Counted from the stretch's first letter, positions 1-64,000 are shown. The stretch: DNA of 64,000 nucleotides from Christensenellaceae bacterium (GCA_031260975.1 JAISKJ010000003.1:293758-357757), one strand, 5' to 3'. The notes: generated by a model not told the origin, from the sequence alone. Numbers and translations: made by a program.

Positions 1-308
1 TTATAATTGTTGTTTTCGTCATATACAACTGAGTTTATGCCGTCTACGTTTGCAAGCTGTTCCTTTATTTGAATGGCCTCTTGCGGAGTTATATTTTCAA
101 TCATAATTTGGGTGCTTGTTTGGCCTCCGAAAGCATCCGTGAGTTTTTTTATGGCCTCAACCGAAGGTGAGCCCTGTGGCAGATATTTTGTTATGTCGTT
201 GTTGATATTAACTTTTGGAATAAAAATGCACGCAACAATAATACTTGCTACAAAAAAGACGAGAAGAAAAAGATGGTATTTAACTATAAAATTACTTATT
301 TTTTTCAT
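1..308 (-). CDS. MMPL/RND-family membrane exporter, N-terminal fragment
   Basis: This is a leftward gene whose first 102 codons lie in the window; the rest continues beyond position 1. The product starts MKKISNFIVKYH, followed by one hydrophobic segment (about residues 11-30). An extracytoplasmic stretch follows that contains NINNDITKYLPQGSPSVEAI, the pattern that follows TM1 in MMPL-type RND transporters. Such proteins move lipids, peptides or drugs across the membrane using the proton gradient. The ATG at 308 is chosen because a near-consensus promoter ends 8 nt before it. The substrate cannot be told from this fragment. Confidence 0.72.
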   Translation of the reverse strand, partial: MKKISNFIVKYHLFLLVFFVASIIVACIFIPKVNINNDITKYLPQGSPSVEAIKKLTDAFGGQTSTQIMIENITPQEAIQIKEQLANVDGINSVVYDENNNY

Positions 309-316
309 ATTTTCCT

Positions 317-345
317 ATTATACTCTTTGATGGTCCAAAAGTCAA
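317..345 (-). promoter_or_regulatory. Sigma-A-type promoter of the MMPL gene, near-leaderless
   Basis: On the minus strand, TTGACT (345-340) and TATAAT (322-317) are separated by 17 nt. Only 8 nt separate the -10 box from the ATG at 308. Transcription should start within a base or two of the start codon, so the AGGA just before the ATG would mostly not be in the mRNA. Confidence 0.6.
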
Positions 346-605
346 TATGTCAATTGTTTTGAGAATACAACTTTTATTTTATTAAATAATTTGCGTTTGC
401 GGGCTGTTGGTGATATAATATATTTGTGACAGAGTTCACATAAAATAAATTTATAAGATTTAGACAAATTTTAAGAGGCCTTGATGTTTTGATATTTTTG
501 TTTAATATCTTTTGATAATATTTTGTTTTATTTAAAAGGTATGATGGCGGCACAAAATTTGAGGCTGTGTATTGTCATAGTTTTTGTGTCGTCTAAAGGG
601 TGTAT

Positions 606-2708
606 ATGGAAGATTTGTGTGACTGCCCCGAGTGTCAGAAGGCCAGGGAGCGGCAAAAACTTTTAGAATGCGGCTGTGAGCAGAAAAATAGTGCGTGCAG
701 TTGCGGATGCGGACATGAACATAAAAGCAATCTAAAACGACGGCTTATATTTTTGAGCATATCTCTTGTATGCTTGGTTTTGGGTTTTATTGATATATGG
801 CATTTGGTGGGAATTGGAAGCGTAAGCTTTTTAGATTTTTCATATGTTGCAATAATACTGTGCGGATATCCTATCATAATCAGTGCCGTTAAAGGGCTTA
901 AAAAGAAAAAGATAAACTCCAGCCTTTTGGTGACTGTGGCTATAATTGCATGTCTAATTTTGGAAGGGCTGAGGCTTGGCGGAGTAATGAGTGGTACACA
1001 TATGCACGGCTATGTGTTTGCCGCAGGTGAGATTGCATTTTTAATGTCGCTGGGAGGCCTTTTGGAGGCTTGGACGGTCAATAGGTCACGTAGAGGTATT
1101 GAGAAACTAATTAGTATGTCGCCCAAAACTGCAAACATAAGATTTGGCGATGAAATTAAAAAGGTTGATATAGCTGAAGTTAAGATAGGCGACATTATTG
1201 TGGTTATGCCGCATGAGATGGTGCCTGTTGACGGAGTTATTATAAAGGGCGAGAGTGCCATTGATGAGTCTAGCATGACAGGTGAGTTTGTGCCTGTTGA
1301 CAAGTGTGAGGGTGACAGTGTTTGGGGCGCTACATGGAATAAAATGGGTGCGATTGAAATTAGGGTAACCAAAGAACCTCAGAATATGACAATAAACAAG
1401 CTTACTAAGCTTGTGAGTGAAGCAGAGGGGCAAAAGGCACCCATATCGCGTCTTGCCGACAAATGGGCCGGCTTTATTGTTCCGGGTGCTATGCTTTTGT
1501 CTGTGGTGGTATTTTTGATTTCTTTTTTTGGCTTTGGTGAAACATGGATAGAAAGTTTAATCAGAGGAGCTACCATTTTGGTGGTATTTTGTCCGTGCGC
1601 CTTGACGCTTGCTACCCCCACAGCAGTGGCGGCTGGAATTGGCAACGGCGCATTTAATGGAATTATCATCAAGAGCGGAGACGCTATTGAGCGTATGTCA
1701 AGTGTAAAAACCGTTGCGTTTGACAAAACAGGTACAATCACTACCGGATGTCTTATGGTGCAGGAAGTTATACCGTTTGGCAAGCTCACCGCTGACGGGG
1801 TTCTGCAGCTTGCCGGAAGTGCTGAAAAGTATTCTGAGCACCCTATAGGAAAGGCTATATATAGTTATGCTAAAGATAAGGTAGCATTGATAGAGCCCAA
1901 CGGCACAAAGTCGCTTTTGGGGGTAGGAGTTTCGGCCAAAATTGACGGCAAGCTTGTTAAGGTTGTAAGCTTTAAGAATGCTGCCGAGGAATATAAAGAC
2001 AAAAATCTCAGCGTTCTTACAGAATATATTGACAAAGGCTATTCGGTGGTTGTGATTATATCCGGCTTTGCTGTTGCGGGGGCGATAGTTTTAAGTGACA
2101 CAATAAAAAGCGGGGCAAAAGAAGTCATCAGCAGCATTAACACACGATATAATACTGTTATGTTGACGGGTGACAATATAAATGCTGCAACCACGGTGGC
2201 TGCTGAGTGCGGAGTTAAGGAAATCAGAGCAGGTCTTATGCCTGAAGATAAGCTTAATGCTGTGTTAGGTATTAAAAACAATAATAACAAAGTGTGTATG
2301 GTGGGTGACGGTGTAAATGACGCTCCTGCGCTGGCCGCGGCCGACTGCAGTATTGCAATGGGAGCCCTTGGTAGCGATATAGCCATTGAAACTGCTGATG
2401 TTGCCGTTATGAACAGTGACTTAAAAAGTGTTGAAAATATGCTTAAGCTCAGCAAAACTGTTATGAGAAAAATTAAAGTTAACATAGCAATATCAATGAC
2501 CATCAGCTTTGCAGCAATTATTATGAGCACTCTTGGATGGCTGGACCCTGTTTGGGGGGCTGTTGTTCACAATGCGTCCTCAGTTTTGGTGGTGGGTAAC
2601 TCTGCGCTGATTTTGCGCAAAAGCTATGGCAAAAAACCGCCTAAGCGGCATAAAAACGCGCAAAAGCAAAAACTACATCATATTCACACCAAAGGCTGCT
2701 GTGAATGA
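606..2708 (+). CDS. Heavy-metal-translocating P1B-type ATPase
   Basis: This is a membrane pump that exports transition-metal ions at the cost of ATP. Visible motifs are CPC in the transport helix (about residue 329), the phosphorylation motif DKTGT (about 373), an HP dipeptide in the nucleotide-binding domain, and GDGVNDAP (about 567). The last transmembrane segment carries HNASS, where CadA/ZntA pumps usually have Asp, so the metal is uncertain; a Zn/Cd/Co-type or Fe-type pump is possible. There is no classic HMA domain. The N-terminus is instead Cys/His-rich (CDCPEC, CGCEQ, CSCGCGHEH) and the C-terminus ends HHIHTKGCCE. An upstream in-frame GTG at 600 is less likely, because AAAGG at 596-600 spaces well for the ATG at 606. 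Confidence 0.9.
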   Translation: MEDLCDCPECQKARERQKLLECGCEQKNSACSCGCGHEHKSNLKRRLIFLSISLVCLVLGFIDIWHLVGIGSVSFLDFSYVAIILCGYPIIISAVKGLKKKKINSSLLVTVAIIACLILEGLRLGGVMSGTHMHGYVFAAGEIAFLMSLGGLLEAWTVNRSRRGIEKLISMSPKTANIRFGDEIKKVDIAEVKIGDIIVVMPHEMVPVDGVIIKGESAIDESSMTGEFVPVDKCEGDSVWGATWNKMGAIEIRVTKEPQNMTINKLTKLVSEAEGQKAPISRLADKWAGFIVPGAMLLSVVVFLISFFGFGETWIESLIRGATILVVFCPCALTLATPTAVAAGIGNGAFNGIIIKSGDAIERMSSVKTVAFDKTGTITTGCLMVQEVIPFGKLTADGVLQLAGSAEKYSEHPIGKAIYSYAKDKVALIEPNGTKSLLGVGVSAKIDGKLVKVVSFKNAAEEYKDKNLSVLTEYIDKGYSVVVIISGFAVAGAIVLSDTIKSGAKEVISSINTRYNTVMLTGDNINAATTVAAECGVKEIRAGLMPEDKLNAVLGIKNNNNKVCMVGDGVNDAPALAAADCSIAMGALGSDIAIETADVAVMNSDLKSVENMLKLSKTVMRKIKVNIAISMTISFAAIIMSTLGWLDPVWGAVVHNASSVLVVGNSALILRKSYGKKPPKRHKNAQKQKLHHIHTKGCCE

Positions 2709-2866
2709 ACATAAAAATTTTATTGAAATCTTCAGGCTGGCGAGAAAAGGGTACAGGGCAAGGTTCAGCGAGGTGTAAGAGGAAGTTTACACAAACGTAA
2801 ATAAATGATTTGCATCAATGACAGATATGGTATATGTGCCCTAATTGGTGGTATGAGCTTTTTTGT

Positions 2867-2901
2867 TTGTTAAAAAAACAAAATTAAGGTATAATTTAGA
2901 T
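2867..2901 (+). promoter_or_regulatory. polA promoter, apparently leaderless
   Basis: TTGTTA (2867-2872) and TATAAT (2890-2895) are 17 nt apart. Exactly 6 nt separate the -10 box from the polA ATG at 2902, so the predicted transcription start is at or next to the A of ATG. The only SD-like sequence (AAGG, 2886-2889) lies upstream of the -10 box. Confidence 0.6.
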
Positions 2902-5496
2902 ATGGAAAAATTATTGATTATTGACGGCAACAGCATAATTAACCGTGCTTTTTATGCTTTACCTCTTCTTTCAAACAAAAACGGTGAATATTCAAATGCG
3001 GTTTACGGATTTGTAAACATATTGCTGCGGGCCATAAATGATATTTCTCCCACCCGCATTGTGGTGGCTTTTGACTATGGCAAAAAAACTTTCAGAAACA
3101 ATTTGTATTCAGAATATAAGGCCACGCGAAAGGCTACACCCGAGGAGCTTAAGGTGCAGTTTCCGATTTTAAAACGTATGCTTGGTGCCATGAACATAAA
3201 GCTTTTTGAAAAAGAGGGTGTTGAAGCAGATGATATTATCGGCACAATTGCAGCAAAAACTCAGGCAGAAAAGATTATTTTGACAGGGGATAAAGACAGC
3301 TTGCAGCTTATTGATGATGATACCTCGGTATATCTGACCAAAAAGGGCATAAGTGAGATTATGCTTATGAATAAACAGGCCATCAAACGCGAGATGAACT
3401 TGGAGCCATGGCAGGTGGTTGAATTAAAGGCCTTAATGGGGGATGCTAGTGATAACATTCCGGGGGTAAAGGGTATTGGTGAAAAAACGGCGCTTGCGCT
3501 GATTTCGGAATACGGCAACATTGACAGCATTTATCAAAACATTGACAATATTAAAGGTAAAGTTCACGAAAATCTCAAAGATGGCAAAGAAATGGCATAT
3601 CTTTCAAAAACTCTTGCCACAATTGACAAAAATGTGAACATAAAATTTTGTCTTGACGACTTTAAGTTTGACCGTCCGTTTAATGAAAGTGTTTATGAGA
3701 TATTCAGAGAGTATAACTTCAATAGTCTTTTAAAGCGGCAGGAGTTGTTTAGGCCGGATATAAAAATAGAAAAAACCAATAAAGCTAAAATAGAGCAGCT
3801 GAAAGAGTATGGTCAGATTGAGGATTTGCTACAAAAAATAAAGACTGCAGGAGCGGTTACTTTTGAAATTTCTAATAGTATAAATATGTCGTATGACGAC
3901 AAAACCGAATTTGTGATAGCTTTTGAAGGCAATCTTTTGGATCAGGGGCTTGAAAATGAAAAGGTGATAGAAATTCTAAAGCCTGTTTTTGAGGACGAAA
4001 AGATAGTTAAATATTTATATGATTATAAAGAGCAGAAGCATATTTTGAGCAAATTTAAGACCAAGCTTGAAGGCTGTAAGTTTGATTGTATGCTGGCTCA
4101 TTATCTGATTTATGCGGGAGACCGGCCTACGCCCAAGCATAATTTGTGTGAGTTTTATAATCTTGAAAAAGAGTTTGTTTCCACCAACATATGGCATCTT
4201 GAAAAGACTTTAAAAAATCAGCTGGAGGAGTATAGTCTTAATAAATTATATTATGAAGTGGAGTTTCCGCTGATTGAGGTTTTATTTGACATGGAAACAC
4301 ACGGCTTTAAGGTTGACAGAAAGCAGTTGGATGAGCTTTCAGACAGATATACTGCTGAGCTTTCTGATCTTACGAAAGTAATATATATGCAGGCGGGCGA
4401 GGAGTTTAATCTGAACTCGCCAAAGCAGTTGGGAGTTGTGCTGTTTGAAAAACTTAAACTTAAAGCCTTTAACAACAAAAAGAATTCGACGGGCATAGAG
4501 ATTTTGGAGGAGTTGCAGGATGCTCATCCGATTGTGCCGCTTATTATGCGTTTTAGACAGGTGCAAAAGCTTAACTCCACTTATGTTGAGGCGTTTAAGA
4601 ATATCAGTAGCGGCGGAGATGTTGTTACAAAGCAACAAAGTCAACCAACTCGCAACGACGCGGGCTTTATTCATACGATATTCAATCAGACGCTAACCGC
4701 CACCGGAAGGCTGAGTAGCAGCGAGCCTAATCTTCAGAATATTCCCATCCGCAGCGAAGAAGGCAAGTATCTTAGGAAGATATTTATTCCGAGTACTGAC
4801 GACGGCTGGCTGGTTTCGGCTGACTATTCGCAGATTGAGCTGCGTCTGCTGGCACACATGAGCAACGACCCTAATCTTATTAATGCATATATTGTAGGAA
4901 AGGATATTCACACTCAAACGGCAAGTGAGGTGTTCAGGGTGCCGTTCAGTGAGGTTACTGCAGACATGAGGAGAAGCGCAAAGGCTGTTAACTTCGGTAT
5001 AATTTATGGTATAAGTGATTTTGGCCTAAGTCGCGGCCTTGGTGTTCCGGTAAAGCGTGCCAAGGAGTATATTGACACCTATTTTGAAAGGTATCCGAGT
5101 GTAAAGCAATATATGGACGGCAATGTTGAATTTGCAAAAAAACATGGTTTTGTTGTATCGTTTTTGGGCAGGCGCCGAAAGATAAACGAAATTTTGTCGT
5201 CAAACTATAACTTGCGTCACTTTGGAGAGAGGGCAGCTATGAATATGCCGCTTCAGGGCTCAGCCAGCGACATAATAAAGATTGCTATGGTACGCGTGTC
5301 TCAGGCGCTAAAAGTTAAGAAGCTTAAGAGCCGTCTTATTTTGCAGGTGCATGATGAGCTTATTGTTGACACCTATAAAGATGAGCTCAACGCTGTGATA
5401 ACAATCCTTAAAAAAGAGATGGAAGGAGCGCTTCATCTGAGTGTGCCACTAACTGTTGATGTAACCGCAGGGAAGAATCTGTTTGAGTGTAAGTGA
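2902..5496 (+). CDS. polA: DNA polymerase I
   Basis: Repair and Okazaki-fragment-processing polymerase, about 864 residues. The N-terminal third is the 5' nuclease (FEN-like) domain, with MEKLLIIDGNS, VAFD and EADDIIG. The middle domain has the 3'-5' exonuclease fold, but the first acidic motif (normally DTE) reads VTFEISNS, so proofreading is probably lost as in Bacillus Pol I. The polymerase domain carries motif A DYSQIELR (about 641), motif B RRSAKAVNFGIIYG (about 690) and motif C VHDE (about 817). An in-frame GTG at 2863 would add 13 residues but lies upstream of the promoter, so the ATG at 2902 is preferred. Confidence 0.96.
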   Translation: MEKLLIIDGNSIINRAFYALPLLSNKNGEYSNAVYGFVNILLRAINDISPTRIVVAFDYGKKTFRNNLYSEYKATRKATPEELKVQFPILKRMLGAMNIKLFEKEGVEADDIIGTIAAKTQAEKIILTGDKDSLQLIDDDTSVYLTKKGISEIMLMNKQAIKREMNLEPWQVVELKALMGDASDNIPGVKGIGEKTALALISEYGNIDSIYQNIDNIKGKVHENLKDGKEMAYLSKTLATIDKNVNIKFCLDDFKFDRPFNESVYEIFREYNFNSLLKRQELFRPDIKIEKTNKAKIEQLKEYGQIEDLLQKIKTAGAVTFEISNSINMSYDDKTEFVIAFEGNLLDQGLENEKVIEILKPVFEDEKIVKYLYDYKEQKHILSKFKTKLEGCKFDCMLAHYLIYAGDRPTPKHNLCEFYNLEKEFVSTNIWHLEKTLKNQLEEYSLNKLYYEVEFPLIEVLFDMETHGFKVDRKQLDELSDRYTAELSDLTKVIYMQAGEEFNLNSPKQLGVVLFEKLKLKAFNNKKNSTGIEILEELQDAHPIVPLIMRFRQVQKLNSTYVEAFKNISSGGDVVTKQQSQPTRNDAGFIHTIFNQTLTATGRLSSSEPNLQNIPIRSEEGKYLRKIFIPSTDDGWLVSADYSQIELRLLAHMSNDPNLINAYIVGKDIHTQTASEVFRVPFSEVTADMRRSAKAVNFGIIYGISDFGLSRGLGVPVKRAKEYIDTYFERYPSVKQYMDGNVEFAKKHGFVVSFLGRRRKINEILSSNYNLRHFGERAAMNMPLQGSASDIIKIAMVRVSQALKVKKLKSRLILQVHDELIVDTYKDELNAVITILKKEMEGALHLSVPLTVDVTAGKNLFECK

Positions 5497-5574
5497 GGAC
5501 TGTGCACATATGTCTTTTCACTAAGATAGTATGGTGTAGTGAAGCATCCCTTACTCTTGATTAAAGGATAGTAG

Positions 5575-5600
5575 AAAAAAAGACCTTAATGGTCTTTTTT
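5575..5600. terminator. Bidirectional intrinsic terminator
   Basis: A perfect stem, AAAAAAGACC / GGTCTTTTTT around TTAAT, sits between convergent polA and the leftward gene ending at 5599. It has U-runs in both directions. Confidence 0.85.
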
Positions 5601-6339
5601 AGTCGATTATTTTATATTCAAATCCGTCGTCGCCAACATTGGGATTTGGGCCGTCACGCGCGGGAAGGGGATTTTCGAGAATATTATTTAGTGTTTCTAT
5701 GGTTATTCCCGTGGTATCAGTTTCTTGAAGGGCGAGATAAGCTATTTCATACTTATCAAGTTTTTCAATTAGTATTCGCTGGGCGCCATAAGACATCAAA
5801 GGAGAAGGAGTGGACAGTTCTTTATTTTGGCGATACATTTGATAAAAGAGCTTACATATTTCATAAGATGGACTCATATCGCTTAATCTGTAGGCTACCC
5901 TAGCTTGCTGTTCTTGACTGAGGAGAGGAAGTATTCCGTGTATATAGTTGGGGTTGGTTATCAGAATATTTGAGTCAAGTTTTAGTATATGCTTCACAAC
6001 TTCTTTTTCAAAGGTTGCAAAATTGTTTCCTACATGCATAAGAATTCCTGCATCATCATTTATTTCTGAAAGCTTAGAATACCTACATACATTTTTCAGA
6101 TCTTCATAATGCCTATTGCATTTAATAAATTCGTTGTTCAGGACTATTTCTGCCAGAATGTCCAGCTTTTTGTCTATAATAATATCCAAAAACCAATCGC
6201 CTATTCCGTCCCATACTATGTCTGCGCCGCTTTGCAGTTTTTTGTAATATAAGAACTGTTCTTTTTGTTTAAACCAATCAAAAAGTCCGTAACCGGGCAT
6301 ATGTTTTTGAGCTTGATTAATTTCTATTGAGTCTAGCAT
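5599..6339 (-). CDS. Hypothetical protein, paralogue of its upstream neighbour
   Basis: 246 residues with no family I recognise. It appears soluble and largely helical, with no signal peptide or membrane segment. The C-terminal region contains AQRILIEKLDKYEIAYLAL and aligns with AQRILLSDLEQSDITDLIG in the neighbouring gene. A second shared block is ILPLLSQEQQ here versus LPFITLLTEQQQ next door. A Pro/Gly/Asp-rich tail ends the protein. The start has AAAGGAG at good spacing. It lies 11 nt after the preceding gene and is surely cotranscribed with it. Function unknown. Confidence 0.75.
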   Translation of the reverse strand: MLDSIEINQAQKHMPGYGLFDWFKQKEQFLYYKKLQSGADIVWDGIGDWFLDIIIDKKLDILAEIVLNNEFIKCNRHYEDLKNVCRYSKLSEINDDAGILMHVGNNFATFEKEVVKHILKLDSNILITNPNYIHGILPLLSQEQQARVAYRLSDMSPSYEICKLFYQMYRQNKELSTPSPLMSYGAQRILIEKLDKYEIAYLALQETDTTGITIETLNNILENPLPARDGPNPNVGDDGFEYKIID

Positions 6340-6350
6340 TATGTTCTCCT

Positions 6351-7064
6351 TTATCCAAACATCGGGTCATGGCTGCTTGCAGATGCCGGACGTTTGGGCA
6401 TCGGAACCTGACGGATATCGTCTATAATTTCTTTGTTTAGTCCAGCACCGATAAGATCTGTAATATCACTTTGTTCAAGGTCGCTTAGCAAAATACGCTG
6501 CGCACTTTTTTCGATTTTGAATGCTTCGGGCGGAGAGTCGGTGTTGTAATCATATATAAGCATAAGATAACCTTTAATAAATTCAGTTCCTTGACTCTTG
6601 ACGCCCCACATAATTTTTTCCTGCTGCTGTTCTGTCAAAAGAGTAATGAAAGGCAGATATGCCATATATACATCGCTTCTGCCCAGCTGAGGAAGTGTTT
6701 CTACAAATGTATCCTGAAAGGTTTTTAACTCACTGCAGACTTGCTCAGTTAAAGCAGGTATGTTAGGGTGTTTACCCCTAAAATCAACAGGTATATTTTT
6801 GGCAACTGAAAGCATTTTGTCGGCGCATCCGAACATGATCAGCGTTTGCATGTTTTGTTTAAGCAGCTTGTTTGCAAGCACGCTAAGATTTTCATTCATA
6901 ACAATGTCATAAGCAAAAATGCTGTTACACCCCAAAAGAGCTTCAAACAATCTGACGCCTTCAGTTGTTTCGATAGCTTCCAAAACCTCAATATCTTTTT
7001 TACTAAGAATGGGCTCGGCTGTTCCGAATATTTTTCTGAGGCTCTCCTTTAGTTTATCAAACAT
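6351..7064 (-). CDS. Hypothetical protein, first gene of a tandem paralogous pair
   Basis: 237 residues, unrecognised family. Predicted cytoplasmic and mostly helical: it starts MFDKLKESLRKIFG and ends in a Pro/Ser-rich tail (PMPKRPASASS). Its second half matches the gene immediately downstream (LTEQQQ and SAQRILLSDLEQ blocks), so the two arose by duplication and diverged. The start is supported by GAAGGGG upstream. A consensus promoter precedes it, so the pair forms a two-gene leftward transcription unit between polA and ylxM. Function unknown. Confidence 0.75.
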   Translation of the reverse strand: MFDKLKESLRKIFGTAEPILSKKDIEVLEAIETTEGVRLFEALLGCNSIFAYDIVMNENLSVLANKLLKQNMQTLIMFGCADKMLSVAKNIPVDFRGKHPNIPALTEQVCSELKTFQDTFVETLPQLGRSDVYMAYLPFITLLTEQQQEKIMWGVKSQGTEFIKGYLMLIYDYNTDSPPEAFKIEKSAQRILLSDLEQSDITDLIGAGLNKEIIDDIRQVPMPKRPASASSHDPMFG

Positions 7065-7092
7065 ATTTTCCCCTTCTTTGTATTATAATTAA

Positions 7093-7121
7093 ATTATAGC
7101 ACGGTAGGTTGGCGGTGTCAA
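7093..7121 (-). promoter_or_regulatory. Consensus promoter of the leftward paralogue pair
   Basis: The minus strand reads TTGACA (7121-7116), a 17-nt spacer, then TATAAT (7098-7093). This is a perfect sigma-A match, which suggests that these unknown genes are well expressed. Confidence 0.75.
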
Positions 7122-7195
7122 TACTCATTGAAAAATAATAGTTTTGAAAGAGTATGAGGTCCAATGGTATGGGGCCGGGATTTTGCGTTTTTATG

Positions 7196-7224
7196 TTGAC
7201 AGGACAGAATATTTCTGATATAAT
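7196..7224 (+). promoter_or_regulatory. Consensus promoter of the ylxM-ffh operon
   Basis: TTGACA (7196-7201), 17 nt, TATAAT (7219-7224): a perfect sigma-A promoter about 40 nt before the ylxM start codon. Confidence 0.8.
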
Positions 7225-7263
7225 GTGACGTGTAAAGAAAAAAAACTTTACGAGGTGACAGAT

Positions 7264-7602
7264 ATGAACGTAAAAGAGAATTTGGAATGCGGATTGCTTT
7301 TTGAGATTTATAAGTCACTTCTGACAAACAAACAGCAGGAGATTTTGAGTTACTTTTTAAACAGGGATATTTCAATAAGTGAAATTGCAATAAGTGTGGA
7401 CAGCACCCGTCAGGCAGTGAATGATATTATAAAAAGAACACTGAAGACTCTTGAACAATATGAAAAGAAACTGAAAATCTTGGAAAAATTTAAAAAAATG
7501 CAGCAGGAAATTGAAAAACTTGAGGTCATATCTAAAAAACATACCGAAATAAAAGACCTTGAACAGATTACAAAAAAGCTTGATAAAATAAATTTGATAT
7601 AA
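7264..7602 (+). CDS. ylxM: YlxM-family helix-turn-helix protein (SRP-associated)
   Basis: 112 residues of the UPF0122/YlxM family, which has a sigma-70 region-4-like HTH and is almost always encoded next to ffh. Visible features are LTNKQQEILSYFLNRDISISEIA and the recognition-helix-like STRQAVNDIIKRTLK, followed by a charged coiled-coil C-terminus. The ATG at 7264 is chosen over a GTG at 7225 because GAGGTG lies 6 nt before it and the GTG overlaps the -10 box. In related bacteria YlxM stimulates SRP GTPase activity. Confidence 0.9.
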   Translation: MNVKENLECGLLFEIYKSLLTNKQQEILSYFLNRDISISEIAISVDSTRQAVNDIIKRTLKTLEQYEKKLKILEKFKKMQQEIEKLEVISKKHTEIKDLEQITKKLDKINLI

Positions 7603-7617
7603 AAAAGGAGGATAGAT

Positions 7618-8943
7618 ATGGCACTATTTGAAAGTTTAAGCCTGCGTTTAAATCATATATTCAGCAAACTTACCAAGCGCGGAAAGCTTACTGAGCTTGA
7701 GATTAAGGATGCTATGAGAGAAGTACGGGTAGCGCTTTTGGAGGCTGACGTAAACTTTGCTGTTGCTAAAAAGTTTGTCAATATTGTCAGTGAAAAGGCA
7801 CTCGGAGAAAATATCTTAACAAGTCTTACGCCCGGCCAGCAGGTGATAAAAATAGTAAACGAAGAACTGACTGCGCTTATGGGTAGCAAAAACACCAAAC
7901 TTGAGGTTTCGGACAAACCGCCGACAATCGTTATGATGTGCGGCTTGCAGGGTGCAGGAAAAACCACTATGTGCGGAAAGCTTGCAATGATGCTTAAAGG
8001 GCAGGGTAAAAAACCGCTTTTAGTGGCGGGAGACATATATCGACCTGCAGCAATAAGTCAGCTTCAGGTGGTGGGTAAAGCCGCAGGAGCGGAAGTTTTT
8101 GAAAAAGGTACGCAAAGCCCTGTGAAAACCGCCAAACAGGCCATTGAATATGCAAACAAAATGGCGTATGACACGGTTATTATCGACACAGCGGGTAGGC
8201 TTTCTATTAACGAAGAGCTTATGAATGAGCTAAAACAAATCAAAAAGGAAGTGGCTCCCACCGAAATACTGCTCACCGTTGATGCCATGCTGGGTCAGGA
8301 ATCGGTTAATGTGGCTGAAAAGTTCAATCAAGACCTTGACATAACGGGGGTGATTGTAACCAAGCTTGACGGCGACACAAGAGGGGGAGCTGCGCTCAGC
8401 ATAAGAGAAGTTACGGGTAAACCCATAAAGTTTTGCGGTGTGGGTGAAAAAATCGGTGACATAGAACCGTTTTATCCCGACCGCATGGCTTCGCGTATTT
8501 TGGGTATGGGGGATGTCTTGACCCTAATTGAAAAGGCACAGGTTGCGGTAAGCGAAGAGGACACCAAAAAGCTTGAAAAGAAGTTTAGAGAAAACAACTT
8601 TAACTTTGAGGATTATCTCAGTCAGATGGAAAATATGAAAAAGATGGGCAACATAAACGACATGCTGGCGATGATTCCGGGGGCGGCGAGCAAACTCAAG
8701 GGCATGCAGGTTGATGAAAAGGAGCTTTTAAAAAACAAGGCGATAATTCAGAGTATGACCCAAAGGGAGAGGCGAAATCCTGATATAATAAAAGCCTCTC
8801 AAAAAAAGAGGATAGCTGCCGGTAGCGGCACGCAGATTCAGGATGTTAATAGGTTGCTTAAACAGTTTGAACAGACCAAAGACCTTATGAGGCAGATGCA
8901 AGGCGGCAAGAACATGCATAAGCTTAAGGGATTATTTGGATAA
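7618..8943 (+). CDS. ffh: Signal recognition particle GTPase Ffh (SRP54)
   Basis: 441 residues. It binds signal sequences of nascent membrane and secreted proteins together with the 4.5S/6S-type SRP RNA and delivers ribosomes to FtsY. N domain at about 1-95. The G domain has GLQGAGKTT (about 108-116), DTAGR, and TKLDGDTRGG. The methionine-rich M domain follows (QMENMKKMGN... MRQMQGGKNMHK). A strong GGAGG lies before the ATG, 15 nt after ylxM. Confidence 0.97.
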   Translation: MALFESLSLRLNHIFSKLTKRGKLTELEIKDAMREVRVALLEADVNFAVAKKFVNIVSEKALGENILTSLTPGQQVIKIVNEELTALMGSKNTKLEVSDKPPTIVMMCGLQGAGKTTMCGKLAMMLKGQGKKPLLVAGDIYRPAAISQLQVVGKAAGAEVFEKGTQSPVKTAKQAIEYANKMAYDTVIIDTAGRLSINEELMNELKQIKKEVAPTEILLTVDAMLGQESVNVAEKFNQDLDITGVIVTKLDGDTRGGAALSIREVTGKPIKFCGVGEKIGDIEPFYPDRMASRILGMGDVLTLIEKAQVAVSEEDTKKLEKKFRENNFNFEDYLSQMENMKKMGNINDMLAMIPGAASKLKGMQVDEKELLKNKAIIQSMTQRERRNPDIIKASQKKRIAAGSGTQIQDVNRLLKQFEQTKDLMRQMQGGKNMHKLKGLFG

Positions 8944-8953
8944 ATCGGTCGAC

Positions 8954-9126
8954 AGGTGGTGCACAAATATCATTCAACTAAGTATTTAAGGTAAGCGTGT
9001 ATATGTATCTTTTCATTAAGGCTTCGGCGGCTTTGCCGCTTGCAAAACCTTCAAAGACACATATACACGCTTGCCTAGCCAACATATGACTTACAAAATT
9101 GTTTGCGTGATATATGTGTGCCACCT
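8954..9126. repeat. Nested imperfect palindrome between ffh and rpsP
   Basis: The outer arms are AGGTGGTGCACAAATATCA (8954-8972) and its near-complement at 9108-9126. The inner arms are a perfect 14-bp pair, AAGCGTGTATATGT (8993-9006) and ACATATACACGCTT (9059-9072). The central part holds a small GC hairpin (GGCGGC ttt GCCGCT). It resembles the palindromic elements near 15.9, 26.9 and 47.2 kb. The right arm contains a possible rpsP promoter, TTGCGT (9103-9108), 18 nt, TAAAAT (9127-9132). Confidence 0.7.
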
Positions 9127-9159
9127 TAAAATAAAAAAAGTAAAAAAGGAGAAGAAAAC

Positions 9160-9471
9160 ATGGCTGTAAAAATAAGACTGACAAGACTTGGAGACAAAAA
9201 ATCACCATTCTATAGAGTGGTTGTTGCTGACTCTAGAGTGGCAAGAGACGGAAAGGTTATTGACAATCTCGGCACTTATAACCCGCTTAAAAATCCGGCT
9301 GAAATTGTTATTAACAAACAGAAGGCTGCTGAGTGGATTAAGAATGGCGCAGAGCCTACTGAGACTGCTAGAACTGTTTTGGTTAAGGCCGGCGTAATTT
9401 TGAAAAAAGACGCCAAACCTTTTGCGCCCAAAAGCGTAACTAAGGCCCGCAAAGATACCAAAGCAGAATAA
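9160..9471 (+). CDS. rpsP: Ribosomal protein bS16
   Basis: 103-residue small-subunit protein starting MAVKIRLTRLGDKKSPFYRVVVADSR, the hallmark of bS16. It has the usual NPLKNP and AAEWIKNGA blocks and a basic tail. AAGGAG precedes the ATG. Followed at 33 nt by khpA, the usual Firmicutes order. Confidence 0.97.
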   Translation: MAVKIRLTRLGDKKSPFYRVVVADSRVARDGKVIDNLGTYNPLKNPAEIVINKQKAAEWIKNGAEPTETARTVLVKAGVILKKDAKPFAPKSVTKARKDTKAE

Positions 9472-9504
9472 TTTTTGGTTGTATCTGAAAACAAGGAGAA
9501 TATA

Positions 9505-9732
9505 ATGGAAAACTTGGTAAAATATCTGGTTGAAAATTTGGTGGAAGACAAAAGTGCCATCAAGATTGAAACAACACTTGACGGCGATATGAACATAATT
9601 CATGTTGCCGTAGCCGAAGGAGACATTGGCAGAGTTGTGGGCAAAGGCGGAAAGATTGCCGGAGCGATTCGCACTATTGTGCGCTCGGCAAGTAAGCGCA
9701 CCGGCAAAAAATATGTTGTTAAGATAAACTGA
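9505..9732 (+). CDS. khpA: KH-domain RNA-binding protein KhpA (YlqC)
   Basis: 75 residues with a single type-II KH domain. The GXXG loop is visible in VVGKGGKIAGAIRTIV. KhpA forms a dimer, or a complex with KhpB/Jag, and binds many RNAs; it influences cell-wall growth and ribosome maturation in Firmicutes. The ATG at 9505 is preferred over 9475 because AAGGAG lies just upstream of it. Last gene of the ylxM-ffh-rpsP-khpA block before a strong terminator. Confidence 0.93.
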   Translation: MENLVKYLVENLVEDKSAIKIETTLDGDMNIIHVAVAEGDIGRVVGKGGKIAGAIRTIVRSASKRTGKKYVVKIN

Positions 9733-9749
9733 AAAATTCAGTCCTCAGC

Positions 9750-9783
9750 AAAAGGCACAGACAAAAAGTCTGAGCCTTTTTTT
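9750..9783 (+). terminator. Intrinsic terminator after khpA
   Basis: Stem AAAGGCACAGAC / GTCTGAGCCTTTT around AAAAA, followed by seven or more T residues. It ends the rpsP operon and explains why rimM has its own promoter. Confidence 0.9.
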
Positions 9784-9850
9784 GATTTTTTAGTTTGAAA
9801 TAACAGCCTTTGGGTATAGTTCTATTTTTTGTTTTTGTTTTTGTGTTTTT

Positions 9851-9867
9851 TGTGATAATATATAGGC
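9851..9867 (+). promoter_or_regulatory. Extended -10 promoter directly before rimM
   Basis: TGTGATAAT (9851-9859) is an extended -10 element that ends 8 nt before the rimM ATG. No good -35 box and no transcribed SD are visible, so a leaderless or one-base-leader mRNA is expected. Confidence 0.5.
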
Positions 9868-10359
9868 ATGATAGAGATAGGAAAGATTTTGAAGCCTTGG
9901 GGACTTAAGGGTGAGGTTAAGGTTAAGCCTTATAACGAAGAGGCTTTTCGGGACCTGAAAAAGATTTATATAGACCAAAAGACTTATCTTGTGAAAACGT
10001 CAGGTGTGCGAATGGGATATGCCTATCTTTTGCTTGAGGATTTTGACACGCCAGAAAAGTCGGAGATTTTTCGCGACAAAGAAATTTTTGCTGACAAAAG
10101 TGTTTTGGGCATTCTGGGTGCTGATGAATATCTTATTGGTGAAATGCTGGGGCTTTTGGTGGTGGATGACACAGGCGACGAGTGGGGCAGAATTGTAAGT
10201 GTTGAGCAATATGGCAGTGCTGATGTTTATACCGTTGTCGGACGTAAGGGCGAAAATAGATTTCCGTTTTTAAGTGACCTTGTCAAAAAGATAGATTTTG
10301 AAGAAAAGATTATGACAGTGTTTTTGGAAAAACTTGAAGAGGTTGTGGTATGCGGATAG
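9868..10359 (+). CDS. rimM: 16S rRNA processing protein RimM
   Basis: 163 residues. It helps mature the 30S head domain by binding uS19. The N-terminal beta-barrel has MIEIGKILKPWGLKGEVKVKPY, and a PRC-barrel at about 90-160 includes GDEWGRIVSVEQYGSADVYTV and the PFLSDLVKKIDFEE block. The gene overlaps the trmD start by 10 nt, which indicates translational coupling. Its own ATG lies right behind a -10 box and lacks an SD. Confidence 0.93.
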   Translation: MIEIGKILKPWGLKGEVKVKPYNEEAFRDLKKIYIDQKTYLVKTSGVRMGYAYLLLEDFDTPEKSEIFRDKEIFADKSVLGILGADEYLIGEMLGLLVVDDTGDEWGRIVSVEQYGSADVYTVVGRKGENRFPFLSDLVKKIDFEEKIMTVFLEKLEEVVVCG

Positions 10360-11018
10360 ATATTCTGACACTGTTTGTTGATATGTTTGAAAGTTTCAAG
10401 CATAGTATAATAAGCAGAGCCGTAAAAAAAGGCGCAATTGAAATAAACCTGATTGATATAAGAGCATTTAGCAATGACAAGCATAAAAAGTGCGATGATG
10501 CTCCTTTTGGCGGAGGCAGCGGTATGGTTATGACCCCGCAGCCGCTTTATGACGCTATAAAATCTGTCAAAAAAAGAAACTCGCATGTGATTTATCTCAG
10601 CCCCAAAGGTAGTGTGCTAAATCAGCAGAAGGTTCAGCAGCTCAGCAAGTTTAAGCATTTGGTTTTGGTTTGCGGGCATTATGAGGGCATCGACCAGCGT
10701 GTGATTGATTTACTGATTGACGAAGAAATTTCGGTAGGGGATTACGTTTTGACCGGCGGGGAGCTTGCCGCCGAAGTTTTGACGGACGCTGTAAGCCGTT
10801 ATGTGGACGGAGTGATTGAGAAAGGCTCGATTGAGGAAGAGAGTTTTGTGAGCGGACTTTTGGAGTATCCGCACTACACAAGACCTGCGGAGTTTAAGAA
10901 ACTGAAAGTACCTGAGGTTTTGCTAAGCGGTAATCATGCTGAGATAAAAAAATGGAGACAGGAGCAGAGCGAACAGATAACAAAGAAGAGACGGCCGGAT
11001 TTATTGGATAGTAATTGA
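10350..11018 (+). CDS. trmD: tRNA (guanine-N1-)-methyltransferase TrmD
   Basis: 222 residues. It methylates G37 of tRNAs with S-adenosylmethionine, preventing frameshifts. It shows the SPOUT trefoil-knot motifs: DIRAFSNDKHKKCDDAPFGGGSGMV, YLSPKG, CGHYEGIDQRV, and ISVGDYVLTGGELAA. Overlaps rimM. In related genomes the next genes are rplS and rbgA; here the downstream sequence is the severed rbgA leader and then a mobile element, while rplS lies at 19.5 kb. Confidence 0.96.
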   Translation: MRIDILTLFVDMFESFKHSIISRAVKKGAIEINLIDIRAFSNDKHKKCDDAPFGGGSGMVMTPQPLYDAIKSVKKRNSHVIYLSPKGSVLNQQKVQQLSKFKHLVLVCGHYEGIDQRVIDLLIDEEISVGDYVLTGGELAAEVLTDAVSRYVDGVIEKGSIEEESFVSGLLEYPHYTRPAEFKKLKVPEVLLSGNHAEIKKWRQEQSEQITKKRRPDLLDSN

Positions 11019-11034
11019 TGGGGGCGGATTTGCA

Positions 11035-11084
11035 ACGCCGCCATAGGCGGCGTCGGACAAGCTGGGGACATCCCCGCAAGGAGG
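11035..11084 (+). promoter_or_regulatory. Two GC-rich hairpins abutting an SD (native rbgA leader)
   Basis: The perfect hairpin ACGCCGCC ATA GGCGGCGT (11035-11053) and GGGGA CA TCCCC (11064-11075) are followed two bases later by AAGGAGG (11078-11084). The same hairpin-then-SD layout, including CCCCGCAAGGAGGA, stands before iscU at 30.8 kb. That marks this as host sequence belonging to the original rbgA start, now cut off by the element. Confidence 0.6.
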
Positions 11085-11089
11085 AATAG

Positions 11090-11131
11090 ATGGTAATTCA
11101 ATGGTTTCCGGGGCATATTGATAAGTTTTAG
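11090..11131 (+). pseudogene. rbgA: Orphaned 5' end of rbgA, left of the insertion
   Basis: Thirteen codons with an excellent SD read MVIQWFPGHIDKF and then TAG. The segment IQWFPGH is the invariant N-terminus of RbgA/YlqF GTPases. The intact copy at 15083 begins MKINWFPGHMTK. The match runs through TGGTTTCC (11102-11109) and then fades into element sequence. I infer that this is the native rbgA start, severed when the element integrated within those codons. Confidence 0.75.
11102..11118 (+). repeat. Left attachment site core
   Basis: A 17-bp left copy of the junction repeat. The mismatches with the right copy fall in the third positions of the Pro and His codons. TTTAGCCACC (11127) and TTTTAGCCACC (about 11177), and then AAGTGGCAT twice (11217-11236), lie just inside and may be integrase arm sites. 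Confidence 0.6.
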
Positions 11132-11225
11132 CCACCAAATATGGGTGTTTTTAGGCTGTTTTGCCCCTATATTTAGTGTTTTTAGCCACCTGTTTTTAAG
11201 AAAAGTTGCAAATTTAAGTGGCATT

Positions 11226-12284
11226 TTAAGTGGCATTGCTAAATTTACTTGCCCATTTTTGTGATTCGCTCCTTTCAAAGTCTGTTACATGAGTGTAAAC
11301 TTTGCGTGCCATTGTGTCATCGCTCCAACCAAACCAACGAAAATAAACACTTATTGGTATTCCGTTGTCCTTGCAATTCGTTACACAAGTGTGGCGGAGG
11401 TCTTTTAATGTAAACTTAATTTGTGATTTTTCTTTAATCAACTTAAAGAAGTTTCTTATTGTGTTTATTGTGTGCTTTGCAAAAAGTTTTTCTTCGCCGT
11501 TTCGGTTTGCAACCAATCTTTCAAGTATGGGTTTAAGCGGTGGCAATATTGGCATTGTTCGCCGTGAGCCTTTGGTTTTTGTTCCGTCAATATAAAACTC
11601 GTTATTTGCAAAGTCTATATGCTTTACAAGAACTCTATCTATTTCGCCAACTCTCATTCCTGTGTAAATGTAAACCATAATTATATCTTTTTCTGTTTGA
11701 TTGTCGGCAACTTCAAGCAATTTTTCAATCTCTGCTTTTGTTAAGGCTCGCCCTCGTTTTCTTTCATGTTTCACTTTTTCCACCTGTTCCATTACGCTTC
11801 GTCCACCTGTTCGGCTCTTGGCTTTTTCAAGTGCCAATTTCAAAGCTGTGTAAACACCCTCGCAAGTTCTTGTTAATGGGTCATTGTTTAATTTCTCTTG
11901 GATATAGTCAGCGGTCAACTTGGACAAGGGCATATCGTCAAAGGTTTTCTTAATGCGTTTGATAAAAGATACATCAGTTATCAAAGTGTTTTTTGCCAAT
12001 TCGCCTTTTTCGCATCTATCACCTTTGGCAAGTTTTGGCTCTCTAAAAGTTTTATACCAATGGTCAAGCCATGCAAATAAAGTAAACTCTTTTTCTTTTG
12101 TTTCCGCTTTTGTGGGTTTTAGTTTCTTCCTGTTCTTGTGTGCTTCTAAAAGCCTTTTGTGAGCTTCGGTTTTGTTCGCAAGACAGCAAATATACTTTTG
12201 TGTTCCGCAAGACAAGGTTATTCTTGCTTCCCACCCGTTGCGGTCAGGGCGATAAAAAAGTGAGCAATTTTTTGGTCTATGCAT
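11226..12284 (-). CDS. int: Tyrosine recombinase (phage-type integrase)
   Basis: 352 residues. It catalyses site-specific integration and excision of the element. The N-terminal part is a basic arm-binding-like domain (FYRPDRNGWEARITL), then a core-binding domain from about residue 65 (FTLFAWLDHWYKTF). The catalytic domain has TGMRVGE (Arg I), KDLRHTCVT (Arg II box, with Lys in place of the usual first His) and GWSDDTMARKVYTHV (Trp at the His/Trp position, Tyr nucleophile). AAGGAGG lies 5 nt before the ATG at 12284. The open frame continues upstream to 12479, but those 65 codons look unlike an integrase N-terminus. The gene ends just inside the left attachment site, as is usual. Confidence 0.9.
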   Translation of the reverse strand: MHRPKNCSLFYRPDRNGWEARITLSCGTQKYICCLANKTEAHKRLLEAHKNRKKLKPTKAETKEKEFTLFAWLDHWYKTFREPKLAKGDRCEKGELAKNTLITDVSFIKRIKKTFDDMPLSKLTADYIQEKLNNDPLTRTCEGVYTALKLALEKAKSRTGGRSVMEQVEKVKHERKRGRALTKAEIEKLLEVADNQTEKDIIMVYIYTGMRVGEIDRVLVKHIDFANNEFYIDGTKTKGSRRTMPILPPLKPILERLVANRNGEEKLFAKHTINTIRNFFKLIKEKSQIKFTLKDLRHTCVTNCKDNGIPISVYFRWFGWSDDTMARKVYTHVTDFERSESQKWASKFSNAT

Positions 12285-12558
12285 TGTGTCCTCCTTTTGA
12301 GAGGTGCAACTCACAACCAAATTATTTTTTGATATTAAGTTGTCATGGTTCATTGTGCCGTGATATTCAAGCACATTTAATTTTACCATCCTTTCAATAG
12401 ATTCGACAAATGCATAAGGCAAAAAATTTAGCATTGTGCTAATCGTTTTTATAACTTCATTTTTGCTTTTTCGCCCCATTTTTACCCCGCTTGCGATAAC
12501 TCGCTAATTCTGTATCCTCGCTGGGTTTTAAGGCGTGGGTGGTTCGCCTGTGGCTGTG

Positions 12559-13071
12559 CTATCCGCCACCAATTTTGAAAAAAAGATTGCCCCTAAAATC
12601 GCCCGACATAAAAAGGGCAATCGCATAGTTGCCGTCAATTTTTAGTTCAAAGAATTTGTCAATGATAGGGTAGTAATCATCGGGTTCAAGTGTGTGTTCA
12701 ATTTCTCTCTCGCATCCGTCTGTTTGTGTGCAAGTGCCAAATGCCTGCAAGATATTTTTAATCGTTTGATTTTTCATGCGTGGGTGCTTGCCAATTCCAA
12801 ACTTGGTTTCATGTTGCTTAATAAAATAATCAAAGATGCTAATTACTTCTTCAAGTGTAAAAGCACAATCGGCAGAGTTATAGCATTTTCGTATTTGCCC
12901 CACAAGATAGTTAAAATCAAACGGAGCAGGGAGCATAGACTTTATACTTAAATTACTAAATATATATTTATATAATATATCTAAATGCTTTTGTATTTCT
13001 TGCGAATTTTCTATCTCGGCAAGAAGACTTTTAATTTTAGTAAACTGCGTTTGTATTTCATTATTGTTCAT
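12559..13071 (-). CDS. Hypothetical element protein, 170 aa
   Basis: Unrecognised. The N-terminal 40 residues are amphipathic and may form a coiled coil (TQFTKIKSLLAEIENSQEIQKHLDIL). The middle has LEEVISIFDYFIKQHETKFGIGKHPRMK, and the C-terminus IDGNYAIALFMSGDFRGNLFF. No membrane segment or known catalytic motif is seen. The ATG at 13071 follows the stop of the preceding gene by two bases with a G5 run upstream, so the two are coupled. A replication or regulatory role is possible but unsupported. Confidence 0.6.
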   Translation of the reverse strand: MNNNEIQTQFTKIKSLLAEIENSQEIQKHLDILYKYIFSNLSIKSMLPAPFDFNYLVGQIRKCYNSADCAFTLEEVISIFDYFIKQHETKFGIGKHPRMKNQTIKNILQAFGTCTQTDGCEREIEHTLEPDDYYPIIDKFFELKIDGNYAIALFMSGDFRGNLFFKIGGG

Positions 13072-13073
13072 AA

Positions 13074-13601
13074 TCAGCAACCCCCAATTTTTTGGATAGT
13101 CGCCGCTTTGCCATAGTCAAAATTTTGACCACTCATGTTAATTTCGGGGCTTATTTGCTCGCAAGCATTTTGGTTCGTGTTTTGTCCTGCATTCTGCTCT
13201 TGCTTGCGTTGTGGGGCATTCTGTGGGGCGACGCAAGGTATTAAAAACAATTTGTGATAATTTTCACCAAACCTAAACCCTGTGTTTGTTCCGTTGCCAT
13301 AGTGTTCTATCTCACGAATCAAAACACCTGCATCGGCAAGGCGTGCGAAGATAATTTTTGATAGCGTAGTCGGTTTGATATTCAAAATTGGCAAGTCGTG
13401 TAAAATCTCGGCATACAAGCCGCCACCATAAATAAAACAGCGGTATCCGTTTACAAGTCGTATATCAAACCTATTAGAGACAATATTGTCAGTTATCCAA
13501 CGCAAAATAACAAGGTGGCTTGTCGTCAGTTTTAATTCAATGGCGGCGGCTTGCGAAAACCCTAAAAATAGTGTTTGTTCACTCACGGGCTTCACCCCCA
13601 T
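13074..13601 (-). CDS. Winged-helix-like element protein, possible replication or control protein
   Basis: About 175 residues. Residues 10-110 look like a winged-helix DNA-binding domain: LTTSHLVILRWITDNI, then LNIKPTTLSKIIFARLADAGVLIREIEHYG, a recognition helix and wing pattern seen in phage replication-initiation and plasmid Rep-like proteins. The C-terminal third is Gln/Asn-rich. The start is uncertain. ATG 13601 is used; GTG 13586 with GGGGGTG upstream is also plausible, and both overlap the end of the 63-codon gene. Function is inferred from fold only. Confidence 0.6.
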   Translation of the reverse strand: MGVKPVSEQTLFLGFSQAAAIELKLTTSHLVILRWITDNIVSNRFDIRLVNGYRCFIYGGGLYAEILHDLPILNIKPTTLSKIIFARLADAGVLIREIEHYGNGTNTGFRFGENYHKLFLIPCVAPQNAPQRKQEQNAGQNTNQNACEQISPEINMSGQNFDYGKAATIQKIGGC

Positions 13602-13770
13602 GAGTTTCGCCACTTCCCCTTGGTGATACCTTTTCAAGCTCGGTGGCGGCTTTGCGTTCCCACCATGCCGCTTGATAATCTCGCACACGCTTGCAGTTCT
13701 TGGCGTAGTATTGGCGTTTATATGCTCGCCGCAACTCTTTCGCCTTTTCTTTGATTGTCTTGTTATCCAT
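13579..13770 (-). CDS. Small basic element protein, 63 aa
   Basis: MDNKTIKEKAKELRRAYKRQ followed by a Lys/Arg/Tyr/Trp-rich helix (YQAAWWERKAATELEK). Short proteins of this composition are common in Firmicutes phages and integrative elements, with unknown function. AAGGAGG lies upstream of the ATG. First gene of the leftward operon that ends with the integrase; its 3' end overlaps the next start. Confidence 0.6.
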   Translation of the reverse strand: MDNKTIKEKAKELRRAYKRQYYAKNCKRVRDYQAAWWERKAATELEKVSPRGSGETHGGEARE

Positions 13771-13846
13771 GATTCAGAACCCTCCTTGGTTCTTAATTCT
13801 CATGGTTCATTCCGCATCGTAGACAACAAGATTTGTCCTATGTCCT

Positions 13847-13876
13847 ATTATAGTCTTTTTCCTAAAAATATGTCAG
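13847..13876 (-). promoter_or_regulatory. Promoter of the leftward integrase operon
   Basis: The minus strand reads CTGACA (13876-13871), 18 nt, TATAAT (13852-13847). Just downstream AGGACAT is followed by AGGACA, a short direct repeat that could be an operator. Confidence 0.55.
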
Positions 13877-13912
13877 TGTGTTGTTTTTCGCTAAAAAGTT
13901 AAGTTTACAAAA

Positions 13913-14072
13913 ATAGTATAATTATTTTAATGTGTGGGCTTTCAAAACTTCTGTTTTTGATTATTTGCAAACAAAAGATAGTATAACTATATTAAAGTTT
14001 GGCTGTTGTTAATTTTGTAATTTCGTATAATGTATTAAACAAAAAGCAGAAGTGAAAAGATAGTATAAACAT
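13913..14072. repeat. Three operator- or iteron-like ATAGT palindromes
   Basis: ATAGTATAATTAT (13913-13925), ATAGTATAACTAT (13978-13990) and ATAGTATAAACAT (14060-14072). The middle copy is a perfect ATAGT-ATA-ACTAT palindrome and the others degenerate from it. They sit in the 537-base gene-free stretch (13771-14307) between the element's divergent genes, so they may bind the element's repressor or replication protein. Confidence 0.5.
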
Positions 14073-14120
14073 ATATAAGTATTGTTTGCGTTTTCGCCAT
14101 TTTTATGGCATAATATAAAT

Positions 14121-14212
14121 GCGACACAAATCTCATTTTAATTTCTCTCACGAGGAATAACTTTTGGCTTTCTGCCATAGTTCCAAACTCGTGAGAGTGA
14201 GGTTTGTGTCGC
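14121..14212. other. Long bulged hairpin in the element (oriT-, origin- or RNA-like)
   Basis: Outer 15-bp arms, GCGACACAAATCTCA (14121-14135) and TGAGGTTTGTGTCGC (14198-14212), have one wobble. A 9-nt bulge lies on the left, then a perfect 10-bp stem CTCTCACGAG / CTCGTGAGAG (14145-14154, 14188-14197). Inner pairing is possible between GGAA..GGC and GCC..TTCC. No reading frame explains this conservation of complementarity. Candidates are an oriT, a single-strand replication origin, or a structured leader for the gene at 14308. Confidence 0.6.
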
Positions 14213-14222
14213 AACTTACCTT

Positions 14223-14278
14223 GGGAACATGGTGTTAGCACTTGTGCCGTTCCCTCGGGGGCGGCACATTTTATTTAT
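14223..14278 (+). promoter_or_regulatory. Mutually exclusive stems, attenuator-like
   Basis: GGGAAC (14223-14228) can pair with GTTCCC (14249-14254). Alternatively GTGCCG (14244-14249) can pair with CGGCAC (14262-14267), which is followed by ATTTTATTTAT. The two stems overlap and cannot coexist. The second looks like a weak terminator just upstream of the membrane-protein gene. Confidence 0.45.
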
Positions 14279-14307
14279 AAAATGTCGCCAATATACAAGG
14301 AGGCGGC

Positions 14308-14826
14308 ATGATAAAAGACAAAAAGCATATTGCGTGGTTTGTGTTGAGTATTGCGGGGTTCGTGTTGTTTGTGGCGGTCTTTGTTTTGTTTTCACTGAAT
14401 TATTATGGAGTTATATGGCAATCTCATTGGGATGAAATTCTTAATCAAATTGTTATAACGGAATATTCGGCTCGCTCATACTATCAAGCAGAGCCATACA
14501 CAATTTATATATTTGCTTTCTATCTTGTTTGGGCGATTGCTTCTTTTGTGTTGCATATTGTTGGGGCGATAAAGGGCGACAAGTATAAATATCTTAACCA
14601 TCACATTTCACGCATGACGACGCTTGCATTTTCATTTTTTGCGTTTTACTTAATCCTTACAGAAAGCATCAAAATATTAGAATCTATTGCTTATTCGCCA
14701 ATAAAATCTTATGAGTTATATAGCGGCTTTTGGGCTGTCTTGGCTACGATAATCGTTTTGGTTGCTGTGCAGGTTGCGGCGGCTTTCATGTTGAAATTAA
14801 AAGATAAAAAGATTGTAAAACAATAA
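14308..14826 (+). CDS. Element-encoded four-helix membrane protein
   Basis: 172 residues, unrecognised. There are four hydrophobic segments, at about residues 9-30, 67-88, 103-123 and 138-163, with a basic C-terminus (KLKDKKIVKQ). AAGGAGG precedes the ATG. It is the only rightward gene of the element and is preceded by the structured region. Exclusion, immunity, mobilisation or host-interaction roles are all possible; nothing in the sequence decides. Confidence 0.7.
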   Translation: MIKDKKHIAWFVLSIAGFVLFVAVFVLFSLNYYGVIWQSHWDEILNQIVITEYSARSYYQAEPYTIYIFAFYLVWAIASFVLHIVGAIKGDKYKYLNHHISRMTTLAFSFFAFYLILTESIKILESIAYSPIKSYELYSGFWAVLATIIVLVAVQVAAAFMLKLKDKKIVKQ

Positions 14827-15056
14827 CAACGCAAAAAGCCCCAATGTTTGAGGCTGTTTGCAAAAAATAATTTGGACATGATATTACACCTATTTTTTAA
14901 TTTTTATTGTGTTTGAAAATTTAAGATATTTTCAAGTGGCATAATTAGTGGCATGGTTTTTGCGGTTTCGGCTTTTTCTTTGATTCATAAGATTTATTCC
15001 GCACAAACCAAATTTTTAGTGGCGTTTTTGCCTAAAATAGTGTATAATTTCGGCGT

Positions 15057-15086
15057 ATGAATGATTGTAAAGGTGGCGAAAAATGA
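15057..15086 (+). CDS. Nine-codon leader peptide overlapping the rbgA start
   Basis: ATG at 15057 lies 8 nt after TATAAT (15043-15048) and reads MNDCKGGEK. Its TGA (15084-15086) overlaps the rbgA ATG at 15083. The GGTGG within it acts as the rbgA SD. The whole unit lies inside the element, which therefore supplies a new promoter and a translationally coupled start for the host gene. Whether the peptide is made is inference. Confidence 0.35.
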   Translation: MNDCKGGEK

Positions 15087-15922
15087 AGATAAATTGGTTT
15101 CCCGGGCACATGACAAAGGCCCTGCGTATGATGGAAAAAGAAATAAAGGTTGTGGATACAGTTATCTATGTTTTAGACAGCCGTGCTCCCAAAAGCTGCG
15201 TTAATCCCGAGCTTACTAAGCTTGCCGGAAACAAGCCCATAATTTATGTTTTAAATAAAGCTGATATGGCACCAAAGGCCGAGCTAAGCAAATGGGTCAA
15301 ATATTTTAAGTCACCAAATAGTGAGGCAGTAATGCTTAACAGTACATCCTCAAGCAGTGCTAAGATTATTATATCAATAATAAAAAAACTGCTTGCTCCA
15401 AAAATTGAGGCTAAAGCTCAAAAAGGGATAACAAAAATTATCCGAGCCATGGTGGTGGGTGTGCCCAACAGCGGAAAAAGTACGCTTATAAATAACCTTT
15501 GCGGCAAGGGTAAAACTATGACAGGAAATAAGCCCGGAGTCACCCGCGGCAAACAGTGGGTGATGGTTGACGGAATCGAAATTCTGGACACTCCCGGCAC
15601 ATTATGGCCTAGTTTTGAGGACCATAATACTGCACTTAATCTCGCCTATATCGGTAGTATAAAAGACGACGTTTTAGATGTTGCGGAGCTTGCCTTTTCG
15701 TTTTTGGGGCAAATAAAGGGTAAATTCAATACGGAGATTGGTGAAAGATATAAAATTAATATAGAAAATACCGATGAAACACTTGAAATTTTTGATAGTA
15801 TTTGCAGGGCACGAAAAGCAATTCTTCGTGACGGAGATTTTGATTATGAGCGTGCCGCCAGAGTTATTATAGATGACTTCAGGCATGGCAAATTCGGCAA
15901 AATTATTTTGGATAATTTATGA
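15083..15922 (+). CDS. rbgA: Ribosome biogenesis GTPase RbgA (YlqF)
   Basis: 279 residues. It is a circularly permuted GTPase for late 50S assembly that promotes incorporation of uL16. The permuted order is visible: G4 NKAD (58-61), G1 GVPNSGKS (126-133), then G3 DTPG (169-172), followed by the C-terminal ANTAR-like RNA-binding region. The N-terminal WFPGHM is intact. The first codons and the upstream region come from the inserted element; downstream rnhB and yraN are its normal partners. GGTGG lies 8 nt before the ATG. Confidence 0.95.
   Translation: MKINWFPGHMTKALRMMEKEIKVVDTVIYVLDSRAPKSCVNPELTKLAGNKPIIYVLNKADMAPKAELSKWVKYFKSPNSEAVMLNSTSSSSAKIIISIIKKLLAPKIEAKAQKGITKIIRAMVVGVPNSGKSTLINNLCGKGKTMTGNKPGVTRGKQWVMVDGIEILDTPGTLWPSFEDHNTALNLAYIGSIKDDVLDVAELAFSFLGQIKGKFNTEIGERYKINIENTDETLEIFDSICRARKAILRDGDFDYERAARVIIDDFRHGKFGKIILDNL
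15095..15111 (+). repeat. Right attachment site core, inside rbgA
   Basis: The right copy of the junction repeat encodes WFPGHM of RbgA. TGGC-containing repeats (AAGTGGCAT about 14934, TTAGTGGCAT about 14946, TTAGTGGCG about 15016) lie on the element side and match the AAGTGGCAT repeats at the other end, as arm-type integrase sites would. Confidence 0.6.
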
Positions 15923-15925
15923 TTG

Positions 15926-16032
15926 ACACAAGCAGAAGTTATAAAATTGTTCACTTGAAAAAATACAGCATTCTGAGAAGTTCCCGTAATGATTTTTTTG
16001 TTCGTTCAAAATTTTACAGCTTCCGCTTGTGT
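15926..16032. repeat. Palindromic element between rbgA and rnhB
   Basis: Arms ACACAAGCAGAAG (15926-15938) and CTTCCGCTTGTGT (16020-16032) match at 12 of 13 positions. The pairing extends inward imperfectly (TAAAATT / AATTTTA). It belongs with the other large intergenic palindromes of this window. No coding function. Confidence 0.65.
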
Positions 16033-16055
16033 ACTGAGAAGAGGAAAAAGGCAGA

Positions 16056-16673
16056 TTGGATTTATTTATGACAAAAGATATGTTTGAATACGAAAATAAA
16101 TACAAAGGAAAAATCATTGCGGGCGTTGACGAGGCTGGCAGAGGTCCGCTTTGCGGACCCGTTGTTTGTGCTGCTGTGATTATGCCGATGGATAATATAA
16201 TAGAAGGAGTTGATGACAGCAAAAAGCTTAGCTCCAAAAAGCGTGAGGAATTGTTTGAAAAAATTTTAGCTATTGCTATGGATTATAATATAACAGAAAT
16301 TGCGCATACCAAAATTGATGAGATAAACATTCTTAATGCCACTAAGCTTGGCATGAAGGAAGCTGTTTTGGGGCTGAAAACCAAGCTTGACATCGTGCTT
16401 ACCGATTTTGTGCATATTGATATTCAAATTCCGCAGCAGAATATAGTGCACGGCGACAGCCTAAGTTATACTATTGCGGCAGCAAGTATTCTTGCAAAGG
16501 TTTATCGGGACAGGCTTATGACGGAGCACGCGAAAAAATATCCCAACTACGGATTTGAAAAGCATAAGGGCTACGGCACAAAGCAGCATATAGAAAGCCT
16601 TAAAAGGCACGGCCCGTGCGAAATTCACCGAAAGACTTTTATTAAAAAGTTTGTGGAGGCTCAAAATGTATAG
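16056..16673 (+). CDS. rnhB: Ribonuclease HII
   Basis: 205 residues. It cleaves RNA in RNA-DNA hybrids and single ribonucleotides in DNA. Motifs: IAGVDEAGRGPLCGPVV (catalytic Asp-Glu), DDSKKLSSKKRE, the VHIDIQ Asp, and ASILAKVYRDRLM. The C-terminal YGFEKHKGYGTKQH is typical. TTG at 16056 is taken as the start because AAAGG lies 4 nt upstream; ATG 16068 is the alternative. It overlaps yraN. Confidence 0.94.
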   Translation: MDLFMTKDMFEYENKYKGKIIAGVDEAGRGPLCGPVVCAAVIMPMDNIIEGVDDSKKLSSKKREELFEKILAIAMDYNITEIAHTKIDEINILNATKLGMKEAVLGLKTKLDIVLTDFVHIDIQIPQQNIVHGDSLSYTIAAASILAKVYRDRLMTEHAKKYPNYGFEKHKGYGTKQHIESLKRHGPCEIHRKTFIKKFVEAQNV

Positions 16674-17097
16674 CAGAGAAGATATAAACGAATATAACAA
16701 GCATCAGCAGTTTGATCAAGCGCTTGAAAAATTTTCCGGCAGCAGAAGCTTTAATAAACAAACCGGTAATATCGGTGAGGCAATTGCCGAAAAAATTCTG
16801 AAGGACAAAGGGTATAAAATAATTACTGTAAACTACACAAATAAAATCGGAGAAATTGACATAATAGCACAACAGAAAGACACCATTGTTTTTGTGGAAG
16901 TTAAGATGAGAGCAAGCCTTGGCAGGGGAACTCCCAGAGAAGCAGTCAATACTTTTAAGCAACGTAAAATAAGACAGGTTGCCGAGGCTTTTTTAAAATC
17001 TAAACGTATGCTTGATGTTGGTTGCCGATTTGACTGCATTGAAATTGTGGGAAGTGCAGATAAACATACAATTGAGCATCTTGAAGGGTGTTTTTAA
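16666..17097 (+). CDS. yraN: UPF0102 nuclease-like protein YraN
   Basis: 143 residues of the UPF0102/YraN family, a restriction-endonuclease-like fold next to rnhB in many bacteria. The motif is visible: GNIGEAIAEKILKDKGYKII, then GEIDIIAQQKDTIVFVEVKMR (the D..EVK nuclease signature) and GTPREAVNTFKQRKI. The ATG at 16666 follows GGAGG by 8 nt and overlaps rnhB by 8 nt. Cellular role unclear; a Holliday-junction or DNA-end function is proposed for the family. Confidence 0.88.
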   Translation: MYSREDINEYNKHQQFDQALEKFSGSRSFNKQTGNIGEAIAEKILKDKGYKIITVNYTNKIGEIDIIAQQKDTIVFVEVKMRASLGRGTPREAVNTFKQRKIRQVAEAFLKSKRMLDVGCRFDCIEIVGSADKHTIEHLEGCF

Positions 17098-17113
17098 AAC
17101 GCATATTAAATAT

Positions 17114-17142
17114 TTGACAAAAAGATTTGTTTTTGATATAAT
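17114..17142 (+). promoter_or_regulatory. Promoter of the T-box/tyrS unit
   Basis: TTGACA (17114-17119), 17 nt, TATAAT (17137-17142). This consensus sigma-A promoter lies just upstream of the T-box leader. Confidence 0.8.
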
Positions 17143-17148
17143 AAGTAT

Positions 17149-17370
17149 ATAATCAATATTTGCGCTAAGAAGCATAATAGTAGCGGACATTTTGGAATTT
17201 AGAGAAAAGTTGGCTGGTGAGAAACTTTCGGGGAATGTTTTGTGAATTACGATGCTGTCAGCAAACAAGCCTAAGGCAGTTGGCAAAAGAGGCAAAAGGT
17301 AACTTTTGTGAAATTAGGTGGTACCACGAAATTTTCGTCCTATGGAGTTTTTCATAGGATTTTGTTTTTT
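17149..17370 (+). promoter_or_regulatory. T-box riboswitch leader (tyrosine)
   Basis: The leader contains the T-box sequence AGGTGGTACCACG (17316-17328). A terminator hairpin follows, TCCTATG..CATAGGA (17338-17359), with a U-run TTTTGTTTTTT. A likely specifier codon UAC lies at 17248-17250 on the 3' side of stem I, matching the downstream tyrS. Uncharged tRNA-Tyr should pair with the UAC and with the T-box, block the terminator and allow tyrS expression. Confidence 0.92.
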
Positions 17371-17385
17371 AAAGGAGAGAAAAAA

Positions 17386-18609
17386 ATGAATAAATTACTA
17401 AGCGGAATTAAAAGAGTTGCGGTGCAGATAACCGAAGAAAAGTCGCTGGAAGAAAGACTAAATAGCGGCAAACAGCTTGTAATCAAGTTGGGGGCTGACC
17501 CGAGCCGGCCTGATCTTCATTTGGGTCACGCTGTGGTGTTGCGTCAAATCAAAAAGTTTCAGGATGCCGGACACAAAGTTGTGTTTATTGTGGGTGACTT
17601 TACTGCAATGGTGGGGGACCCTAGCGGGCGAAGCAAAACAAGGCCCGCTCTTACGTTAGAGCAGACCCGAGCCAGCGGAGCTACGTATTTTAAGCAAGTT
17701 ACAAAAATTTTGGACCCCAAGAAAACGGAGATTGTATATAATTCAAAGTGGCTTGAAAGAATGGGTTTTAAGGATATTTTAGAGCTTTGCGCCAAATATA
17801 CGGTGGCACGAATTTTAGAACGTGATGACTTTAGCAAAAGATTTAATTCCAACGCGCCCATTGGTGTTCATGAGCTTATGTATCCGCTTATGCAGGGTTT
17901 TGATTCGGTTCAGATTAAGGCTGATATTGAGGTTGGAGGCACCGACCAGACTTTTAATCTGCTTGTGGGCAGAGACCTTCAAAAGGACTATGGACAAATT
18001 CCGCAGGAGGTTATTACTTTTCCGCTTCTGGTGGGGCTTGACGGAAAAGAAAAAATGAGTAAGTCTTTGGATAACTATATCGGCATTGACGAGCCGCCGG
18101 CTGTTATGTTTGAAAAATGTATGAAGGTACCCGACAGTGTTCTGCTTGACTACTTCAGACTGACCACTGATATCCTGCTTGAAGAGGCTCGGGAGCTTTG
18201 TAAAAACATGAGAGAGGCGCATTTTGAATATGCTAAAACAATAGTTGAGATGTATCACAGCAAAAAGGATGCAACCCAAGCTAAAGAAAGGTATATTACT
18301 GTAGCCAGCAATAATATACCTGATGATATAAAAGAAGTGGTGCTTGATAGTAGTGGAGGACACCCGTTTGTTTCTTTTGTGGGTAAAAACACAGAAGGTC
18401 AAGCTACCGATGAAAGTGTAATTTATTTAATTAATGCCTTGGTAGAAGGGGGACTTGAAGATTCCACTTCCAACGCGCGCCGAATGATTGAAGGCGGTGG
18501 AATAAAGGTGAATGGTGAGGTTGTTAAGGATAAGGCTCTAAGATTGAGTAAAGGCGAATATGTAATCCAAAAAGGCAAAAACAAATTTGTTAAGGTCATA
18601 ATTAAATAA
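17386..18609 (+). CDS. tyrS: Tyrosyl-tRNA synthetase
   Basis: 407 residues, class I. The HIGH-like motif is HLGHA and the KMSKS motif is intact (EKMSKSLDN). The Tyr-binding and AMP-binding regions GGTDQTFNLLVGRDLQ and FVGDFTAMVGDPSGR are visible. A C-terminal S4 RNA-binding domain (SNARRMIEGGGIKVNGEVV) binds the tRNA. The ATG at 17386 has AAAGGAG; the open frame upstream overlaps the T-box terminator and is not translated. It looks closer to TyrZ-type than TyrS-type enzymes by its spacing. Confidence 0.96.
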   Translation: MNKLLSGIKRVAVQITEEKSLEERLNSGKQLVIKLGADPSRPDLHLGHAVVLRQIKKFQDAGHKVVFIVGDFTAMVGDPSGRSKTRPALTLEQTRASGATYFKQVTKILDPKKTEIVYNSKWLERMGFKDILELCAKYTVARILERDDFSKRFNSNAPIGVHELMYPLMQGFDSVQIKADIEVGGTDQTFNLLVGRDLQKDYGQIPQEVITFPLLVGLDGKEKMSKSLDNYIGIDEPPAVMFEKCMKVPDSVLLDYFRLTTDILLEEARELCKNMREAHFEYAKTIVEMYHSKKDATQAKERYITVASNNIPDDIKEVVLDSSGGHPFVSFVGKNTEGQATDESVIYLINALVEGGLEDSTSNARRMIEGGGIKVNGEVVKDKALRLSKGEYVIQKGKNKFVKVIIK

Positions 18610-18643
18610 AACCTGCAGTATTTTAGTTGTGGCTGATTACTTT

Positions 18644-18823
18644 TTATAAAACTCGTTCGTCATCTATAATTTGTTCATAAAGCTTAATAAGGTTGTCAAA
18701 ATCGGATTGTAATTCCTTTGGCAGCCTGTTTTTTATTGATTCTTCTAAAACTCCAAGCTTTTTATATAATACAATTTTTGATGGTTCTTTATCTTTTGAA
18801 AAGAAAATATCACAGTTTTTCAT
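18644..18823 (-). CDS. Small protein, 59 aa, divergent from the XRE regulator
   Basis: The gene reads MKNCDIFFSKDKEPSKIVLY and then a helical, charged C-terminus (LGVLEESIKNRLPKELQSDFDNLIKLYEQII). Composition and layout resemble short clostridial proteins of unknown function. GGGAG lies 8 nt before the ATG. It is transcribed away from the XRE regulator across two palindromic operators, so it is probably controlled by that protein. Its function is unknown. Confidence 0.6.
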   Translation of the reverse strand: MKNCDIFFSKDKEPSKIVLYKKLGVLEESIKNRLPKELQSDFDNLIKLYEQIIDDERVL

Positions 18824-18880
18824 ATAAAAGCTCCCTTTGTTTGCATAAAAGACTTCTTTAATGTAAGAATATATTATAGG

Positions 18881-18928
18881 ACTAAAATTTAGTCATGTCA
18901 ACTAAAAATTAGTAGCGTATGTTAAAAT
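18881..18928. promoter_or_regulatory. Twin palindromic operators and leaderless -10 of the XRE gene
   Basis: ACTAAAATTTAGT (18881-18893) and ACTAAAAATTAGT (18901-18913) are near-identical palindromes with centres 20 bp apart, two helical turns. The extended -10 TGTTAAAAT (18920-18928) ends 6 nt before the regulator's ATG. The layout suggests cooperative autorepression by the XRE protein and control of the divergent small gene. Confidence 0.65.
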
Positions 18929-18934
18929 TTTTAC

Positions 18935-19195
18935 ATGTTAAAAGACCAAATAAAGGAACTGAGAATAATAAGAGGTTTGTCGCAAACGCAAATGGCGACA
19001 TTGTTGAATATGAGCCGAACGGGGTACGCAAGCTGGGAACAGGGACTTTCAGAGCCGAATTCAAGCGACCTAAGAAAATTATGCGTTATTTTTGACGTAA
19101 CAGCCGATGAACTCTTAGAGATAGAAACACCGGAAGAGCGAAGAAGAGTTATTATAAACTATATGATGAACATAAAAGATAACAAAAAAGAATAA
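18935..19195 (+). CDS. XRE-family transcriptional regulator
   Basis: 86 residues. An N-terminal Cro/CI-type helix-turn-helix at about residues 6-60: IKELRIIRGLSQTQMATLLN, then YASWEQGLSEPNSSDLRKLCVIFDVTADELL. The short C-terminal extension is charged (EETPEERRRVIINYMMN). The ATG sits 6 nt behind a -10 box without an SD. Probably an autoregulator acting on the two palindromes just upstream. Confidence 0.85.
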   Translation: MLKDQIKELRIIRGLSQTQMATLLNMSRTGYASWEQGLSEPNSSDLRKLCVIFDVTADELLEIETPEERRRVIINYMMNIKDNKKE

Positions 19196-19205
19196 ATGTA
19201 TAATA

Positions 19206-19240
19206 AAAAGGGTCACATTGCAGCTGTGGCTTTTTTATTT
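19206..19240 (+). terminator. Terminator after the XRE gene
   Basis: GGTCACA / TGTGGC(T) stem around TTGCAGC (with wobble), flanked by AAAAG and TTTTTTATTTT. Confidence 0.65.
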
Positions 19241-19318
19241 TGTCATGGTTTTATATCTTTTGCAGTATACTTGATTGAGGCCGCAAAAATTAAATTGTTT
19301 TAAAAGCCATAAAAGTGC

Positions 19319-19477
19319 TTGTCAAAAGTGTTTTGTTATGTTATAATTCTCTCTAGACTTCGGGTGGTCCGCTATCCAAAATGTTATATGAGGCATATTT
19401 GCTTGCATCAACAGAGCTCTTTAACTGCTCAGGGTATGAACACTTAGGTATATTCTTTTATTAAGGAGGTATAAGTC
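19319..19477 (+). promoter_or_regulatory. rplS promoter and 130-nt leader
   Basis: TTGTCA (19319-19324), 17 nt, TATAAT (19342-19347). About 125 nt of untranslated leader separate it from the rplS ATG, with AAGGAGGT before the start. Leaders of this length before rplS in Firmicutes are often autoregulatory; I see GC-rich segments (CGGGTGGTCCG, GAGCTCTTTAACTGCTC) but did not derive a fold. Confidence 0.6.
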
Positions 19478-19855
19478 ATGAACCTGATAGACATTATTGA
19501 GAAAGAAAATCTTAAGGAGAACGTTCCGCAGTTTGATGTGGGCGACACCGTTAAAGTGTATGTTAAGATTATCGAAGGCAACAAAGAAAGACTGCAGGGC
19601 TATGAAGGCGTTGTAATCGCCAGACGTCACGGAAGTGTAAGAGAATCTTTTACTGTGAGACGGCTTTCATACGGTGTGGGAGTTGAGAGAACTTTTCCGC
19701 TGCACAGCCCAAAGGTTGACCGTGTTGAGGTGCTCAAAAAAGGTAAAGTCAGACGTGCTAAGTTGTTCTATTTGAGAGAGCGCACAGGAAACGCTGCCAA
19801 AATTCAAGAAAAAAGAGAAGGCAAAAACACTAAAGACATCAAAGAAGCAAAATAA
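19478..19855 (+). CDS. rplS: Ribosomal protein bL19
   Basis: 125 residues. It is a large-subunit protein at the 30S interface. Diagnostic segments: [52 protein letters not shown] and [10 protein letters not shown]. The C-terminal tail is longer and more basic/acidic than usual ([18 protein letters not shown]). In most Firmicutes it lies between trmD and rbgA; here it stands alone downstream of tyrS with its own promoter and terminator. Confidence 0.96.
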
Positions 19856-19859
19856 TAAC

Positions 19860-19888
19860 AAAAATGATAGGTTGTTCCTATCATTTTT
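19860..19888. terminator. Bidirectional terminator after rplS
   Basis: AAAAATGATAGG (19860-19871) pairs perfectly with CCTATCATTTTT (19877-19888). It also ends the leftward gene whose stop lies at 19881. Confidence 0.9.
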
Positions 19889-20435
19889 CTTTAGCTTCTG
19901 TAAAAATTTCAAGGTCTTGTTCGGTCAGATACCCTTCGCGTAGCAGGCCGTCTTCAAGATATTCGTCCTTGCTCAAAATTATTTTTTTATATGGCATAGA
20001 AAGCCTTTCATTTATTCGTTCTTCCCATTTTTCGGTTAACTGTTGTATGAAGGTCTCATTATTACCTCGCTGTTCGGCCCTCTCAATATATTCATATTTG
20101 CATTCAATGGCAGGAAACACTAGTATAGGTTCGTAACCAAGCTCTGTCAGAGGGGGGAGATATACAGGACTTGGAGCAAGCAGCACAAGTTTATATTTTT
20201 TTGCAGCCTCTATGACTGCATCTATATAATTTTGTGGGAATTGTGGATTCTGGGTTCTAACATCAGTTCCTTTTAATGCTTCAGCAGGAATTGCTCTTTG
20301 CTCATCGGTCAGCAAATATCTGTAGTTAGAGACCCCAAGGTCTTTGATAACATTATCAGCGTATTTTTTATCCCTGCCCAGAGTGGTTTTGCCTGTACAT
20401 GAATAAGCACTTATTATATTACCGAATTTATCCAT
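19881..20435 (-). CDS. Hypothetical P-loop protein
   Basis: 184 residues. A Walker A-type motif AYSCTGKT at about residues 10-17 near the N-terminus (NIISAYSCTGKTTLGRD) suggests a nucleotide-binding, kinase-like fold. A second strand-like segment KLVLLAPSPVYLPPL follows. The C-terminal half is helical (FIQQLTEKWEERINERL). No membrane segment. GGAGGTGAG precedes the ATG. Proteins of this kind occur in phages and as lone genes in clostridia; substrate and role unknown. It sits convergent to rplS and divergent from comM. Confidence 0.65.
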   Translation of the reverse strand: MDKFGNIISAYSCTGKTTLGRDKKYADNVIKDLGVSNYRYLLTDEQRAIPAEALKGTDVRTQNPQFPQNYIDAVIEAAKKYKLVLLAPSPVYLPPLTELGYEPILVFPAIECKYEYIERAEQRGNNETFIQQLTEKWEERINERLSMPYKKIILSKDEYLEDGLLREGYLTEQDLEIFTEAKEK

Positions 20436-20638
20436 ATCTCACCTCCGTTATTGCAAAGAAGTAAAGCCAAATTATCCTTTAATTACGCTGGCTTTATTTT
20501 TATTTTAACACAGGTGATAAAATAGTTCAATACCTTTATTTTTATATGCTTGGGGTTTGGTATCAAATTTATTTTGAAAAACTCCAAATTTTTAGTATAC
20601 TTAAAAAGTAACAGTATGAGATTACGTAGGAGAAAGGT

Positions 20639-22168
20639 ATGTTGTCTATAATAAACAGTTTTGCGCTTGACGGGCTTAAGGGTTATAGAGTTAAGGTTGA
20701 AGTTGATATCAATAAGGGGCTCCCGTCATATGATGTGGTGGGTCTTGCTGACACTGCCATCAAAGAAAGCAAGCAACGCGTGAGGTCGGCAATCAAAAAC
20801 AGCGGGTATCAGTTTTCGGTTGATAAAATAACCATAAATCTTGCTCCTGCAGACACCAAAAAAGAGGGTTCTCTTTTGGACCTTGCCATTGCTATAGGTC
20901 TTCTTAGCGCTACCGGTCAGATTGAAACAGAAAACATAAAGGATATTGTTTTTATAGGGGAGCTTTCACTTGATGGCTCTATCCGCAAGGCAAACGGGGT
21001 TTTGCCTATTTTGATATCGGCCAGAAAGTCAGGTATAAAAAAAATAATAATTCCTAAAGAAAACGCCAAGGAGGCAAGCTTTACTCCTAATATGGAAATT
21101 TATGCCCTTGAAAAATTGGGCGATGTTGTAGACTTTTTAAATGGTGAGCAGCACTTTGAAAAGGTGACGACCTCAAGTTATGAGCAGGCTAAGCGGCAGT
21201 TTGTTTCAGAAAGCGATTTTTCTTGGGTCAAGGGCCAGAGCAGCGCCAAACGTGCTTTAGAGATAGCCGCCGCCGGCGGACACAACGTTTTGATGCTGGG
21301 CCCTCCCGGCAGCGGGAAAACTATGCTCGCGAAGTGCCTACCTACAATTCTGCCTGACATGACATTTGAAGAGGCTTTGGAAGTTACTAAAATCCACAGT
21401 ATTGCGGGCTGCCTTGACGAAAAAACGGGCATAGTCTTGGAGCGGCCTTTCAGAGCACCGCATCACACAGCGACAACTGTGGCTCTTACCGGCGGCGGAG
21501 GCAAAGCTAAGCCCGGTGAGATAAGTCTTGCTCACAATGGCGTGTTGTTTTTGGATGAAATTCCTGAATATAACAGACACTCGATAGAAACACTGCGTCA
21601 GCCGCTTGAGGACGGCACGGTAGTGGTGGCGCGAAACCTTCGCAGTATAGAGTATCCCGCCAGCTTTATGCTGATTGCCAGCATGAACCCCTGCCCGTGC
21701 GGGAATTATGGAAGCAAGCTTAAGGAATGTAAATGCTCACCTGCGCAGATACACAAATATCTTAATAAGCTCAGCGGGCCGCTTATGGACAGAATTGACC
21801 TGCATGTTGAAGTGGACGCAGTGAGCTTTCAGGAGATTTCGGGGGACATAAATGAAGAAAGCTCTGAGAGTATAAAAAGTAGAGTAGACAGCGCCCGAAA
21901 AATTCAGCTTTTGAGATTTGACGACAAAAAGACTTTCAGCAACAGCAAAATGACAAGCGCTATGTGCAAAAAATATTGTACACTTGATGTTGAGACTACA
22001 AAACTTTTAGAGACAGCTTTTGTAAGTCTCAAGCTAAGCGCCAGAGCGCACAACCGCATTTTGAAGGTGGCGCGAACCATAGCTGACCTTGAAGGTAGCG
22101 AAAAGATAAATAGTGAGCATCTTTTGGAAGCTATAAGTTATCGCTCACTTGACAATAAATATTGGTAA
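20639..22168 (+). CDS. comM: ComM/YifB-family Mg-chelatase-like AAA+ ATPase
   Basis: 509 residues. The N-terminal Lon-S5-like domain (SFALDGLKGYRVKVEVDINKG..VGLADTAIKESK) is followed by an AAA+ core with GPPGSGKTM (Walker A), VLFLDEIPEYNR (Walker B) and the C-terminal Mg-chelatase domain with NPCPCGNYG. In Haemophilus and Vibrio ComM is a helicase that extends branch migration during natural transformation. Its pairing with dprA fits a DNA-uptake role. The ATG has AGGAG upstream. Confidence 0.93.
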   Translation: MLSIINSFALDGLKGYRVKVEVDINKGLPSYDVVGLADTAIKESKQRVRSAIKNSGYQFSVDKITINLAPADTKKEGSLLDLAIAIGLLSATGQIETENIKDIVFIGELSLDGSIRKANGVLPILISARKSGIKKIIIPKENAKEASFTPNMEIYALEKLGDVVDFLNGEQHFEKVTTSSYEQAKRQFVSESDFSWVKGQSSAKRALEIAAAGGHNVLMLGPPGSGKTMLAKCLPTILPDMTFEEALEVTKIHSIAGCLDEKTGIVLERPFRAPHHTATTVALTGGGGKAKPGEISLAHNGVLFLDEIPEYNRHSIETLRQPLEDGTVVVARNLRSIEYPASFMLIASMNPCPCGNYGSKLKECKCSPAQIHKYLNKLSGPLMDRIDLHVEVDAVSFQEISGDINEESSESIKSRVDSARKIQLLRFDDKKTFSNSKMTSAMCKKYCTLDVETTKLLETAFVSLKLSARAHNRILKVARTIADLEGSEKINSEHLLEAISYRSLDNKYW

Positions 22169-22176
22169 GGAGAACT

Positions 22177-23259
22177 ATGCTTAACGAAAATGATTTGTGT
22201 TTGGTGTGGCTGGATAGTTTTATGCAGCTGAGCTACAAAAAGAAACAGGCGCTGCTCTTGATGGTGGAGGAGCCTAAGGACTTGCGGAAAAACTTTGAGA
22301 CGATGAAAGATGAGCTTGTTCCTGTTTTGTCTGCGTCTCTTTTTAATATAATGCTAAGCTCAATAAAACAAAACACACTTAGAAGTGTGCTTGATGATAT
22401 AGACCAAAAAGACATAAAAGTTGTGACTATGACAGGCACTGACTATCCTGAAAGACTTAAACAGATTGGTGACCCTCCGCTTGTGCTTTATTGCAAGGGT
22501 GACACAAGACTTTTAAAGAGCAGATGTTTTGCTGTTGTGGGCACAAGGTATATCACTAACTACGGGAAAATTGTAACCGAAAAGTTTAGCAAAGATTTGT
22601 GTGATGCGGGTTTCACTATTGTCAGCGGGCTGGCCCCGGGTGTAGACTCAATTGCGCATCAAACAACTTTAGAGCGAAAAGGTAAAACCATTGCAGTGTT
22701 TGCAGGGGCCTATGACAATATCTATCCGGCAAGCAATCACGACCTTGCCCTAGACATAGAAATGAATGGACTTCTTATTTGGGAGTTTCAGCCGGGGCTA
22801 GCTTTGAGGAACTTTCACTTTCCGGTGCGCAACCGTATTATTGCCGGCCTCAGTGAGGGAGTGTTAATTACTGAGGCGGGCGCAAAGTCCGGGGCGTTGT
22901 ATACTAAAAACTATGCTATAGAAAATAATATTGATGTGTTTGCAGTTCCCGGAAACATTACAAGTTCGGCGAGTATGGGCACAAACAGAGCAATTGCGTG
23001 TTCTCATGCAATTCCTGTTGTAGACATAACTGATATTCTGAATGTATATAATATGCAGCTTAAGATAAATATTCCGACGGTTTCAACACTAAGCGGGGAC
23101 GAAAATACTATAATACATATGTTGAAATCGGGCGAAAAGAGTTTTCAGGAAATGATAGATATTTGTAAATTTGACGCGAAAAGTTTGAATACTTTGTTGA
23201 CAACAATGTCAATTCGTGGTTTAATAAAAAAACTAGCAGGAAATTTATATACTATTTAA
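22177..23259 (+). CDS. dprA: DNA processing protein DprA
   Basis: 360 residues. It loads RecA onto incoming single-stranded DNA. The Rossmann-type core includes CFAVVGTRYITNYGK, TIVSGLAPGVDSIAHQTTLERKGKTIAVFAG, NYPASN-like IYPASN, and FPVRNRIIAGLSEGVLITEAGAKSGALYTKNYA, all diagnostic. A C-terminal winged-helix (DprA_WH-like) follows from about residue 300. The ATG at 22177 has TAAGGAG and starts 9 nt after comM. Confidence 0.95.
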   Translation: MLNENDLCLVWLDSFMQLSYKKKQALLLMVEEPKDLRKNFETMKDELVPVLSASLFNIMLSSIKQNTLRSVLDDIDQKDIKVVTMTGTDYPERLKQIGDPPLVLYCKGDTRLLKSRCFAVVGTRYITNYGKIVTEKFSKDLCDAGFTIVSGLAPGVDSIAHQTTLERKGKTIAVFAGAYDNIYPASNHDLALDIEMNGLLIWEFQPGLALRNFHFPVRNRIIAGLSEGVLITEAGAKSGALYTKNYAIENNIDVFAVPGNITSSASMGTNRAIACSHAIPVVDITDILNVYNMQLKINIPTVSTLSGDENTIIHMLKSGEKSFQEMIDICKFDAKSLNTLLTTMSIRGLIKKLAGNLYTI

Positions 23260-23270
23260 TTGTGTAAGTG

Positions 23271-23313
23271 GCAGAGATATTTAGTTTTTCGCTAAAAAAC
23301 TAAATATCTTTGC
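23271..23313. terminator. Strong hairpin between dprA and topA
   Basis: GCAGAGATATTTAGTTTTT pairs with AAAAAACTAAATATCTTTGC across a CGCT loop, one of the longest continuous stems in the window. There is no extended U-run beyond the stem, so it may be a terminator, an RNase-processing site or an mRNA stabiliser. Confidence 0.6.
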
Positions 23314-23370
23314 TACCCATAACCTAAGTATCGTACATGAAATTGTGGTTGAACATAAAAGGAGAAATTA

Positions 23371-25470
23371 ATGAACTTAGTTGTCATAGAAGGACCGGGT
23401 AAAAGGGATACATTAAAAAAATATCTGGGCGAGGGTTTTGAGGTTGTGGCCACAAAAGGGCATATCAGAGATTTGCCCGAAAAGGGCTTTGGTATTGATA
23501 TTAATAATAACTTTGAGCCCAAGTATACGCTTATGCCTGACAAGACCGATATTGTTGAGCAGTTAAAGGCCAAGAAAGACAGAGCAAGTAAAGTATATAT
23601 CGCAACCGACCCTGACAGAGAGGGCGAGGCAATTGCTTGGCATGTGGGGCATATTTTGGGTATAAATGAAAGTGAACCCTGTCGTATTGAATTTAATGAA
23701 ATATCAAAAAATGCTGTTAACAAGGCACTTTTGAGCCCGCGTGCGATAAACATGGATTTGGTGCATGCACAGCAGGGAAGGCGCGTACTTGACCGTATTG
23801 TGGGATATAAGGCTTCACCTGTGCTCAACAAAAAGATACAAAAAAACCTTAGCGCCGGAAGGGTGCAGTCGGTGGCACTCAAAATTGTGGTTGACCGCGA
23901 ACGCGAGATAAAAAACTTTAAGCCCGAAGAATATTGGAACATAAACGCATTGCTCAGCAAGCTTAGCAGCCCACAGTTTAAGGCAGCCCTTGCACTTAAA
24001 GAGAGCAAAAAATATCAAAGCCACAGCGAAAAAGAAACGCTGGAGGTTGTGGATTATGCAAAAAAGCAAGATTTTATTGTCGCCGAAGTCAAAAAATCTA
24101 TCGCCCGTTCAAATGCTCCGGCGCCTTTTGTTACAAGTACGCTTCAGCAGGATGCCCTCAATAAGCTGGGTATGCCGCTGAGACGCACTACTATGGCCGC
24201 GCAGCAGCTTTATGAAGGCGTTGAGATTAAGGGCGAAGGCAAGACGGCTCTCATAACATATATAAGGACAGATTCTACCAGAGTTTCGCCCGAAGCACAG
24301 GCGATAGCGAAGGAGTTTATAATAAATAAATTTGGAAAAGATTATGTGCCAGCGTCTTTTAATGTTTTTAAAACAAAAAAGAATGCTCAGGACGCCCACG
24401 AGGCGATAAGACCGATAAATTTGTTTATTACACCCGAAATTGCCAAAAATTCGCTCAGTCCGGATAACTTCAAGCTTTATAAATTAATATACGACAGATT
24501 TCTGGCCAGCCAAATGAGCGAAGCTACTTTTGATGCTCTGTCGGTTCTAATAAACGCAGGTATTTACGGCTTTAAGGTTACAGGTAAAACTCCGTTATTT
24601 TTGGGGTATACCGCTGTTTATAAAGTGTATGAGGACAACAAAGATGACCAAGACAGCGAGCAGATTCAGCTGCCAAACCTTGTGGTAGGCGATAAGCTGA
24701 CGCTGCATGACATATTAAAGGAACAGAAGTTTACCAAGCCGCCGCCAAGATATACCGAAGCGAGTTTGGTTAAAACTATGGAAGAGAAGGGTATTGGTAG
24801 ACCTGCGACATATGCGCCCACGATTTTGGTACTTTCAAAACGAAGATACACCGAAAAAGACGGAAAATATCTGCTTCCCACCGAGCTTGGCACAACCGTG
24901 GTTGAGTTTTTGGAGAAGTATTTTGACGACATTATGGACGTAACTTTTACCGCTCAGATGGAAACGCAGCTTGATGAGGTTGAAGAGGGGGCTATTCGGT
25001 GGCAGGATTTGGTGGCAAGTTTTTATGAAGGCTTTGAAAAAGAGGTGGCAAAAGCATTGGGCGGAGACGGCATAAAAGTGCCGGTTGAAGTAAGCAGCAT
25101 ACCTTGTGAAAAGTGCGGAGCTATGTTGGTGGTTCGTATGGGCAAATACGGAAAGTTTTTGGCTTGCCCCAACTTTCCAAACTGTAAGAATGTTAAGAGC
25201 CTGACCGATGTTGGACCCAAAATCCCTGTAGCTAAGTGCCCTGACTGCGGAAAAAATATATATGCCAGAAAGAGCAAGCGCGGCACACTGTTTTATGGCT
25301 GTGAAGGATATCCTGACTGTAAGTTTGCAAGTTGGGATATTCCGATAGAAGAAAAGTGCCCTGAGTGCAAGAGCTTTCTCACTAAAAAACCTATGAAAGA
25401 AGAAACAAAAATAAAGTGTTCAAACAAAGACTGTAAGTATACCCGAAGTGACCCTCCCGAACAAAAGTAA
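23371..25470 (+). CDS. topA: DNA topoisomerase I
   Basis: 699 residues, type IA. It relaxes negative supercoils. The TOPRIM domain has LVVIEGPGKRDTLKKYLG and ATDPDREGEAIAWH. The active-site Tyr297 is in TYIRTDSTR. The C-terminal part has three Cys4 zinc fingers (CEKCG..CPNFPNC, CPDCG..CEGYPDC, CPECK..CSNKDC). The gate sequence SAGRVQSVALKIVVDREREI is typical. AAGGAG before the ATG. Usual Firmicutes order comM-dprA-topA is kept. Confidence 0.97.
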   Translation: MNLVVIEGPGKRDTLKKYLGEGFEVVATKGHIRDLPEKGFGIDINNNFEPKYTLMPDKTDIVEQLKAKKDRASKVYIATDPDREGEAIAWHVGHILGINESEPCRIEFNEISKNAVNKALLSPRAINMDLVHAQQGRRVLDRIVGYKASPVLNKKIQKNLSAGRVQSVALKIVVDREREIKNFKPEEYWNINALLSKLSSPQFKAALALKESKKYQSHSEKETLEVVDYAKKQDFIVAEVKKSIARSNAPAPFVTSTLQQDALNKLGMPLRRTTMAAQQLYEGVEIKGEGKTALITYIRTDSTRVSPEAQAIAKEFIINKFGKDYVPASFNVFKTKKNAQDAHEAIRPINLFITPEIAKNSLSPDNFKLYKLIYDRFLASQMSEATFDALSVLINAGIYGFKVTGKTPLFLGYTAVYKVYEDNKDDQDSEQIQLPNLVVGDKLTLHDILKEQKFTKPPPRYTEASLVKTMEEKGIGRPATYAPTILVLSKRRYTEKDGKYLLPTELGTTVVEFLEKYFDDIMDVTFTAQMETQLDEVEEGAIRWQDLVASFYEGFEKEVAKALGGDGIKVPVEVSSIPCEKCGAMLVVRMGKYGKFLACPNFPNCKNVKSLTDVGPKIPVAKCPDCGKNIYARKSKRGTLFYGCEGYPDCKFASWDIPIEEKCPECKSFLTKKPMKEETKIKCSNKDCKYTRSDPPEQK

Positions 25471-25479
25471 AGAATATAT

Positions 25480-25560
25480 GCGGGACATCCCGCTACACCG
25501 ATATCGGTGTGTAAGTGCGGCTATATTGCCGTAGCTGGCGGGGTTTGCCCGCAAAAGGAG
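25480..25560 (+). promoter_or_regulatory. Three GC-rich hairpins ending at the hslU SD
   Basis: GCGGGACATCCCGC (25480-25493), the perfect palindrome ACACCGATATCGGTGT (25495-25510), and GCGGG..CCCGC (25538-25552) immediately followed by AAAAGGAG. The last hairpin touches the ribosome-binding site, as at iscU, efp and the old rbgA start. Confidence 0.55.
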
Positions 25561-25566
25561 TAAGAT

Positions 25567-26904
25567 ATGGATTTAGCACCTAAAGAAGTAGTAAAAGAGC
25601 TTGATAAGTATATTATAGGCCAGGCAGTGGCTAAAAAGGCGGTGGCGATAGCTCTTAGGAACCGTTATAGACGAAGCAAGCTTGACAAGACTATGAGGGA
25701 TGAAATTACGCCCAAGAATATTATTTTAAAGGGCCCCACAGGTGTGGGAAAGACCGAAATAGCAAGGCGTCTTGCTAAGCTGGTCAGAGCTCCGTTTATT
25801 AAGGTTGAGGCCACAAAGTTTACTGAAGTGGGTTATGTGGGCAGAGATGTTGAAAGTATGATTAGAGACCTTGTAGAGGTTTCAATTCATCTTGTTAAGC
25901 ATGAAAAGATTGAGGAGGTTGCTGCTAAGGTAAAGCCGCTGGTTGAAAAACGGCTGTTTGATATTATATATCCTCTCAAAAAGGCACAGGCGTCAACCGT
26001 GGCCGCCACCAGTGAAGAAGCACTGCTGAGCGAAACGGTAAAGTCGAAGCTCGAGCTTGGAGAGTATGACAATGAGGTTATTGAGTTAGACGTAAAGGAC
26101 ACCCCCAAGGATATTGAGGTTGTTCCTGGCATGGGCGGCGGAATAAACATAGGCAATATTTTTGAGGGAATTATACCTGTTAGAAAAAAGCGCCGCAAGA
26201 TGGCCGTTAAGCAGGCAAGAGAAATTTTGACTATTGAAGAAAGCGACAAGCTTATTGACCTAGACGGCGTAAACAGTGAAGCCATAAAAAGAGCTGAGCA
26301 GGAAGGTATTATATTTATTGATGAAATTGATAAAATCGCTTCAAAGGGTGGCAGGGGTAACGGGCCCGAAGTGAGCCGTGAAGGTGTGCAGCGGGATATT
26401 CTTCCTATTGTTGAAGGCAGCACAGTAAACACAAAATATGGAATGATACGCACGGATTATATCTTGTTTATTGCAGCAGGTGCCTTTCATATAAGCAAGG
26501 TTGAGGATCTTATACCTGAGCTTCAGGGCAGGTTCCCAATTCTGGTGGAGCTTGACAGTCTTAAGGCTAAAGATTTTGAACGTATTTTGACTGAGCCTAA
26601 AAACGCTATAACAATTCAATATAGCGAACTGTTTAAGGTGGACAATATCAATCTGGTGTTTAAGAAAGAGGCGATCTCCACCATTGCTGAGTTTGCCGAA
26701 AAAGAAAACAACGACACCGAAAATCTTGGGGCAAGGCGGCTTCACACTGTTATGGAGCAACTGCTTGAGGATATTAGCTTTAATGCCGACGGCGGGCATC
26801 CTATGCTGGATGTTGTTATAGACAAGGAATATGTGCACAAAGTGCTTGAAAATGCAAGCCGTAAGAGAGACCCGAAGATGGTTGTGGGATTTAAGGGAAA
26901 GTAA
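25567..26904 (+). CDS. hslU: HslU, ATPase of the HslUV protease
   Basis: 445 residues, AAA+/Clp ATPase. Start MDLAPKEVVKELDKYIIGQ is diagnostic. Walker A GPTGVGKTE (about 56-64), pore loop GYVGRD, Walker B GIIFIDEIDKIA, and a C-terminal sensor-2 domain (ENLGARRLHTVMEQLLEDISF). The usual partner peptidase gene hslV, normally directly upstream, is not present: only 96 non-coding bases separate topA and hslU. HslU would then unfold substrates for an HslV encoded elsewhere, or act alone as a chaperone. Confidence 0.95.
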   Translation: MDLAPKEVVKELDKYIIGQAVAKKAVAIALRNRYRRSKLDKTMRDEITPKNIILKGPTGVGKTEIARRLAKLVRAPFIKVEATKFTEVGYVGRDVESMIRDLVEVSIHLVKHEKIEEVAAKVKPLVEKRLFDIIYPLKKAQASTVAATSEEALLSETVKSKLELGEYDNEVIELDVKDTPKDIEVVPGMGGGINIGNIFEGIIPVRKKRRKMAVKQAREILTIEESDKLIDLDGVNSEAIKRAEQEGIIFIDEIDKIASKGGRGNGPEVSREGVQRDILPIVEGSTVNTKYGMIRTDYILFIAAGAFHISKVEDLIPELQGRFPILVELDSLKAKDFERILTEPKNAITIQYSELFKVDNINLVFKKEAISTIAEFAEKENNDTENLGARRLHTVMEQLLEDISFNADGGHPMLDVVIDKEYVHKVLENASRKRDPKMVVGFKGK

Positions 26905-27103
26905 GTTGTTAATTGAATAATTATTATGGTTTAAATGCTGCTTACTTTGGAGTTTTGAAATTATTCGTTTCAGAAATTTTACAGCAACAGGGAGTGGAAG
27001 AAGATATAAAATTTTTGTGCACTCACAATTTCAAAACTCCAGTCGCAGCAGGTAAGAACTTTTATTATGATTTGTGAGCATTAATTTATACTCACTTAAC
27101 AAC
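26905..27103. repeat. Large imperfect palindrome between hslU and hisS
   Basis: Outer arms GTTGTTAA (26905-26912) and TTAACAAC (27096-27103). Inner arms GGAGTTTTGAAATT (26949-26962) and AATTTCAAAACTCC (27027-27040), perfect over 14 bp. GCTGC/GCAGC pairs add to the stem. A non-coding element of the same general type as those at 9.0, 15.9 and 47.2 kb. Confidence 0.65.
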
Positions 27104-27210
27104 TTACCCTTTAAAGAAGAGAAGGAAGGCGGTTTATTGAACGGTATGGGTATTATATGAGTTTTAAGCGTTTTACGATAGCTTTTACGTCTTTTGAAAG
27201 GAGGAAGAAC

Positions 27211-28461
27211 ATGATAGAAAAACCCAAAGGGACAAAATCGATGCTGCCGCAGGATAGTTTCAGGTGGCAGTTTATTGCGGATAACATACGAAAGCTCATG
27301 ACGCTGTATTGCGCCTCTGAAATACGTACGCCCACATTTGAATATACTGAATTGTTTTTGCGCGGAGTGGGTGACAGTACTGACATAGTAAACAAAGAAA
27401 TGTATACCTTTTTGGATAAGGGCGGCAGGAGTATTACGCTTAAGCCCGAGGGCACGGCAGGAGTTGTGCGTGAATTTGTTGAAAGCGGAATGTTCAACGA
27501 CCCGCAGCCCACAAAACTGTATTATATAATGCCGTCATTTCGGTATGAAAATCCTCAAGCAGGCAGGCTCAGAGAATTTCACCAATTTGGAGTGGAGTAT
27601 TTTGGAGCGAGTTCACCCAAAGCTGATTTTGAAGGCATAAGCGTAGCTATAGATTTTTTGAAGGCTTTAAAGTTTAGGGACTTTAAGCTGCATCTTAATT
27701 CAATCGGGTGCCCAGAGTGCCGGAAAAAATATAACGAAGTGCTCACCAATTTTTTGGGAAGTAAGCTAAAAGTTATGTGTCCTGATTGCAATCGCAGATT
27801 TAAGACAAATCCGTTGCGTATTTTGGACTGTAAAAACGAGGACTGTAAAAAAATATTGAAGTGCGTACCTAAAGTTACTGATTTTTTGTGTGACGAATGT
27901 AAGATACACTTTACTCAGGTGCAAAAGCTTTTAAAAGACGCCAAAATTGATTTTATTGTGGACGGCGACCTTGTGAGAGGTCTTGATTACTATACCAAAA
28001 CGGTATTTGAAATTATGACAGATATTAAAGGCGTGGGAACAATTACACTTGTCGGAGGCGGAAGGTATGACAATCTGGTTGAAAGCCTTGACGGACCTAA
28101 AACCCCTGCTTTTGGATTTGGCTGCGGTATTGAAAGACTGCTGTTTGCCCTTGAAAAGTCGGAGATAGAAATTTGTGAGCCCCAAAAGACTTTGGTATAC
28201 ATAACAAAGGCCACCGAGCTTAATACTAATCTTGATATTGAAATTGCAGTTAAACTTCGCGAAAAGGGTATTAGCTGTGAGGTTGACTTGTGTGACCGAA
28301 GCTTTAAGGCACAGTTTAAGTATGCTAATAAGCTGGGTGTGAAATATAATATTATAATAGGCGAAAAAGAGCTTGCCGGCGGAAAGATTACATTGAAAGA
28401 TATGACTAGCGGTCAGGAACAGCAGGTGGAAGCAGACAAAGTTGCCGATTTGATAAAATAG
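27211..28461 (+). CDS. hisS: Histidyl-tRNA synthetase
   Basis: 416 residues, class II. Motif 2 FRYENPQAGRLREFHQFGVEYFG and motif 3 GFGCGIERLLFAL, with the His-specific LVRGLDYYTKTVFEI and GGGRYDNL. The insertion domain carries four CxxC-type pairs (CPEC, CPDC, CKNEDC, CDEC), a probable zinc-binding module seen in clostridial HisRS. The C-terminal anticodon-binding domain starts near residue 325. The ATG at 27211 follows AAAGGAGG; the open frame upstream to 27157 is ignored. Confidence 0.96.
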   Translation: MIEKPKGTKSMLPQDSFRWQFIADNIRKLMTLYCASEIRTPTFEYTELFLRGVGDSTDIVNKEMYTFLDKGGRSITLKPEGTAGVVREFVESGMFNDPQPTKLYYIMPSFRYENPQAGRLREFHQFGVEYFGASSPKADFEGISVAIDFLKALKFRDFKLHLNSIGCPECRKKYNEVLTNFLGSKLKVMCPDCNRRFKTNPLRILDCKNEDCKKILKCVPKVTDFLCDECKIHFTQVQKLLKDAKIDFIVDGDLVRGLDYYTKTVFEIMTDIKGVGTITLVGGGRYDNLVESLDGPKTPAFGFGCGIERLLFALEKSEIEICEPQKTLVYITKATELNTNLDIEIAVKLREKGISCEVDLCDRSFKAQFKYANKLGVKYNIIIGEKELAGGKITLKDMTSGQEQQVEADKVADLIK

Positions 28462-28568
28462 TGTTAATTACATGTCGAAAAATGACAAAAATAGTCCGTT
28501 TGGGGTTGATTTTTGAAGAAGTTTATGGTATAGTAAAAATGTAACATTAAAAATTAAGGAGTGGTTAT

Positions 28569-28898
28569 ATGATTGAAATTGAACACGCAAATGAAAGTAA
28601 TTTTGAAAAGGTGATAAAATCTAAATCGGTTGTGATGATTGACTTTTTTGCAACATGGTGCGGACCATGTAAAATGCTGAGCCCAATTCTGGAGCAGATT
28701 GCAAATGAAAATGAAGTGGATATTGGTATTGCAAAGCTTGACATTGACGAGTCACTTGAAATTGCCAAGCAGTTTGGAGTTATGAGTGTTCCGACCATGA
28801 TAATCTTTAAGGATGGCGACGAGATAGAGCGCCTTGTGGGGCTAAAACAAAAAGCCCAGATAATTGAGACTCTGAAAAACTATATCGGAGAAGAATAA
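28569..28898 (+). CDS. trxA: Thioredoxin
   Basis: 109 residues, single thioredoxin fold with the active site WCGPCK (Cys31, Cys34) and the cis-proline loop SVPTMI. It reduces protein disulfides in the cytoplasm with electrons from thioredoxin reductase. AAGGAG precedes the ATG. Monocistronic, ended by a strong terminator. Confidence 0.96.
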   Translation: MIEIEHANESNFEKVIKSKSVVMIDFFATWCGPCKMLSPILEQIANENEVDIGIAKLDIDESLEIAKQFGVMSVPTMIIFKDGDEIERLVGLKQKAQIIETLKNYIGEE

Positions 28899-28925
28899 AA
28901 AAAACGGCAGTTGCCGTTTTTTTTT
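28897..28925 (+). terminator. Terminator after trxA
   Basis: AAAAAAACGGCA-GT-TGCCGTTTTTTTTT: a perfect stem with a long U-run overlapping the trxA stop codon. Confidence 0.9.
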
Positions 28926-29018
28926 GTGTCCATTTGAAAAAAAGGTTTGTCTTGACTTTATGACAATGTATGCTATAATATTTATATAAATATTAAATAG
29001 AGTTGGTTGTTAAAATTA

Positions 29019-29047
29019 TTGACAAACGCGCGGGAATGTGTTAGGAT
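29019..29047 (+). promoter_or_regulatory. Promoter of the iscR-iscS-iscU operon
   Basis: TTGACA (29019-29024), 17 nt, TAGGAT (29042-29047). The sequence downstream (ATATAGCAAGTCAGACTAAAATGG) could hold the regulator's own operator, but no clear dyad was found. Confidence 0.6.
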
Positions 29048-29080
29048 ATAGCAAGTCAGACTAAAATGGTAGGAGTTGTT

Positions 29081-29560
29081 ATGAAGTTTTCTGCAAAAGC
29101 GTTATATGGATTGAGAGCATCGTTTGTGCTGGGGCAAAACTTTGGTAAAGTTGCGCTTTCGGTCAGCAGGCTTTCGGCTCTTGCAGGGGTCAGTCCGGCA
29201 TACTTAGAAAAGATTATGCACACCCTAAAAAAGGACGGTATAGTTACTTCACAGATGGGCTCAAGCGGGGGATATGTGCTAAGCCGTCCGCCGCCGCAGA
29301 TTTCGATAGGGGAGATTTTGACAAGCCTTGAAGGAGATTTATTCTTAAGCTCATGCGTAGCAAATGACTGTAAATCTAAGAACTGTCCCAACAAAAATAT
29401 TTTTGAAATCATCTATTTTAGCATAAACGATGTGCTTAGCCGCCTGACACTGCAGCAGATGATGGATGAGTATATTAACGGTAATAAAAACCAAAAATCA
29501 CCGACGGAGGTTTCTTCGCGGGCAACGGGAAGAATTCCCATAAAGGAGAAAAAATTATGA
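29081..29560 (+). CDS. iscR: Rrf2-family Fe-S regulator (IscR-like)
   Basis: 159 residues. The winged helix-turn-helix MKFSAKALYGLRASFVL..LSALAGVSPAYLEKIMHTLKKDGIV is typical of Rrf2. Three cysteines, Cys92, Cys97 and Cys102, lie where IscR binds its [2Fe-2S] cluster. It probably senses iron-sulphur status and represses the operon. TAGGAG precedes the ATG. The stop codon overlaps iscS (ATGA). Confidence 0.9.
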   Translation: MKFSAKALYGLRASFVLGQNFGKVALSVSRLSALAGVSPAYLEKIMHTLKKDGIVTSQMGSSGGYVLSRPPPQISIGEILTSLEGDLFLSSCVANDCKSKNCPNKNIFEIIYFSINDVLSRLTLQQMMDEYINGNKNQKSPTEVSSRATGRIPIKEKKL

Positions 29561-30726
29561 GAAAAATTTATCTGGATAATTCGGCAACAACCTATGTTTC
29601 AAATGAGGTGCTCACTGAGATGTTGCCTGTTTTTAACACAGTATACGGCAACCCCAACAGTCTTCACGGTTTTGGACGCGAGGCTCTGGCTCTTCTTGAT
29701 GCTGCCCGCGACAAGGTTGCAGCAGCCATTGGGGCAAGCAGGGGTGAGATATATTTTACCAGCGGCGGAACGGAAGCCAACAACTGGGCAATCAGAGGGC
29801 TGGCTATTGCTAACAGCGCAAAGGGCAATCATATTATTACCTCAAAAATTGAGCACCACAGTGTGCTTGAAGCCTGCAAGGCTCTTGAAAAAATTGGATT
29901 TAAGGTTACTTATCTTGATGTAGATAAATATGGTCTTGTAAGTATACCTGACTTGCTGCATTATATAAACGATAAAACTGTTTTGGTCAGCATAATGGCT
30001 GCCAACAACGAGATAGGAACTGTTCAGAACCTTCAGACCATTGCCAAAATTGCGCACGAAAAGGGAGTGGTTTTCCACACTGATGCGGTTCAGGCGATAG
30101 GCGCTGTAAACATTGACGTGGGAGCTATGAATCTGGACGCTTTAAGCTTGAGTGCTCACAAGATTTATGGGCCAAAGGGCATAGGCGTGCTGTATGTGAA
30201 AAAAGGCATAAAAATTGAACCGATAATCTATGGCGGAAGTCAGGAAAAGGGTAAGCGCGGCGGCACAAGCAATGTGGCAGGTGCGGTAGGACTTGGAAAG
30301 GCTATCGAAATCGCTGTGCGCGATCTGTCGGTAAACAGCCAAAAGCTCAAGGCTATGCGTGAATATTTTGTAAAGAAAGTCAGCGAGCAGATAGAGGACA
30401 TTTCAATCAATGGTCACCCCGCTCAGAGACTTCCGGGTGTTGTTAATATATCCTTTCACTTTATTGAAGGCGAAAGCTTGATGCTTCTTTTGGATATGGA
30501 CGGAATCGCTGTGTCAACAGGCTCTGCATGCTCATCGGGCAGCCTTGAGCCCTCGCATGTTCTTGTTGCAATCGGCACACCGCCTGAATATGCTCAGGGG
30601 TCAATAAGGTTTTCATTCGGAAAGTCTACCACTCGCGAGGAAGTGGACTATGTGGTTGAGAGTCTTAAGAAAAACGTGAAAAAGTTGCGTGAGATGTCGC
30701 CGCTTAACCGCAAGTCACCCAAATAA
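29557..30726 (+). CDS. iscS: Cysteine desulfurase (IscS/NifS type)
   Basis: 389 residues, PLP-dependent. It takes sulphur from cysteine for Fe-S cluster and thiolation pathways. The PLP lysine lies in SAHKIYGPKG, the substrate-binding loop is GGSQEKGKRGGTSN, and the catalytic persulfide Cys is in STGSACSSGS. N-terminus MRKIYLDNSATTYV is diagnostic. The start overlaps iscR by 4 nt; iscU follows. Confidence 0.96.
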   Translation: MRKIYLDNSATTYVSNEVLTEMLPVFNTVYGNPNSLHGFGREALALLDAARDKVAAAIGASRGEIYFTSGGTEANNWAIRGLAIANSAKGNHIITSKIEHHSVLEACKALEKIGFKVTYLDVDKYGLVSIPDLLHYINDKTVLVSIMAANNEIGTVQNLQTIAKIAHEKGVVFHTDAVQAIGAVNIDVGAMNLDALSLSAHKIYGPKGIGVLYVKKGIKIEPIIYGGSQEKGKRGGTSNVAGAVGLGKAIEIAVRDLSVNSQKLKAMREYFVKKVSEQIEDISINGHPAQRLPGVVNISFHFIEGESLMLLLDMDGIAVSTGSACSSGSLEPSHVLVAIGTPPEYAQGSIRFSFGKSTTREEVDYVVESLKKNVKKLREMSPLNRKSPK

Positions 30727-30784
30727 ATTCATAGCTTATGAGTTTATTTATAAATTTAAAACAGATTTTAAAATTTAACAGCCC

Positions 30785-30807
30785 GCGGGGGCGTCCCCGC
30801 AAGGAGG
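30785..30807 (+). promoter_or_regulatory. Hairpin directly before the iscU SD
   Basis: GCGGGG-GCGT-CCCCGC (30785-30800) is followed at once by AAGGAGG. It shares CCCCGCAAGGAGGA with the old rbgA leader at 11072-11085, and AACAGCCCGCGG with a sequence at 32967-32978. It could tune iscU translation relative to iscS. Confidence 0.55.
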
Positions 30808-30816
30808 AGAAAAGTT

Positions 30817-31212
30817 ATGTATACCGAAAAATTGATGAAGAGATTTATGGCGCCTCAGAATGTTGGCCAGATAAAGGGAGCTAGCGGCATCGGCAAGGTT
30901 GGGAACCCTGTTTGCGGTGACATTATGAAAGTATATCTTAAAATTGAAAACAATATTGTAACCGACGCCAAAATGAAAACCTTTGGATGCGCAGCTGCCA
31001 TTGTTTCGGCTGATATTGCGATGGACCTCATAAAAGGCAAAACTGTTGAAGAGGCCGGTAAGGTCACCAATCAGGATGTTTTGAACGTTGTGGGCGAGGT
31101 GCCGTCTCAGAAAATCCATTGTTCAATTTTGGCTAAAGAAGCTATTGAAGAGGCAATAAAGGACTATAAAAAGAAGCTTGAAAAAGAAGCTATGCTCAAA
31201 GCCAAGAAATAA
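30817..31212 (+). CDS. iscU: Fe-S cluster scaffold protein IscU/NifU
   Basis: 131 residues, NifU_N domain. It assembles [2Fe-2S]/[4Fe-4S] clusters on three conserved cysteines, visible as Cys33 (NPVCGD), Cys58 (FGCAAAIVSAD) and Cys102 (KIHCSILA). It lacks the C-terminal thioredoxin-like NifU domain. The C-terminus is a lysine-rich helix (KDYKKKLEKEAMLKAKK). Last gene of the isc operon; mnmA, the frequent next gene, is not here. Confidence 0.95.
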   Translation: MYTEKLMKRFMAPQNVGQIKGASGIGKVGNPVCGDIMKVYLKIENNIVTDAKMKTFGCAAAIVSADIAMDLIKGKTVEEAGKVTNQDVLNVVGEVPSQKIHCSILAKEAIEEAIKDYKKKLEKEAMLKAKK

Positions 31213-31226
31213 TAATTTCAGCTTAG

Positions 31227-31260
31227 AAAAACCACTCAGAATTTACTGAGTGGTTTTTTT
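31227..31260. terminator. Bidirectional terminator between iscU and tsf
   Basis: AAAACCACTCAG-AATTTA-CTGAGTGGTTTTTTT, with U-runs both ways between convergent operons. Confidence 0.9.
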
Positions 31261-31269
31261 GTTTTTAAA

Positions 31270-31962
31270 TTATTTTTTTGCCGGAGTTTTAGCTGTTGAT
31301 GGCTTTTTATCTTCGGTTTTTGCCATTTGTTTTTCGACTTCTTCGGCAAAGTTGTCTTCGCGCTTAGCAAGTCCTTCGCCCATTTCGTAACGCACAAATC
31401 TTCGCACGGATATTTTTTCACCAATCTTGAGAGTGGCTTCAGTCAAAATATCTTTGATTGTTTTTGACGGGTCTCTAATAAAGGCTTGTTCAAGCAGACA
31501 TACGTCCTGATAATATTTTTTGATTTTGCCTTCCAGCATTTTTTCGATTATAGCAGCAGGCTTCTTTTCGTTGGCAGCCTGAACTTTAAAAATTTCTTTT
31601 TCTTTTTGAATGTTTTCGGCCGGAACTTCTTCGGGGCTCACAAACAGGGGATTGGCTGCCGCAATCTGCATGGTAATGTCTTTAGCCAGCTGCCCAAAGG
31701 CATCACTTCCGGCAGCAAAATCGGTTTCACAGTTGATTTCTGCAAGTACACCAATCTTTCCGCCCATGTGGATGTATGACACAACCTTTCCTTCAGCAGC
31801 AATTCTGCCTGATTTTTTAGCTACAGCGGCAAGACCTTTTTCGCGCAGTTCCTTGATTGCCTTTTCTTTGTCACCGTTTGCTTTTTCAAGCGCGTTTCTG
31901 CAATCCAGCATACCGGCGCCTGTTATTTCTCTCAGTTCTTTGATATCACTAGCGCTTACCAT
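31270..31962 (-). CDS. tsf: Elongation factor Ts
   Basis: 230 residues. Nucleotide-exchange factor for EF-Tu. The N-terminal UBA-like domain (VSASDIKELREITGAGMLDCRNALEKANGDKEKAIKELREKG) and the core (INCETDFAAGSDAF) are unmistakable. The C-terminus SVRRFVRYEMGEGLAKREDNFAEEV is followed by a Lys/Ala/Pro tail. Somewhat shorter than the usual Bacillus protein. It starts 2 nt after rpsB. Confidence 0.96.
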   Translation of the reverse strand: MVSASDIKELREITGAGMLDCRNALEKANGDKEKAIKELREKGLAAVAKKSGRIAAEGKVVSYIHMGGKIGVLAEINCETDFAAGSDAFGQLAKDITMQIAAANPLFVSPEEVPAENIQKEKEIFKVQAANEKKPAAIIEKMLEGKIKKYYQDVCLLEQAFIRDPSKTIKDILTEATLKIGEKISVRRFVRYEMGEGLAKREDNFAEEVEKQMAKTEDKKPSTAKTPAKK

Positions 31963-31964
31963 AA

Positions 31965-32753
31965 TTATTCTCCTTGCTTTTCAGTTTTTTCTTTTTTGTC
32001 TATAATTTTGCCTTCTACCACTTCTTCCATTTTTACTTCGTCATCGTGGCTTTCAACATTACGCAACTGTACGCCTTCTTTTGCTTCAATAACGGCATCG
32101 GCCATAGCGCTGACAATTAGCTTAATTGACCTGATTGCGTCGTCGTTGGCAGGAATTACCAGGTCTACATCATCGGGGTCGCAGTTGGTGTCAACAATGC
32201 CCACAACGGGTATTTTCAGTCTGCGCGCTTCTTTAACTGCAATGTGCTCCTTTTTAGGGTCGATTATAAACAGTGCTCCCGGAAGCTCGGTCATGTCCTT
32301 TATTCCGCCCAGGTTTTTGTTGAGGTAATCACGCTCGCCCTTGAGTTTTATTACTTCTTTTTTGGGCAGGAGTTCGAATTCGCCGACCTTTTCCATTTGA
32401 TTAAGTTTAGATAGTCTGTCTACGCGTGAGCGGATAGTTTTGAAGTTGGTAAGCGTTCCGCCCAGCCATCGGCTGTTGATATAATACATTCCGCAGCGTG
32501 TTGCGTCTTGTTGGGCGGCTTCCTGAGCCTGCTTTTTTGTTCCCACAAACAAAATTGATTTTCCGCTTGCAGCAACGTCCCTTATAAAGTAATAAGCCTT
32601 GTCAATGAGATTTGAAGTGTCCTCCAGATTGATAATGTGAATATCACTTCTGACTGTGAAGATATACTTCTTCATTTTTGGGTTCCACTTGCGGGCTTGA
32701 TGACCGAAGTGAACACCTGCTTCGAGTAGTTGTTTCATCGAAATTACTGACAT
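31965..32753 (-). CDS. rpsB: Ribosomal protein uS2
   Basis: 262 residues. Diagnostic N-terminus [19 protein letters not shown] with [12 protein letters not shown], and [49 protein letters not shown] precedes the ATG at 32753; the frame extends 10 codons further but without an SD. Cotranscribed with tsf. The acidic C-terminal tail ([18 protein letters not shown]) is a little long. Confidence 0.96.
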
Positions 32754-32919
32754 ATTTTTTCCTCCTTGTTTTGTCCTCCCCAAGACCCATGTTTAAAGCC
32801 CAAACCGCAGTGCGGCAACAAAGGGCTGTTAGTCTTAGGTGTGAATTTTAAATCACGAGCATAAACCCGTGATTTAATGAAACTGTGGCTATTATATCAC
32901 ACCAAACAAAAAAACGCAA
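32754..32919 (-). promoter_or_regulatory. rpsB promoter and structured leader
   Basis: Minus-strand TTGCGT (32919-32914), 17 nt, TATAAT (32896-32891). The leader of about 130 nt contains TAAATCACGGG..CTCGTGATTTA and AGCCC..GGGCT hairpins before the SD, consistent with S2 autogenous control, which is inferred. Confidence 0.6.
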
Positions 32920-33009
32920 GCGAAAAAAATGATACCTTGATGGTTTTTATGGGTTTATGCACAAATAACAGCCCGCGGCGGCTTTGCCGCTGCAGGGGCG
33001 TCCTTGAGC

Positions 33010-33044
33010 TTGCTTATTATTGCTTTTTATGTTAATATAATTGT
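33010..33044 (+). promoter_or_regulatory. Promoter directly before the radical SAM gene
   Basis: TTGCTT (33010-33015), 17 nt, TAATAT (33033-33038), then 6 nt to ATG 33045, without an SD between. A TATAAT also occurs at 33036-33041 with poorer spacing. Confidence 0.5.
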
Positions 33045-34145
33045 ATGTTACAAGAGATAATGAAATTGGGTGAATTAACTTTGCTGTCGGGATACAAGAA
33101 AAAGCAGCTTGCAAAACACAAGTTGCAGGATTTGTTTTGGGAGTGTACTTTGACTTGTAACGCAAAATGCAAACATTGCGGTAGCAGTGCTGAAAATAGA
33201 AAATATGACGGTGAATTGACAACCGATGAGATTAAAAATGCTTTTGCGCAGATAGCAAAAGACATGAACCCGAAAAAGATTTTAATAAATGTGACGGGCG
33301 GGGAGCCTTTAATGAGAGAGGATTTGTCTGATGTCATGGCTTATGCAAGTAAGCTGGGTTTCAGGTGGGGTATGGCTACTAACGGAATGTTGCTCAGCGA
33401 AGAAAATATCAGCAAGCTTAAGAGTGCGAATATGGAAACTATTTCTATAAGTATTGACGGAATTGGCACAATACATGATGATTTTAGGGGTGTTAAAGGC
33501 TCTTATGAGCGAATACTTAAAAATATAGAAAATTTGAAAAAAGCACAATTTGTAAGACATTTGCAGGTAACAACTATTTTTCATAAGGGAAACATATCAC
33601 AGCTTGAGCAGCTTTACGGTATTATGTCTAGCCTTGATTTGACCTCTTGGCGTGTTGGAGTAATGGACCCGATTGGCCGAGGCAAAGAAAACAAAGACTT
33701 GCTGCTTGACGGGCAGGAAATCAAGCATTTGTTGGATTTTGTTAAAAACAAAAACCGAAAAGGTAAACTGAAAATTACTTATGCGTGTCCGGGCTTTTTA
33801 GGTTTGGATTATGAAAAAACGGTGAGAGGGTATTATTTTAATTGTAGGACTGGTATAAATGTTGCAAGCATTTTGTATAACGGCGATTTATTTGTTTGTC
33901 CAAATGTTTCAAGACGGCCGGACCTCATACAAGGTAACATACGAACCGATAATTTTTTGGATGTTTGGAACAATAAATATAAGCAGTTCAGAACGCAGGA
34001 CAGAACGAAGTGTGAGCATTGCTCTGAATGTGAAAATTGGAAATATTGTTTGGGCGGAGCGTATCACACTTGGGATTTTGAAAAGGGTTTGCAAAAAATG
34101 TGCACCTATGATATGATGTATAAGGGAGAACAAAAGAATGTTTAA
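33045..34145 (+). CDS. Radical SAM/SPASM enzyme
   Basis: 366 residues. The radical-SAM cluster motif CNAKCKHC (Cys38, Cys42, Cys45) binds [4Fe-4S] and S-adenosylmethionine; TGGEPLM is the SAM-binding GGEP. A C-terminal SPASM domain for auxiliary clusters is visible: CRTGINV..GDLFVC, then KCEHCSECENWKYC..MC. The last repeat reads GGAY where many enzymes have GGC. SPASM enzymes usually modify peptides (thioether, epimer or C-C crosslinks) or protein side chains. The stop overlaps the next gene, a small membrane peptide with YGVP repeats, which is the likely substrate. The start appears leaderless; ATG 33060 is an alternative. Confidence 0.88.
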   Translation: MLQEIMKLGELTLLSGYKKKQLAKHKLQDLFWECTLTCNAKCKHCGSSAENRKYDGELTTDEIKNAFAQIAKDMNPKKILINVTGGEPLMREDLSDVMAYASKLGFRWGMATNGMLLSEENISKLKSANMETISISIDGIGTIHDDFRGVKGSYERILKNIENLKKAQFVRHLQVTTIFHKGNISQLEQLYGIMSSLDLTSWRVGVMDPIGRGKENKDLLLDGQEIKHLLDFVKNKNRKGKLKITYACPGFLGLDYEKTVRGYYFNCRTGINVASILYNGDLFVCPNVSRRPDLIQGNIRTDNFLDVWNNKYKQFRTQDRTKCEHCSECENWKYCLGGAYHTWDFEKGLQKMCTYDMMYKGEQKNV

Positions 34146-34431
34146 TTGGCTTTTTAACCTAAGAGCGGGACTTTTTTATGGTGTGCCTCAGGCAGAGTAT
34201 GGTGTGAGTTTATATGGAGTGCCTTCAGGTCCCAGCGTAGGCGAAATTTTTATGGCTATATTAAAATTCGTAATAATTCCTTTTATTATTCCTCTTGTTC
34301 TTACTATTGGCATTTTGGTGTATTCAAGACGGAAAGCTTTGTCAGGCATCAAAACTTTATGGTTAATTTTAATTGCATTACTCATCTATTTTGCGGGGTT
34401 TTTCTCACATTATATTGTTTATTCGCTTTAA
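34138..34431 (+). CDS. Small membrane peptide with YGVP repeats, candidate radical SAM substrate
   Basis: 97 residues. N-terminal amphipathic start MFNWLFNLRAG, then three near-repeats: YGVP (14-17), YGVS (21-24) and YGVP (26-29), in a segment rich in Tyr, Gly, Val and Pro. Two hydrophobic helices follow, at about 38-60 and 72-95. It overlaps the radical SAM gene by 8 nt, so the two are translationally coupled. The repeat has the look of a post-translational modification site, with the rest serving as a membrane anchor. No leader-cleavage motif, protease or exporter gene is adjacent. The family was not recognised; the substrate role is inference. Confidence 0.65.
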   Translation: MFNWLFNLRAGLFYGVPQAEYGVSLYGVPSGPSVGEIFMAILKFVIIPFIIPLVLTIGILVYSRRKALSGIKTLWLILIALLIYFAGFFSHYIVYSL

Positions 34432-34439
34432 CTCAAAAA

Positions 34440-34484
34440 TTAAAAAACGCAAGCCAAATGTTTTGATAGCTTAGCGTTTTTTAT
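34440..34484. terminator. Terminator after the YGVP gene
   Basis: AAAAAACGC-AAGC and GCTTAGCGTTTTTT pair across a 17-nt loop, with U-runs in both directions; the leftward gene ends nearby at 34544. Confidence 0.75.
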
Positions 34485-34543
34485 TGAATATAGTGGCATT
34501 AGTTGGTAGTGACCTCAACGGTCAGCTTGCGGGGAATCTTTTT

Positions 34544-34930
34544 TTAGCAACCCAAAATTTTGCTTGGCGGCACATCATTAGAACCGTATGTTTCTTTAAA
34601 AGATATGGTGTCTTCATAAAAGATTTCTGTTTTCTCCTGTGCATATTTTGCAACAGCGGCAAATAAGTTTATTTCCTCATCAATAAGCGGTCTTATATCA
34701 TGTCCGCAAAGCTTCAGTGCTGTTTGTTCATCAAGCTTTATAACATTGAAACCCCATTCAACCCATTGGTTATAAGTTTTCTTTGAGTCGTTGCACCATG
34801 GCTTATATCCTTGATCGGTTTTTTCACATATATAACATCGGGAGCTTATTTGGAATTTTGCTTCAGCACAGAGATTTCCGTTTTGGCATTGAAGAATATT
34901 TAAGGAGATCTCCTCGCTTTCTGTCTGCAT
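34544..34930 (-). CDS. Hypothetical protein, 128 aa
   Basis: Unrecognised. Several cysteines: LQCQNGNLCAEAKF and SRCYICEKTDQGYKPWCND suggest a possible metal or redox site, and the chain ends in Cys. The middle WVEWGFNVIKLDEQTALKLCG and the acidic C-terminal part look globular and cytoplasmic. The start ATG 34930 is chosen because GGAGG lies 8 nt before it; an in-frame ATG at 34945 overlaps that SD. A promoter TTGCAC, 17 nt, TATAAT lies upstream. Function unknown. Confidence 0.65.
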   Translation of the reverse strand: MQTESEEISLNILQCQNGNLCAEAKFQISSRCYICEKTDQGYKPWCNDSKKTYNQWVEWGFNVIKLDEQTALKLCGHDIRPLIDEEINLFAAVAKYAQEKTEIFYEDTISFKETYGSNDVPPSKILGC

Positions 34931-34968
34931 AATTTTTTCCTCCATATTTTTACATTATATCATAAATT

Positions 34969-35012
34969 CAACAAAAGTGCAATTCTTCTGTAGATAGGGC
35001 ACTTTTGTTGTC
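34969..35012. promoter_or_regulatory. Inverted repeat in a divergent promoter region
   Basis: CAACAAAAGTGC and GCACTTTTGTTG are complementary over 12 bp. The left arm contains the -35 TTGCAC of the leftward gene, so protein binding here would block its promoter; it could also be a leader hairpin for the rightward gene. Confidence 0.5.
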
Positions 35013-35085
35013 TGTTGCCTTCCAACATTTTCCAACATAAAGAGTGGCATGAGGTGACATACTAATGTTGGGGAGGTATATAGAT

Positions 35086-35259
35086 ATGATGAATGATGGT
35101 ATGATGTTTGCGCTTTTAACAGGAGCTGTTTTGGGTGCGGTGATAACCACTATGTGTAAACCGGCCAGAGAAATGGTTCAAAAAAGTGCTGATGCCATAG
35201 AAGAAAAAGTTAAGGCTATTAGCAAAAAAGTAAGCAATCAGCAAAAATCAAACAATTAA
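35086..35259 (+). CDS. Small YtxH-like membrane protein
   Basis: 57 residues: one glycine-spaced hydrophobic helix (FALLTGAVLGAVITTM) followed by a lysine-rich amphipathic tail (REMVQKSADAIEEKVKAISKKVS), the layout of YtxH-type general-stress proteins. ATG 35086 follows GGGGAGG by 9 nt. An in-frame ATG at 35065 also has a GAGGTG upstream and would add 7 residues. Role unknown. Confidence 0.6.
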   Translation: MMNDGMMFALLTGAVLGAVITTMCKPAREMVQKSADAIEEKVKAISKKVSNQQKSNN

Positions 35260-35266
35260 GTTTGTT

Positions 35267-35299
35267 GGTGCGGGTTTAAAAACCTGCACCATTTTATTT
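35267..35299 (+). terminator. Terminator after the YtxH-like gene
   Basis: GGTGCGGGTT-TAAA-AACCTGCACC followed by ATTTTATTT. Confidence 0.8.
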
Positions 35300-35347
35300 G
35301 TAAAATCTTTAAAAATGTGTTAAAATAAAAACAGCGAGGTAAAAGTT

Positions 35348-35758
35348 TTGCGAAAGCTAGGTTTAGATTTGGGCGATGTAAGGATAGGTATTGCACTCAG
35401 TGACCCTATGGGTATAATTGCAAGTGCACTTGAGGTTTATAATAGAGTAGAAATGCAGAAGGACCTTGAATACATAGCACATCTAACTAAGCAGCATCAG
35501 GTTGACACTATTGTTGTTGGGCTGCCTAAGAATATGGACGGAACTGAGGGTCCAAGGGCACAGATAACACGACAGTTTGGTGAGGACCTAAAAAAGCTGG
35601 TGGACTGCAAGGTATCATATCTTGACGAGCGTCTCAGCTCAGTTAGCGCTGAGCGGCTTTTGATAGAGGCGGATATGAGACGTGACAAGCGTAAAACCGT
35701 TATTGATAAAGTGGCCGCATCAATCATTTTGCAAAATTATCTTGACATTCACAGATAA
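35348..35758 (+). CDS. ruvX: RuvX/YqgF-family nuclease (16S rRNA pre-processing)
   Basis: 136 residues with the RNase H-like fold. LGLDLGDVRIGIALSD (catalytic Asp), VVGLPKNMDGTEGP and YLDERLSSVSAERLL are diagnostic; the last Asp is in KVAASIILQNYLD. In E. coli the orthologue processes the 5' end of 16S rRNA; a Holliday-junction role is also proposed. Start TTG 35348 with GAGGT upstream; promoter TTGTAA, 17 nt, TAAAAT precedes. Followed at 24 nt by a DUF1292 gene, the usual pairing. Confidence 0.92.
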   Translation: MRKLGLDLGDVRIGIALSDPMGIIASALEVYNRVEMQKDLEYIAHLTKQHQVDTIVVGLPKNMDGTEGPRAQITRQFGEDLKKLVDCKVSYLDERLSSVSAERLLIEADMRRDKRKTVIDKVAASIILQNYLDIHR

Positions 35759-35782
35759 CCTCGAAATTAAAGGAGAAAAATT

Positions 35783-36118
35783 ATGGCTGAAAAAATGAAC
35801 CCAATAGATGCTTTGTTTGACGAAAATAACAGCGACCCCATTAAATTGTTTAACGAAAAAGGTGAGGAAATAGCGTTTGACCAGATTGCCGTTATTCCAA
35901 AGGGCAAAAGGGTTTATGCAATTTTGAAGCCTATTGCGCCCATGGAAGGCCTTGCCGAAGATGAGGCTCTGGTTTTTCAGGTTGCTGACCCCAGCGATGT
36001 AGTCGGCGAGTATTTGACTTTGGTTACGGATATAGACCTGATAGACGAGGTGTTTGCTGTATACGACAAGCTTATGGATGAGGAAGATAAGAAAAGAGGG
36101 AACAAAGGAAGTAAATAA
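35783..36118 (+). CDS. DUF1292-family protein (YrzB-like)
   Basis: 111 residues, an acidic protein with the DUF1292 pattern: IKLFNEKGEEIAFDQIAVI, YAILKPI, DEALVFQV, and LVTDIDLIDEVFAVYDKL. Always near ruvX in Firmicutes; its function is not known. AAAGGAG before the ATG. Cotranscribed with ruvX, ended by a terminator. Confidence 0.85.
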   Translation: MAEKMNPIDALFDENNSDPIKLFNEKGEEIAFDQIAVIPKGKRVYAILKPIAPMEGLAEDEALVFQVADPSDVVGEYLTLVTDIDLIDEVFAVYDKLMDEEDKKRGNKGSK

Positions 36119-36187
36119 TTCCGGTTTCTTTCAGATTTTTTTGCAGTTTTCTGTTACCTTTTTTAGGGCAACGGTTTAGTGTGTATA

Positions 36188-36219
36188 AAAAATGACAGCG
36201 TTTTGTGCTGTCATTTTTG
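36188..36219 (+). terminator. Terminator after the DUF1292 gene
   Basis: AAAAATGACAGC-GTTTTGT-GCTGTCATTTTTG. Confidence 0.85.
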
Positions 36220-36312
36220 TAAACACACACAAACAATCCCCATAAAAATGTTTGGCGGATTTATTTAATTATTGTATAATAGAATATTAAATTAAAATGT
36301 GAGGTAAATAAT

Positions 36313-36879
36313 ATGATAGAGAACTATAGCAAAGTGCTTGATGATTTTGAGGATAAATTAAACAAACGAACAGACAGACTAAGTCAGGAATATTCTATTA
36401 TTAGAGCGGGTCGGGCAAATCCTAAAATTCTGGATAAAATTTTTGTGGATTATTACGGAACTCCAACGCCTATCGGACAGATGGCAAATATTACTGTGCC
36501 TGAGGCTCGTATGATTACCATATCGCCTTGGGATATTTCTTTGGTTAAAGAAGTTACAAAGGCTATTCAGTCAAGCGACCTTGGCGTTAATCCAAGTGAT
36601 GACGGAAGGATTATAAGACTGACTTTTCCGGCGCTGACTGAGGAGCGACGAAAAGAAATTGTCAAAGAAGTAAAGAAGATTTGCGAGGACGCAAAAATCG
36701 GCATAAGAAATGACAGGCATGATGTTTTGGAGTTTTTTAAGAAAGCCGAAAAAGACAAGGAAATGTCAAAGGACGAAATTACTAAGGCTGAGGCGGATGT
36801 TAAGAAGCTGATGGACAAATATAACTCTGAGGCTGATGAGCTTTGCCTCAAAAAAGAAAAGGAAGTATTGTCTGTTTAA
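36313..36879 (+). CDS. frr: Ribosome recycling factor
   Basis: 188 residues. With EF-G it splits post-termination ribosomes. Motifs: YSIIRAGRANPKILDKIFVDYYGTPTPIGQMANITVPEARM, PWDISLVKEVTKAIQSSDLGVNPSDDG, and LTEERRKEIVKEVKK. GTGAGGT precedes the ATG. Begins the frr-uppS-cdsA-rseP operon. The gene before it in many genomes, pyrH after tsf, is not here because rpsB-tsf lie elsewhere in the window. Confidence 0.96.
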   Translation: MIENYSKVLDDFEDKLNKRTDRLSQEYSIIRAGRANPKILDKIFVDYYGTPTPIGQMANITVPEARMITISPWDISLVKEVTKAIQSSDLGVNPSDDGRIIRLTFPALTEERRKEIVKEVKKICEDAKIGIRNDRHDVLEFFKKAEKDKEMSKDEITKAEADVKKLMDKYNSEADELCLKKEKEVLSV

Positions 36880-36902
36880 GACTATTTATCAGGAGAGATA
36901 AC

Positions 36903-37625
36903 GTGGGAATTTTTGGCAGAATAAAGAAAAAAGTTATAGACATAAAAAACATGCCCGAGCATGTTGCTTTTATTATGGATGGCAATGGCAGATGGGCCAA
37001 AAAGCGTGGAATGGACCGCACTTTTGGACACAAAGTGGGTTTTGAAAAAATAGAAAAAATTGTGCGTCACGCAAGCAGGATGGGTGTAAAAATTGTATCG
37101 TTTTATGCGTTTTCAACCGAAAATTGGAAGAGACCTCAAGACGAGGTTGATGCAATATTTAAAATTTTGACCGACAACATTGACAGGTTTGCCGATGAGT
37201 TTTATACCTCCAACATTAAGTTTAGAGTGTCAGGCGACATAAGTCCGCTGCCTGAGGGGCTTCAAAAGCAAGTAATTAATGCAACCGAAAAAACAAAGGG
37301 TAATACTGGGCTTATAGTGAATATTGCGCTGAATTATGGAAGCAGAGTGGAAATAATAACTGCGATAAATAAGCTTATTGCAGACGGCGTAAAAAAGGTG
37401 GATGAAGCAACATTTAGAAGGTATCTTCAGACCGAAAATTTGCCTGACCCTGATTTGGTTGTGCGAACAAGCGGAGAGTTGAGGCTTAGCAATTTTATGC
37501 TCTATCAGTGTGCATACTCCGAGCTTTATTTCCCCAAGATTTTCTGGCCGGACTTTGGTGAAAAAGAGTTTGACAAGGCTATCTGTGTTTATCAAGCACG
37601 AACGAGACGCCTTGGCGGTATCTAA
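36903..37625 (+). CDS. uppS: Undecaprenyl diphosphate synthase
   Basis: 240 residues, cis-prenyltransferase that makes the C55 carrier lipid for peptidoglycan. Diagnostic MDGNGRWAKKRG (catalytic Asp), SFYAFSTENWKRP and VRTSGELRLSNFMLYQCAYSELYF. GTG 36903 is the start because AGGAG lies 7 nt upstream; the open frame before it overlaps frr. Requires farnesyl and isopentenyl diphosphate, yet no isoprenoid precursor gene lies in this operon. Confidence 0.95.
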   Translation: MGIFGRIKKKVIDIKNMPEHVAFIMDGNGRWAKKRGMDRTFGHKVGFEKIEKIVRHASRMGVKIVSFYAFSTENWKRPQDEVDAIFKILTDNIDRFADEFYTSNIKFRVSGDISPLPEGLQKQVINATEKTKGNTGLIVNIALNYGSRVEIITAINKLIADGVKKVDEATFRRYLQTENLPDPDLVVRTSGELRLSNFMLYQCAYSELYFPKIFWPDFGEKEFDKAICVYQARTRRLGGI

Positions 37626-37635
37626 AAGGATTGTT

Positions 37636-38586
37636 ATGGAAAGTAAATTAATGAAAAGAGTAATCACAAGTGCGCTTTTGATTGTGACGCTTGCGGTGTT
37701 TCTGGTTATGCATGTGGTGCATGCCATAGCGTTTGACTTTATGATTGTAGGTCTTAGCCTTTTGGGCACACATGAGGTGCTGAGACTTTTGAAGGGCATG
37801 GGCAGACCGACCTATTCGGTTGAAGCTTATATATATCCCGTTCTGTTGTTTTTGCTTGTATTGCTTAGTCAGATATGGGCGTTTACAGCGCTGACTGTGT
37901 TCCTTGTTGGACTTGGGCTTATGGCTTTGTTATATGTCATTACTCTTTTGTTTAATTTGTTTGTTGACCGGACAACCACTGAGCAGGACGGTTTTAGACA
38001 GGGCACGGGCATGAGCAAAAAAGAGTTTGTAATTTTTAAGACTAACAACACAGCGTTTACATTTTTGTATCCAAACTTTTTGTTAGTATTTTTATACATG
38101 ATAAATCATATTAATAATTTAGGGTTTGGAAGAATTTCCGATACATATTCCGCGGGTTATATTGCGTTGTTTGGAATTATTCTGGTGTTTTTTATTACTA
38201 TGTTCAGCGACAGTGCCGGTTACATTTTTGGAAGTCTTATAAAGGGCCCCAAGATATACCCGAAGCTCAGCCCCAAAAAAACATGGTCGGGCAGCGTATT
38301 CAGTTTGCTGGGCGGAATTGTGGGAGCGTTGACTGTATACTTTAGTTTTGCTGCAATCTTTCCGGAGGTTTATAGTATAATTGCTTGGTGGAAGATTATG
38401 CTTATAGGGCTGTTTGGTTCGGTAGTTTCTCAGGCTGGGGATGCATTTGAATCGTTTTTAAAGAGAAGAGCGGGCGTTGACGAAGCAGGAAATCTTCTTC
38501 CGGGTCACGGCGGCATGATGGACAGAATTGACGGACTTATTTTTAGTGTGCCGTTTGTATTTATCTGTTTATTGCTTATGCTATAA
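37636..38586 (+). CDS. cdsA: Phosphatidate cytidylyltransferase
   Basis: 316 residues, polytopic membrane enzyme that makes CDP-diacylglycerol for phospholipids. Several hydrophobic helices; the signature region near the C-terminus reads ESFLKRRAGVDEAGNLLPGH followed by GGMMDRIDG. The family's KD pair before it is replaced by DE, a small departure. ATG 37636 follows AAAAGGA. Usually followed by dxr; here rseP comes directly after. Confidence 0.93.
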   Translation: MESKLMKRVITSALLIVTLAVFLVMHVVHAIAFDFMIVGLSLLGTHEVLRLLKGMGRPTYSVEAYIYPVLLFLLVLLSQIWAFTALTVFLVGLGLMALLYVITLLFNLFVDRTTTEQDGFRQGTGMSKKEFVIFKTNNTAFTFLYPNFLLVFLYMINHINNLGFGRISDTYSAGYIALFGIILVFFITMFSDSAGYIFGSLIKGPKIYPKLSPKKTWSGSVFSLLGGIVGALTVYFSFAAIFPEVYSIIAWWKIMLIGLFGSVVSQAGDAFESFLKRRAGVDEAGNLLPGHGGMMDRIDGLIFSVPFVFICLLLML

Positions 38587-38634
38587 ATATTCAAATCTAT
38601 TTGGTTTTAAATTTTAAAAAAGGAACCGTAAAAA

Positions 38635-39939
38635 TTGTCACAATTATTAAGCATATCATCATTTTTATCGTCCGCATTATATATACTTCTGGCCATTCTT
38701 GTGCTTTTGGTTATGGTAACAATTCACGAACTAGGGCACTATACGGCAGGCAAACTTCTGAAGTTTAAGATAAACGAGTTTGCTGTAGGCTTTGGAAAGG
38801 TACTGTGGAGTAAAGTAAACAAGGCGGGTGAAAAGATTTCGCTAAGGCTTTTTCCCCTTGGCGGATATTGTGCTTTTGAGGATGAAGAGGGTAAGGACGG
38901 GAAAGAAAATCCAGATTCTTTTATAAAGCAGAAACCATGGAAAAGATTGGTTGTGCTTTTTATGGGGCCGTTTTTCAATCTGATTTCGGCGGTGTTCTTT
39001 TCATTTATATTTTTGTTGGCTTACGGTTATGCTGACAGAGTTCAGGTAACAAAGGTAGATGCGGACTTCAGAGTTGCTGCCGGTATTGTTCAGGAAACTG
39101 ATTGGTTTATGGAAGGCGATGTTATTTTGGCTGTTAACGGAGAGCGCACAAATTTTGTGTATGACAAATATTTTTCAAATCTTGCGGTGAGTTTTGACGA
39201 AGGTGAGACATATGAGGTTTTGGTAAAGCGTGATGGGCAGGAGCTTACGCTTGTAGTGAGTAATGCCTATAAACCCATTCAAAGCCGAGTTGAGACTGAA
39301 AGCAACAGCAGGTTTTATGCAATAAACGGCAGAGATTATATTTATAGAATTTATGCGGGTGCAGACGGAAAGCTGGTTTTGACCAACACTAAAAATACTG
39401 ACGTAAATTATACCAGCGATGAAAACGGAATTTGGCTCATTGGTGACGTTAAAATTAAAGCAACGCTGACCCATGACAGCATTACAAGTGAGGATTATTA
39501 CAGCCTTGGCTTGCTGTGGGGCGGAATTGAGCATGATTTTTATAAGTACGGATTTTTTGAGGCTATAGGGCAGTCGTTTGTGTTTGCCTTTGGCTGGGCG
39601 TGGAAGGTTTTGGTGATTTTGTGGGGGCTTATCACCGGCGGCATTGCTCTTAGCGGGGTGGGCGGTCCTATAACTACCATCACAACCATTGCAAGTGCTA
39701 CGCAGATGAACTTTGCAAACTTCTTCTTGTTATTGCCTTTAATTTCGGCGAACTTGGCGGTATTCAATCTTTTGCCGTTCCCGGCTTTGGATGGTGCCCG
39801 AATGGTGTTTGTAGCCCTTGAAGGGATATTCCGGAAACCCGTTGTCAGCCGAAATGTTGAAGCATATATTCATTTTGGCGGACTGATAGTTTTATTTGCA
39901 TTTGTTATCATAATTGATATCATACATTTCTTAGTATAA
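38635..39939 (+). CDS. rseP: Site-2 intramembrane metalloprotease RseP
   Basis: 434 residues. Zinc motif HELGH (31-35) in the first transmembrane helix and the third-helix motif NLLPFPALDGARM, with a PDZ domain between. It carries out regulated intramembrane proteolysis of anti-sigma factors and signal peptides. Start TTG 38635, with AGGA upstream; no in-frame ATG lies before the catalytic helix except one inside it. The region around residues 220-300 is longer than in many homologues. Ended by a bidirectional terminator. Confidence 0.94.
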   Translation: MSQLLSISSFLSSALYILLAILVLLVMVTIHELGHYTAGKLLKFKINEFAVGFGKVLWSKVNKAGEKISLRLFPLGGYCAFEDEEGKDGKENPDSFIKQKPWKRLVVLFMGPFFNLISAVFFSFIFLLAYGYADRVQVTKVDADFRVAAGIVQETDWFMEGDVILAVNGERTNFVYDKYFSNLAVSFDEGETYEVLVKRDGQELTLVVSNAYKPIQSRVETESNSRFYAINGRDYIYRIYAGADGKLVLTNTKNTDVNYTSDENGIWLIGDVKIKATLTHDSITSEDYYSLGLLWGGIEHDFYKYGFFEAIGQSFVFAFGWAWKVLVILWGLITGGIALSGVGGPITTITTIASATQMNFANFFLLLPLISANLAVFNLLPFPALDGARMVFVALEGIFRKPVVSRNVEAYIHFGGLIVLFAFVIIIDIIHFLV

Positions 39940-39942
39940 AAG

Positions 39943-39970
39943 AAGGCATAGTAAATAACTATGCCTTTTT
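39943..39970. terminator. Bidirectional terminator between rseP and the PolC-like gene
   Basis: AAGGCATAGT-AAATA-ACTATGCCTTTTT between convergent genes. Confidence 0.88.
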
Positions 39971-41537
39971 AGTAGAGTTTCATGAACACATGAGCCGTAG
40001 CCACAGCATCTGCAACAGCTCTGTGAGCGCCGATAAGTGGAATATTCAGTTTGTCACACACGGTTTTTAATTTATGGTTGTGAATAGAAAGTTTCAGTCG
40101 AGACAGTGCCAGAGTATCTTCTATGGGATTATCGAAATTATAACCCGTACGCTTGCCTTGAACTGCTATAAATTTGCAGTCAAACTCAGCGTTGTGGGCC
40201 ACAAGAGTTGCACCCCTTGTATACTTATAAAAATCGGGTAGCACTTGATTGATGGTGGGGGAGTTAATAACCATTTCGTCAGTTATGTTGTTGATGGCGG
40301 TGGCATCTTCGGGAATGTGCTTTGAGGGCTTTATCAATGTTCCAAAGGTGCTGACAATAACGCCGTTTTCAATTTTTACGGCGCCGATTTCGATAATTTC
40401 ATCTCTTTCAGCCGTCATGCCGGTGGTTTCAAGGTCAAACACAACAAAGGTTTTGTCCAAAAGATTTTTGTTGACGGTCTTATTTTCAAAAAGACCTACC
40501 TGATGCTTATCCTCATAATTCCGGGGCTTTATAAAATAATAATCGCTGGCCTCACTCTTAAACTTTGGTGCTTCTTCGATTTCATCCAGAATTTTGCAAA
40601 GTGACAAATCCCTTACTTTAAGGCTCATTCTGTCACCGTATTTTTCTATATTTCCTTTTATTACCACTTCACAGTCCTTGTCAAGCAATAAGTTCATTTT
40701 GTGAACTGTGGCTTTGGTGGCAAAGTATACGCAGTTTATAAAGGTGTTTCCGTCTTTAAGAGTAAAACTAAACAGCTGTTTTTCAAGAGGGACTAAGTTG
40801 CCTTTTTCGTCTTTTGTTGTACGCTTTGATTTGAAGGTTCTCATTTTTAGATTGCTCATCTTGCCCGCTGCAATCACGCCCAAAGCTTCTTTTAGACTGA
40901 TGTGTTCGGGCGGGGTAGTGATTGGGTCACCTACAATTTTTTGAATAACATCCACATTAAATCTTTTTTTACGGCCCGTCATCCATGAGGTGGCTATGCT
41001 TATCTCTTCAATTTTTTTCTGTTGTGTTTCAAGGTAACTGTCATAAAAGGCGTGGTCTATCTCAAGCTCCTTAATTTTTAAAAAGAACTTTCCGCAATAA
41101 TTCTGACCAAGCTTTTGAAGCAAGTCGCTCTCAATTCCTACGCGCAAAAAATAATCCTTTACAAAGCTATCGATGGCAATTTCAAATGTGACGGTATCTT
41201 TTTCTTTTGTTACCCCCAGCGTATCCCTCTTTATGTAATCACTGATGCTGGCATGGTTTGTGCTGAAATAATCCATTACAAAATTTTGCAGCAGCTCCTG
41301 TTCAAGATAGCTCTTTCTTATACTTATTTCAAGCGCGGCGTTTATGCTGAGAAACTCGCGGGTGAGCTTTGATATGATTTCTTTTTGTTCTTCGGTGAGG
41401 TCATCTATCCATTCGGGATATATAAAATTGACCATACATTTGTTATCGCTTTTCTTATATACCGCCGAGTGCAGTTTTAAAAAGCTGAATGTATTGCCTG
41501 TTTTGTTATTAATAAAATCCACTACTGAATAGTTCAT
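39969..41537 (-). CDS. PolC-like OB-fold and DEDDh exonuclease protein without polymerase
   Basis: 522 residues. Residues 1-200 resemble the N-terminal region of PolC. About 218-320 is an OB-fold (VIAAGKMSNLKMRTFK.., VVIKGNIEKYGDRMSLKVRD). From about 362 a complete DEDDh exonuclease: VVFDLETTG (Asp368, Glu370), AHNAEFD (Asp453) and HRAVAD (His505, Asp510). The PHP and polymerase domains that follow in PolC are absent. It stands, inverted, where full-length polC is often found after rseP/ispG. It could be a proofreading subunit acting in trans, or a repair exonuclease. Confidence 0.82.
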   Translation of the reverse strand: MNYSVVDFINNKTGNTFSFLKLHSAVYKKSDNKCMVNFIYPEWIDDLTEEQKEIISKLTREFLSINAALEISIRKSYLEQELLQNFVMDYFSTNHASISDYIKRDTLGVTKEKDTVTFEIAIDSFVKDYFLRVGIESDLLQKLGQNYCGKFFLKIKELEIDHAFYDSYLETQQKKIEEISIATSWMTGRKKRFNVDVIQKIVGDPITTPPEHISLKEALGVIAAGKMSNLKMRTFKSKRTTKDEKGNLVPLEKQLFSFTLKDGNTFINCVYFATKATVHKMNLLLDKDCEVVIKGNIEKYGDRMSLKVRDLSLCKILDEIEEAPKFKSEASDYYFIKPRNYEDKHQVGLFENKTVNKNLLDKTFVVFDLETTGMTAERDEIIEIGAVKIENGVIVSTFGTLIKPSKHIPEDATAINNITDEMVINSPTINQVLPDFYKYTRGATLVAHNAEFDCKFIAVQGKRTGYNFDNPIEDTLALSRLKLSIHNHKLKTVCDKLNIPLIGAHRAVADAVATAHVFMKLY

Positions 41538-41711
41538 ATTAAAATTATAAATGATTTAACTTTTTGTGTAAAGAGAATTTAGCAAAAGTATATTATATGA
41601 GTATCTCATTGTCAAATTACGAGAGGTAGTGTCAAAAGAAAAATGATAAATTTACTTGTAAAAGAATAGAGAATGTAATATAATATATATTATAATTAGG
41701 GAGGGTTTATT

Positions 41712-42257
41712 ATGAAAAAAACTTTAGTTGCATCAATGGCTATGGTGATGTTTGTAGGAGTTGCTTTTTTGTTTACAGGCTGTTTTTGGGATGGCGACGA
41801 CAATCAAACTTCAATTGCGGGGGAATATATCTGTGATCAGACAAACTTTTCTCAAACACAAATGGATAATTTATCAGTTAGAGTGTTATATAACAATGAT
41901 GGTGATATTGTAAGTTCATGGGAAAATTCTTGGCATGCTCCGACAATAAACTCAACAATCAATTCTGTAAAGATGAAATTGAATGATGATGGAACAATTA
42001 CACTTTCAGGACTTGCCGCTTATTTTGGAATTCCAACACCAACACTTAAATATACTTTTGAAAATAATGTTCTTACAATAAAAAATGCAAACGATACCAA
42101 TTGGTCAGCTACATCCGGAATGTGGAAACGTACAATATTTAGTGCTTCATATAATGCAACACTTAAACAAATTACTATTTGTTATCAATTTGAAAATGTT
42201 AATCTTGAGGGCGAGCAGGGTATGTATATAACTTTAACCTTTACTTTACAGCAATAA
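41712..42257 (+). CDS. Predicted lipoprotein, 181 aa
   Basis: Signal peptide MKKTLVASMAMVMFVGVAFL followed by lipobox FTGC, so Cys is lipidated and the protein is anchored outside the membrane. The mature part is Asn/Thr/Ser-rich and beta-like (AGEYICDQT, KMKLNDDGTITLSGL, TFENNVLTIKNANDT), resembling the small lipocalin-like beta-barrel lipoproteins of clostridia. GGGAGGG precedes the ATG. Specific role unknown. Confidence 0.75.
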   Translation: MKKTLVASMAMVMFVGVAFLFTGCFWDGDDNQTSIAGEYICDQTNFSQTQMDNLSVRVLYNNDGDIVSSWENSWHAPTINSTINSVKMKLNDDGTITLSGLAAYFGIPTPTLKYTFENNVLTIKNANDTNWSATSGMWKRTIFSASYNATLKQITICYQFENVNLEGEQGMYITLTFTLQQ

Positions 42258-42294
42258 TTTTTGGAAGAGCGAATACCTTTTATTATTATTTTGC

Positions 42295-42380
42295 TTGTAA
42301 TTTTGTGAGCAATGTGATATAATAAATATGCTTATAATAACGACTGGGAGTGGAGGACATTGTCCTTCACTCCCGTTGTT
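42295..42380 (+). promoter_or_regulatory. rimP-nusA operon promoter and leader hairpin
   Basis: TTGTAA (42295-42300), 17 nt, TATAAT (42318-42323). The leader forms a long hairpin, GGGAGTGGAGGACA / TGTCCTTCACTCCC (42346-42374), extended by AACGAC / GTTGTT. A hairpin of this kind before rimP is common in Firmicutes and may control operon expression. Confidence 0.65.
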
Positions 42381-42409
42381 TACAAAGGCTGTTTAAAAGA
42401 GAGGAAGAT

Positions 42410-42868
42410 ATGTCAAAAGTGGCAGAAAAGGTATCAGAACACATAAAGCCAATCGTGGAGGATTTGGGCTATGAGCTGGTGGAGGTTGAGTATAAAAAGA
42501 GAAACGACGGAATGAATTTGACGGTTACGATTGCAAACGAGCGTGAAATCGGAATTGAGGACTGTGAAAAGGTGCATCTGGCGATTGACGGGGTTTTGGA
42601 TGACCTAGATCCTACAAACGGTGAGACCTATAGGCTGAATGTATCCTCACCCGGTCTTGACCGAAAGTTTAAGACAACAAGAGACTATGAGCGGTCGCTG
42701 GGGCGAGAGATTGTAGTCAAGCTTTATACTCCGATAGAAGGCAGCAAGGAGTTTGTGGGAGTACTGAAGGAAGTTACAGGAATTGAGATTACTCTTGAAA
42801 CAGAAAATAAAATAATGGTGTTTGAAAGGTCGCAGATAGCGAGCAGTCAGCCATATATTAAATTTTAA
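42410..42868 (+). CDS. rimP: Ribosome maturation factor RimP
   Basis: 152 residues. Needed for 30S maturation. Pattern: HIKPIVEDLGYELVEVEYKK, LTVTIANEREIGIEDCEKV, YRLNVSSPGLDRKF(K) and the C-terminal Sm-like domain (VVKLYTPIEGSKEFVGVL). ATG 42410 follows GAGG; the frame runs open through the leader to 42350 but is not used. First gene of rimP-nusA-ylxR-infB. Confidence 0.93.
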   Translation: MSKVAEKVSEHIKPIVEDLGYELVEVEYKKRNDGMNLTVTIANEREIGIEDCEKVHLAIDGVLDDLDPTNGETYRLNVSSPGLDRKFKTTRDYERSLGREIVVKLYTPIEGSKEFVGVLKEVTGIEITLETENKIMVFERSQIASSQPYIKF

Positions 42869-42952
42869 CAATAATGCCCCTGCGGGCAACATGAAATTTA
42901 AACTATTATTTAGAAGTAAATAATTAAACTAGAAAAAATTTAGGAGATAGAA

Positions 42953-44116
42953 ATGATAAACAAAGATTTTTTTAGTGCATTAGAGGACCTTGAGCAGGAA
43001 AAGAAGATAAATAAGGAATACTTTATAGAATCGCTGGAGATAGCACTGACTTCGGCATACAAAAAAAATTATGGTGAGGCAAAAAGCGCGCGTGTGAGGC
43101 TTGACCCGGAAAAAAGCACTATAAAAGTATATAGTTATAAAACAGTGGCGGAGGAAGTTGAAGACTCCGACAAGCAAATAAGCCTTGAAGAGGCAAAAGC
43201 TCTTAAAAAGAGCTATGAGGTGGGAGATACTATTACACAGGAAGAATCTCCCAAAGACTTTGGAAGAATTGCAGCTCAGATAGCTAAACAAGTTTTAATG
43301 CAGCGCCTCAGAGAAGCTGAGCATAAAGCGGCACTAGAGGAGATATCCGAAAAGCAGAATGAACTACTCACCGCTATTGTGCGCAGGGTTGATATGGGCC
43401 AGGTGTTTGTAGAAATCCCCGGCACTCAAACCGAAGGTATTTTGCAGGAAAAAGACCAAATTCCGGGTGAAAAATATGGCGTTGGTCAGCATATAAAGGT
43501 TTATGTAAAGACTATCCGTGACACCGAAAAAGCAAGTCATGTACAGGTTACAAGAAGCAACGCAAGTTTTGTAAAAAAGCTGTTTGAGCTGGAGGTGCCT
43601 GAAATATTAAGCGGCGAGGTTGAAATAAAGAACATTGTAAGAGAAGCCGGATATCGTACTAAAATGGCAGTTTTCAGTGCCAACCCAAATATAGACCCTG
43701 TGGGCTCATGTGTAGGAAACAAAGGGCTTAGAGTAAACAACATTGTGGCAGAGCTTAACGGCGAAAAAATTGATATCGTTGAGTGGAGCGAAAATCCGCT
43801 ACAGTTTATTGCAAGGGCTCTCAGTCCCGCCAAGGTTGACACAGTATATTCGCTTGAAGGTGAAAAGACAGCCCGGGCAGTGGTGCCTGACGACAAACTG
43901 TCGCTGGCTATCGGCAAAAGCGGTCAGAACGTAAGACTAGCTGTTAGGCTGACAGGATGGAAGATTGACGTTAAGAGCCACAGTGCTGCCAAAGAGATTG
44001 ACGGAGACTTGTTCCTTAGCAAGGACACCAACTTTGACATAGGCGACGACAGCTCGGAGTTGTCGGATATAAGTGACGAAGGACTGTTGGACAATATTGA
44101 CGCAGAGGGCAAATAA
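42953..44116 (+). CDS. nusA: Transcription factor NusA
   Basis: 387 residues. N-terminal RNA polymerase-binding domain, S1 domain (LLTAIVRRVDMGQVFVEIPG), then KH1 and KH2 (GSCVGNKGLRVNNIVAELNGEKIDIVEWS and LAIGKSGQNVRLAVRLTGWKIDV). The C-terminus is short and acidic. Regulates pausing, termination and antitermination. Confidence 0.96.
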   Translation: MINKDFFSALEDLEQEKKINKEYFIESLEIALTSAYKKNYGEAKSARVRLDPEKSTIKVYSYKTVAEEVEDSDKQISLEEAKALKKSYEVGDTITQEESPKDFGRIAAQIAKQVLMQRLREAEHKAALEEISEKQNELLTAIVRRVDMGQVFVEIPGTQTEGILQEKDQIPGEKYGVGQHIKVYVKTIRDTEKASHVQVTRSNASFVKKLFELEVPEILSGEVEIKNIVREAGYRTKMAVFSANPNIDPVGSCVGNKGLRVNNIVAELNGEKIDIVEWSENPLQFIARALSPAKVDTVYSLEGEKTARAVVPDDKLSLAIGKSGQNVRLAVRLTGWKIDVKSHSAAKEIDGDLFLSKDTNFDIGDDSSELSDISDEGLLDNIDAEGK

Positions 44117-44117
44117 A

Positions 44118-44378
44118 ATGAAAAAGGTTCCATTAAGAATGTGCATAGTGTGCAGACAAATGAAAACCAAGGCGGAACTTGTTAGGGTCACAAAGACCCA
44201 GGACGGACAAATTTTTGTGGATGATACAAAGAAAGCCGATGGGCGGGGTGCTTATGTATGCAGCAATAATGAGTGCCTGCACAAATGTATTAAAACACAT
44301 GCACTGAATAGAGCATATAAAAAGAATGTTGACAACAGCAGTTATGAGATGCTACAGGAACATATAAGGAAAAATTAA
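44118..44378 (+). CDS. ylxR: YlxR/RnpM-family RNA-binding protein
   Basis: 86 residues. Diagnostic MKKVPLRMCIVCRQMKTKAELVRV and GRGAYVCSNNECLHKCIK. In Bacillus subtilis YlxR (RnpM) binds the RNA of RNase P and modulates its activity. It starts one base after the nusA stop. The usual next gene ylxQ (L7Ae-like) is missing; infB follows at about 100 nt. Confidence 0.93.
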   Translation: MKKVPLRMCIVCRQMKTKAELVRVTKTQDGQIFVDDTKKADGRGAYVCSNNECLHKCIKTHALNRAYKKNVDNSSYEMLQEHIRKN

Positions 44379-44477
44379 GAATTTTTTCTTGAGTATCTAA
44401 AAGAAATAAAGACTTTGGGTAAGTTGCCAGCGGGAACAGGCGATGAGTTACCCCACCACCGCATAAGGAGAATAAAC

Positions 44478-47099
44478 TTGGCTATAGAAGAAAAAAGAGA
44501 ACAGGATGATATGACCGCACTAAAGGTTGTGGACACGCTGACGCGCGAGAAAAAGATTTTCGCGTTGTTTAACAGTGCCGGAAAGCTTAGGCAAGATCTG
44601 ACCGCATTTGGAGAGAGTGTCAAAAGTCATATCACTGCTACCAAAAAAGAGGCAGAGGCGCAGGTTATGCATGAGGCTCAAAAGCAAAAAGAAGAGCAGC
44701 AGAAGGCCCAAAAAGCGCTTGAAGCCAAGGTATTCTTGGAAGCTATTAATATTCAGGAGCCTAAAGAGACTCCAAAGGCGCCGGAGGTTGCACCGAGTAC
44801 GTTGCCTATTAAGCCAGCACCTTCGCCACGTCAGGTTTATCAAAATGACGCACCTCAAAAGAGGTATAATCAAAATTATAGCCCAAACCAGCCACCAAGA
44901 CCGCAGGGACAGGGAGGCTTTCAAAAGCCATATGAGAGAAAACCTTTTGATGGTCAGAGACCTGCGTTTGGTCAGCAGCGCCCCTTTACTCCGCGACCCG
45001 GAGCACCTGGTGCACCCGGGGCAAGGCCGCCGTTTAATAAGCCGTTTGGCCCAAGACCCATGGGTCCGAGACCTGCGGGTGCGGCAGGTGCTGTGGGCGA
45101 TAAGAAGTTTTCAGCAAAAACTGCCAGAGCAGACCTTACGAGTGCAGCAAGTGTGTTTGTAAACAAAGAGCGCGATTTTGTTGGCAAGAAGAGAACAGGA
45201 TTTGACAAGAGCAGTCAGGATGACAAACGAATTAACAAAAAGAGTTTACTTCGACGAGGGCTTCTTGAAGAGCACAACATTGAAGAGCGAATGGTCAGCC
45301 GTAAGGCTAGGCTTAAAAAAGACAGACAGCAGGAGACCGTTATTGCGGCCCCTGTTTCACATGCAATTATCACTACGCCAAACCTGACAGTTAAGGTTTT
45401 GTCTGAAAAGATAGGTAAGACCGCAACTGATATTATAAAAAAGTTTATGATGCTTGGAATTCCTACCACCATAAACAGCAGTATAGACTTTGCAGCGGCA
45501 GAGCTTGTTTCAAACGAGCTGGGTATTACGCTGGAGCTTAAGCTTGACAAGACCGCTGAAGAACGGCTGGCTTTGACCCGTAAGGTTTCAGACAGCTCTG
45601 CCACCGAAAAAAGAGCTCCGATTGTAACGGTTTTGGGTCACGTTGACCACGGAAAGACTTCGCTTCTTGATTACATACGAAATACTCAAGTTTCAAAGGG
45701 TGAGGCTGGAGGCATAACACAACACATAGGCGCTTATAAGATAGTGTGGAAAAAGGAACATATAACATTTATTGACACTCCGGGACACGCGGCTTTCTTT
45801 AATATGAGAGCAAGAGGTGCCAGCATAACAGATATAGCTATCTTGATTGTTGCAGCCGACGACGGAGTGAAACAGCAGACCATTGAAGCTATAAAGCATA
45901 TTAAGAAAGCAAAGGTGCCCATGATTGTTGCTATTAACAAAATGGATAAACCTGACGCCAATATAGAACGTATTAAGCAGCAGCTTGTTGAGCATGATGT
46001 TATCCCTGAAGAGTGGGGAGGAGACGCCATTCTGGTGCCGGTTTCGGCCAAAACCGGAAATGGTATAGACAAACTTCTTGAAACGATTATCCTTCTTGCT
46101 GATGTGCAGGAGCTTAGAGCTAACAGCAAGCGTGACGCTGTGGGAACAGTTGTTGAAGCAAGACTTGACAAGGGGCTTGGGCCTGTGGCCAATATTGTTG
46201 TTCAAAACGGAACCTTGCGCATTGGTGACAATGTTGTTTCGGGGTTTGCGTTTGGGCGTGTTAGAGCCCTTATTGATGACAAAGGAAATAATATAACAAG
46301 TGCCGGACCTTCGGTTCCGGTGTCTATCCTTGGCTTTAACAGCGTGCCGGGTGTAGGGGACTTTGTGCAGGTGGTTGACGAAAAGCTTATTAAAAATGTT
46401 GTAAGTGAGCGAAAGTCTAAGCTTGCAATTGAAAAAACCGAGCGTGCCGGCGGTGTTACGCTGGATGACTTCCTGAACCGTAAGGTAGAGAGCAAAAAGG
46501 TGTATAAACTTATTGTAAAGGGTGATGTTCAGGGTTCGGTTGAGGCTTTGAGCGAGGCGCTGGGTGTTATTGAAAACGAAGAAGTTGTGGCGGAAGTAAT
46601 CAGCGCGAGTGTAGGAAACATAAGTGAAAGAGACGTGACTTTAGCAGCTGTTTCGGGAGCTCGTATTATTGGATTTAACGTAAAAGCTGACAGCAAAGCT
46701 AATTCTCTTGCTGAAAAACAAAAGGTGAGCATTAAATATTATAACATTATTTATGATGTCACTGATGATGTTGAGGCTGCCATAAAGGCTATGCTGTCAC
46801 CCAAGTATGAACAGCGGATTGTTGGTCATGCTGAGGTAAGGGCGCTATTCAAAATAAGCAAAGTGGGGACAATTGCGGGCTGTATGGTAACAGACGGCAA
46901 AATTGTAAGGGCCGGATTTGCAAGAGTTTTAAGAGATAAAAAAGAAATCTTTATGGGTGACATAGAGAGTGTTAAGGTTGTTAAAGACGAAGTGAAAGAA
47001 GTATTGAGCGGTTTTGAATGCGGCATAAAGCTTAAGGGCTTCAATGATTTTGTTGAGAGTGACGTAATAGAGTGCTGTGTTAACGAACGTATAAATTAG
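44478..47099 (+). CDS. infB: Translation initiation factor IF-2
   Basis: 873 residues. Places fMet-tRNA on the 30S subunit. The N-terminal 230 residues are low-complexity: a Lys/Gln/Ala helix followed by Pro/Arg/Gly repeats (RPGAPGAPGARPP, FGPRPMGPRP). The G domain begins about residue 395: VTVLGHVDHGKTSLL, DTPGHAAF, NKMDKP, SAKTG; then domains II-IV. TTG 44478 is the start, with AAGGAG 7 nt upstream; the frame before it has no SD. Confidence 0.95.
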   Translation: MAIEEKREQDDMTALKVVDTLTREKKIFALFNSAGKLRQDLTAFGESVKSHITATKKEAEAQVMHEAQKQKEEQQKAQKALEAKVFLEAINIQEPKETPKAPEVAPSTLPIKPAPSPRQVYQNDAPQKRYNQNYSPNQPPRPQGQGGFQKPYERKPFDGQRPAFGQQRPFTPRPGAPGAPGARPPFNKPFGPRPMGPRPAGAAGAVGDKKFSAKTARADLTSAASVFVNKERDFVGKKRTGFDKSSQDDKRINKKSLLRRGLLEEHNIEERMVSRKARLKKDRQQETVIAAPVSHAIITTPNLTVKVLSEKIGKTATDIIKKFMMLGIPTTINSSIDFAAAELVSNELGITLELKLDKTAEERLALTRKVSDSSATEKRAPIVTVLGHVDHGKTSLLDYIRNTQVSKGEAGGITQHIGAYKIVWKKEHITFIDTPGHAAFFNMRARGASITDIAILIVAADDGVKQQTIEAIKHIKKAKVPMIVAINKMDKPDANIERIKQQLVEHDVIPEEWGGDAILVPVSAKTGNGIDKLLETIILLADVQELRANSKRDAVGTVVEARLDKGLGPVANIVVQNGTLRIGDNVVSGFAFGRVRALIDDKGNNITSAGPSVPVSILGFNSVPGVGDFVQVVDEKLIKNVVSERKSKLAIEKTERAGGVTLDDFLNRKVESKKVYKLIVKGDVQGSVEALSEALGVIENEEVVAEVISASVGNISERDVTLAAVSGARIIGFNVKADSKANSLAEKQKVSIKYYNIIYDVTDDVEAAIKAMLSPKYEQRIVGHAEVRALFKISKVGTIAGCMVTDGKIVRAGFARVLRDKKEIFMGDIESVKVVKDEVKEVLSGFECGIKLKGFNDFVESDVIECCVNERIN

Positions 47100-47153
47100 T
47101 GAGAGGGGAGTGTATATATCTCTTCACTAAGGCTTGATATTCTCCTCTATGTT

Positions 47154-47250
47154 GGCAGTAGTGCTAAATTTGTTCACTTACAAAATTTTGCTAAACCACT
47201 TTGCTTCAACGCACAAATTTTGCTGCGTTCACAAATTTAGCACTACTGCC
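47154..47250. repeat. Perfect-armed palindrome between infB and rbfA
   Basis: The 20-bp left arm (47154-47173, GGCAGTAGTGC..) is exactly complementary to 47231-47250 (..GCACTACTGCC). The loop of 57 nt contains two copies of a CAAAATTTTGC-like word. The rest of the 329-base gap (47100-47428) holds TCTCTTCACTAAGGCTT, a word shared with two other gaps, and no gene; a rbfA promoter was not identified with confidence. Confidence 0.75.
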
Positions 47251-47428
47251 GACTAAAATATTTCAATACAGAATATTGTAGTTTGCAGGATTGTTCAGAG
47301 AAATATAGGTATATCCCTTATTAGGGGAGAGAAGCGAGGCTTCAGCAGATTCTATATCTATGAAAATGTTTGAGACTAATTACTCTGTTAATTTGGGGAG
47401 ATAAAAAGGAAAATATTGGAGGTGAAAT

Positions 47429-47785
47429 ATGTCATTGAGACTTGATAGATTAAATTCGCAGTTGAAAAAGGATATTGCATCAATAATTACTTATGAAATA
47501 GGTGACCCGAGGTTGGGGCTTGTCAGTGTGACGAGTGTAAAAATTACTCCGGACCTGAAATTTGCAAAGGTTTTTGTGAGTATATTCGGCAAGGAAAAGG
47601 ATGAAAGTATGAAAATACTTAAGTCTGCTGCGGGGTTTATCAGAAATAAGCTGGCCCATTCTATGAAGATTAAAACTGTGCCGGAGTTGACTTTTGTACT
47701 TGACGAGGGCATGGAGCATGCTGAGAAAATAAATAAAATAATAGAAAGTTTTGAAGGGGGGAATAAAGATGCCCAGAAAGACTAA
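47429..47785 (+). CDS. rbfA: Ribosome-binding factor A
   Basis: 118 residues. 30S maturation and cold-adaptation factor with a KH-like fold: RLNSQLKKDIASIITYEIGDPRLGLVSVTSVKITPDLKFAKVFVS and RNKLAHSMKIKTVPELTFVLDE. GGAGGT precedes the ATG. Its end overlaps the nrnA start by 17 nt. Confidence 0.95.
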   Translation: MSLRLDRLNSQLKKDIASIITYEIGDPRLGLVSVTSVKITPDLKFAKVFVSIFGKEKDESMKILKSAAGFIRNKLAHSMKIKTVPELTFVLDEGMEHAEKINKIIESFEGGNKDAQKD

Positions 47786-48767
47786 AAGTAATGTTATAAA
47801 ATTGCAGGAAGCCGGCAAGTGCGCCGAAATTGTAGAAGCGATTTTTGACGCAAGCAGCGTAGGTTTGTTTGCTCATGTTTCCCCGGACGGCGATACGCTT
47901 GGCAGCTGTCAGGCGCTTAAGATTGCGCTGACAAACATGGGAAAGCGGGCTCATATTTATTGTGACGGTATAGTGCCTTTTAATTTCAGATTTTTAGACG
48001 TAAAACTTGAGGAGGATGACAGTCTTATTCCGACGCTTGACTTGTGTATTATTGTTGACAGCAATGTGAGAAGTCAGCTTGGTAAATATGCCGACATATT
48101 GGAGGACGCGCAAAAGCTTATGGGTATAGACCACCATGCTAATGTGGGTGACGAGTATAAGGTGGCAACAAAAGGTTATTTTGACGATAAAAGTGCTAGC
48201 TGTGCTGAGCTTGTATATGATATTATTGACGAAATCGGCTTGGGGCTTGACAAAAATATTGCAGCAAGTCTTTATGCCGGAGTTGCTGACGATACAGGAG
48301 GTTTTAGGCACCCCAACACTACGGGTAACTGCTTTAAGGTGGCAGGTATATGTGCTGATGCCGGAATTAACCTTGCTCAGATTAATCACAACATTTTTAA
48401 GATGAAACCGAGCGGGCAGATAGGGTATTATAAAAATATAGTCAAGAGAATGAAACTCTTTTTGGATGGCAAATTGATTGTAGTTGATATAAACAACAAG
48501 CTATACAACAGGTTTAAGTATAACTGTGAAGCAACCGAGATATTTGATTTGTTGGTGGGTGTTGCGGGTGTGGGTGTTGCGATTAAAGTTACCGAAAAGA
48601 AGCCGGGAGTGTGGAACATAGGGTTTAGGTCTACCAAGGTGAATGTGGCAAAGCTTGCTGCAAAATTTGGTGGCGGCGGGCACACACTTGCTGCGGGCGC
48701 CCGGTTTGAGGGTAAATATAAAGTCCTGCTTAAAAAAATTCTGTCTGAATGTAAGGCGGTTTTATGA
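47769..48767 (+). CDS. nrnA: DHH-family nanoRNase/pAp phosphatase NrnA
   Basis: 332 residues. Degrades 2-5-nt RNAs and dephosphorylates pAp. DHH motifs: HVSPDGDTLGSCQAL, IIVDSN, GIDHHANV, ADDTGGFRH; the C-terminal DHHA1 domain has KFGGGGHTLAAG. ATG 47769 follows a G6 run. The stop overlaps truB (ATGA). Confidence 0.94.
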   Translation: MPRKTKSNVIKLQEAGKCAEIVEAIFDASSVGLFAHVSPDGDTLGSCQALKIALTNMGKRAHIYCDGIVPFNFRFLDVKLEEDDSLIPTLDLCIIVDSNVRSQLGKYADILEDAQKLMGIDHHANVGDEYKVATKGYFDDKSASCAELVYDIIDEIGLGLDKNIAASLYAGVADDTGGFRHPNTTGNCFKVAGICADAGINLAQINHNIFKMKPSGQIGYYKNIVKRMKLFLDGKLIVVDINNKLYNRFKYNCEATEIFDLLVGVAGVGVAIKVTEKKPGVWNIGFRSTKVNVAKLAAKFGGGGHTLAAGARFEGKYKVLLKKILSECKAVL

Positions 48768-49618
48768 TAGGCATAGTAGTAATAAACAAAGACAAGGGTT
48801 TTACATCAAATGATGCGGTTGTCAAAATCAAAAAGTTGACAGGACAAAAGAGAGTGGGGCATCTGGGAACGCTTGACCCTATGGCGACAGGAGTTCTGCC
48901 TGTATGCTTAGGTAAAGCGACGCGATTATTTGACCGATACTTAAAAAAAACCAAGACATATGCAGCTCATTTTAGGTTTGGAATGCTCACCGATACGCTT
49001 GATAGTGAAGGGGTAGTTTTACAAAAAAACGGTAAAATTCCGGACAGGGCATCGATTTTGGAGGTCTTAGATAGCTTTAGAGGCAAAATAATGCAAATTC
49101 CGCCTAAGTATTCAGCAAAAAATATAGGCGGAGTTCGTGCATATAAGTTGGCTAGACTTGGAGAGGAAGTTGAGCTGGCACCCAGGCAAGTTGAGGTGTT
49201 TAAGCTTGAGCTGCTTGGTCAGATTGATGATGAAACTTTTGAGTTTGAGATTGAATGCAGTGCAGGAACGTATATTCGAAGCCTTGGAAGAGACATTGGC
49301 GAAGCGCTTGATACATGTGCCGTAATGACAAAACTAACGAGGACCCGCTGCGGCGAGTTTGAACTAAAAGATGCGCTTCCGCTTGAGGGGCTCACGAAAC
49401 AAAAAATTGAAAACAACTTAGTTTCGCTTGAATCGGCGCTGAAGGATTTGCCGCAAATGACGTTGACGGGCGACGAATTTAAAAGATTAATGAGCGGACT
49501 GAAATTAATGAAATCTGACAGCGGTGAGTATCTAATTTTGTTTGAAAAAAAGGTTGTGGGTATAGGCAATGTCACAAATGGTGCAATTACACTTACTACA
49601 AATTTGTATGAGGATTGA
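48764..49618 (+). CDS. truB: tRNA pseudouridine-55 synthase TruB
   Basis: 284 residues. It makes Psi55 in tRNA. VGHLGTLDPMATGVLPVCLG contains the catalytic Asp38; KTYAAHFRFGMLTDTLDSEG and PPKYSAKNIGGVRAYKLAR are typical. Overlaps nrnA by 4 nt. The usual next gene ribF is absent and nfo follows instead. Confidence 0.95.
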   Translation: MIGIVVINKDKGFTSNDAVVKIKKLTGQKRVGHLGTLDPMATGVLPVCLGKATRLFDRYLKKTKTYAAHFRFGMLTDTLDSEGVVLQKNGKIPDRASILEVLDSFRGKIMQIPPKYSAKNIGGVRAYKLARLGEEVELAPRQVEVFKLELLGQIDDETFEFEIECSAGTYIRSLGRDIGEALDTCAVMTKLTRTRCGEFELKDALPLEGLTKQKIENNLVSLESALKDLPQMTLTGDEFKRLMSGLKLMKSDSGEYLILFEKKVVGIGNVTNGAITLTTNLYED

Positions 49619-49620
49619 TT

Positions 49621-50469
49621 ATGATAAGATTTGGCCCTGCGGGCAATAGCGAAATATTTTTTGAAGAGGGGCATAAAAGCAGCCTTGAAGCTCTTGCTTG
49701 GCTAAAAAAAAGAGGGCTTAGTGCCTATGAGTATCCATTTACACGCGGCATTAATATGAGTGAAGAACTTGCAAAAAAGCTGGGACAGGCAGCAAAAGAA
49801 AATGGGATAGAAATAAGCGTGCATGCACCGTATTATATAAATTTTGCGGGAAATAACCCAGATTTGCTTGAAAAAAGCTATGGTTATGTGATAAAATGTT
49901 TACATTACCTAAAACTTATCGGTGGCAAGAGGTGTGTTTTTCACCCCGGGACCTGCGGAAAAATGAAACGTGAGGATGCGCTCAAGCTTTTGAGAGAACG
50001 CATAACTGAGCTTGTTAAACGAGTGAGGGCAGCGGGGTTTGGTGACATGTATATTTGCCCCGAAACGATGGGTAAGCACGGGCAGCTGGGAACGTATCAA
50101 GAAATTGCTGAGCTTTGTGCAATTGACGAATGCTTGCTTCCTGCGGTTGACTTTGGGCATATAAATGCTTTTGAAGGGGGCAGTCTTAAAACCGAAGCGG
50201 ATTTCAAGCGGGTGGTGGATGAATTTATAGCTAAAATCGGGCTCCATCGTACTCGCAAGATACATATACATTTTTCTAAGATTGAGTATGGCGGTAAGGG
50301 CGAGGTAAGACATTTGACGTTTGAAGATAAAATTTTTGGACCCGAATTTGAGCCGCTATCAGAAGTATTAAAGCAATATAACATGGAACCGGTAATTATT
50401 TGCGAGTCAAATGGCACACAGGCTGAGGATGCAATGCAGATGAAAAAGATTTATGAAGAACTCAGATAA
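49621..50469 (+). CDS. nfo: Endonuclease IV family AP endonuclease
   Basis: 282 residues, TIM barrel of the AP endonuclease 2 family. It cuts DNA at abasic sites and uses three zinc ions. Metal-ligand segments: EISVHAPYYINFA, VFHPGT, CPETMGKHGQLGTYQE, AVDFGHINAFEGG, IHIHFSKIEYG and the final CESNG. The sequence is more divergent than classical Nfo, so a related sugar-isomerase-like function is not fully excluded. ATG 49621 follows GAGG by 7 nt. Confidence 0.82.
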   Translation: MIRFGPAGNSEIFFEEGHKSSLEALAWLKKRGLSAYEYPFTRGINMSEELAKKLGQAAKENGIEISVHAPYYINFAGNNPDLLEKSYGYVIKCLHYLKLIGGKRCVFHPGTCGKMKREDALKLLRERITELVKRVRAAGFGDMYICPETMGKHGQLGTYQEIAELCAIDECLLPAVDFGHINAFEGGSLKTEADFKRVVDEFIAKIGLHRTRKIHIHFSKIEYGGKGEVRHLTFEDKIFGPEFEPLSEVLKQYNMEPVIICESNGTQAEDAMQMKKIYEELR

Positions 50470-50478
50470 AAGATATAA

Positions 50479-50508
50479 GCGAAGCTTGCCGCTTTGCATA
50501 AGGAGGAA
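50479..50508 (+). promoter_or_regulatory. Hairpin and SD before efp
   Basis: GCGAAGC-TTGCC-GCTTTGC (one mismatch) is followed after 3-4 bases by AAGGAGG. A weaker member of the hairpin-then-SD group. Confidence 0.45.
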
Positions 50509-50514
50509 ATAAAT

Positions 50515-51072
50515 ATGATAGTAGCAGGAGATTTTAGGAAGGGTGCGACTTTTGAAATGGAGGGTAAAATTTATACCGTTGTTGATTTTCAGCATGTTAA
50601 GCCCGGCAAAGGGTCTGCGTTTGTGCGCACCAAAATTAAGAACATTGTAACAGGGCAGGTCCTTGAGCGCACTTTTAACCCGTCGGATAAATATCCGGTG
50701 GCGGTTATTGAAACCAAGGAGATGCAGTACCTTTATAATGAGGGAGGGCTTTATTACTTTATGGATACCGAAACTTATGATCAGGTTCCTTTTAATAAAG
50801 ATCAGGTTGAGGACACTATGCAGTATATTGTTGAAAATATGACAGCCACTGTTCAGTTTTATAAGGGTGAGGCCTTCAGTGTGGTTCCGCCAAACTTTGT
50901 AGAGCTCACTATTGTGGAGTGTGAGCAAGGCGTTCAGGGAGACACTTCGAAGGCGGGCGAAAAACCGGCAAAACTTGAAACGGGGCTGAGTGTCCGCGTG
51001 CCTCTATTTGTAAACAACGGCGATAAAATCAGAGTAGATACGAGAACAGGAACATATATCGAAAGAGCATAA
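50515..51072 (+). CDS. efp: Elongation factor P
   Basis: 185 residues. Relieves ribosome stalling at polyproline. The three-barrel fold is recognisable: [37 protein letters not shown] (Lys32 at the modification loop tip) and the C-terminal [29 protein letters not shown]. efp directly before spoIIIAA is common in clostridia. AAGGAGG before the ATG. Confidence 0.96.
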
Positions 51073-51083
51073 GCTCTTTTTTT
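51062..51083 (+). terminator. Terminator overlapping the efp stop codon
   Basis: AAAGAGC-ATAA-GCTCTTTTTTT; the stop codon lies in the loop. Confidence 0.85.
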
Positions 51084-51143
51084 GCGTCTATATGAAATAT
51101 CCTTTCGGCTACGCTTGCTCCTTTGCCCATCAACAGTTATTAC

Positions 51144-51179
51144 TTGCAAAGAAAATGATAAATATGCTATAATAAGTGC
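51144..51179 (+). promoter_or_regulatory. Promoter of the NUDIX pseudogene, leaderless
   Basis: TTGCAA (51144-51149), 18 nt, extended -10 TGCTATAAT (51165-51173), then 6 nt and ATG at 51180. No SD lies between. Confidence 0.6.
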
Positions 51180-51708
51180 ATGGATAAAATAATAAATGAG
51201 CGTAATAAAGTAAAAAAAACTATGGGGGGGGGGGAGCTGATAACTTATCTGAAAAGTTATTAGCCTTGAACGAAAACGGAGTATCAACGGGTGAATATTT
51301 TGACCGCGGATACATTCATGAAAATCATATTTTCCACAATGAAATTGCCTTATGGGTCATAAATCCTAAGACACAAGAGGTGTTGATGCAGCGGAGAAGC
51401 CCGCTTAAAAAACAAAATCCTAAACAAGCTCGGACTTTGTGCGGGGCCATGTGGTGGGAAGTGATACAATAGAAGAAACTTTGGTCACTGAAGCCAAAGA
51501 AGAGATAGGTCTGGAACTTTTGAAGAAAGAATTTACTATTCAATATGAAGAGCTTTCAGAGCTTTTATATATGAACTATAATGTGCTGCGCGAGCGTATG
51601 AAAAGCGGCTACAAGGAAATTGCGCCCAAGTGGGGCCCGCAGTATGAAGAGCTTTTTGCCAAATTTGATAAATTGTTTTTGAAGACAGAGTTTAAAACTT
51701 ATGAATGA
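51180..51708 (+). pseudogene. NUDIX hydrolase disrupted in two G-runs (or phase-variable)
   Basis: From ATG 51180 the frame reads MDKIINERNKVKKTM, then an 11-G tract (51224-51234), and stops at 51261. Adding one G would join it to the downstream frame, ENGVSTGEYFDRGYIHEN, IALWVINPKTQEVLMQRRS. A second break lies in GGGG (51443-51446): one more G would restore LCGGHVVGSDTIEETL and the NUDIX box GSDTIEETLVTEAKEEIGL. NUDIX proteins hydrolyse nucleoside-diphosphate-linked compounds; this one resembles the IPP isomerase/YfcD-like group in its N-terminus. Both breaks in G-runs could be real slippage, decay, or consensus errors. Confidence 0.75.
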
Positions 51709-51736
51709 CATATTTTAATTTGTCATTCTTTTTTAT
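51703..51736 (+). terminator. Terminator after the NUDIX gene
   Basis: GAATGACA-TATTTTAATT-TGTCATTC followed by TTTTTTATTT. Confidence 0.85.
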
Positions 51737-51847
51737 TTATCTATTGTAAGATTTTTTTTTTAGAGGCAGTTTTGTTAATTTTTAAAAGTGACAATGTTGG
51801 TTGCGCTTTTGTATAATGATAATTAAAATTTTGCGACATTTTGTGAT

Positions 51848-51876
51848 GAATATTCGGACAGGCTGAGCAATAGAAT
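51848..51876 (+). promoter_or_regulatory. Possible sigma-E promoter of the spoIIIA operon
   Basis: GAATATT (51848-51854), 14 nt, AATAGAAT (51869-51876). This fits the mother-cell sigma-E pattern (GNATATT, then CATACAMT) at 6 of 8 positions in the -10 and lies about 65 nt before spoIIIAA, where sigma-E control is expected from Bacillus. Confidence 0.5.
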
Positions 51877-51943
51877 GTATTAGGCAGATTTTGACTGATT
51901 TATTAGATTGGCCAGGTTTGCTCGGCAAGTTTTGAGAGGTGCT

Positions 51944-52855
51944 ATGGAAAATCTGTTGACGGAAAACTTAAGCAGTGTTGTTAAAAACTTTTTGCCGCAA
52001 GATAAGCTCAATGAGCTACGGCTAAGAGTAAATTTACCGGTTGTGGCAGTCGTAGGGGGCAAGCCCTACTATTTGGGCCCCAAGGGCCTCAGCGGCAGTC
52101 AGACTGATGCTATAATTTGTGACAGCGACACGCTTCTTGAGATTGTAAAGCGGGCAAGTGAATATTCGCTTTATGCCGTCAACCATCAACTAAAGCAGGG
52201 GTTTATTACGGTTTTGGGTGGAATAAGGGTTGGAATATGCGGAGAGGTGGTGATTGAAAATCATCGGGTTAAGACCATAAAAAACTTTACGGGCCTAAAT
52301 ATTCGCATACCTCATCAGGTTAAGAACTGTTCACTTAATGTATTCGGGCTTCTGATGCAGGGAAAGTTTCTTAATACACTTGTGATTTCACCTCCTGGAT
52401 GCGGAAAAACAACATTCATTAGAGACATTTTATGGCAGCTGAGCGAGCATAATTATTGCTATAATATTTTGCTGGTTGATGAGCGCTATGAAATTGCAAA
52501 TTGCCTAAACGGCAAGCCTCAGCTGGATGTTGGCAAATTTACCGATGTCTATAGCGGATGCAACAAACTCTATGGTTTTGAAAATGGGGTAAGGAGCATG
52601 CGCCCCGACATTGTGGCAACAGACGAACTCGCGAACGAAGCGGATATAAACGCTCTGAGTTACGTTGCGTGTTGCGGTGTAGGAGTAATAAGCAGTGTAC
52701 ATGCAAATGGTATAGAAGACCTGAAAAATAAGCCCGCATTTGAAAAGCTACTTCAAAACAAGATTTTCAAACGGTTTGTGGTGCTGTCAAACAAAAAGGG
52801 GCCCGGCACCATTGAGGCTGTATATGATGAGAATCTGAGAGGGATAGCAGTTTGA
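51944..52855 (+). CDS. spoIIIAA: Stage III sporulation protein AA (secretion-type ATPase)
   Basis: 303 residues. Mother-cell ATPase of the SpoIIIA-SpoIIQ channel, related to type II/IV secretion ATPases. Walker A SPPGCGKTT (149-157), ILLVDERYEIA (Walker B region), and SMRPDIVATDELANEADINAL, SSVHANG. ATG 51944 follows GAGAGGT. Stop overlaps spoIIIAB (TTGA). Confidence 0.95.
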   Translation: MENLLTENLSSVVKNFLPQDKLNELRLRVNLPVVAVVGGKPYYLGPKGLSGSQTDAIICDSDTLLEIVKRASEYSLYAVNHQLKQGFITVLGGIRVGICGEVVIENHRVKTIKNFTGLNIRIPHQVKNCSLNVFGLLMQGKFLNTLVISPPGCGKTTFIRDILWQLSEHNYCYNILLVDERYEIANCLNGKPQLDVGKFTDVYSGCNKLYGFENGVRSMRPDIVATDELANEADINALSYVACCGVGVISSVHANGIEDLKNKPAFEKLLQNKIFKRFVVLSNKKGPGTIEAVYDENLRGIAV

Positions 52856-53352
52856 AGATAATACTTTTGGCAGCGGTTTTTATTTGCACTACGATGATTG
52901 GGGTTGGAGTCTCAGCGTATTTTGGCAGGCGTGTCAGGTTCTATTCTAATATGATAAAGTTTTGTGAAATAATGCTGAGCGAAATAACTTTTTTGCATAC
53001 CAAGCTGGGAAATTTAATTCAGACAAACATTGATAGGTTTAATAGCCCATTTAAAACCGTTTTAGAAGAATTCAAACAATATCTAGACCATAGCAAAACA
53101 ATTGACGATTTCATAAAAACTTGTCAAACACAACTAGTTTTTTTACGTCCTGACGAACGAGCGGTGGTGAGCGATTTTTTCAAACACCTAGGTGAAATGG
53201 ATGAAGAGGGTGAGAGCGGGAATATAAAAAATTATATCTCCGAGTTTAAACGAATAGCCGAAAACTGTGAAAAAGACAAGAGTAGGTTTGGAGGGCTATT
53301 TGTTAAACTTGGAATAGCGGCCGGAGCTGTGCTGGTGATAATATTATTATAA
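52852..53352 (+). CDS. spoIIIAB: Stage III sporulation protein AB
   Basis: 166 residues. GspF-like membrane protein: an N-terminal helix (IILLAAVFICTTMIGVGVSAYFG), a cytoplasmic helical domain (SNMIKFCEIMLSEITFLHTKLGNLI; VVSDFFKHLGEMD), and a C-terminal helix (KLGIAAGAVLVIILL). TTG start overlapping the spoIIIAA stop by 4 nt. Confidence 0.9.
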   Translation: MKIILLAAVFICTTMIGVGVSAYFGRRVRFYSNMIKFCEIMLSEITFLHTKLGNLIQTNIDRFNSPFKTVLEEFKQYLDHSKTIDDFIKTCQTQLVFLRPDERAVVSDFFKHLGEMDEEGESGNIKNYISEFKRIAENCEKDKSRFGGLFVKLGIAAGAVLVIILL

Positions 53353-53387
53353 GTTTGCTATTATCGACCGACGGCGGGGGCACCCAT

Positions 53388-53450
53388 GTTTGCATAATAC
53401 TATGCAAACTTTTATGATATACACCATATCTTGGCACAGTATTATGCAAA
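53388..53450. repeat. Alternative stems between spoIIIAB and spoIIIAC
   Basis: GTTTGCATA-ATAC-TATGCAAAC (53388-53409) is a perfect hairpin. A further GTATTATGCAAA (53439-53450) can instead pair with TTTGCATAATAC (53389-53400). The two folds exclude each other in the middle of the spoIIIA operon. Confidence 0.55.
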
Positions 53451-53481
53451 AAACCACAATATGTATGGTATAGGGGGCATT

Positions 53482-53679
53482 ATGGGATATGACATCATTT
53501 TTAAGATAGCGGCTGTAGGAATTTTGACGGCGGTTGTTGTGCAGGTCTTAAAGAACATAAATAAGGATGAAATTGCCACAGTTGTGTCGCTTGCGGGAGT
53601 TGTGGTTGTTTTACTTATGGTGGTGGGACTAATCAGCGAATTGTTTGAAACTGTTAAGAATTTATTTTTACTATACTGA
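53482..53679 (+). CDS. spoIIIAC: Stage III sporulation protein AC
   Basis: 65 residues, two hydrophobic helices: IIFKIAAVGILTAVVVQVLKN and EIATVVSLAGVVVVLLMVVGLI. Normal length for SpoIIIAC. ATG 53482 follows GGGGG by a few bases; the upstream frame to 53431 has no SD. Confidence 0.9.
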   Translation: MGYDIIFKIAAVGILTAVVVQVLKNINKDEIATVVSLAGVVVVLLMVVGLISELFETVKNLFLLY

Positions 53680-53687
53680 GGTGGCCT

Positions 53688-54077
53688 ATGCTTGACCTTT
53701 TCAAAATTCTGGGAGTGGGGATAGTTACTACTGTAGCTGTGCTCATCACAAGACAAATTAAAACCGAATATGCGGTGTTTGTAGGGCTTGCCGGCAGTAT
53801 AATAATAGTGATATTAATCATAAATCAGCTCTCTTTTGTGGTGGGTTATTTTGGAGAGGTAATAAATCGTACGGGGCTTGACCCTACTTTATTTACAGCA
53901 ATACTTAAAATTGTAGGAGTAGGATATATCACCGAATTTGTGGCCAACATTTGCTCCGACGCCGGAAGCAACAGCACAGGAGACAAGGTATTGCTCGCCG
54001 GTAAGGTTGTAATTTTATGCTTAGCTCTTCCTATAATAACGGCCCTGCTTGACATAGTGATAGGTATATTGCCATGA
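53688..54077 (+). CDS. spoIIIAD: Stage III sporulation protein AD
   Basis: 129 residues, three to four membrane helices; homologous in part to SpoIIIAC (both have a VGI-TAV first helix). ILKIVGVGYITEFVANICSDAGSN is the family hallmark. GAGGT before the ATG. Overlaps spoIIIAE by 4 nt. Confidence 0.92.
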   Translation: MLDLFKILGVGIVTTVAVLITRQIKTEYAVFVGLAGSIIIVILIINQLSFVVGYFGEVINRTGLDPTLFTAILKIVGVGYITEFVANICSDAGSNSTGDKVLLAGKVVILCLALPIITALLDIVIGILP

Positions 54078-55273
54078 AGAAAAAAAATTTAAAACGCTTG
54101 TTTCTGGTGCTGATTATTTTAATCTTGTCACCGCTTGTTTTTAGCGGCGGACAAGCCATAGCTTATGCTGACGACGAAAATTCTGCCGAGGAAGAACTGC
54201 AACAAAATGTGGACAAGCAGCTGGATGGTTTTGACTTTGGTGGGCTTGACCAGATTTTGTCGCAGTTTGGAAATAGCGAGCAGGGAATTTTTGGCGGTGG
54301 GAGCTTTCTTGATAAAGTCAGAAAGCTTATTTCGGGAGAATTCGGTGCAAATTTCGGTGATTTTTTTTCCTATCTTTTTGCTCTTCTGTTTGATGACCTT
54401 CTGGGAGTTGTGCCGGTGCTTGCTACTATTGTTGCCATTGCCATTGTGTGTAGCTTTATCAGCCAGATAAATTCGCAGAAATCAAAATCAATCAGCAATG
54501 TAATTTACTTTGTGTGCTTTGGCGCCATTGTAGTGCTTACATTTTCGGTATGTCAGGAGCTTATAGGAATTACACAGCAGACCTTGTTTAGCATAAAAGC
54601 TCAGATGGAAATAGTCTTTCCAATTCTGCTTACGCTTATTGCTTCGATAGGCGGAGTGGTCACCGTTTCGGCATTTCAGCCGGCCATTGCGTTTTTGCTG
54701 GTAGCAATAATGGAGATTTTTACTGTAGTCATAATTCCGCTGTTTATTTTCACTCTTGCGTTTAATGTGGTGGGCAATCTATCGTCGAGCATAAAGCTTG
54801 AAAAGTTTGCAGGGTTTTGCAACAGCCTGTTTAAGTGGATTATCGGAATAGTCTTTACGATATTCATAGCCTTTATCACAATTCAGGGAATAACTGCATC
54901 GGCAGTGGACGGAGTGTCGATTAAAACAGCAAAGTTTGCGATAAAAAGCTATATACCTGTACTTGGGGGATATCTGTCGGACGGGCTTAATTTGATTATG
55001 GCAAGCAGTATTCTGATTAAAAATGCTGTAGGGGCTACAGGGTTGATACTGCTGATTGCCTCGGTTATTTCGCCGCTGGTCAAAATTCTGGTGTTTATGC
55101 TTGGCCTAAAGCTTGTTGCGGCAATAACCGAACCGCTTTGCGATGGCAGGATTTCAAACTTTTTAAGCGGGGTATCTAAGTGTTTGGTCATGCTTATTGT
55201 ATGTATTATCGGGGTGAGCTTTATGTATCTGGTAACAGCGGGGCTTTTAATGTGTCTAGCCAACGTAGTTTAG
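54074..55273 (+). CDS. spoIIIAE: Stage III sporulation protein AE
   Basis: 399 residues. Signal-like N-terminus (RLFLVLIILILSPLVFSGG), an acidic extracytoplasmic segment (DENSAEEELQQNVDKQLDGF), then about seven hydrophobic helices. Forms part of the mother-cell membrane platform of the sporulation channel. Ends in TAGLLMCLANVV. Confidence 0.93.
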   Translation: MKKKNLKRLFLVLIILILSPLVFSGGQAIAYADDENSAEEELQQNVDKQLDGFDFGGLDQILSQFGNSEQGIFGGGSFLDKVRKLISGEFGANFGDFFSYLFALLFDDLLGVVPVLATIVAIAIVCSFISQINSQKSKSISNVIYFVCFGAIVVLTFSVCQELIGITQQTLFSIKAQMEIVFPILLTLIASIGGVVTVSAFQPAIAFLLVAIMEIFTVVIIPLFIFTLAFNVVGNLSSSIKLEKFAGFCNSLFKWIIGIVFTIFIAFITIQGITASAVDGVSIKTAKFAIKSYIPVLGGYLSDGLNLIMASSILIKNAVGATGLILLIASVISPLVKILVFMLGLKLVAAITEPLCDGRISNFLSGVSKCLVMLIVCIIGVSFMYLVTAGLLMCLANVV

Positions 55274-55336
55274 TTTGGCACAAAATTTTAATAAAATCGG
55301 GCTGAAATGCTGTGTTAATTATGGCAGGAGGGCAGT

Positions 55337-55822
55337 GTGGGGGCGATTTCTATTTGGCTTTTGAGCATTGTCGGGGTGATTTTAATTACTGTTATGGTTG
55401 AAATTATTATCCCTGAGGGGCAAATGAATAAATATATCAAGGGCGTGCTTAGCATCATTACTGTTTTTGTTGTGGTTCTGCCGCTACCTTACTTGTCGGT
55501 TGACAAGCTGGACTTCGGTAGATTTTTCAACAGTTCGGTGGATGTTGACGACAGGTTTATTGAAAATCTGAATCGTCAGAAAATATTGGAGTATGAAAAT
55601 ATAATTGAGCGCACGCTTGCGCAAAATGGGTTTAATGGTGCGTCGGTTGAGGTTTTAGGAGACTTGACCAAGCCCAACATGAAGATAGATACGGTGAATG
55701 TCAATCTGGCTTTGCTTGTTCTGTCTGACCCGCAGCTGAATATAAATAGAAATGAAAAGATAGAGGCGATAATTCTTGCTGTGGTAGATATAAAAAAGGA
55801 GAATATAAATCTGTATGGATAG
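55337..55822 (+). CDS. spoIIIAF: Stage III sporulation protein AF
   Basis: 161 residues: two N-terminal helices (WLLSIVGVILITVMVEIIIP, YIKGVLSIITVFVVVLPLP) and a soluble C-terminal ring-building-like domain. GTG 55337 is used because GGAGG lies 5 nt upstream. Overlaps spoIIIAG by 8 nt. Confidence 0.88.
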   Translation: MGAISIWLLSIVGVILITVMVEIIIPEGQMNKYIKGVLSIITVFVVVLPLPYLSVDKLDFGRFFNSSVDVDDRFIENLNRQKILEYENIIERTLAQNGFNGASVEVLGDLTKPNMKIDTVNVNLALLVLSDPQLNINRNEKIEAIILAVVDIKKENINLYG

Positions 55823-56366
55823 CGCAAAGCCTAAAAAGAACCTATTTTCGGGTAAATTGTTCAGTAAACTCAAAGCAGTTAAGCATATCGAAATTTATAT
55901 TGCAATTCTTGCCTGCGCCGTTATTTTGCTTATTTATTTTTCCGGATTTGGGTCCAACCAAACTGCAGAGGATGTGGAGTATGTTTCTATAAATGCCTAC
56001 GCTGCCGAAATGGAACAGAAGCTTCAGAGAACTCTCAGCGGGATTGCCGGAGCAGGAGATGTAAAAGTTATGATTACCTTTGAGTCGGGTCTGGAGCGGA
56101 TTATTGCTTATTCAAGCGAGGAAAAGGAAACGACCACCACTAATTCAAATGGTACAACAACAACGGTGACTGTTGTTCAGACGCCCATAATTGTGGGTCA
56201 GGGGTCAAATTCGGGGCCTATACTTTTGGGTGAAAAGCTGCCTAAACCCTTGAGTGTGCTGGTTGTTGCCAGCGGGGCCTCTGACACAAAGGTGAAATTG
56301 AGTTTGCTGTTGGCAGTTGAAACGCTGCTTAAGGTGCCGGCAGGGAATATTCAGATATTGTGTTAA
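55815..56366 (+). CDS. spoIIIAG: Stage III sporulation protein AG
   Basis: 183 residues. One membrane helix (about 27-43, IYIAILACAVILLIYFSG) and a ring-building-motif domain (YAAEMEQKLQRTLSGIAGAGDVKVMITFESG). The loop EKETTTTNSNGTTTTVTVVQ is the insertion typical of SpoIIIAG, which forms the large ring of the channel. Confidence 0.92.
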   Translation: MDSAKPKKNLFSGKLFSKLKAVKHIEIYIAILACAVILLIYFSGFGSNQTAEDVEYVSINAYAAEMEQKLQRTLSGIAGAGDVKVMITFESGLERIIAYSSEEKETTTTNSNGTTTTVTVVQTPIIVGQGSNSGPILLGEKLPKPLSVLVVASGASDTKVKLSLLLAVETLLKVPAGNIQILC

Positions 56367-56376
56367 ATTTGAATGT

Positions 56377-56475
56377 GCGGTTTTGTCCGGCGCACCGGCG
56401 CGCCGGAAGGTCGGCACCGCCGTAGGTGGTGGCTGGCCTTTAAAAAAGCCTGCAGGCTTTTTTGCGCAAAACCGC
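56377..56475. repeat. Nested GC-rich hairpins between spoIIIAG and spoIIIAH
   Basis: Outer GCGGTTTTG (56377-56385) pairs with CAAAACCGC (56467-56475). Inside lie a CCGGCGC..GCGCCGG stem and AAAAAAGCCTGCAGGCTTTTTT (56442-56463), which is a good terminator. The remaining bases of this 311-base gap (56367-56677) hold no gene; AGGAGG at 56664 serves spoIIIAH. spoIIIAH may thus be partly uncoupled from the operon. Confidence 0.6.
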
Positions 56476-56677
56476 TCGTATTATATACACATGAAAATAT
56501 AATTTTGTATCATTATAGATTGTCGTTTGGGGTTTATAAAATAGCCTGCTGCATTGCGGCACAAAAAAGCGCGGTTTTTGCAGTAGTTTGACGGATTGTT
56601 GCAATTTTTGCAGCTTTCATAAACATAGTCATACATTTGGATTTTGCTAAATAAATATATTGTAGGAGGATAAATAA

Positions 56678-57163
56678 ATGTTATCTAAAAAGAAGAAGAT
56701 TATAATTTTGTGCACCATGGTGGCGCTATTGGTGGTTACAGGATATTTAAATATTATGTTTAATAACCAAGCGATAAACACATCCACAGGCGGTGGTGAC
56801 GAAACGCAGGCTGCAGGCTTTTTTATAACATACCGAGCTGACCGAACTCAGGCCAGAACCGAGGCTATTGCTTATTATGATGCTATTATTTCAAGTGCTT
56901 CAAGTTCGAGTGAGGCCAAGACTTTGGCTGAAACCAAGAAGGCTGAAATTGTGGCAACCATGACACTTGAGCTTAATATGGAAGGGCTTATTAAGGCCAA
57001 AGGTTTTGAGGATGTTATTGCAAGCTGCAGTGACAGCTATATAAATATTCTCGTCAAGAGTGCGGAGCTGACTGAGGTAGAAGTAGCTCAGATTGTTGAA
57101 GTTGTGCAGAGCCAAACACAAAAGGATATTGACTATATTAAAATAATTCCTGTTGAGACCTAA
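56678..57163 (+). CDS. spoIIIAH: Stage III sporulation protein AH
   Basis: 161 residues. One N-terminal helix (IIILCTMVALLVVTGYLNIMF), then a ring-forming YscJ-like domain (FITYRADRTQARTEAIAYYDAII..EIVATMTLELNMEGLIKAKGF). Faces the forespore and binds SpoIIQ in Bacillus. AGGAGG before the ATG. Somewhat shorter than the Bacillus protein. Confidence 0.92.
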   Translation: MLSKKKKIIILCTMVALLVVTGYLNIMFNNQAINTSTGGGDETQAAGFFITYRADRTQARTEAIAYYDAIISSASSSSEAKTLAETKKAEIVATMTLELNMEGLIKAKGFEDVIASCSDSYINILVKSAELTEVEVAQIVEVVQSQTQKDIDYIKIIPVET

Positions 57164-57169
57164 ATTAAC

Positions 57170-57199
57170 TTGTCAAAAGCGGGTGTAGTGTGTTATACT
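57170..57199 (+). promoter_or_regulatory. Promoter of the asp23-nusB-xse unit
   Basis: TTGTCA (57170-57175), 18 nt, extended -10 TGTTATACT (57191-57199). Confidence 0.65.
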
Positions 57200-57226
57200 G
57201 ACTCCGTCTAATGGAGAGTTTAAACT

Positions 57227-57613
57227 ATGGCTTATAAGGGAAATTTTTATAACGGAAGTTCTGACGGCAAGGTAATGTATAACAAAAACATTATGCTTTC
57301 TATCATTAACCTTTCGGCAAAAGAAATAAGCGGCGTTTCATGCCTGTGTTCAAGGTTTGGCAGTCGTATAAAGAAACTGTTTTCTTCCAATTATTTTGAG
57401 GGTGTGAAAGTTAATTTTTCAAAAAATAACACCGTGGATGTTGATGTCTATATTAAAGTGTACTTTGGTTACAGTGTAAGTGACGTGGCATACCGTGTTC
57501 AGGAAAATATTAAAAACGGCATATCGTCTATGATGGACATAAAGATTGGTAGCATAAATGTGCATGTGCTTGGGGTGGATTTTTCAAAGGAGGAGCTGGT
57601 AAAAAGCGTATAA
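57227..57613 (+). CDS. Asp23/Gls24-family protein
   Basis: 128 residues. The Asp23 domain is visible: MYNKNIMLSIINLSAKEISGVSCL, VKVNFSKNNTVDVDVYIKVYFGYSVSDVAYRVQENIKNGI, and IGSINVHVLGVDF. Proteins of this type associate with the membrane and the envelope-stress response; the gene is regularly found between spoIIIAH and nusB in clostridia. Named yqhY in Bacillus, where it affects fatty-acid synthesis. Confidence 0.88.
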   Translation: MAYKGNFYNGSSDGKVMYNKNIMLSIINLSAKEISGVSCLCSRFGSRIKKLFSSNYFEGVKVNFSKNNTVDVDVYIKVYFGYSVSDVAYRVQENIKNGISSMMDIKIGSINVHVLGVDFSKEELVKSV

Positions 57614-57660
57614 CAGGTCTCTCAGCAGAGAGGCTTTTACGTTTTTTTATGTGAAGTGTC

Positions 57661-58053
57661 ATGGGTCGAAGAAGTGAGCGTGAGGTTGCATTCAGATTAA
57701 TATTTGAGAGGCTCTTTAATGAAGGGGCCGATTTTTTGACAGGTGTAAAACTTCTTGAAGAAGAGGACAACGCTAAGTATGACAGCGGATTTGCAAAGGA
57801 GGTTTTGGAAGGTGTAACCCAAAACCTTGGTGTTATAGAGCAGCAAATAAAAGATAACCTGGTTGGCTATAAATTTGAGAGGATATATAAAATAGATTTG
57901 AGTTTACTTATTCTTGCAATATACGAAATAAAATATCAGAACACCGACCCAAAGATTGTAATAAATGAAGTGGTGGAGCTTGGTAAAAAGTTTTCAACCG
58001 ACAAAAGTCCGGCGTTTATCAATGGCATCCTTTCAAAGATAATTAACGGCTGA
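57661..58053 (+). CDS. nusB: Transcription antitermination factor NusB
   Basis: 130 residues. All-helical RNA-binding protein for rRNA antitermination with NusE. MGRRSEREVAFRLIFERLF, DLSLLILAIYEIKYQNTDPKIVINEVVELGKKFSTDKSPAFINGIL are diagnostic. No clear SD; a CTCTC..GAGAG hairpin with a T-run lies just upstream and may attenuate it. Confidence 0.94.
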   Translation: MGRRSEREVAFRLIFERLFNEGADFLTGVKLLEEEDNAKYDSGFAKEVLEGVTQNLGVIEQQIKDNLVGYKFERIYKIDLSLLILAIYEIKYQNTDPKIVINEVVELGKKFSTDKSPAFINGILSKIING

Positions 58054-58088
58054 TTTGGCACAGAAAATAAGCATTTTAGGAGTATAAT

Positions 58089-59279
58089 TTGGCACTAAAA
58101 GAACTTAGCGTAAGTGAAATATCCAATATTATAACCCGTATATTTGATGCTGAGGAGATGCTTCATGATATTAAGATATACGGCGAAATTTCGGGCTTTC
58201 AGATTGTGAGGGGGCACGCTTATTTTTCGATTAAAGATGAAAATGCGCTGCTTAGCTGTGTTATGTTTGGTGTTGGGCATGCAGATATTAAAGACGGCGA
58301 TCAGGTTCTTGTTACCGGCAGGCTCGGGTATTACGGCAAAAGCGGCAAGCTTCAGTTTTATGCCTCAGTTATTGTTCCTTATGGGCAGGGGATACTTTAT
58401 CAAAAATTTTTGGCGCTTAAAGAAAGGCTTGAAAAAGAGGGGCTTTTTGATTCTTCTTCAAAAAAGCCAATTCCTAAGGTTGTTAAAAATATTGGTGTGG
58501 TTACAAGTGAGACCGGCGCAGTAATACAGGACATTATAAATATTGTGGGCCGCAGAAACCCCTGCGTGAATATATTCCTATATCCCGTGAGGGTGCAGGG
58601 TGTAGGGGCTGAAAACAGTATATGCGAGGGTGTGGAGTATTTTTCTCGGCATAAAAATGTGGATGTAATTGTAATAGCACGGGGCGGCGGCAGTTTTGAG
58701 GATTTAATGCCTTTTAACAGTGAAATTTTGGCGCGGACGATTTATGCTTCGGAGCTTCCGGTTGTATCGGCTGTAGGGCACGAAACGGACTTTACGATTT
58801 GTGATTTTGTCAGCAACCTGAGAGCTCCGACGCCTTCGGCCGCAGCTGAATTGCTTACGCAGGATCCGGGAGATGTTAAAAGCAGGTTAGCTCAAAATTT
58901 GACGAGGATGCTTAGTTTATATACTTATTTTTTGCAAAACAACACGGCATATCTGGACGATTTTATGCTTAAACTTGGCAGCGACGCACGGCATGTCATA
59001 GAACATAAAAAACAGCGGTTTGTGGATATAGTAAGACGACTGTTGCTGCTCTCGGGCAGTGCTGTGCAAAGGCACGAGGGAGCATTGGGGATTATAAATG
59101 AGAGGCTTTTGGGGCATAGTCCTGCAGCAATATTAGATAGGGGTTTTGTAAAGGTATTTAAGGATGGTAAGGCTGTTGTAGAGGCAGGGGCTGTAAATGT
59201 GGGGGATAAGCTCAGAATAAGCCTTAGGGACGGCGATATTGAAACGGTAACAGAAAAGATTGATAAAAAGGAGAACTGA
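58089..59279 (+). CDS. xseA: Exodeoxyribonuclease VII large subunit
   Basis: 396 residues. N-terminal OB-fold (ITRIFDAEEMLHDIKIYGEISGF) and catalytic domain with NIGVVTSETGAVIQDIINIVGRRNP, VIVIARGGGSFEDLMPFN, VSAVGHETDFTICDFVSNLRAPTPSAAAEL. Degrades single-stranded DNA with XseB. TTG 58089 with AGGAG upstream. Overlap region with xseB is short. Confidence 0.95.
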   Translation: MALKELSVSEISNIITRIFDAEEMLHDIKIYGEISGFQIVRGHAYFSIKDENALLSCVMFGVGHADIKDGDQVLVTGRLGYYGKSGKLQFYASVIVPYGQGILYQKFLALKERLEKEGLFDSSSKKPIPKVVKNIGVVTSETGAVIQDIINIVGRRNPCVNIFLYPVRVQGVGAENSICEGVEYFSRHKNVDVIVIARGGGSFEDLMPFNSEILARTIYASELPVVSAVGHETDFTICDFVSNLRAPTPSAAAELLTQDPGDVKSRLAQNLTRMLSLYTYFLQNNTAYLDDFMLKLGSDARHVIEHKKQRFVDIVRRLLLLSGSAVQRHEGALGIINERLLGHSPAAILDRGFVKVFKDGKAVVEAGAVNVGDKLRISLRDGDIETVTEKIDKKEN

Positions 59280-59280
59280 A

Positions 59281-59499
59281 ATGGCACAGATATTGAGTTT
59301 TGAAGAGAAGTGTAAAAGGCTTGAGCAGATTGTAAGCAAGCTTGAGGACCCAAACTTAAGTTTGAGTGAGGGCACAAAGATTTTTGAAGAAGGCGTAAAG
59401 CTGAGCAAAGAATGTTATGCCGAGCTTGAAGGCAGCAAAGGCAAGATTGTTGTTATAAAAAAAGAGCTGGATAAAATTGTAGACGACACAGATAATTAG
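59281..59499 (+). CDS. xseB: Exodeoxyribonuclease VII small subunit
   Basis: 72 residues: SFEEKCKRLEQIVSKLEDPNLSLSEGTKIFEEGVKL is diagnostic. Binds several copies to XseA. AAGGAG before ATG 59281, 1 nt after the xseA stop. The usual next genes ispA and dxs do not follow. Confidence 0.94.
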   Translation: MAQILSFEEKCKRLEQIVSKLEDPNLSLSEGTKIFEEGVKLSKECYAELEGSKGKIVVIKKELDKIVDDTDN

Positions 59500-59603
59500 T
59501 GTAAGCAAGCAGAAGTATTAAAAGATACTTATGGCACTTTGTTGGGCTGAGTATTGTTTGCCCATGTCTTATAAAGAAAAGAGGGAGAAAGATGGAATGT
59601 TTT

Positions 59604-59627
59604 AAGGGCGAGTTTTCGCTCTTTTTT
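59604..59627 (+). terminator. Terminator after xseB
   Basis: AAGGGCG-AGTTTT-CGCTCTT (one wobble) followed by TTTT. Confidence 0.7.
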
Positions 59628-59674
59628 GTTTTGGCCAAGGTCTATAAAAACTGCTTTTGACATAGTATATATAA

Positions 59675-60271
59675 ATGGACGGTATAAAAAAGTTTCCTAA
59701 AAAAGCAAAACCTCGCAAGCGTGTGCATATACTGTTTGTAGGGCGGCGCAAATACAAATGGATAATCAAGATTACTATTCTCACGCTTTGTCTTGCGCTG
59801 TTTGCCGGGATTATTTCGGAGATGATTTTGTCGCGCACCAACATGGTTTTTGCGGTTATAATACTTCTGATATTTTTGTTTGTTAACATAGTTTTTGATA
59901 TGATAGGCCTTGCTTTTGCAGCCTGTCCGCAGGATAAATTAATTGATCTTCGAAATCAAAATGTCAGCGGGAGCAGTGTGGCTCTGCGCTTGAGCGGGAT
60001 TTCGGAAAAGGTCTCCTCGTTTTGCTCGGATGTGGTGGGAGATATTTGCGGAATTTTGAGTGGGGCCGCCGGCAGTGCTATTGCAATAAAAATTATTATC
60101 CGCTCAGACTCGCTTGAGGTTTTGCTGGCGGCGGGCATCAGTGCAACTGTGGCGGGGCTCACGGTTTTTGGCAAGGCGCTTTGCAAACGGCTGGCTATAT
60201 ATAAGTCATTAAGCGTAGTGCTTTTTGTTGGTAGATTTATTTCGATGTTTAAAAGAGAAAGGGGTAGGTAG
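59675..60271 (+). CDS. Membrane protein with a GDICGILSGAAG motif
   Basis: 198 residues. A basic N-terminus (KKFPKKAKPRKRVHILFVGRRK), two hydrophobic helices (33-53, 59-82), a cytoplasmic stretch with ISEKVSSFCSDVVGDICGIL, then two more helices. It resembles clostridial proteins annotated as CorB/DUF21-like transporters found near argR-recN, but has no CBS domains; I do not assign transport. ATG 59675 follows TAGTAT by 6 nt without an SD. Confidence 0.65.
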   Translation: MDGIKKFPKKAKPRKRVHILFVGRRKYKWIIKITILTLCLALFAGIISEMILSRTNMVFAVIILLIFLFVNIVFDMIGLAFAACPQDKLIDLRNQNVSGSSVALRLSGISEKVSSFCSDVVGDICGILSGAAGSAIAIKIIIRSDSLEVLLAAGISATVAGLTVFGKALCKRLAIYKSLSVVLFVGRFISMFKRERGR

Positions 60272-60333
60272 AACACAACATATTGTGTTTACGTATACTT
60301 ATGCATACAATATAGTATATTTATATACACTTC

Positions 60334-60433
60334 GCATAAATATAAAAAAATTGTTGAATATTTATGCAAAAACCTCTTGCATAAATATAAAAAATAGTGT
60401 ATAATTATTTCACTTCCGATGAATAGATATACA
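60334..60433 (+). promoter_or_regulatory. argR promoter with ARG boxes
   Basis: TGAATATTTATGCA (60355-60368) matches the ARG-box consensus TGAATWWWWATTCA at 13 of 14 positions; TGAATAGATATACA (60420-60433) is a second. GCATAAATAT occurs at 60334 and 60379 and inverted at 60358. The promoter TTGCAT (60377-60382), 17 nt, TATAAT (60400-60405) lies among them, so ArgR should repress its own gene. Confidence 0.75.
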
Positions 60434-60495
60434 TGTATAGTTATGCAATCCCACTATTTTAGTGTGAGAGTTTAAACGACAAAGGAGAAAGGCTG

Positions 60496-60954
60496 ATGGC
60501 ACGAAGCGTTAGACAGAGTAAGATTCTGGATATAATTTCGGTAAACGAGATTGAGACACAGGAAGAACTTGTGGCGCATTTGAGGGCGGCGAATTTTGAT
60601 ATTACACAGGCAACCATAAGCCGTGACATTAAAGAGCTCGGGCTTATCAAAATTTTGTCGCAGGACAGCAACCGCTATAAATATGCTTTGGTAGACTCGG
60701 AGCAACAACAAGCTTCAAATAAGTTTTTGCTTTTGTTTAAAGAATCTGTCATTTCGGTTAAGACTGCGCAAAACCTAGTAGTAATCAAAACCTTGAAGGG
60801 CGTGGCGGATGCCATCATAAATATAATTGACAAGTTTAACATTGAAAACACTTTAGGCTCAGTTAGCGGCGACGATACGGTTATGATAATTTTTGAGACT
60901 AATGCCAGCGCCAAAGAAGCATGTGACAAGATACATAATATTTTAACTGAATAA
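60496..60954 (+). CDS. argR: Arginine repressor
   Basis: 152 residues. N-terminal winged helix (RQSKILDIISVNEIETQEELVAHLRAANFDITQATISRDIKELGLIK), C-terminal arginine-binding, hexamer-forming domain (GSVSGDDTVMIIFETNASAKEA, with the GDDT Asp pair). Upstream of recN as in most Firmicutes; the tlyA and nadK genes that usually precede it are absent. AAAGGAG before the ATG. Confidence 0.95.
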   Translation: MARSVRQSKILDIISVNEIETQEELVAHLRAANFDITQATISRDIKELGLIKILSQDSNRYKYALVDSEQQQASNKFLLLFKESVISVKTAQNLVVIKTLKGVADAIINIIDKFNIENTLGSVSGDDTVMIIFETNASAKEACDKIHNILTE

Positions 60955-60955
60955 T

Positions 60956-60983
60956 AGGAGCGTTTGAGTGCGCTCTTTTTTTT
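60956..60983 (+). terminator. Terminator after argR
   Basis: GGAGCG-TTTGAGTG-CGCTCT followed by a long T-run. recN therefore needs its own promoter. Confidence 0.8.
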
Positions 60984-61012
60984 GAATTGATAAGGGGCCG
61001 TTTTTAATTCCC

Positions 61013-61047
61013 TTGTCTTTTTTGATGAAATTTGATACAATGGCTAT
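61013..61047 (+). promoter_or_regulatory. recN promoter, leaderless
   Basis: TTGTCT (61013-61018), 17 nt, TACAAT (61036-61041), then exactly 6 nt to ATG 61048. No SD is present. No LexA-type box was identified. Confidence 0.65.
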
Positions 61048-62742
61048 ATGTTAAAGCACCTTAAGATAAAAAATATAGCGCTTATAAAAGACCTAACGAT
61101 AGAGTTTAGCGGTGGGCTGAATGTTCTTACCGGTGAAACGGGAGCGGGAAAGAGTATTATAATAGACTCGCTTAATTTTGTTTTGGGGGATAAAGCAAAC
61201 AAAAGCCTTATGCGAACGGGTGCCTACGGTATGAGTGCCGAGGCATTGTTTTGCGGTGTAACCGGCAAGGCTAAAGAAATTTTGAAGGAATATAATATAC
61301 CCGATGATGACGATGTTTTGATTGTGCGCAGTTTCAGTGACACGTCACAGAGTATTAGGCTTAATGGTAATACCATAACTGCTGGCATGCTCAAAAACAT
61401 AACTCCCTATTTGGTTGATATCCATGGTCAGCACGAGCACCAATCGCTGCTCAAACCAAGGTTTCATCTTGGAATTATTGACGGATTAAACAGCTCAAAG
61501 ACTGATTTGCTCAGAGCGGAAGTTTCGGGGCAATATAAAAAACATAAAGATATTATTTCTCAGCTTGATGAGCTTGGCAGCAATAACCAGAATAGAGAAC
61601 GCATGATAGACCTGCTTCAATATCAGATAAATGAAATTGAGAGGTTTTCACTTAAACAAAACGAAGACGAAACTCTGGCGGTTGAGCGTAGCAGAATGCT
61701 TAATAGCGGCAAGATATCGGCAAATCTTACGAATGCCTTAAATGAGATTGACGGCAATTTTTCGGTTGTGAGCAGCATTAAAAAGGCAATAAGTGCAATG
61801 AATTCTGTTGTTCAGTATGACGAGACGTTGCAGCCGCTGATAAACAGGCTTGATGGTGCAAGGTTGGAGTTGAGTGATATTGCGGGAGAGTTGAAAATTG
61901 TCACCGAAAGTGTGAATTTTGACGATGCGGCATTTGATAGAATTGACACCAGACTTGACGGCATTAAGGCGCTTAAAAAGAAGTATGGGGCTACTGTTGC
62001 TGAAGTTTTTAAGTTTTTAGAAAACGCCAAAGAGGAGTTGAACAAATATCAGAACAGCACGGCACTTATAGATAATCTGGAATATCAGAAGCAGCAGGTT
62101 TATAGCAGTCTTTATGATACGGCAAATAAATTATCGGATATCAGGCGTGGCATTGCTGAGGAGTTTTCGAGCAAAGTTATGAAAGAGCTTGGTGACCTTG
62201 GAATGAAAAACGCCAAGTTTGCTGTAATGTTTGACCCCAAACCTGACAAAAACACAGCAAATATAACTGCAAACGGATTTGATAATCCAATATTTATGTT
62301 CAGTGCTAATTTAGGTCAGCCTATGAAGCCGCTCAGTGAGATAATTTCAGGCGGGGAAATGAGCAGGTTTATGCTTGGTATAAAAAATATTATCGCTGAT
62401 ATTGATGATTTACAAACGCTTGTGTTTGACGAGATTGACACGGGTATCAGCGGTGCCATCGGATTTGTTATTGCTTGCAAAATGGCCAATATATCAAAAA
62501 AGCATCAGGTTATTTCGGTGTCGCACCTGCCGCAGATTGCTGCCATGGCAGACAATCATTTGTTTATTCAAAAGCAGGTTGAAGCCAACGAGACTATTAC
62601 TAAAGTTTTTACATTGGATAAAAAGGGCTCACAGAGTGAGGTGGCAAGGCTTTCGGGAGGTGTTGACGGCAGCGGCGTTGCGCTTGAGCATGCCGATGAG
62701 CTGATGGGTAGGTGTGCTGCATATAAAAATTCAATCAAATAA
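61048..62742 (+). CDS. recN: DNA repair protein RecN
   Basis: 564 residues, SMC-like ATPase for double-strand-break repair. Walker A TGETGAGKS (28-36), VDIHGQHEHQSLL, central coiled coil, signature ISGGEMSRFMLGIK, Walker B LVFDEIDTGISG and HQVISVSHLPQIAAMADNH. Starts directly behind a -10 box. Confidence 0.96.
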   Translation: MLKHLKIKNIALIKDLTIEFSGGLNVLTGETGAGKSIIIDSLNFVLGDKANKSLMRTGAYGMSAEALFCGVTGKAKEILKEYNIPDDDDVLIVRSFSDTSQSIRLNGNTITAGMLKNITPYLVDIHGQHEHQSLLKPRFHLGIIDGLNSSKTDLLRAEVSGQYKKHKDIISQLDELGSNNQNRERMIDLLQYQINEIERFSLKQNEDETLAVERSRMLNSGKISANLTNALNEIDGNFSVVSSIKKAISAMNSVVQYDETLQPLINRLDGARLELSDIAGELKIVTESVNFDDAAFDRIDTRLDGIKALKKKYGATVAEVFKFLENAKEELNKYQNSTALIDNLEYQKQQVYSSLYDTANKLSDIRRGIAEEFSSKVMKELGDLGMKNAKFAVMFDPKPDKNTANITANGFDNPIFMFSANLGQPMKPLSEIISGGEMSRFMLGIKNIIADIDDLQTLVFDEIDTGISGAIGFVIACKMANISKKHQVISVSHLPQIAAMADNHLFIQKQVEANETITKVFTLDKKGSQSEVARLSGGVDGSGVALEHADELMGRCAAYKNSIK

Positions 62743-62804
62743 AAACTCTTATTTTTGAAGTAATTTTTACATAAAACGGCTGCTGACCCCACACAATATA
62801 TTAT

Positions 62805-64000
62805 ATGAAAGCGCGGTTATTTAAAAAACTTGGCATAGCTTTGGGTGCTGTTGCACTCGTTTTTTGTCTGCTTTATTTTGCCGTTTTACCGGCTTCGAGA
62901 GTGTTTGCGATGCCCGATAATATGATTATATATTCAAGCGATATAGGATATATCAATCAAAACAGGGTTTTTGGGCAGTTTGTGAACGTTGAGCTTAAAA
63001 AATCCAGCGTGCCGGTGGTAAAGGCTCCTGATGTGGGCGAAGTTGAGTTTAAGCTGTTTAATCTTATTCCCATAAAAACGCATAAGGTTGTTATAGGAGA
63101 AGATGAGGTTTTGGCGGGCGGAATGCCTGTGGGGTTGGTTATTTCGGCCGAAGGTGCGCTGATTGTGGGCAGCAGTGTGATTGAAACTGACGGTAATACT
63201 TTTGATATTACCAAGTCCGGCCTTAAGGTTGGAGATATAATCACGCATATTGAAGATGAAAAAGTGGAGAATACCGGCAGTATTTCTAAGTTTATCAACA
63301 AAAAGGAGAACGGGGGGCGCGAGCTTAAAATAACCGCTATGCGCAAAAATAAGGAATATGAATTTAGAGTAAAACCCGCTTATGATATAAAAAGCGACAG
63401 TTTTAAGCTGGGGGTTTGGGTGAGAGATGATGCTTCGGGGATAGGTACATTGACTTTTATTGATGATAAAAACCGTTTTGGTGCACTTGGCCATCCGATT
63501 TGCGATGGGGACACAGGAGTTATGATGGCTGTCAAAAGCGGGAATTTGTATGGATGCAATATTCTGGGCCTCAACAAGGGAGTAGCCGGTGACCCCGGCG
63601 AAATCAGGGGGTTGTTTTTGCAGGGCAAGAACAGTCAGGGACATATAGATAAAAACAGTGAATTTGGTGTTTTTGGTGAAATTTCACAGAATTCTTTACT
63701 TTTGGACCAAACGCTTAAACTGAAAGTGGGAGGGCGGCTGACGGTAAGCCCAGGAAAGGCCCAGATAAGAAGTGCTGTGGATGGTAACCTGAAGCTCTAT
63801 GACATAGAAATTATCAAAACAAATTATCAGAATTATCAGAATGACCGAAGTATGGTCATTAGAATAATTGACCCTGAGCTTTTAGAAAAAACCGGAGGGA
63901 TTATTCAAGGAATGAGCGGCAGTCCTATAATTCAGAACGGCAAGCTGGTGGGGGCAGTTACACATGTGTTTGTAAACGACCCAACAAAGGGGTTTGGTGT
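62805..64000 (+). CDS. spoIVB: SpoIVB serine peptidase, 3' end beyond the window
   Basis: 398 codons are present and the frame is open at the window end. Signal-anchor helix at about 9-34, a PDZ domain (about 100-190), and an S55 peptidase domain with His230 (LGHPICD), Ser373 (GMSGSPII) and Asp392 (VNDPTKGFG). SpoIVB crosses from forespore to mother cell and triggers pro-sigma-K processing. recN-spoIVB is the standard order; spo0A should follow. ATG 62805 lies close behind CACAAT with no SD. Confidence 0.93.
   Translation, partial: MKARLFKKLGIALGAVALVFCLLYFAVLPASRVFAMPDNMIIYSSDIGYINQNRVFGQFVNVELKKSSVPVVKAPDVGEVEFKLFNLIPIKTHKVVIGEDEVLAGGMPVGLVISAEGALIVGSSVIETDGNTFDITKSGLKVGDIITHIEDEKVENTGSISKFINKKENGGRELKITAMRKNKEYEFRVKPAYDIKSDSFKLGVWVRDDASGIGTLTFIDDKNRFGALGHPICDGDTGVMMAVKSGNLYGCNILGLNKGVAGDPGEIRGLFLQGKNSQGHIDKNSEFGVFGEISQNSLLLDQTLKLKVGGRLTVSPGKAQIRSAVDGNLKLYDIEIIKTNYQNYQNDRSMVIRIIDPELLEKTGGIIQGMSGSPIIQNGKLVGAVTHVFVNDPTKGFG

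Follow-up and report, generated by a model that had tools for sequence, protein, structure and literature searches.

A 4-kb integrative element very probably inserted within the first codons of rbgA in a Christensenellaceae bacterium

The window analysed here is a single stretch of 64,000 nt, to whose first base all positions refer unless another locus is named. In it trmD is followed by two starts of rbgA lying 3,993 bp apart, the first an orphan of a few codons and the second the beginning of the intact gene. The features of the duplication are:

10350-11018, plus strand: trmD, native upstream neighbour of rbgA (PF01746, 4.6e-63)
11078-11084, plus strand: native rbgA Shine-Dalgarno sequence AAGGAGG, now before the orphan start (read from the sequence)
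11090-11131, plus strand: orphan rbgA start MVIQWFPGHIDKF-stop, 13 codons with the ATG at 11090, forming attL (read from the sequence)
11102-11109, plus strand: left core copy TGGTTTCC, in attL (repeat comparison)
15070-15076, plus strand: element-supplied Shine-Dalgarno sequence AAGGTGG (read from the sequence)
15083-15922, plus strand: rbgA (ylqF), ribosome biogenesis GTPase, of which bases 15083-15094 come from the element
15095-15102, plus strand: right core copy TGGTTTCC inside rbgA, attR (repeat comparison)

The identity of rbgA is clear (TIGR03596, 305.8 bits against a cut-off of 208.2), its reading frame is intact, the gene starts MKINWFPGHMTKALRMM and the protein begins MKINWFPGHMTKA. 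The two core copies are perfect over 8 bp and identical at 15 of 17 bases over the wider block (11102-11118 vs. 15095-15111), their likeness being limited to these ~17 bp at the WFPGH codons, and the flanking DNA is not repeated. A preliminary description of this DNA had reported an orphan Shine-Dalgarno sequence with 13 codons after trmD, intact rbgA 4 kb further on, and an exact block common to both within 15 of 17 shared bases, all of which the positions above bear out. In the whole 1.19-Mb genome TGGTTTCCNGGNYA occurs at just two sites, both of them rbgA starts, with 0 matches for a reversed control, and within the family the start motif is doubled only here and in one other genome (G324, below); a chance origin of the duplicated rbgA start is therefore excluded. 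Neither end of the 3,993-bp segment carries a tRNA gene. Between trmD and the orphan start lies a strong G+C-rich hairpin, ACGCCGCCATAGGCGGCGT (11035-11053), unique within the window, which is no typical terminator as it is without a T-run.

Crossing over within TGGTTTCC yields a predicted empty site (attB, GGTAATTCAATGGTTTCCCGGGCACATGACAAAG) encoding MVIQWFPGHMTKALRMMEKE in frame after the native Shine-Dalgarno sequence, with the predicted rbgA start ~70 bp behind trmD, and the converse join, the predicted circular junction (attP, GAAGATAAATTGGTTTCCGGGGCATATTGATAAG), encodes only MKINWFPGHIDKF-stop. The orphan open-reading frame is chromosomal up to the core and element DNA beyond it. At the other end, the right end of the element has replaced the rbgA Shine-Dalgarno sequence and the first four codons, ATG included (MKIN instead of MVIQ); this replacement is directly visible in the DNA, and the earlier proposal that the element supplies the ribosome-binding site and first codons (AAGGTGG, the start codon, MKIN for MVIQ) was correct. 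The arrangement is as would be expected for a site-specific insertion whose right end takes the place of the rbgA Shine-Dalgarno sequence and first codons.

The element encodes the integrase and two or three other open-reading frames on the minus strand, and one membrane protein on the plus strand:

11102-15094: integrative element, core to core, 3,993 bp
11213-11236, plus strand: left arm-type repeat pair TTTAAGTGGCATTTTAAGTGGCAT (repeat analysis)
11226-12479, minus strand: tyrosine integrase, 417 aa (PF00589, 9.4e-21; phrog_1, 2e-48)
12559-13080, minus strand: 173-aa protein, no family match, helical model of low confidence
13074-13688, minus strand: 204-aa winged-helix protein by predicted structure, weakly like plasmid RepA and DnaD N-terminal domains
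13579-13770, minus strand: 63-aa open-reading frame overlapping the 204-aa gene, phrog_14214 at E 0.005 only, doubtful coding
14308-14826, plus strand: 172-aa predicted membrane protein, cargo, no family above cut-off
14931-14954, plus strand: right arm-type repeat pair TTCAAGTGGCATAATTAGTGGCAT (repeat analysis)

The integrase gene (417 aa, minus strand) ends ~95 bp from the orphan stop codon, beside the left copy as the preliminary description had it. Its frame is intact, and R276, K301, K359, R362, W385 and Y395 are conserved in an alignment with three relatives. The HxxR box has a lysine at the usual position of the first histidine. A search of PDB sequences with the integrase profile returned zero matches at 1e-5. 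Inside both ends of the element lie paired repeats with 12-bp spacing (AAGTGGCAT...AAGTGGCAT or AAGTGGCAT...TAGTGGCAT), which resemble arm-type integrase sites and probably serve as such. In the model of the 204-aa protein, pLDDT is mostly 73-92 across residues 41-150 (moderate confidence), and the best PDB matches are RepA-type initiators and DnaD, all sub-threshold at E 0.02-0.2; weak relatives of this protein occur in other elements. By this model it is a possible replication initiator, and a role in replicating the excised circle would be a guess. IMG/VR held no relatives of the 204-aa or 173-aa proteins. Searches of the element's open-reading frames against Pfam, PHROGs and NCBIfam found no transfer genes (neither relaxase nor type IV secretion) and no recognisable excisionase (xis) gene, and PHROGs matched no phage structural or packaging genes.

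Relatives show what the locus looks like when the element is absent. The gene rbgA is present in nearly all of 40 genomes surveyed within the family and order, and in most of the loci read trmD lies 0 to ~850 bp upstream and the rbgA start is single. Among 309 family genomes the rbgA-start motif ATHMANTGGTTYCCNGG was found in 253, as a single copy in 251 and as two copies only in this genome (G000) and G324. Searching the same 309 genomes for the integrase gave one close relative, also in G324 (E 9.7e-56, 47-63% identity, in two pieces), the next-best match standing at 6e-34; by chance, the doubled motif and the close integrase relative would fall in the same two genomes with a probability of ~3e-5. 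Widening the search to the order (396 genomes) and the class (391 genomes) added no close member, IMG/VR contained no close integrase relatives, and phage and plasmid records gave distant integrases only (under 60% identity). Comparison of the trmD-rbgA junction in other family genomes, which had been suggested as a check, found the two genes adjacent, with a single start, in most of the loci read where the element is absent. Sequence and comparison demonstrate the duplication, the precise in-frame restoration of rbgA and the association with one integrase family, and they show relatives in which the site is arranged as empty. Two different species of the family also carry closely similar cassettes that combine an integrase of 463-464 aa with a winged-helix gene and a small Xis-like one (L083:5368-7913 and L086:3446-5910), which suggest another small integrative element family.

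The second case, G324, is a Bacillota MAG of a different genus (contig WRCD01000008.1), where an element of ~10 kb with unrelated cargo likewise lies between trmD and rbgA. The order is trmD, an orphan MNINWFPG-stop, a trypsin-like gene, the integrase, PDC-M33A/B/C, a methyltransferase, Vsr and PDC-S41, followed by a second orphan start MKINWFPGY, an alanyl-tRNA synthetase gene and then rbgA itself (MKISYFPGHM). PDC-M33A/B/C and PDC-S41, with the type II cytosine methyltransferase and Vsr, are candidate defence genes (L050:1036-6007, L062:5021-7012). A tandem of two elements, of which the second has no integrase, is the best reading of the locus. At its left end this second element resembles the left end in a third relative, G672 (score 47 vs. 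27 for the best shuffle), and the mutual likeness of the two G324 right ends is marginal (33 vs. shuffle 30). The sole sizeable gene of the integrase-less element is that for the alanyl-tRNA synthetase (593 aa, L062:2208-3989, minus strand). In G672 (WRLT01000006.1) a related integrase adjoins an orphan start in an element of >19 kb. That orphan, LHIHWFPGHIM (L064:9275-9320, minus strand), is rbgA-like and has a strong Shine-Dalgarno sequence. The G672 assembly lacks rbgA altogether and has no trmD next to the orphan, so that G672 is supporting evidence only and its target unconfirmed; the orphan may reflect a secondary site, a missing contig or mis-binning.

Taken with the arm-type repeats, the core copies and the second case in G324 give good support to an element that targets the WFPGH codons of rbgA, and the earlier view of the WFPG(H) codons as the attachment site is upheld, family relatives without the element being single-start and a related integrase having done likewise in another genus. 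Very probably, a small integrative element entered codons 5-7 of rbgA by site-specific recombination. The attP of the 3,993-bp element would have recombined with an attB formed by these codons (W-F-P), strand exchange by its own tyrosine integrase taking place within TGGTTTCC, the block common to both. Insertion would have split the native trmD-rbgA unit, leaving the native Shine-Dalgarno sequence and first codons behind trmD as an orphan that ends at an element-encoded stop. The right end of the element would have brought a Shine-Dalgarno sequence, an ATG and the MKIN codons, fused in frame to WFPGHM, so that rbgA is left intact, its N-terminus slightly changed and its upstream sequence new. 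On excision MVIQWFPGHMTKALRMM would reappear behind trmD, and the excised circle would carry at its junction only the short frame described above. On this reading the element would still excise, and the expression of rbgA may be altered. Counting against insertion are the shortness of the repeat, a perfect core of 8 bp with 2 of 17 bases mismatched, against repeats of 17-84 bp in Tn5253, the lack of a recognised excisionase gene and the unconfirmed target in G672.

It is possible, though on balance doubtful, that the element is an immobile relic which integrated long ago and no longer excises, leaving rbgA dependent on the right-end sequence. The excisionase that was not recognised, the att copies differing at 2 of 17 bases, and the small size and absent transfer genes would all fit, and there is a precedent in SpyCI of strain Manfredo, where a promoter within the decayed int maintains mutL expression (PMC3430984). 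However, the integrase frame is intact with its catalytic residues conserved, differences outside the crossover are expected where attP and attB are non-identical, and attL and attR of Tn5253 also differ, by 4 changes and 1 insertion (PMC6079316). We entertain with similar reserve that the element is what is left of a larger ICE or prophage after loss of the genes for transfer or structure; this version of the insertion model bears on where the element came from and not on how it inserted. The relatives of the integrase reside in larger elements (~10 kb in G324, >19 kb in G672), but this element encodes a winged-helix protein of its own with a weak likeness to replication initiators, and comparable small arrangements of such a gene with an integrase exist elsewhere in the family (L083, L086), so a free-standing small element is just as likely.

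Homologous recombination or a partial duplication of rbgA beside an unrelated integrase gene is very improbable: duplicating the gene start would likewise yield two copies, but no similarity extends beyond the ~17 bp at the WFPGH codons, another genus has a member of this integrase clade at those codons, and arm-type repeats lie inside both ends. More improbable still is a native leader peptide or regulatory uORF of rbgA unconnected with mobile DNA, which the good Shine-Dalgarno sequence and short frame with a stop might suggest, since 251 family genomes have one motif copy only, trmD closely precedes rbgA in most relatives, and the G324 orphan has a different end, at the element border. On the family motif counts and the whole-genome motif search, the leader-peptide and the chance readings of the orphan were both rejected.

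Site-specific insertion at this gene is well documented. In streptococci and enterococci Tn5253 enters the rbgA coding sequence, after nucleotide 20 in S. pneumoniae and after nucleotide 17 in E. faecalis; a conserved core of 11 bp precedes the insertion point, and the gene is restored (PMC8571831, PMC6079316). Among the 5'-end targets of streptococcal ICEs a survey names rbgA, ftsK and ebfC, and in two rbgA ICEs the upstream sequence, promoter included, is wholly replaced (PMC4701971); further rbgA ICEs are known in S. suis (PMC7168690). The preliminary description had considered an rbgA target unfamiliar, and this claim to novelty fails because integration at the rbgA 5' end is already established for Tn5253 and other streptococcal tyrosine-integrase ICEs (PMC8571831, PMC6079316, PMC4701971). 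Nucleotide 17 of the orphan, the Tn5253 junction by that count, is window base 11106, inside TGGTTTCC, and the two sites are therefore the same within a few bases. With Tn5253 and the Tn5252/Tn1549-family ICEs the present element has in common a terminal tyrosine integrase, an attachment site in the first rbgA codons and an element end that restores the frame (in E. faecalis with an added Ala codon), a likeness of target site and recombinase class; the empty site is likewise seen in family relatives without the integrase (251 single-copy genomes, with trmD upstream in most). In contrast, streptococcal rbgA ICEs carry transfer genes, xis-int and direct repeats of 17-84 bp (PMC8571831, PMC6079316, PMC4701971, PMC7168690), whereas the present element measures 4 kb, has no conjugation module or transfer genes, shows an 8-bp perfect repeat in place of a direct repeat of at least 17 bp, replaces the first codons, and is found in an uncultured Bacillota family instead of streptococcal or enterococcal hosts. 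In its lack of a conjugation module and its short repeat it departs from a Tn5253-type ICE proper.

Other elements at gene starts indicate what insertion may do to the target. The dusA-specific islands (IMEVchUSA3), like SXT in prfC, belong to the 5'-end elements that provide a promoter and N-terminus; they involve other genes, hosts and integrases than the present element, and dusA expression dropped upon integration (PMC8409611). SpyCI lies, as this element does, at the 5' end of an operonic gene that it separates from its native upstream sequence; it silences mutL when integrated unless a promoter within the island rescues expression, and excises by growth phase (PMC3430984), whereas here the gene is intact and expression must come from the element side. 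One candidate signal lies at the right end:

15043-15048, plus strand: TATAAT, candidate -10 of an element-borne rbgA promoter, with no good -35

A consensus promoter scan reported no full plus-strand promoter just upstream of rbgA. With no convincing -35 and no plus-strand promoter from the scan, a working element-borne promoter is putative, and a change of rbgA expression on loss of the element is plausible by analogy with dusA only.

The finding is real, and the mechanism proposed in the preliminary description holds at its core. That streptococcal elements, Tn5253 among them, insert at the 5' end of rbgA was already known; the novelty lies in the host lineage, in the very small size of an element that is non-conjugative, and in the replacement of the N-terminal codons. 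The range of this attachment site widens from streptococcal and enterococcal ICEs to a 4-kb element in an uncultured Bacillota family, and a related integrase (G324) travels with candidate anti-phage defence cargo and forms part of a tandem at these codons. To mobile DNA an invariant codon string offers a predictable landing site in many hosts, and the replaced start makes an effect on rbgA expression testable. It would be a larger step, and one we think rather improbable, to regard the WFPGH codons as a general, repeatedly invented entry point of mobile DNA across Bacillota. If true, its users would include the Tn5253 type, the present integrase clade with its tandem accretion and defence cargo, and perhaps paired serine recombinases; several lineages would then express an essential ribosome-assembly GTPase from signals carried by the element, and ribosome assembly would be tied to the presence of that element.

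Such paired large serine recombinase genes (~530-550 aa each) lie directly upstream of rbgA in four IMG/VR viral contigs:

L073:601-3848: paired serine recombinases
L075:112-3123: paired serine recombinases, one cut by the contig end
L076:1930-5195: paired serine recombinases
L089:655-3908: paired serine recombinases

This suggests that a different recombinase class acts at or near the same rbgA site. The rbgA-bearing viral contigs have at most one copy of the rbgA-start motif, where tested, which leaves attachment there unproved; two more IMG/VR pattern scans added one contig. In three IMG/VR proviruses of 35-42 kb (L070, L071 and L072) the rbgA start is directly preceded by phage late or lysis-like genes, which gives the impression that the proviruses end at the 5' end of rbgA.
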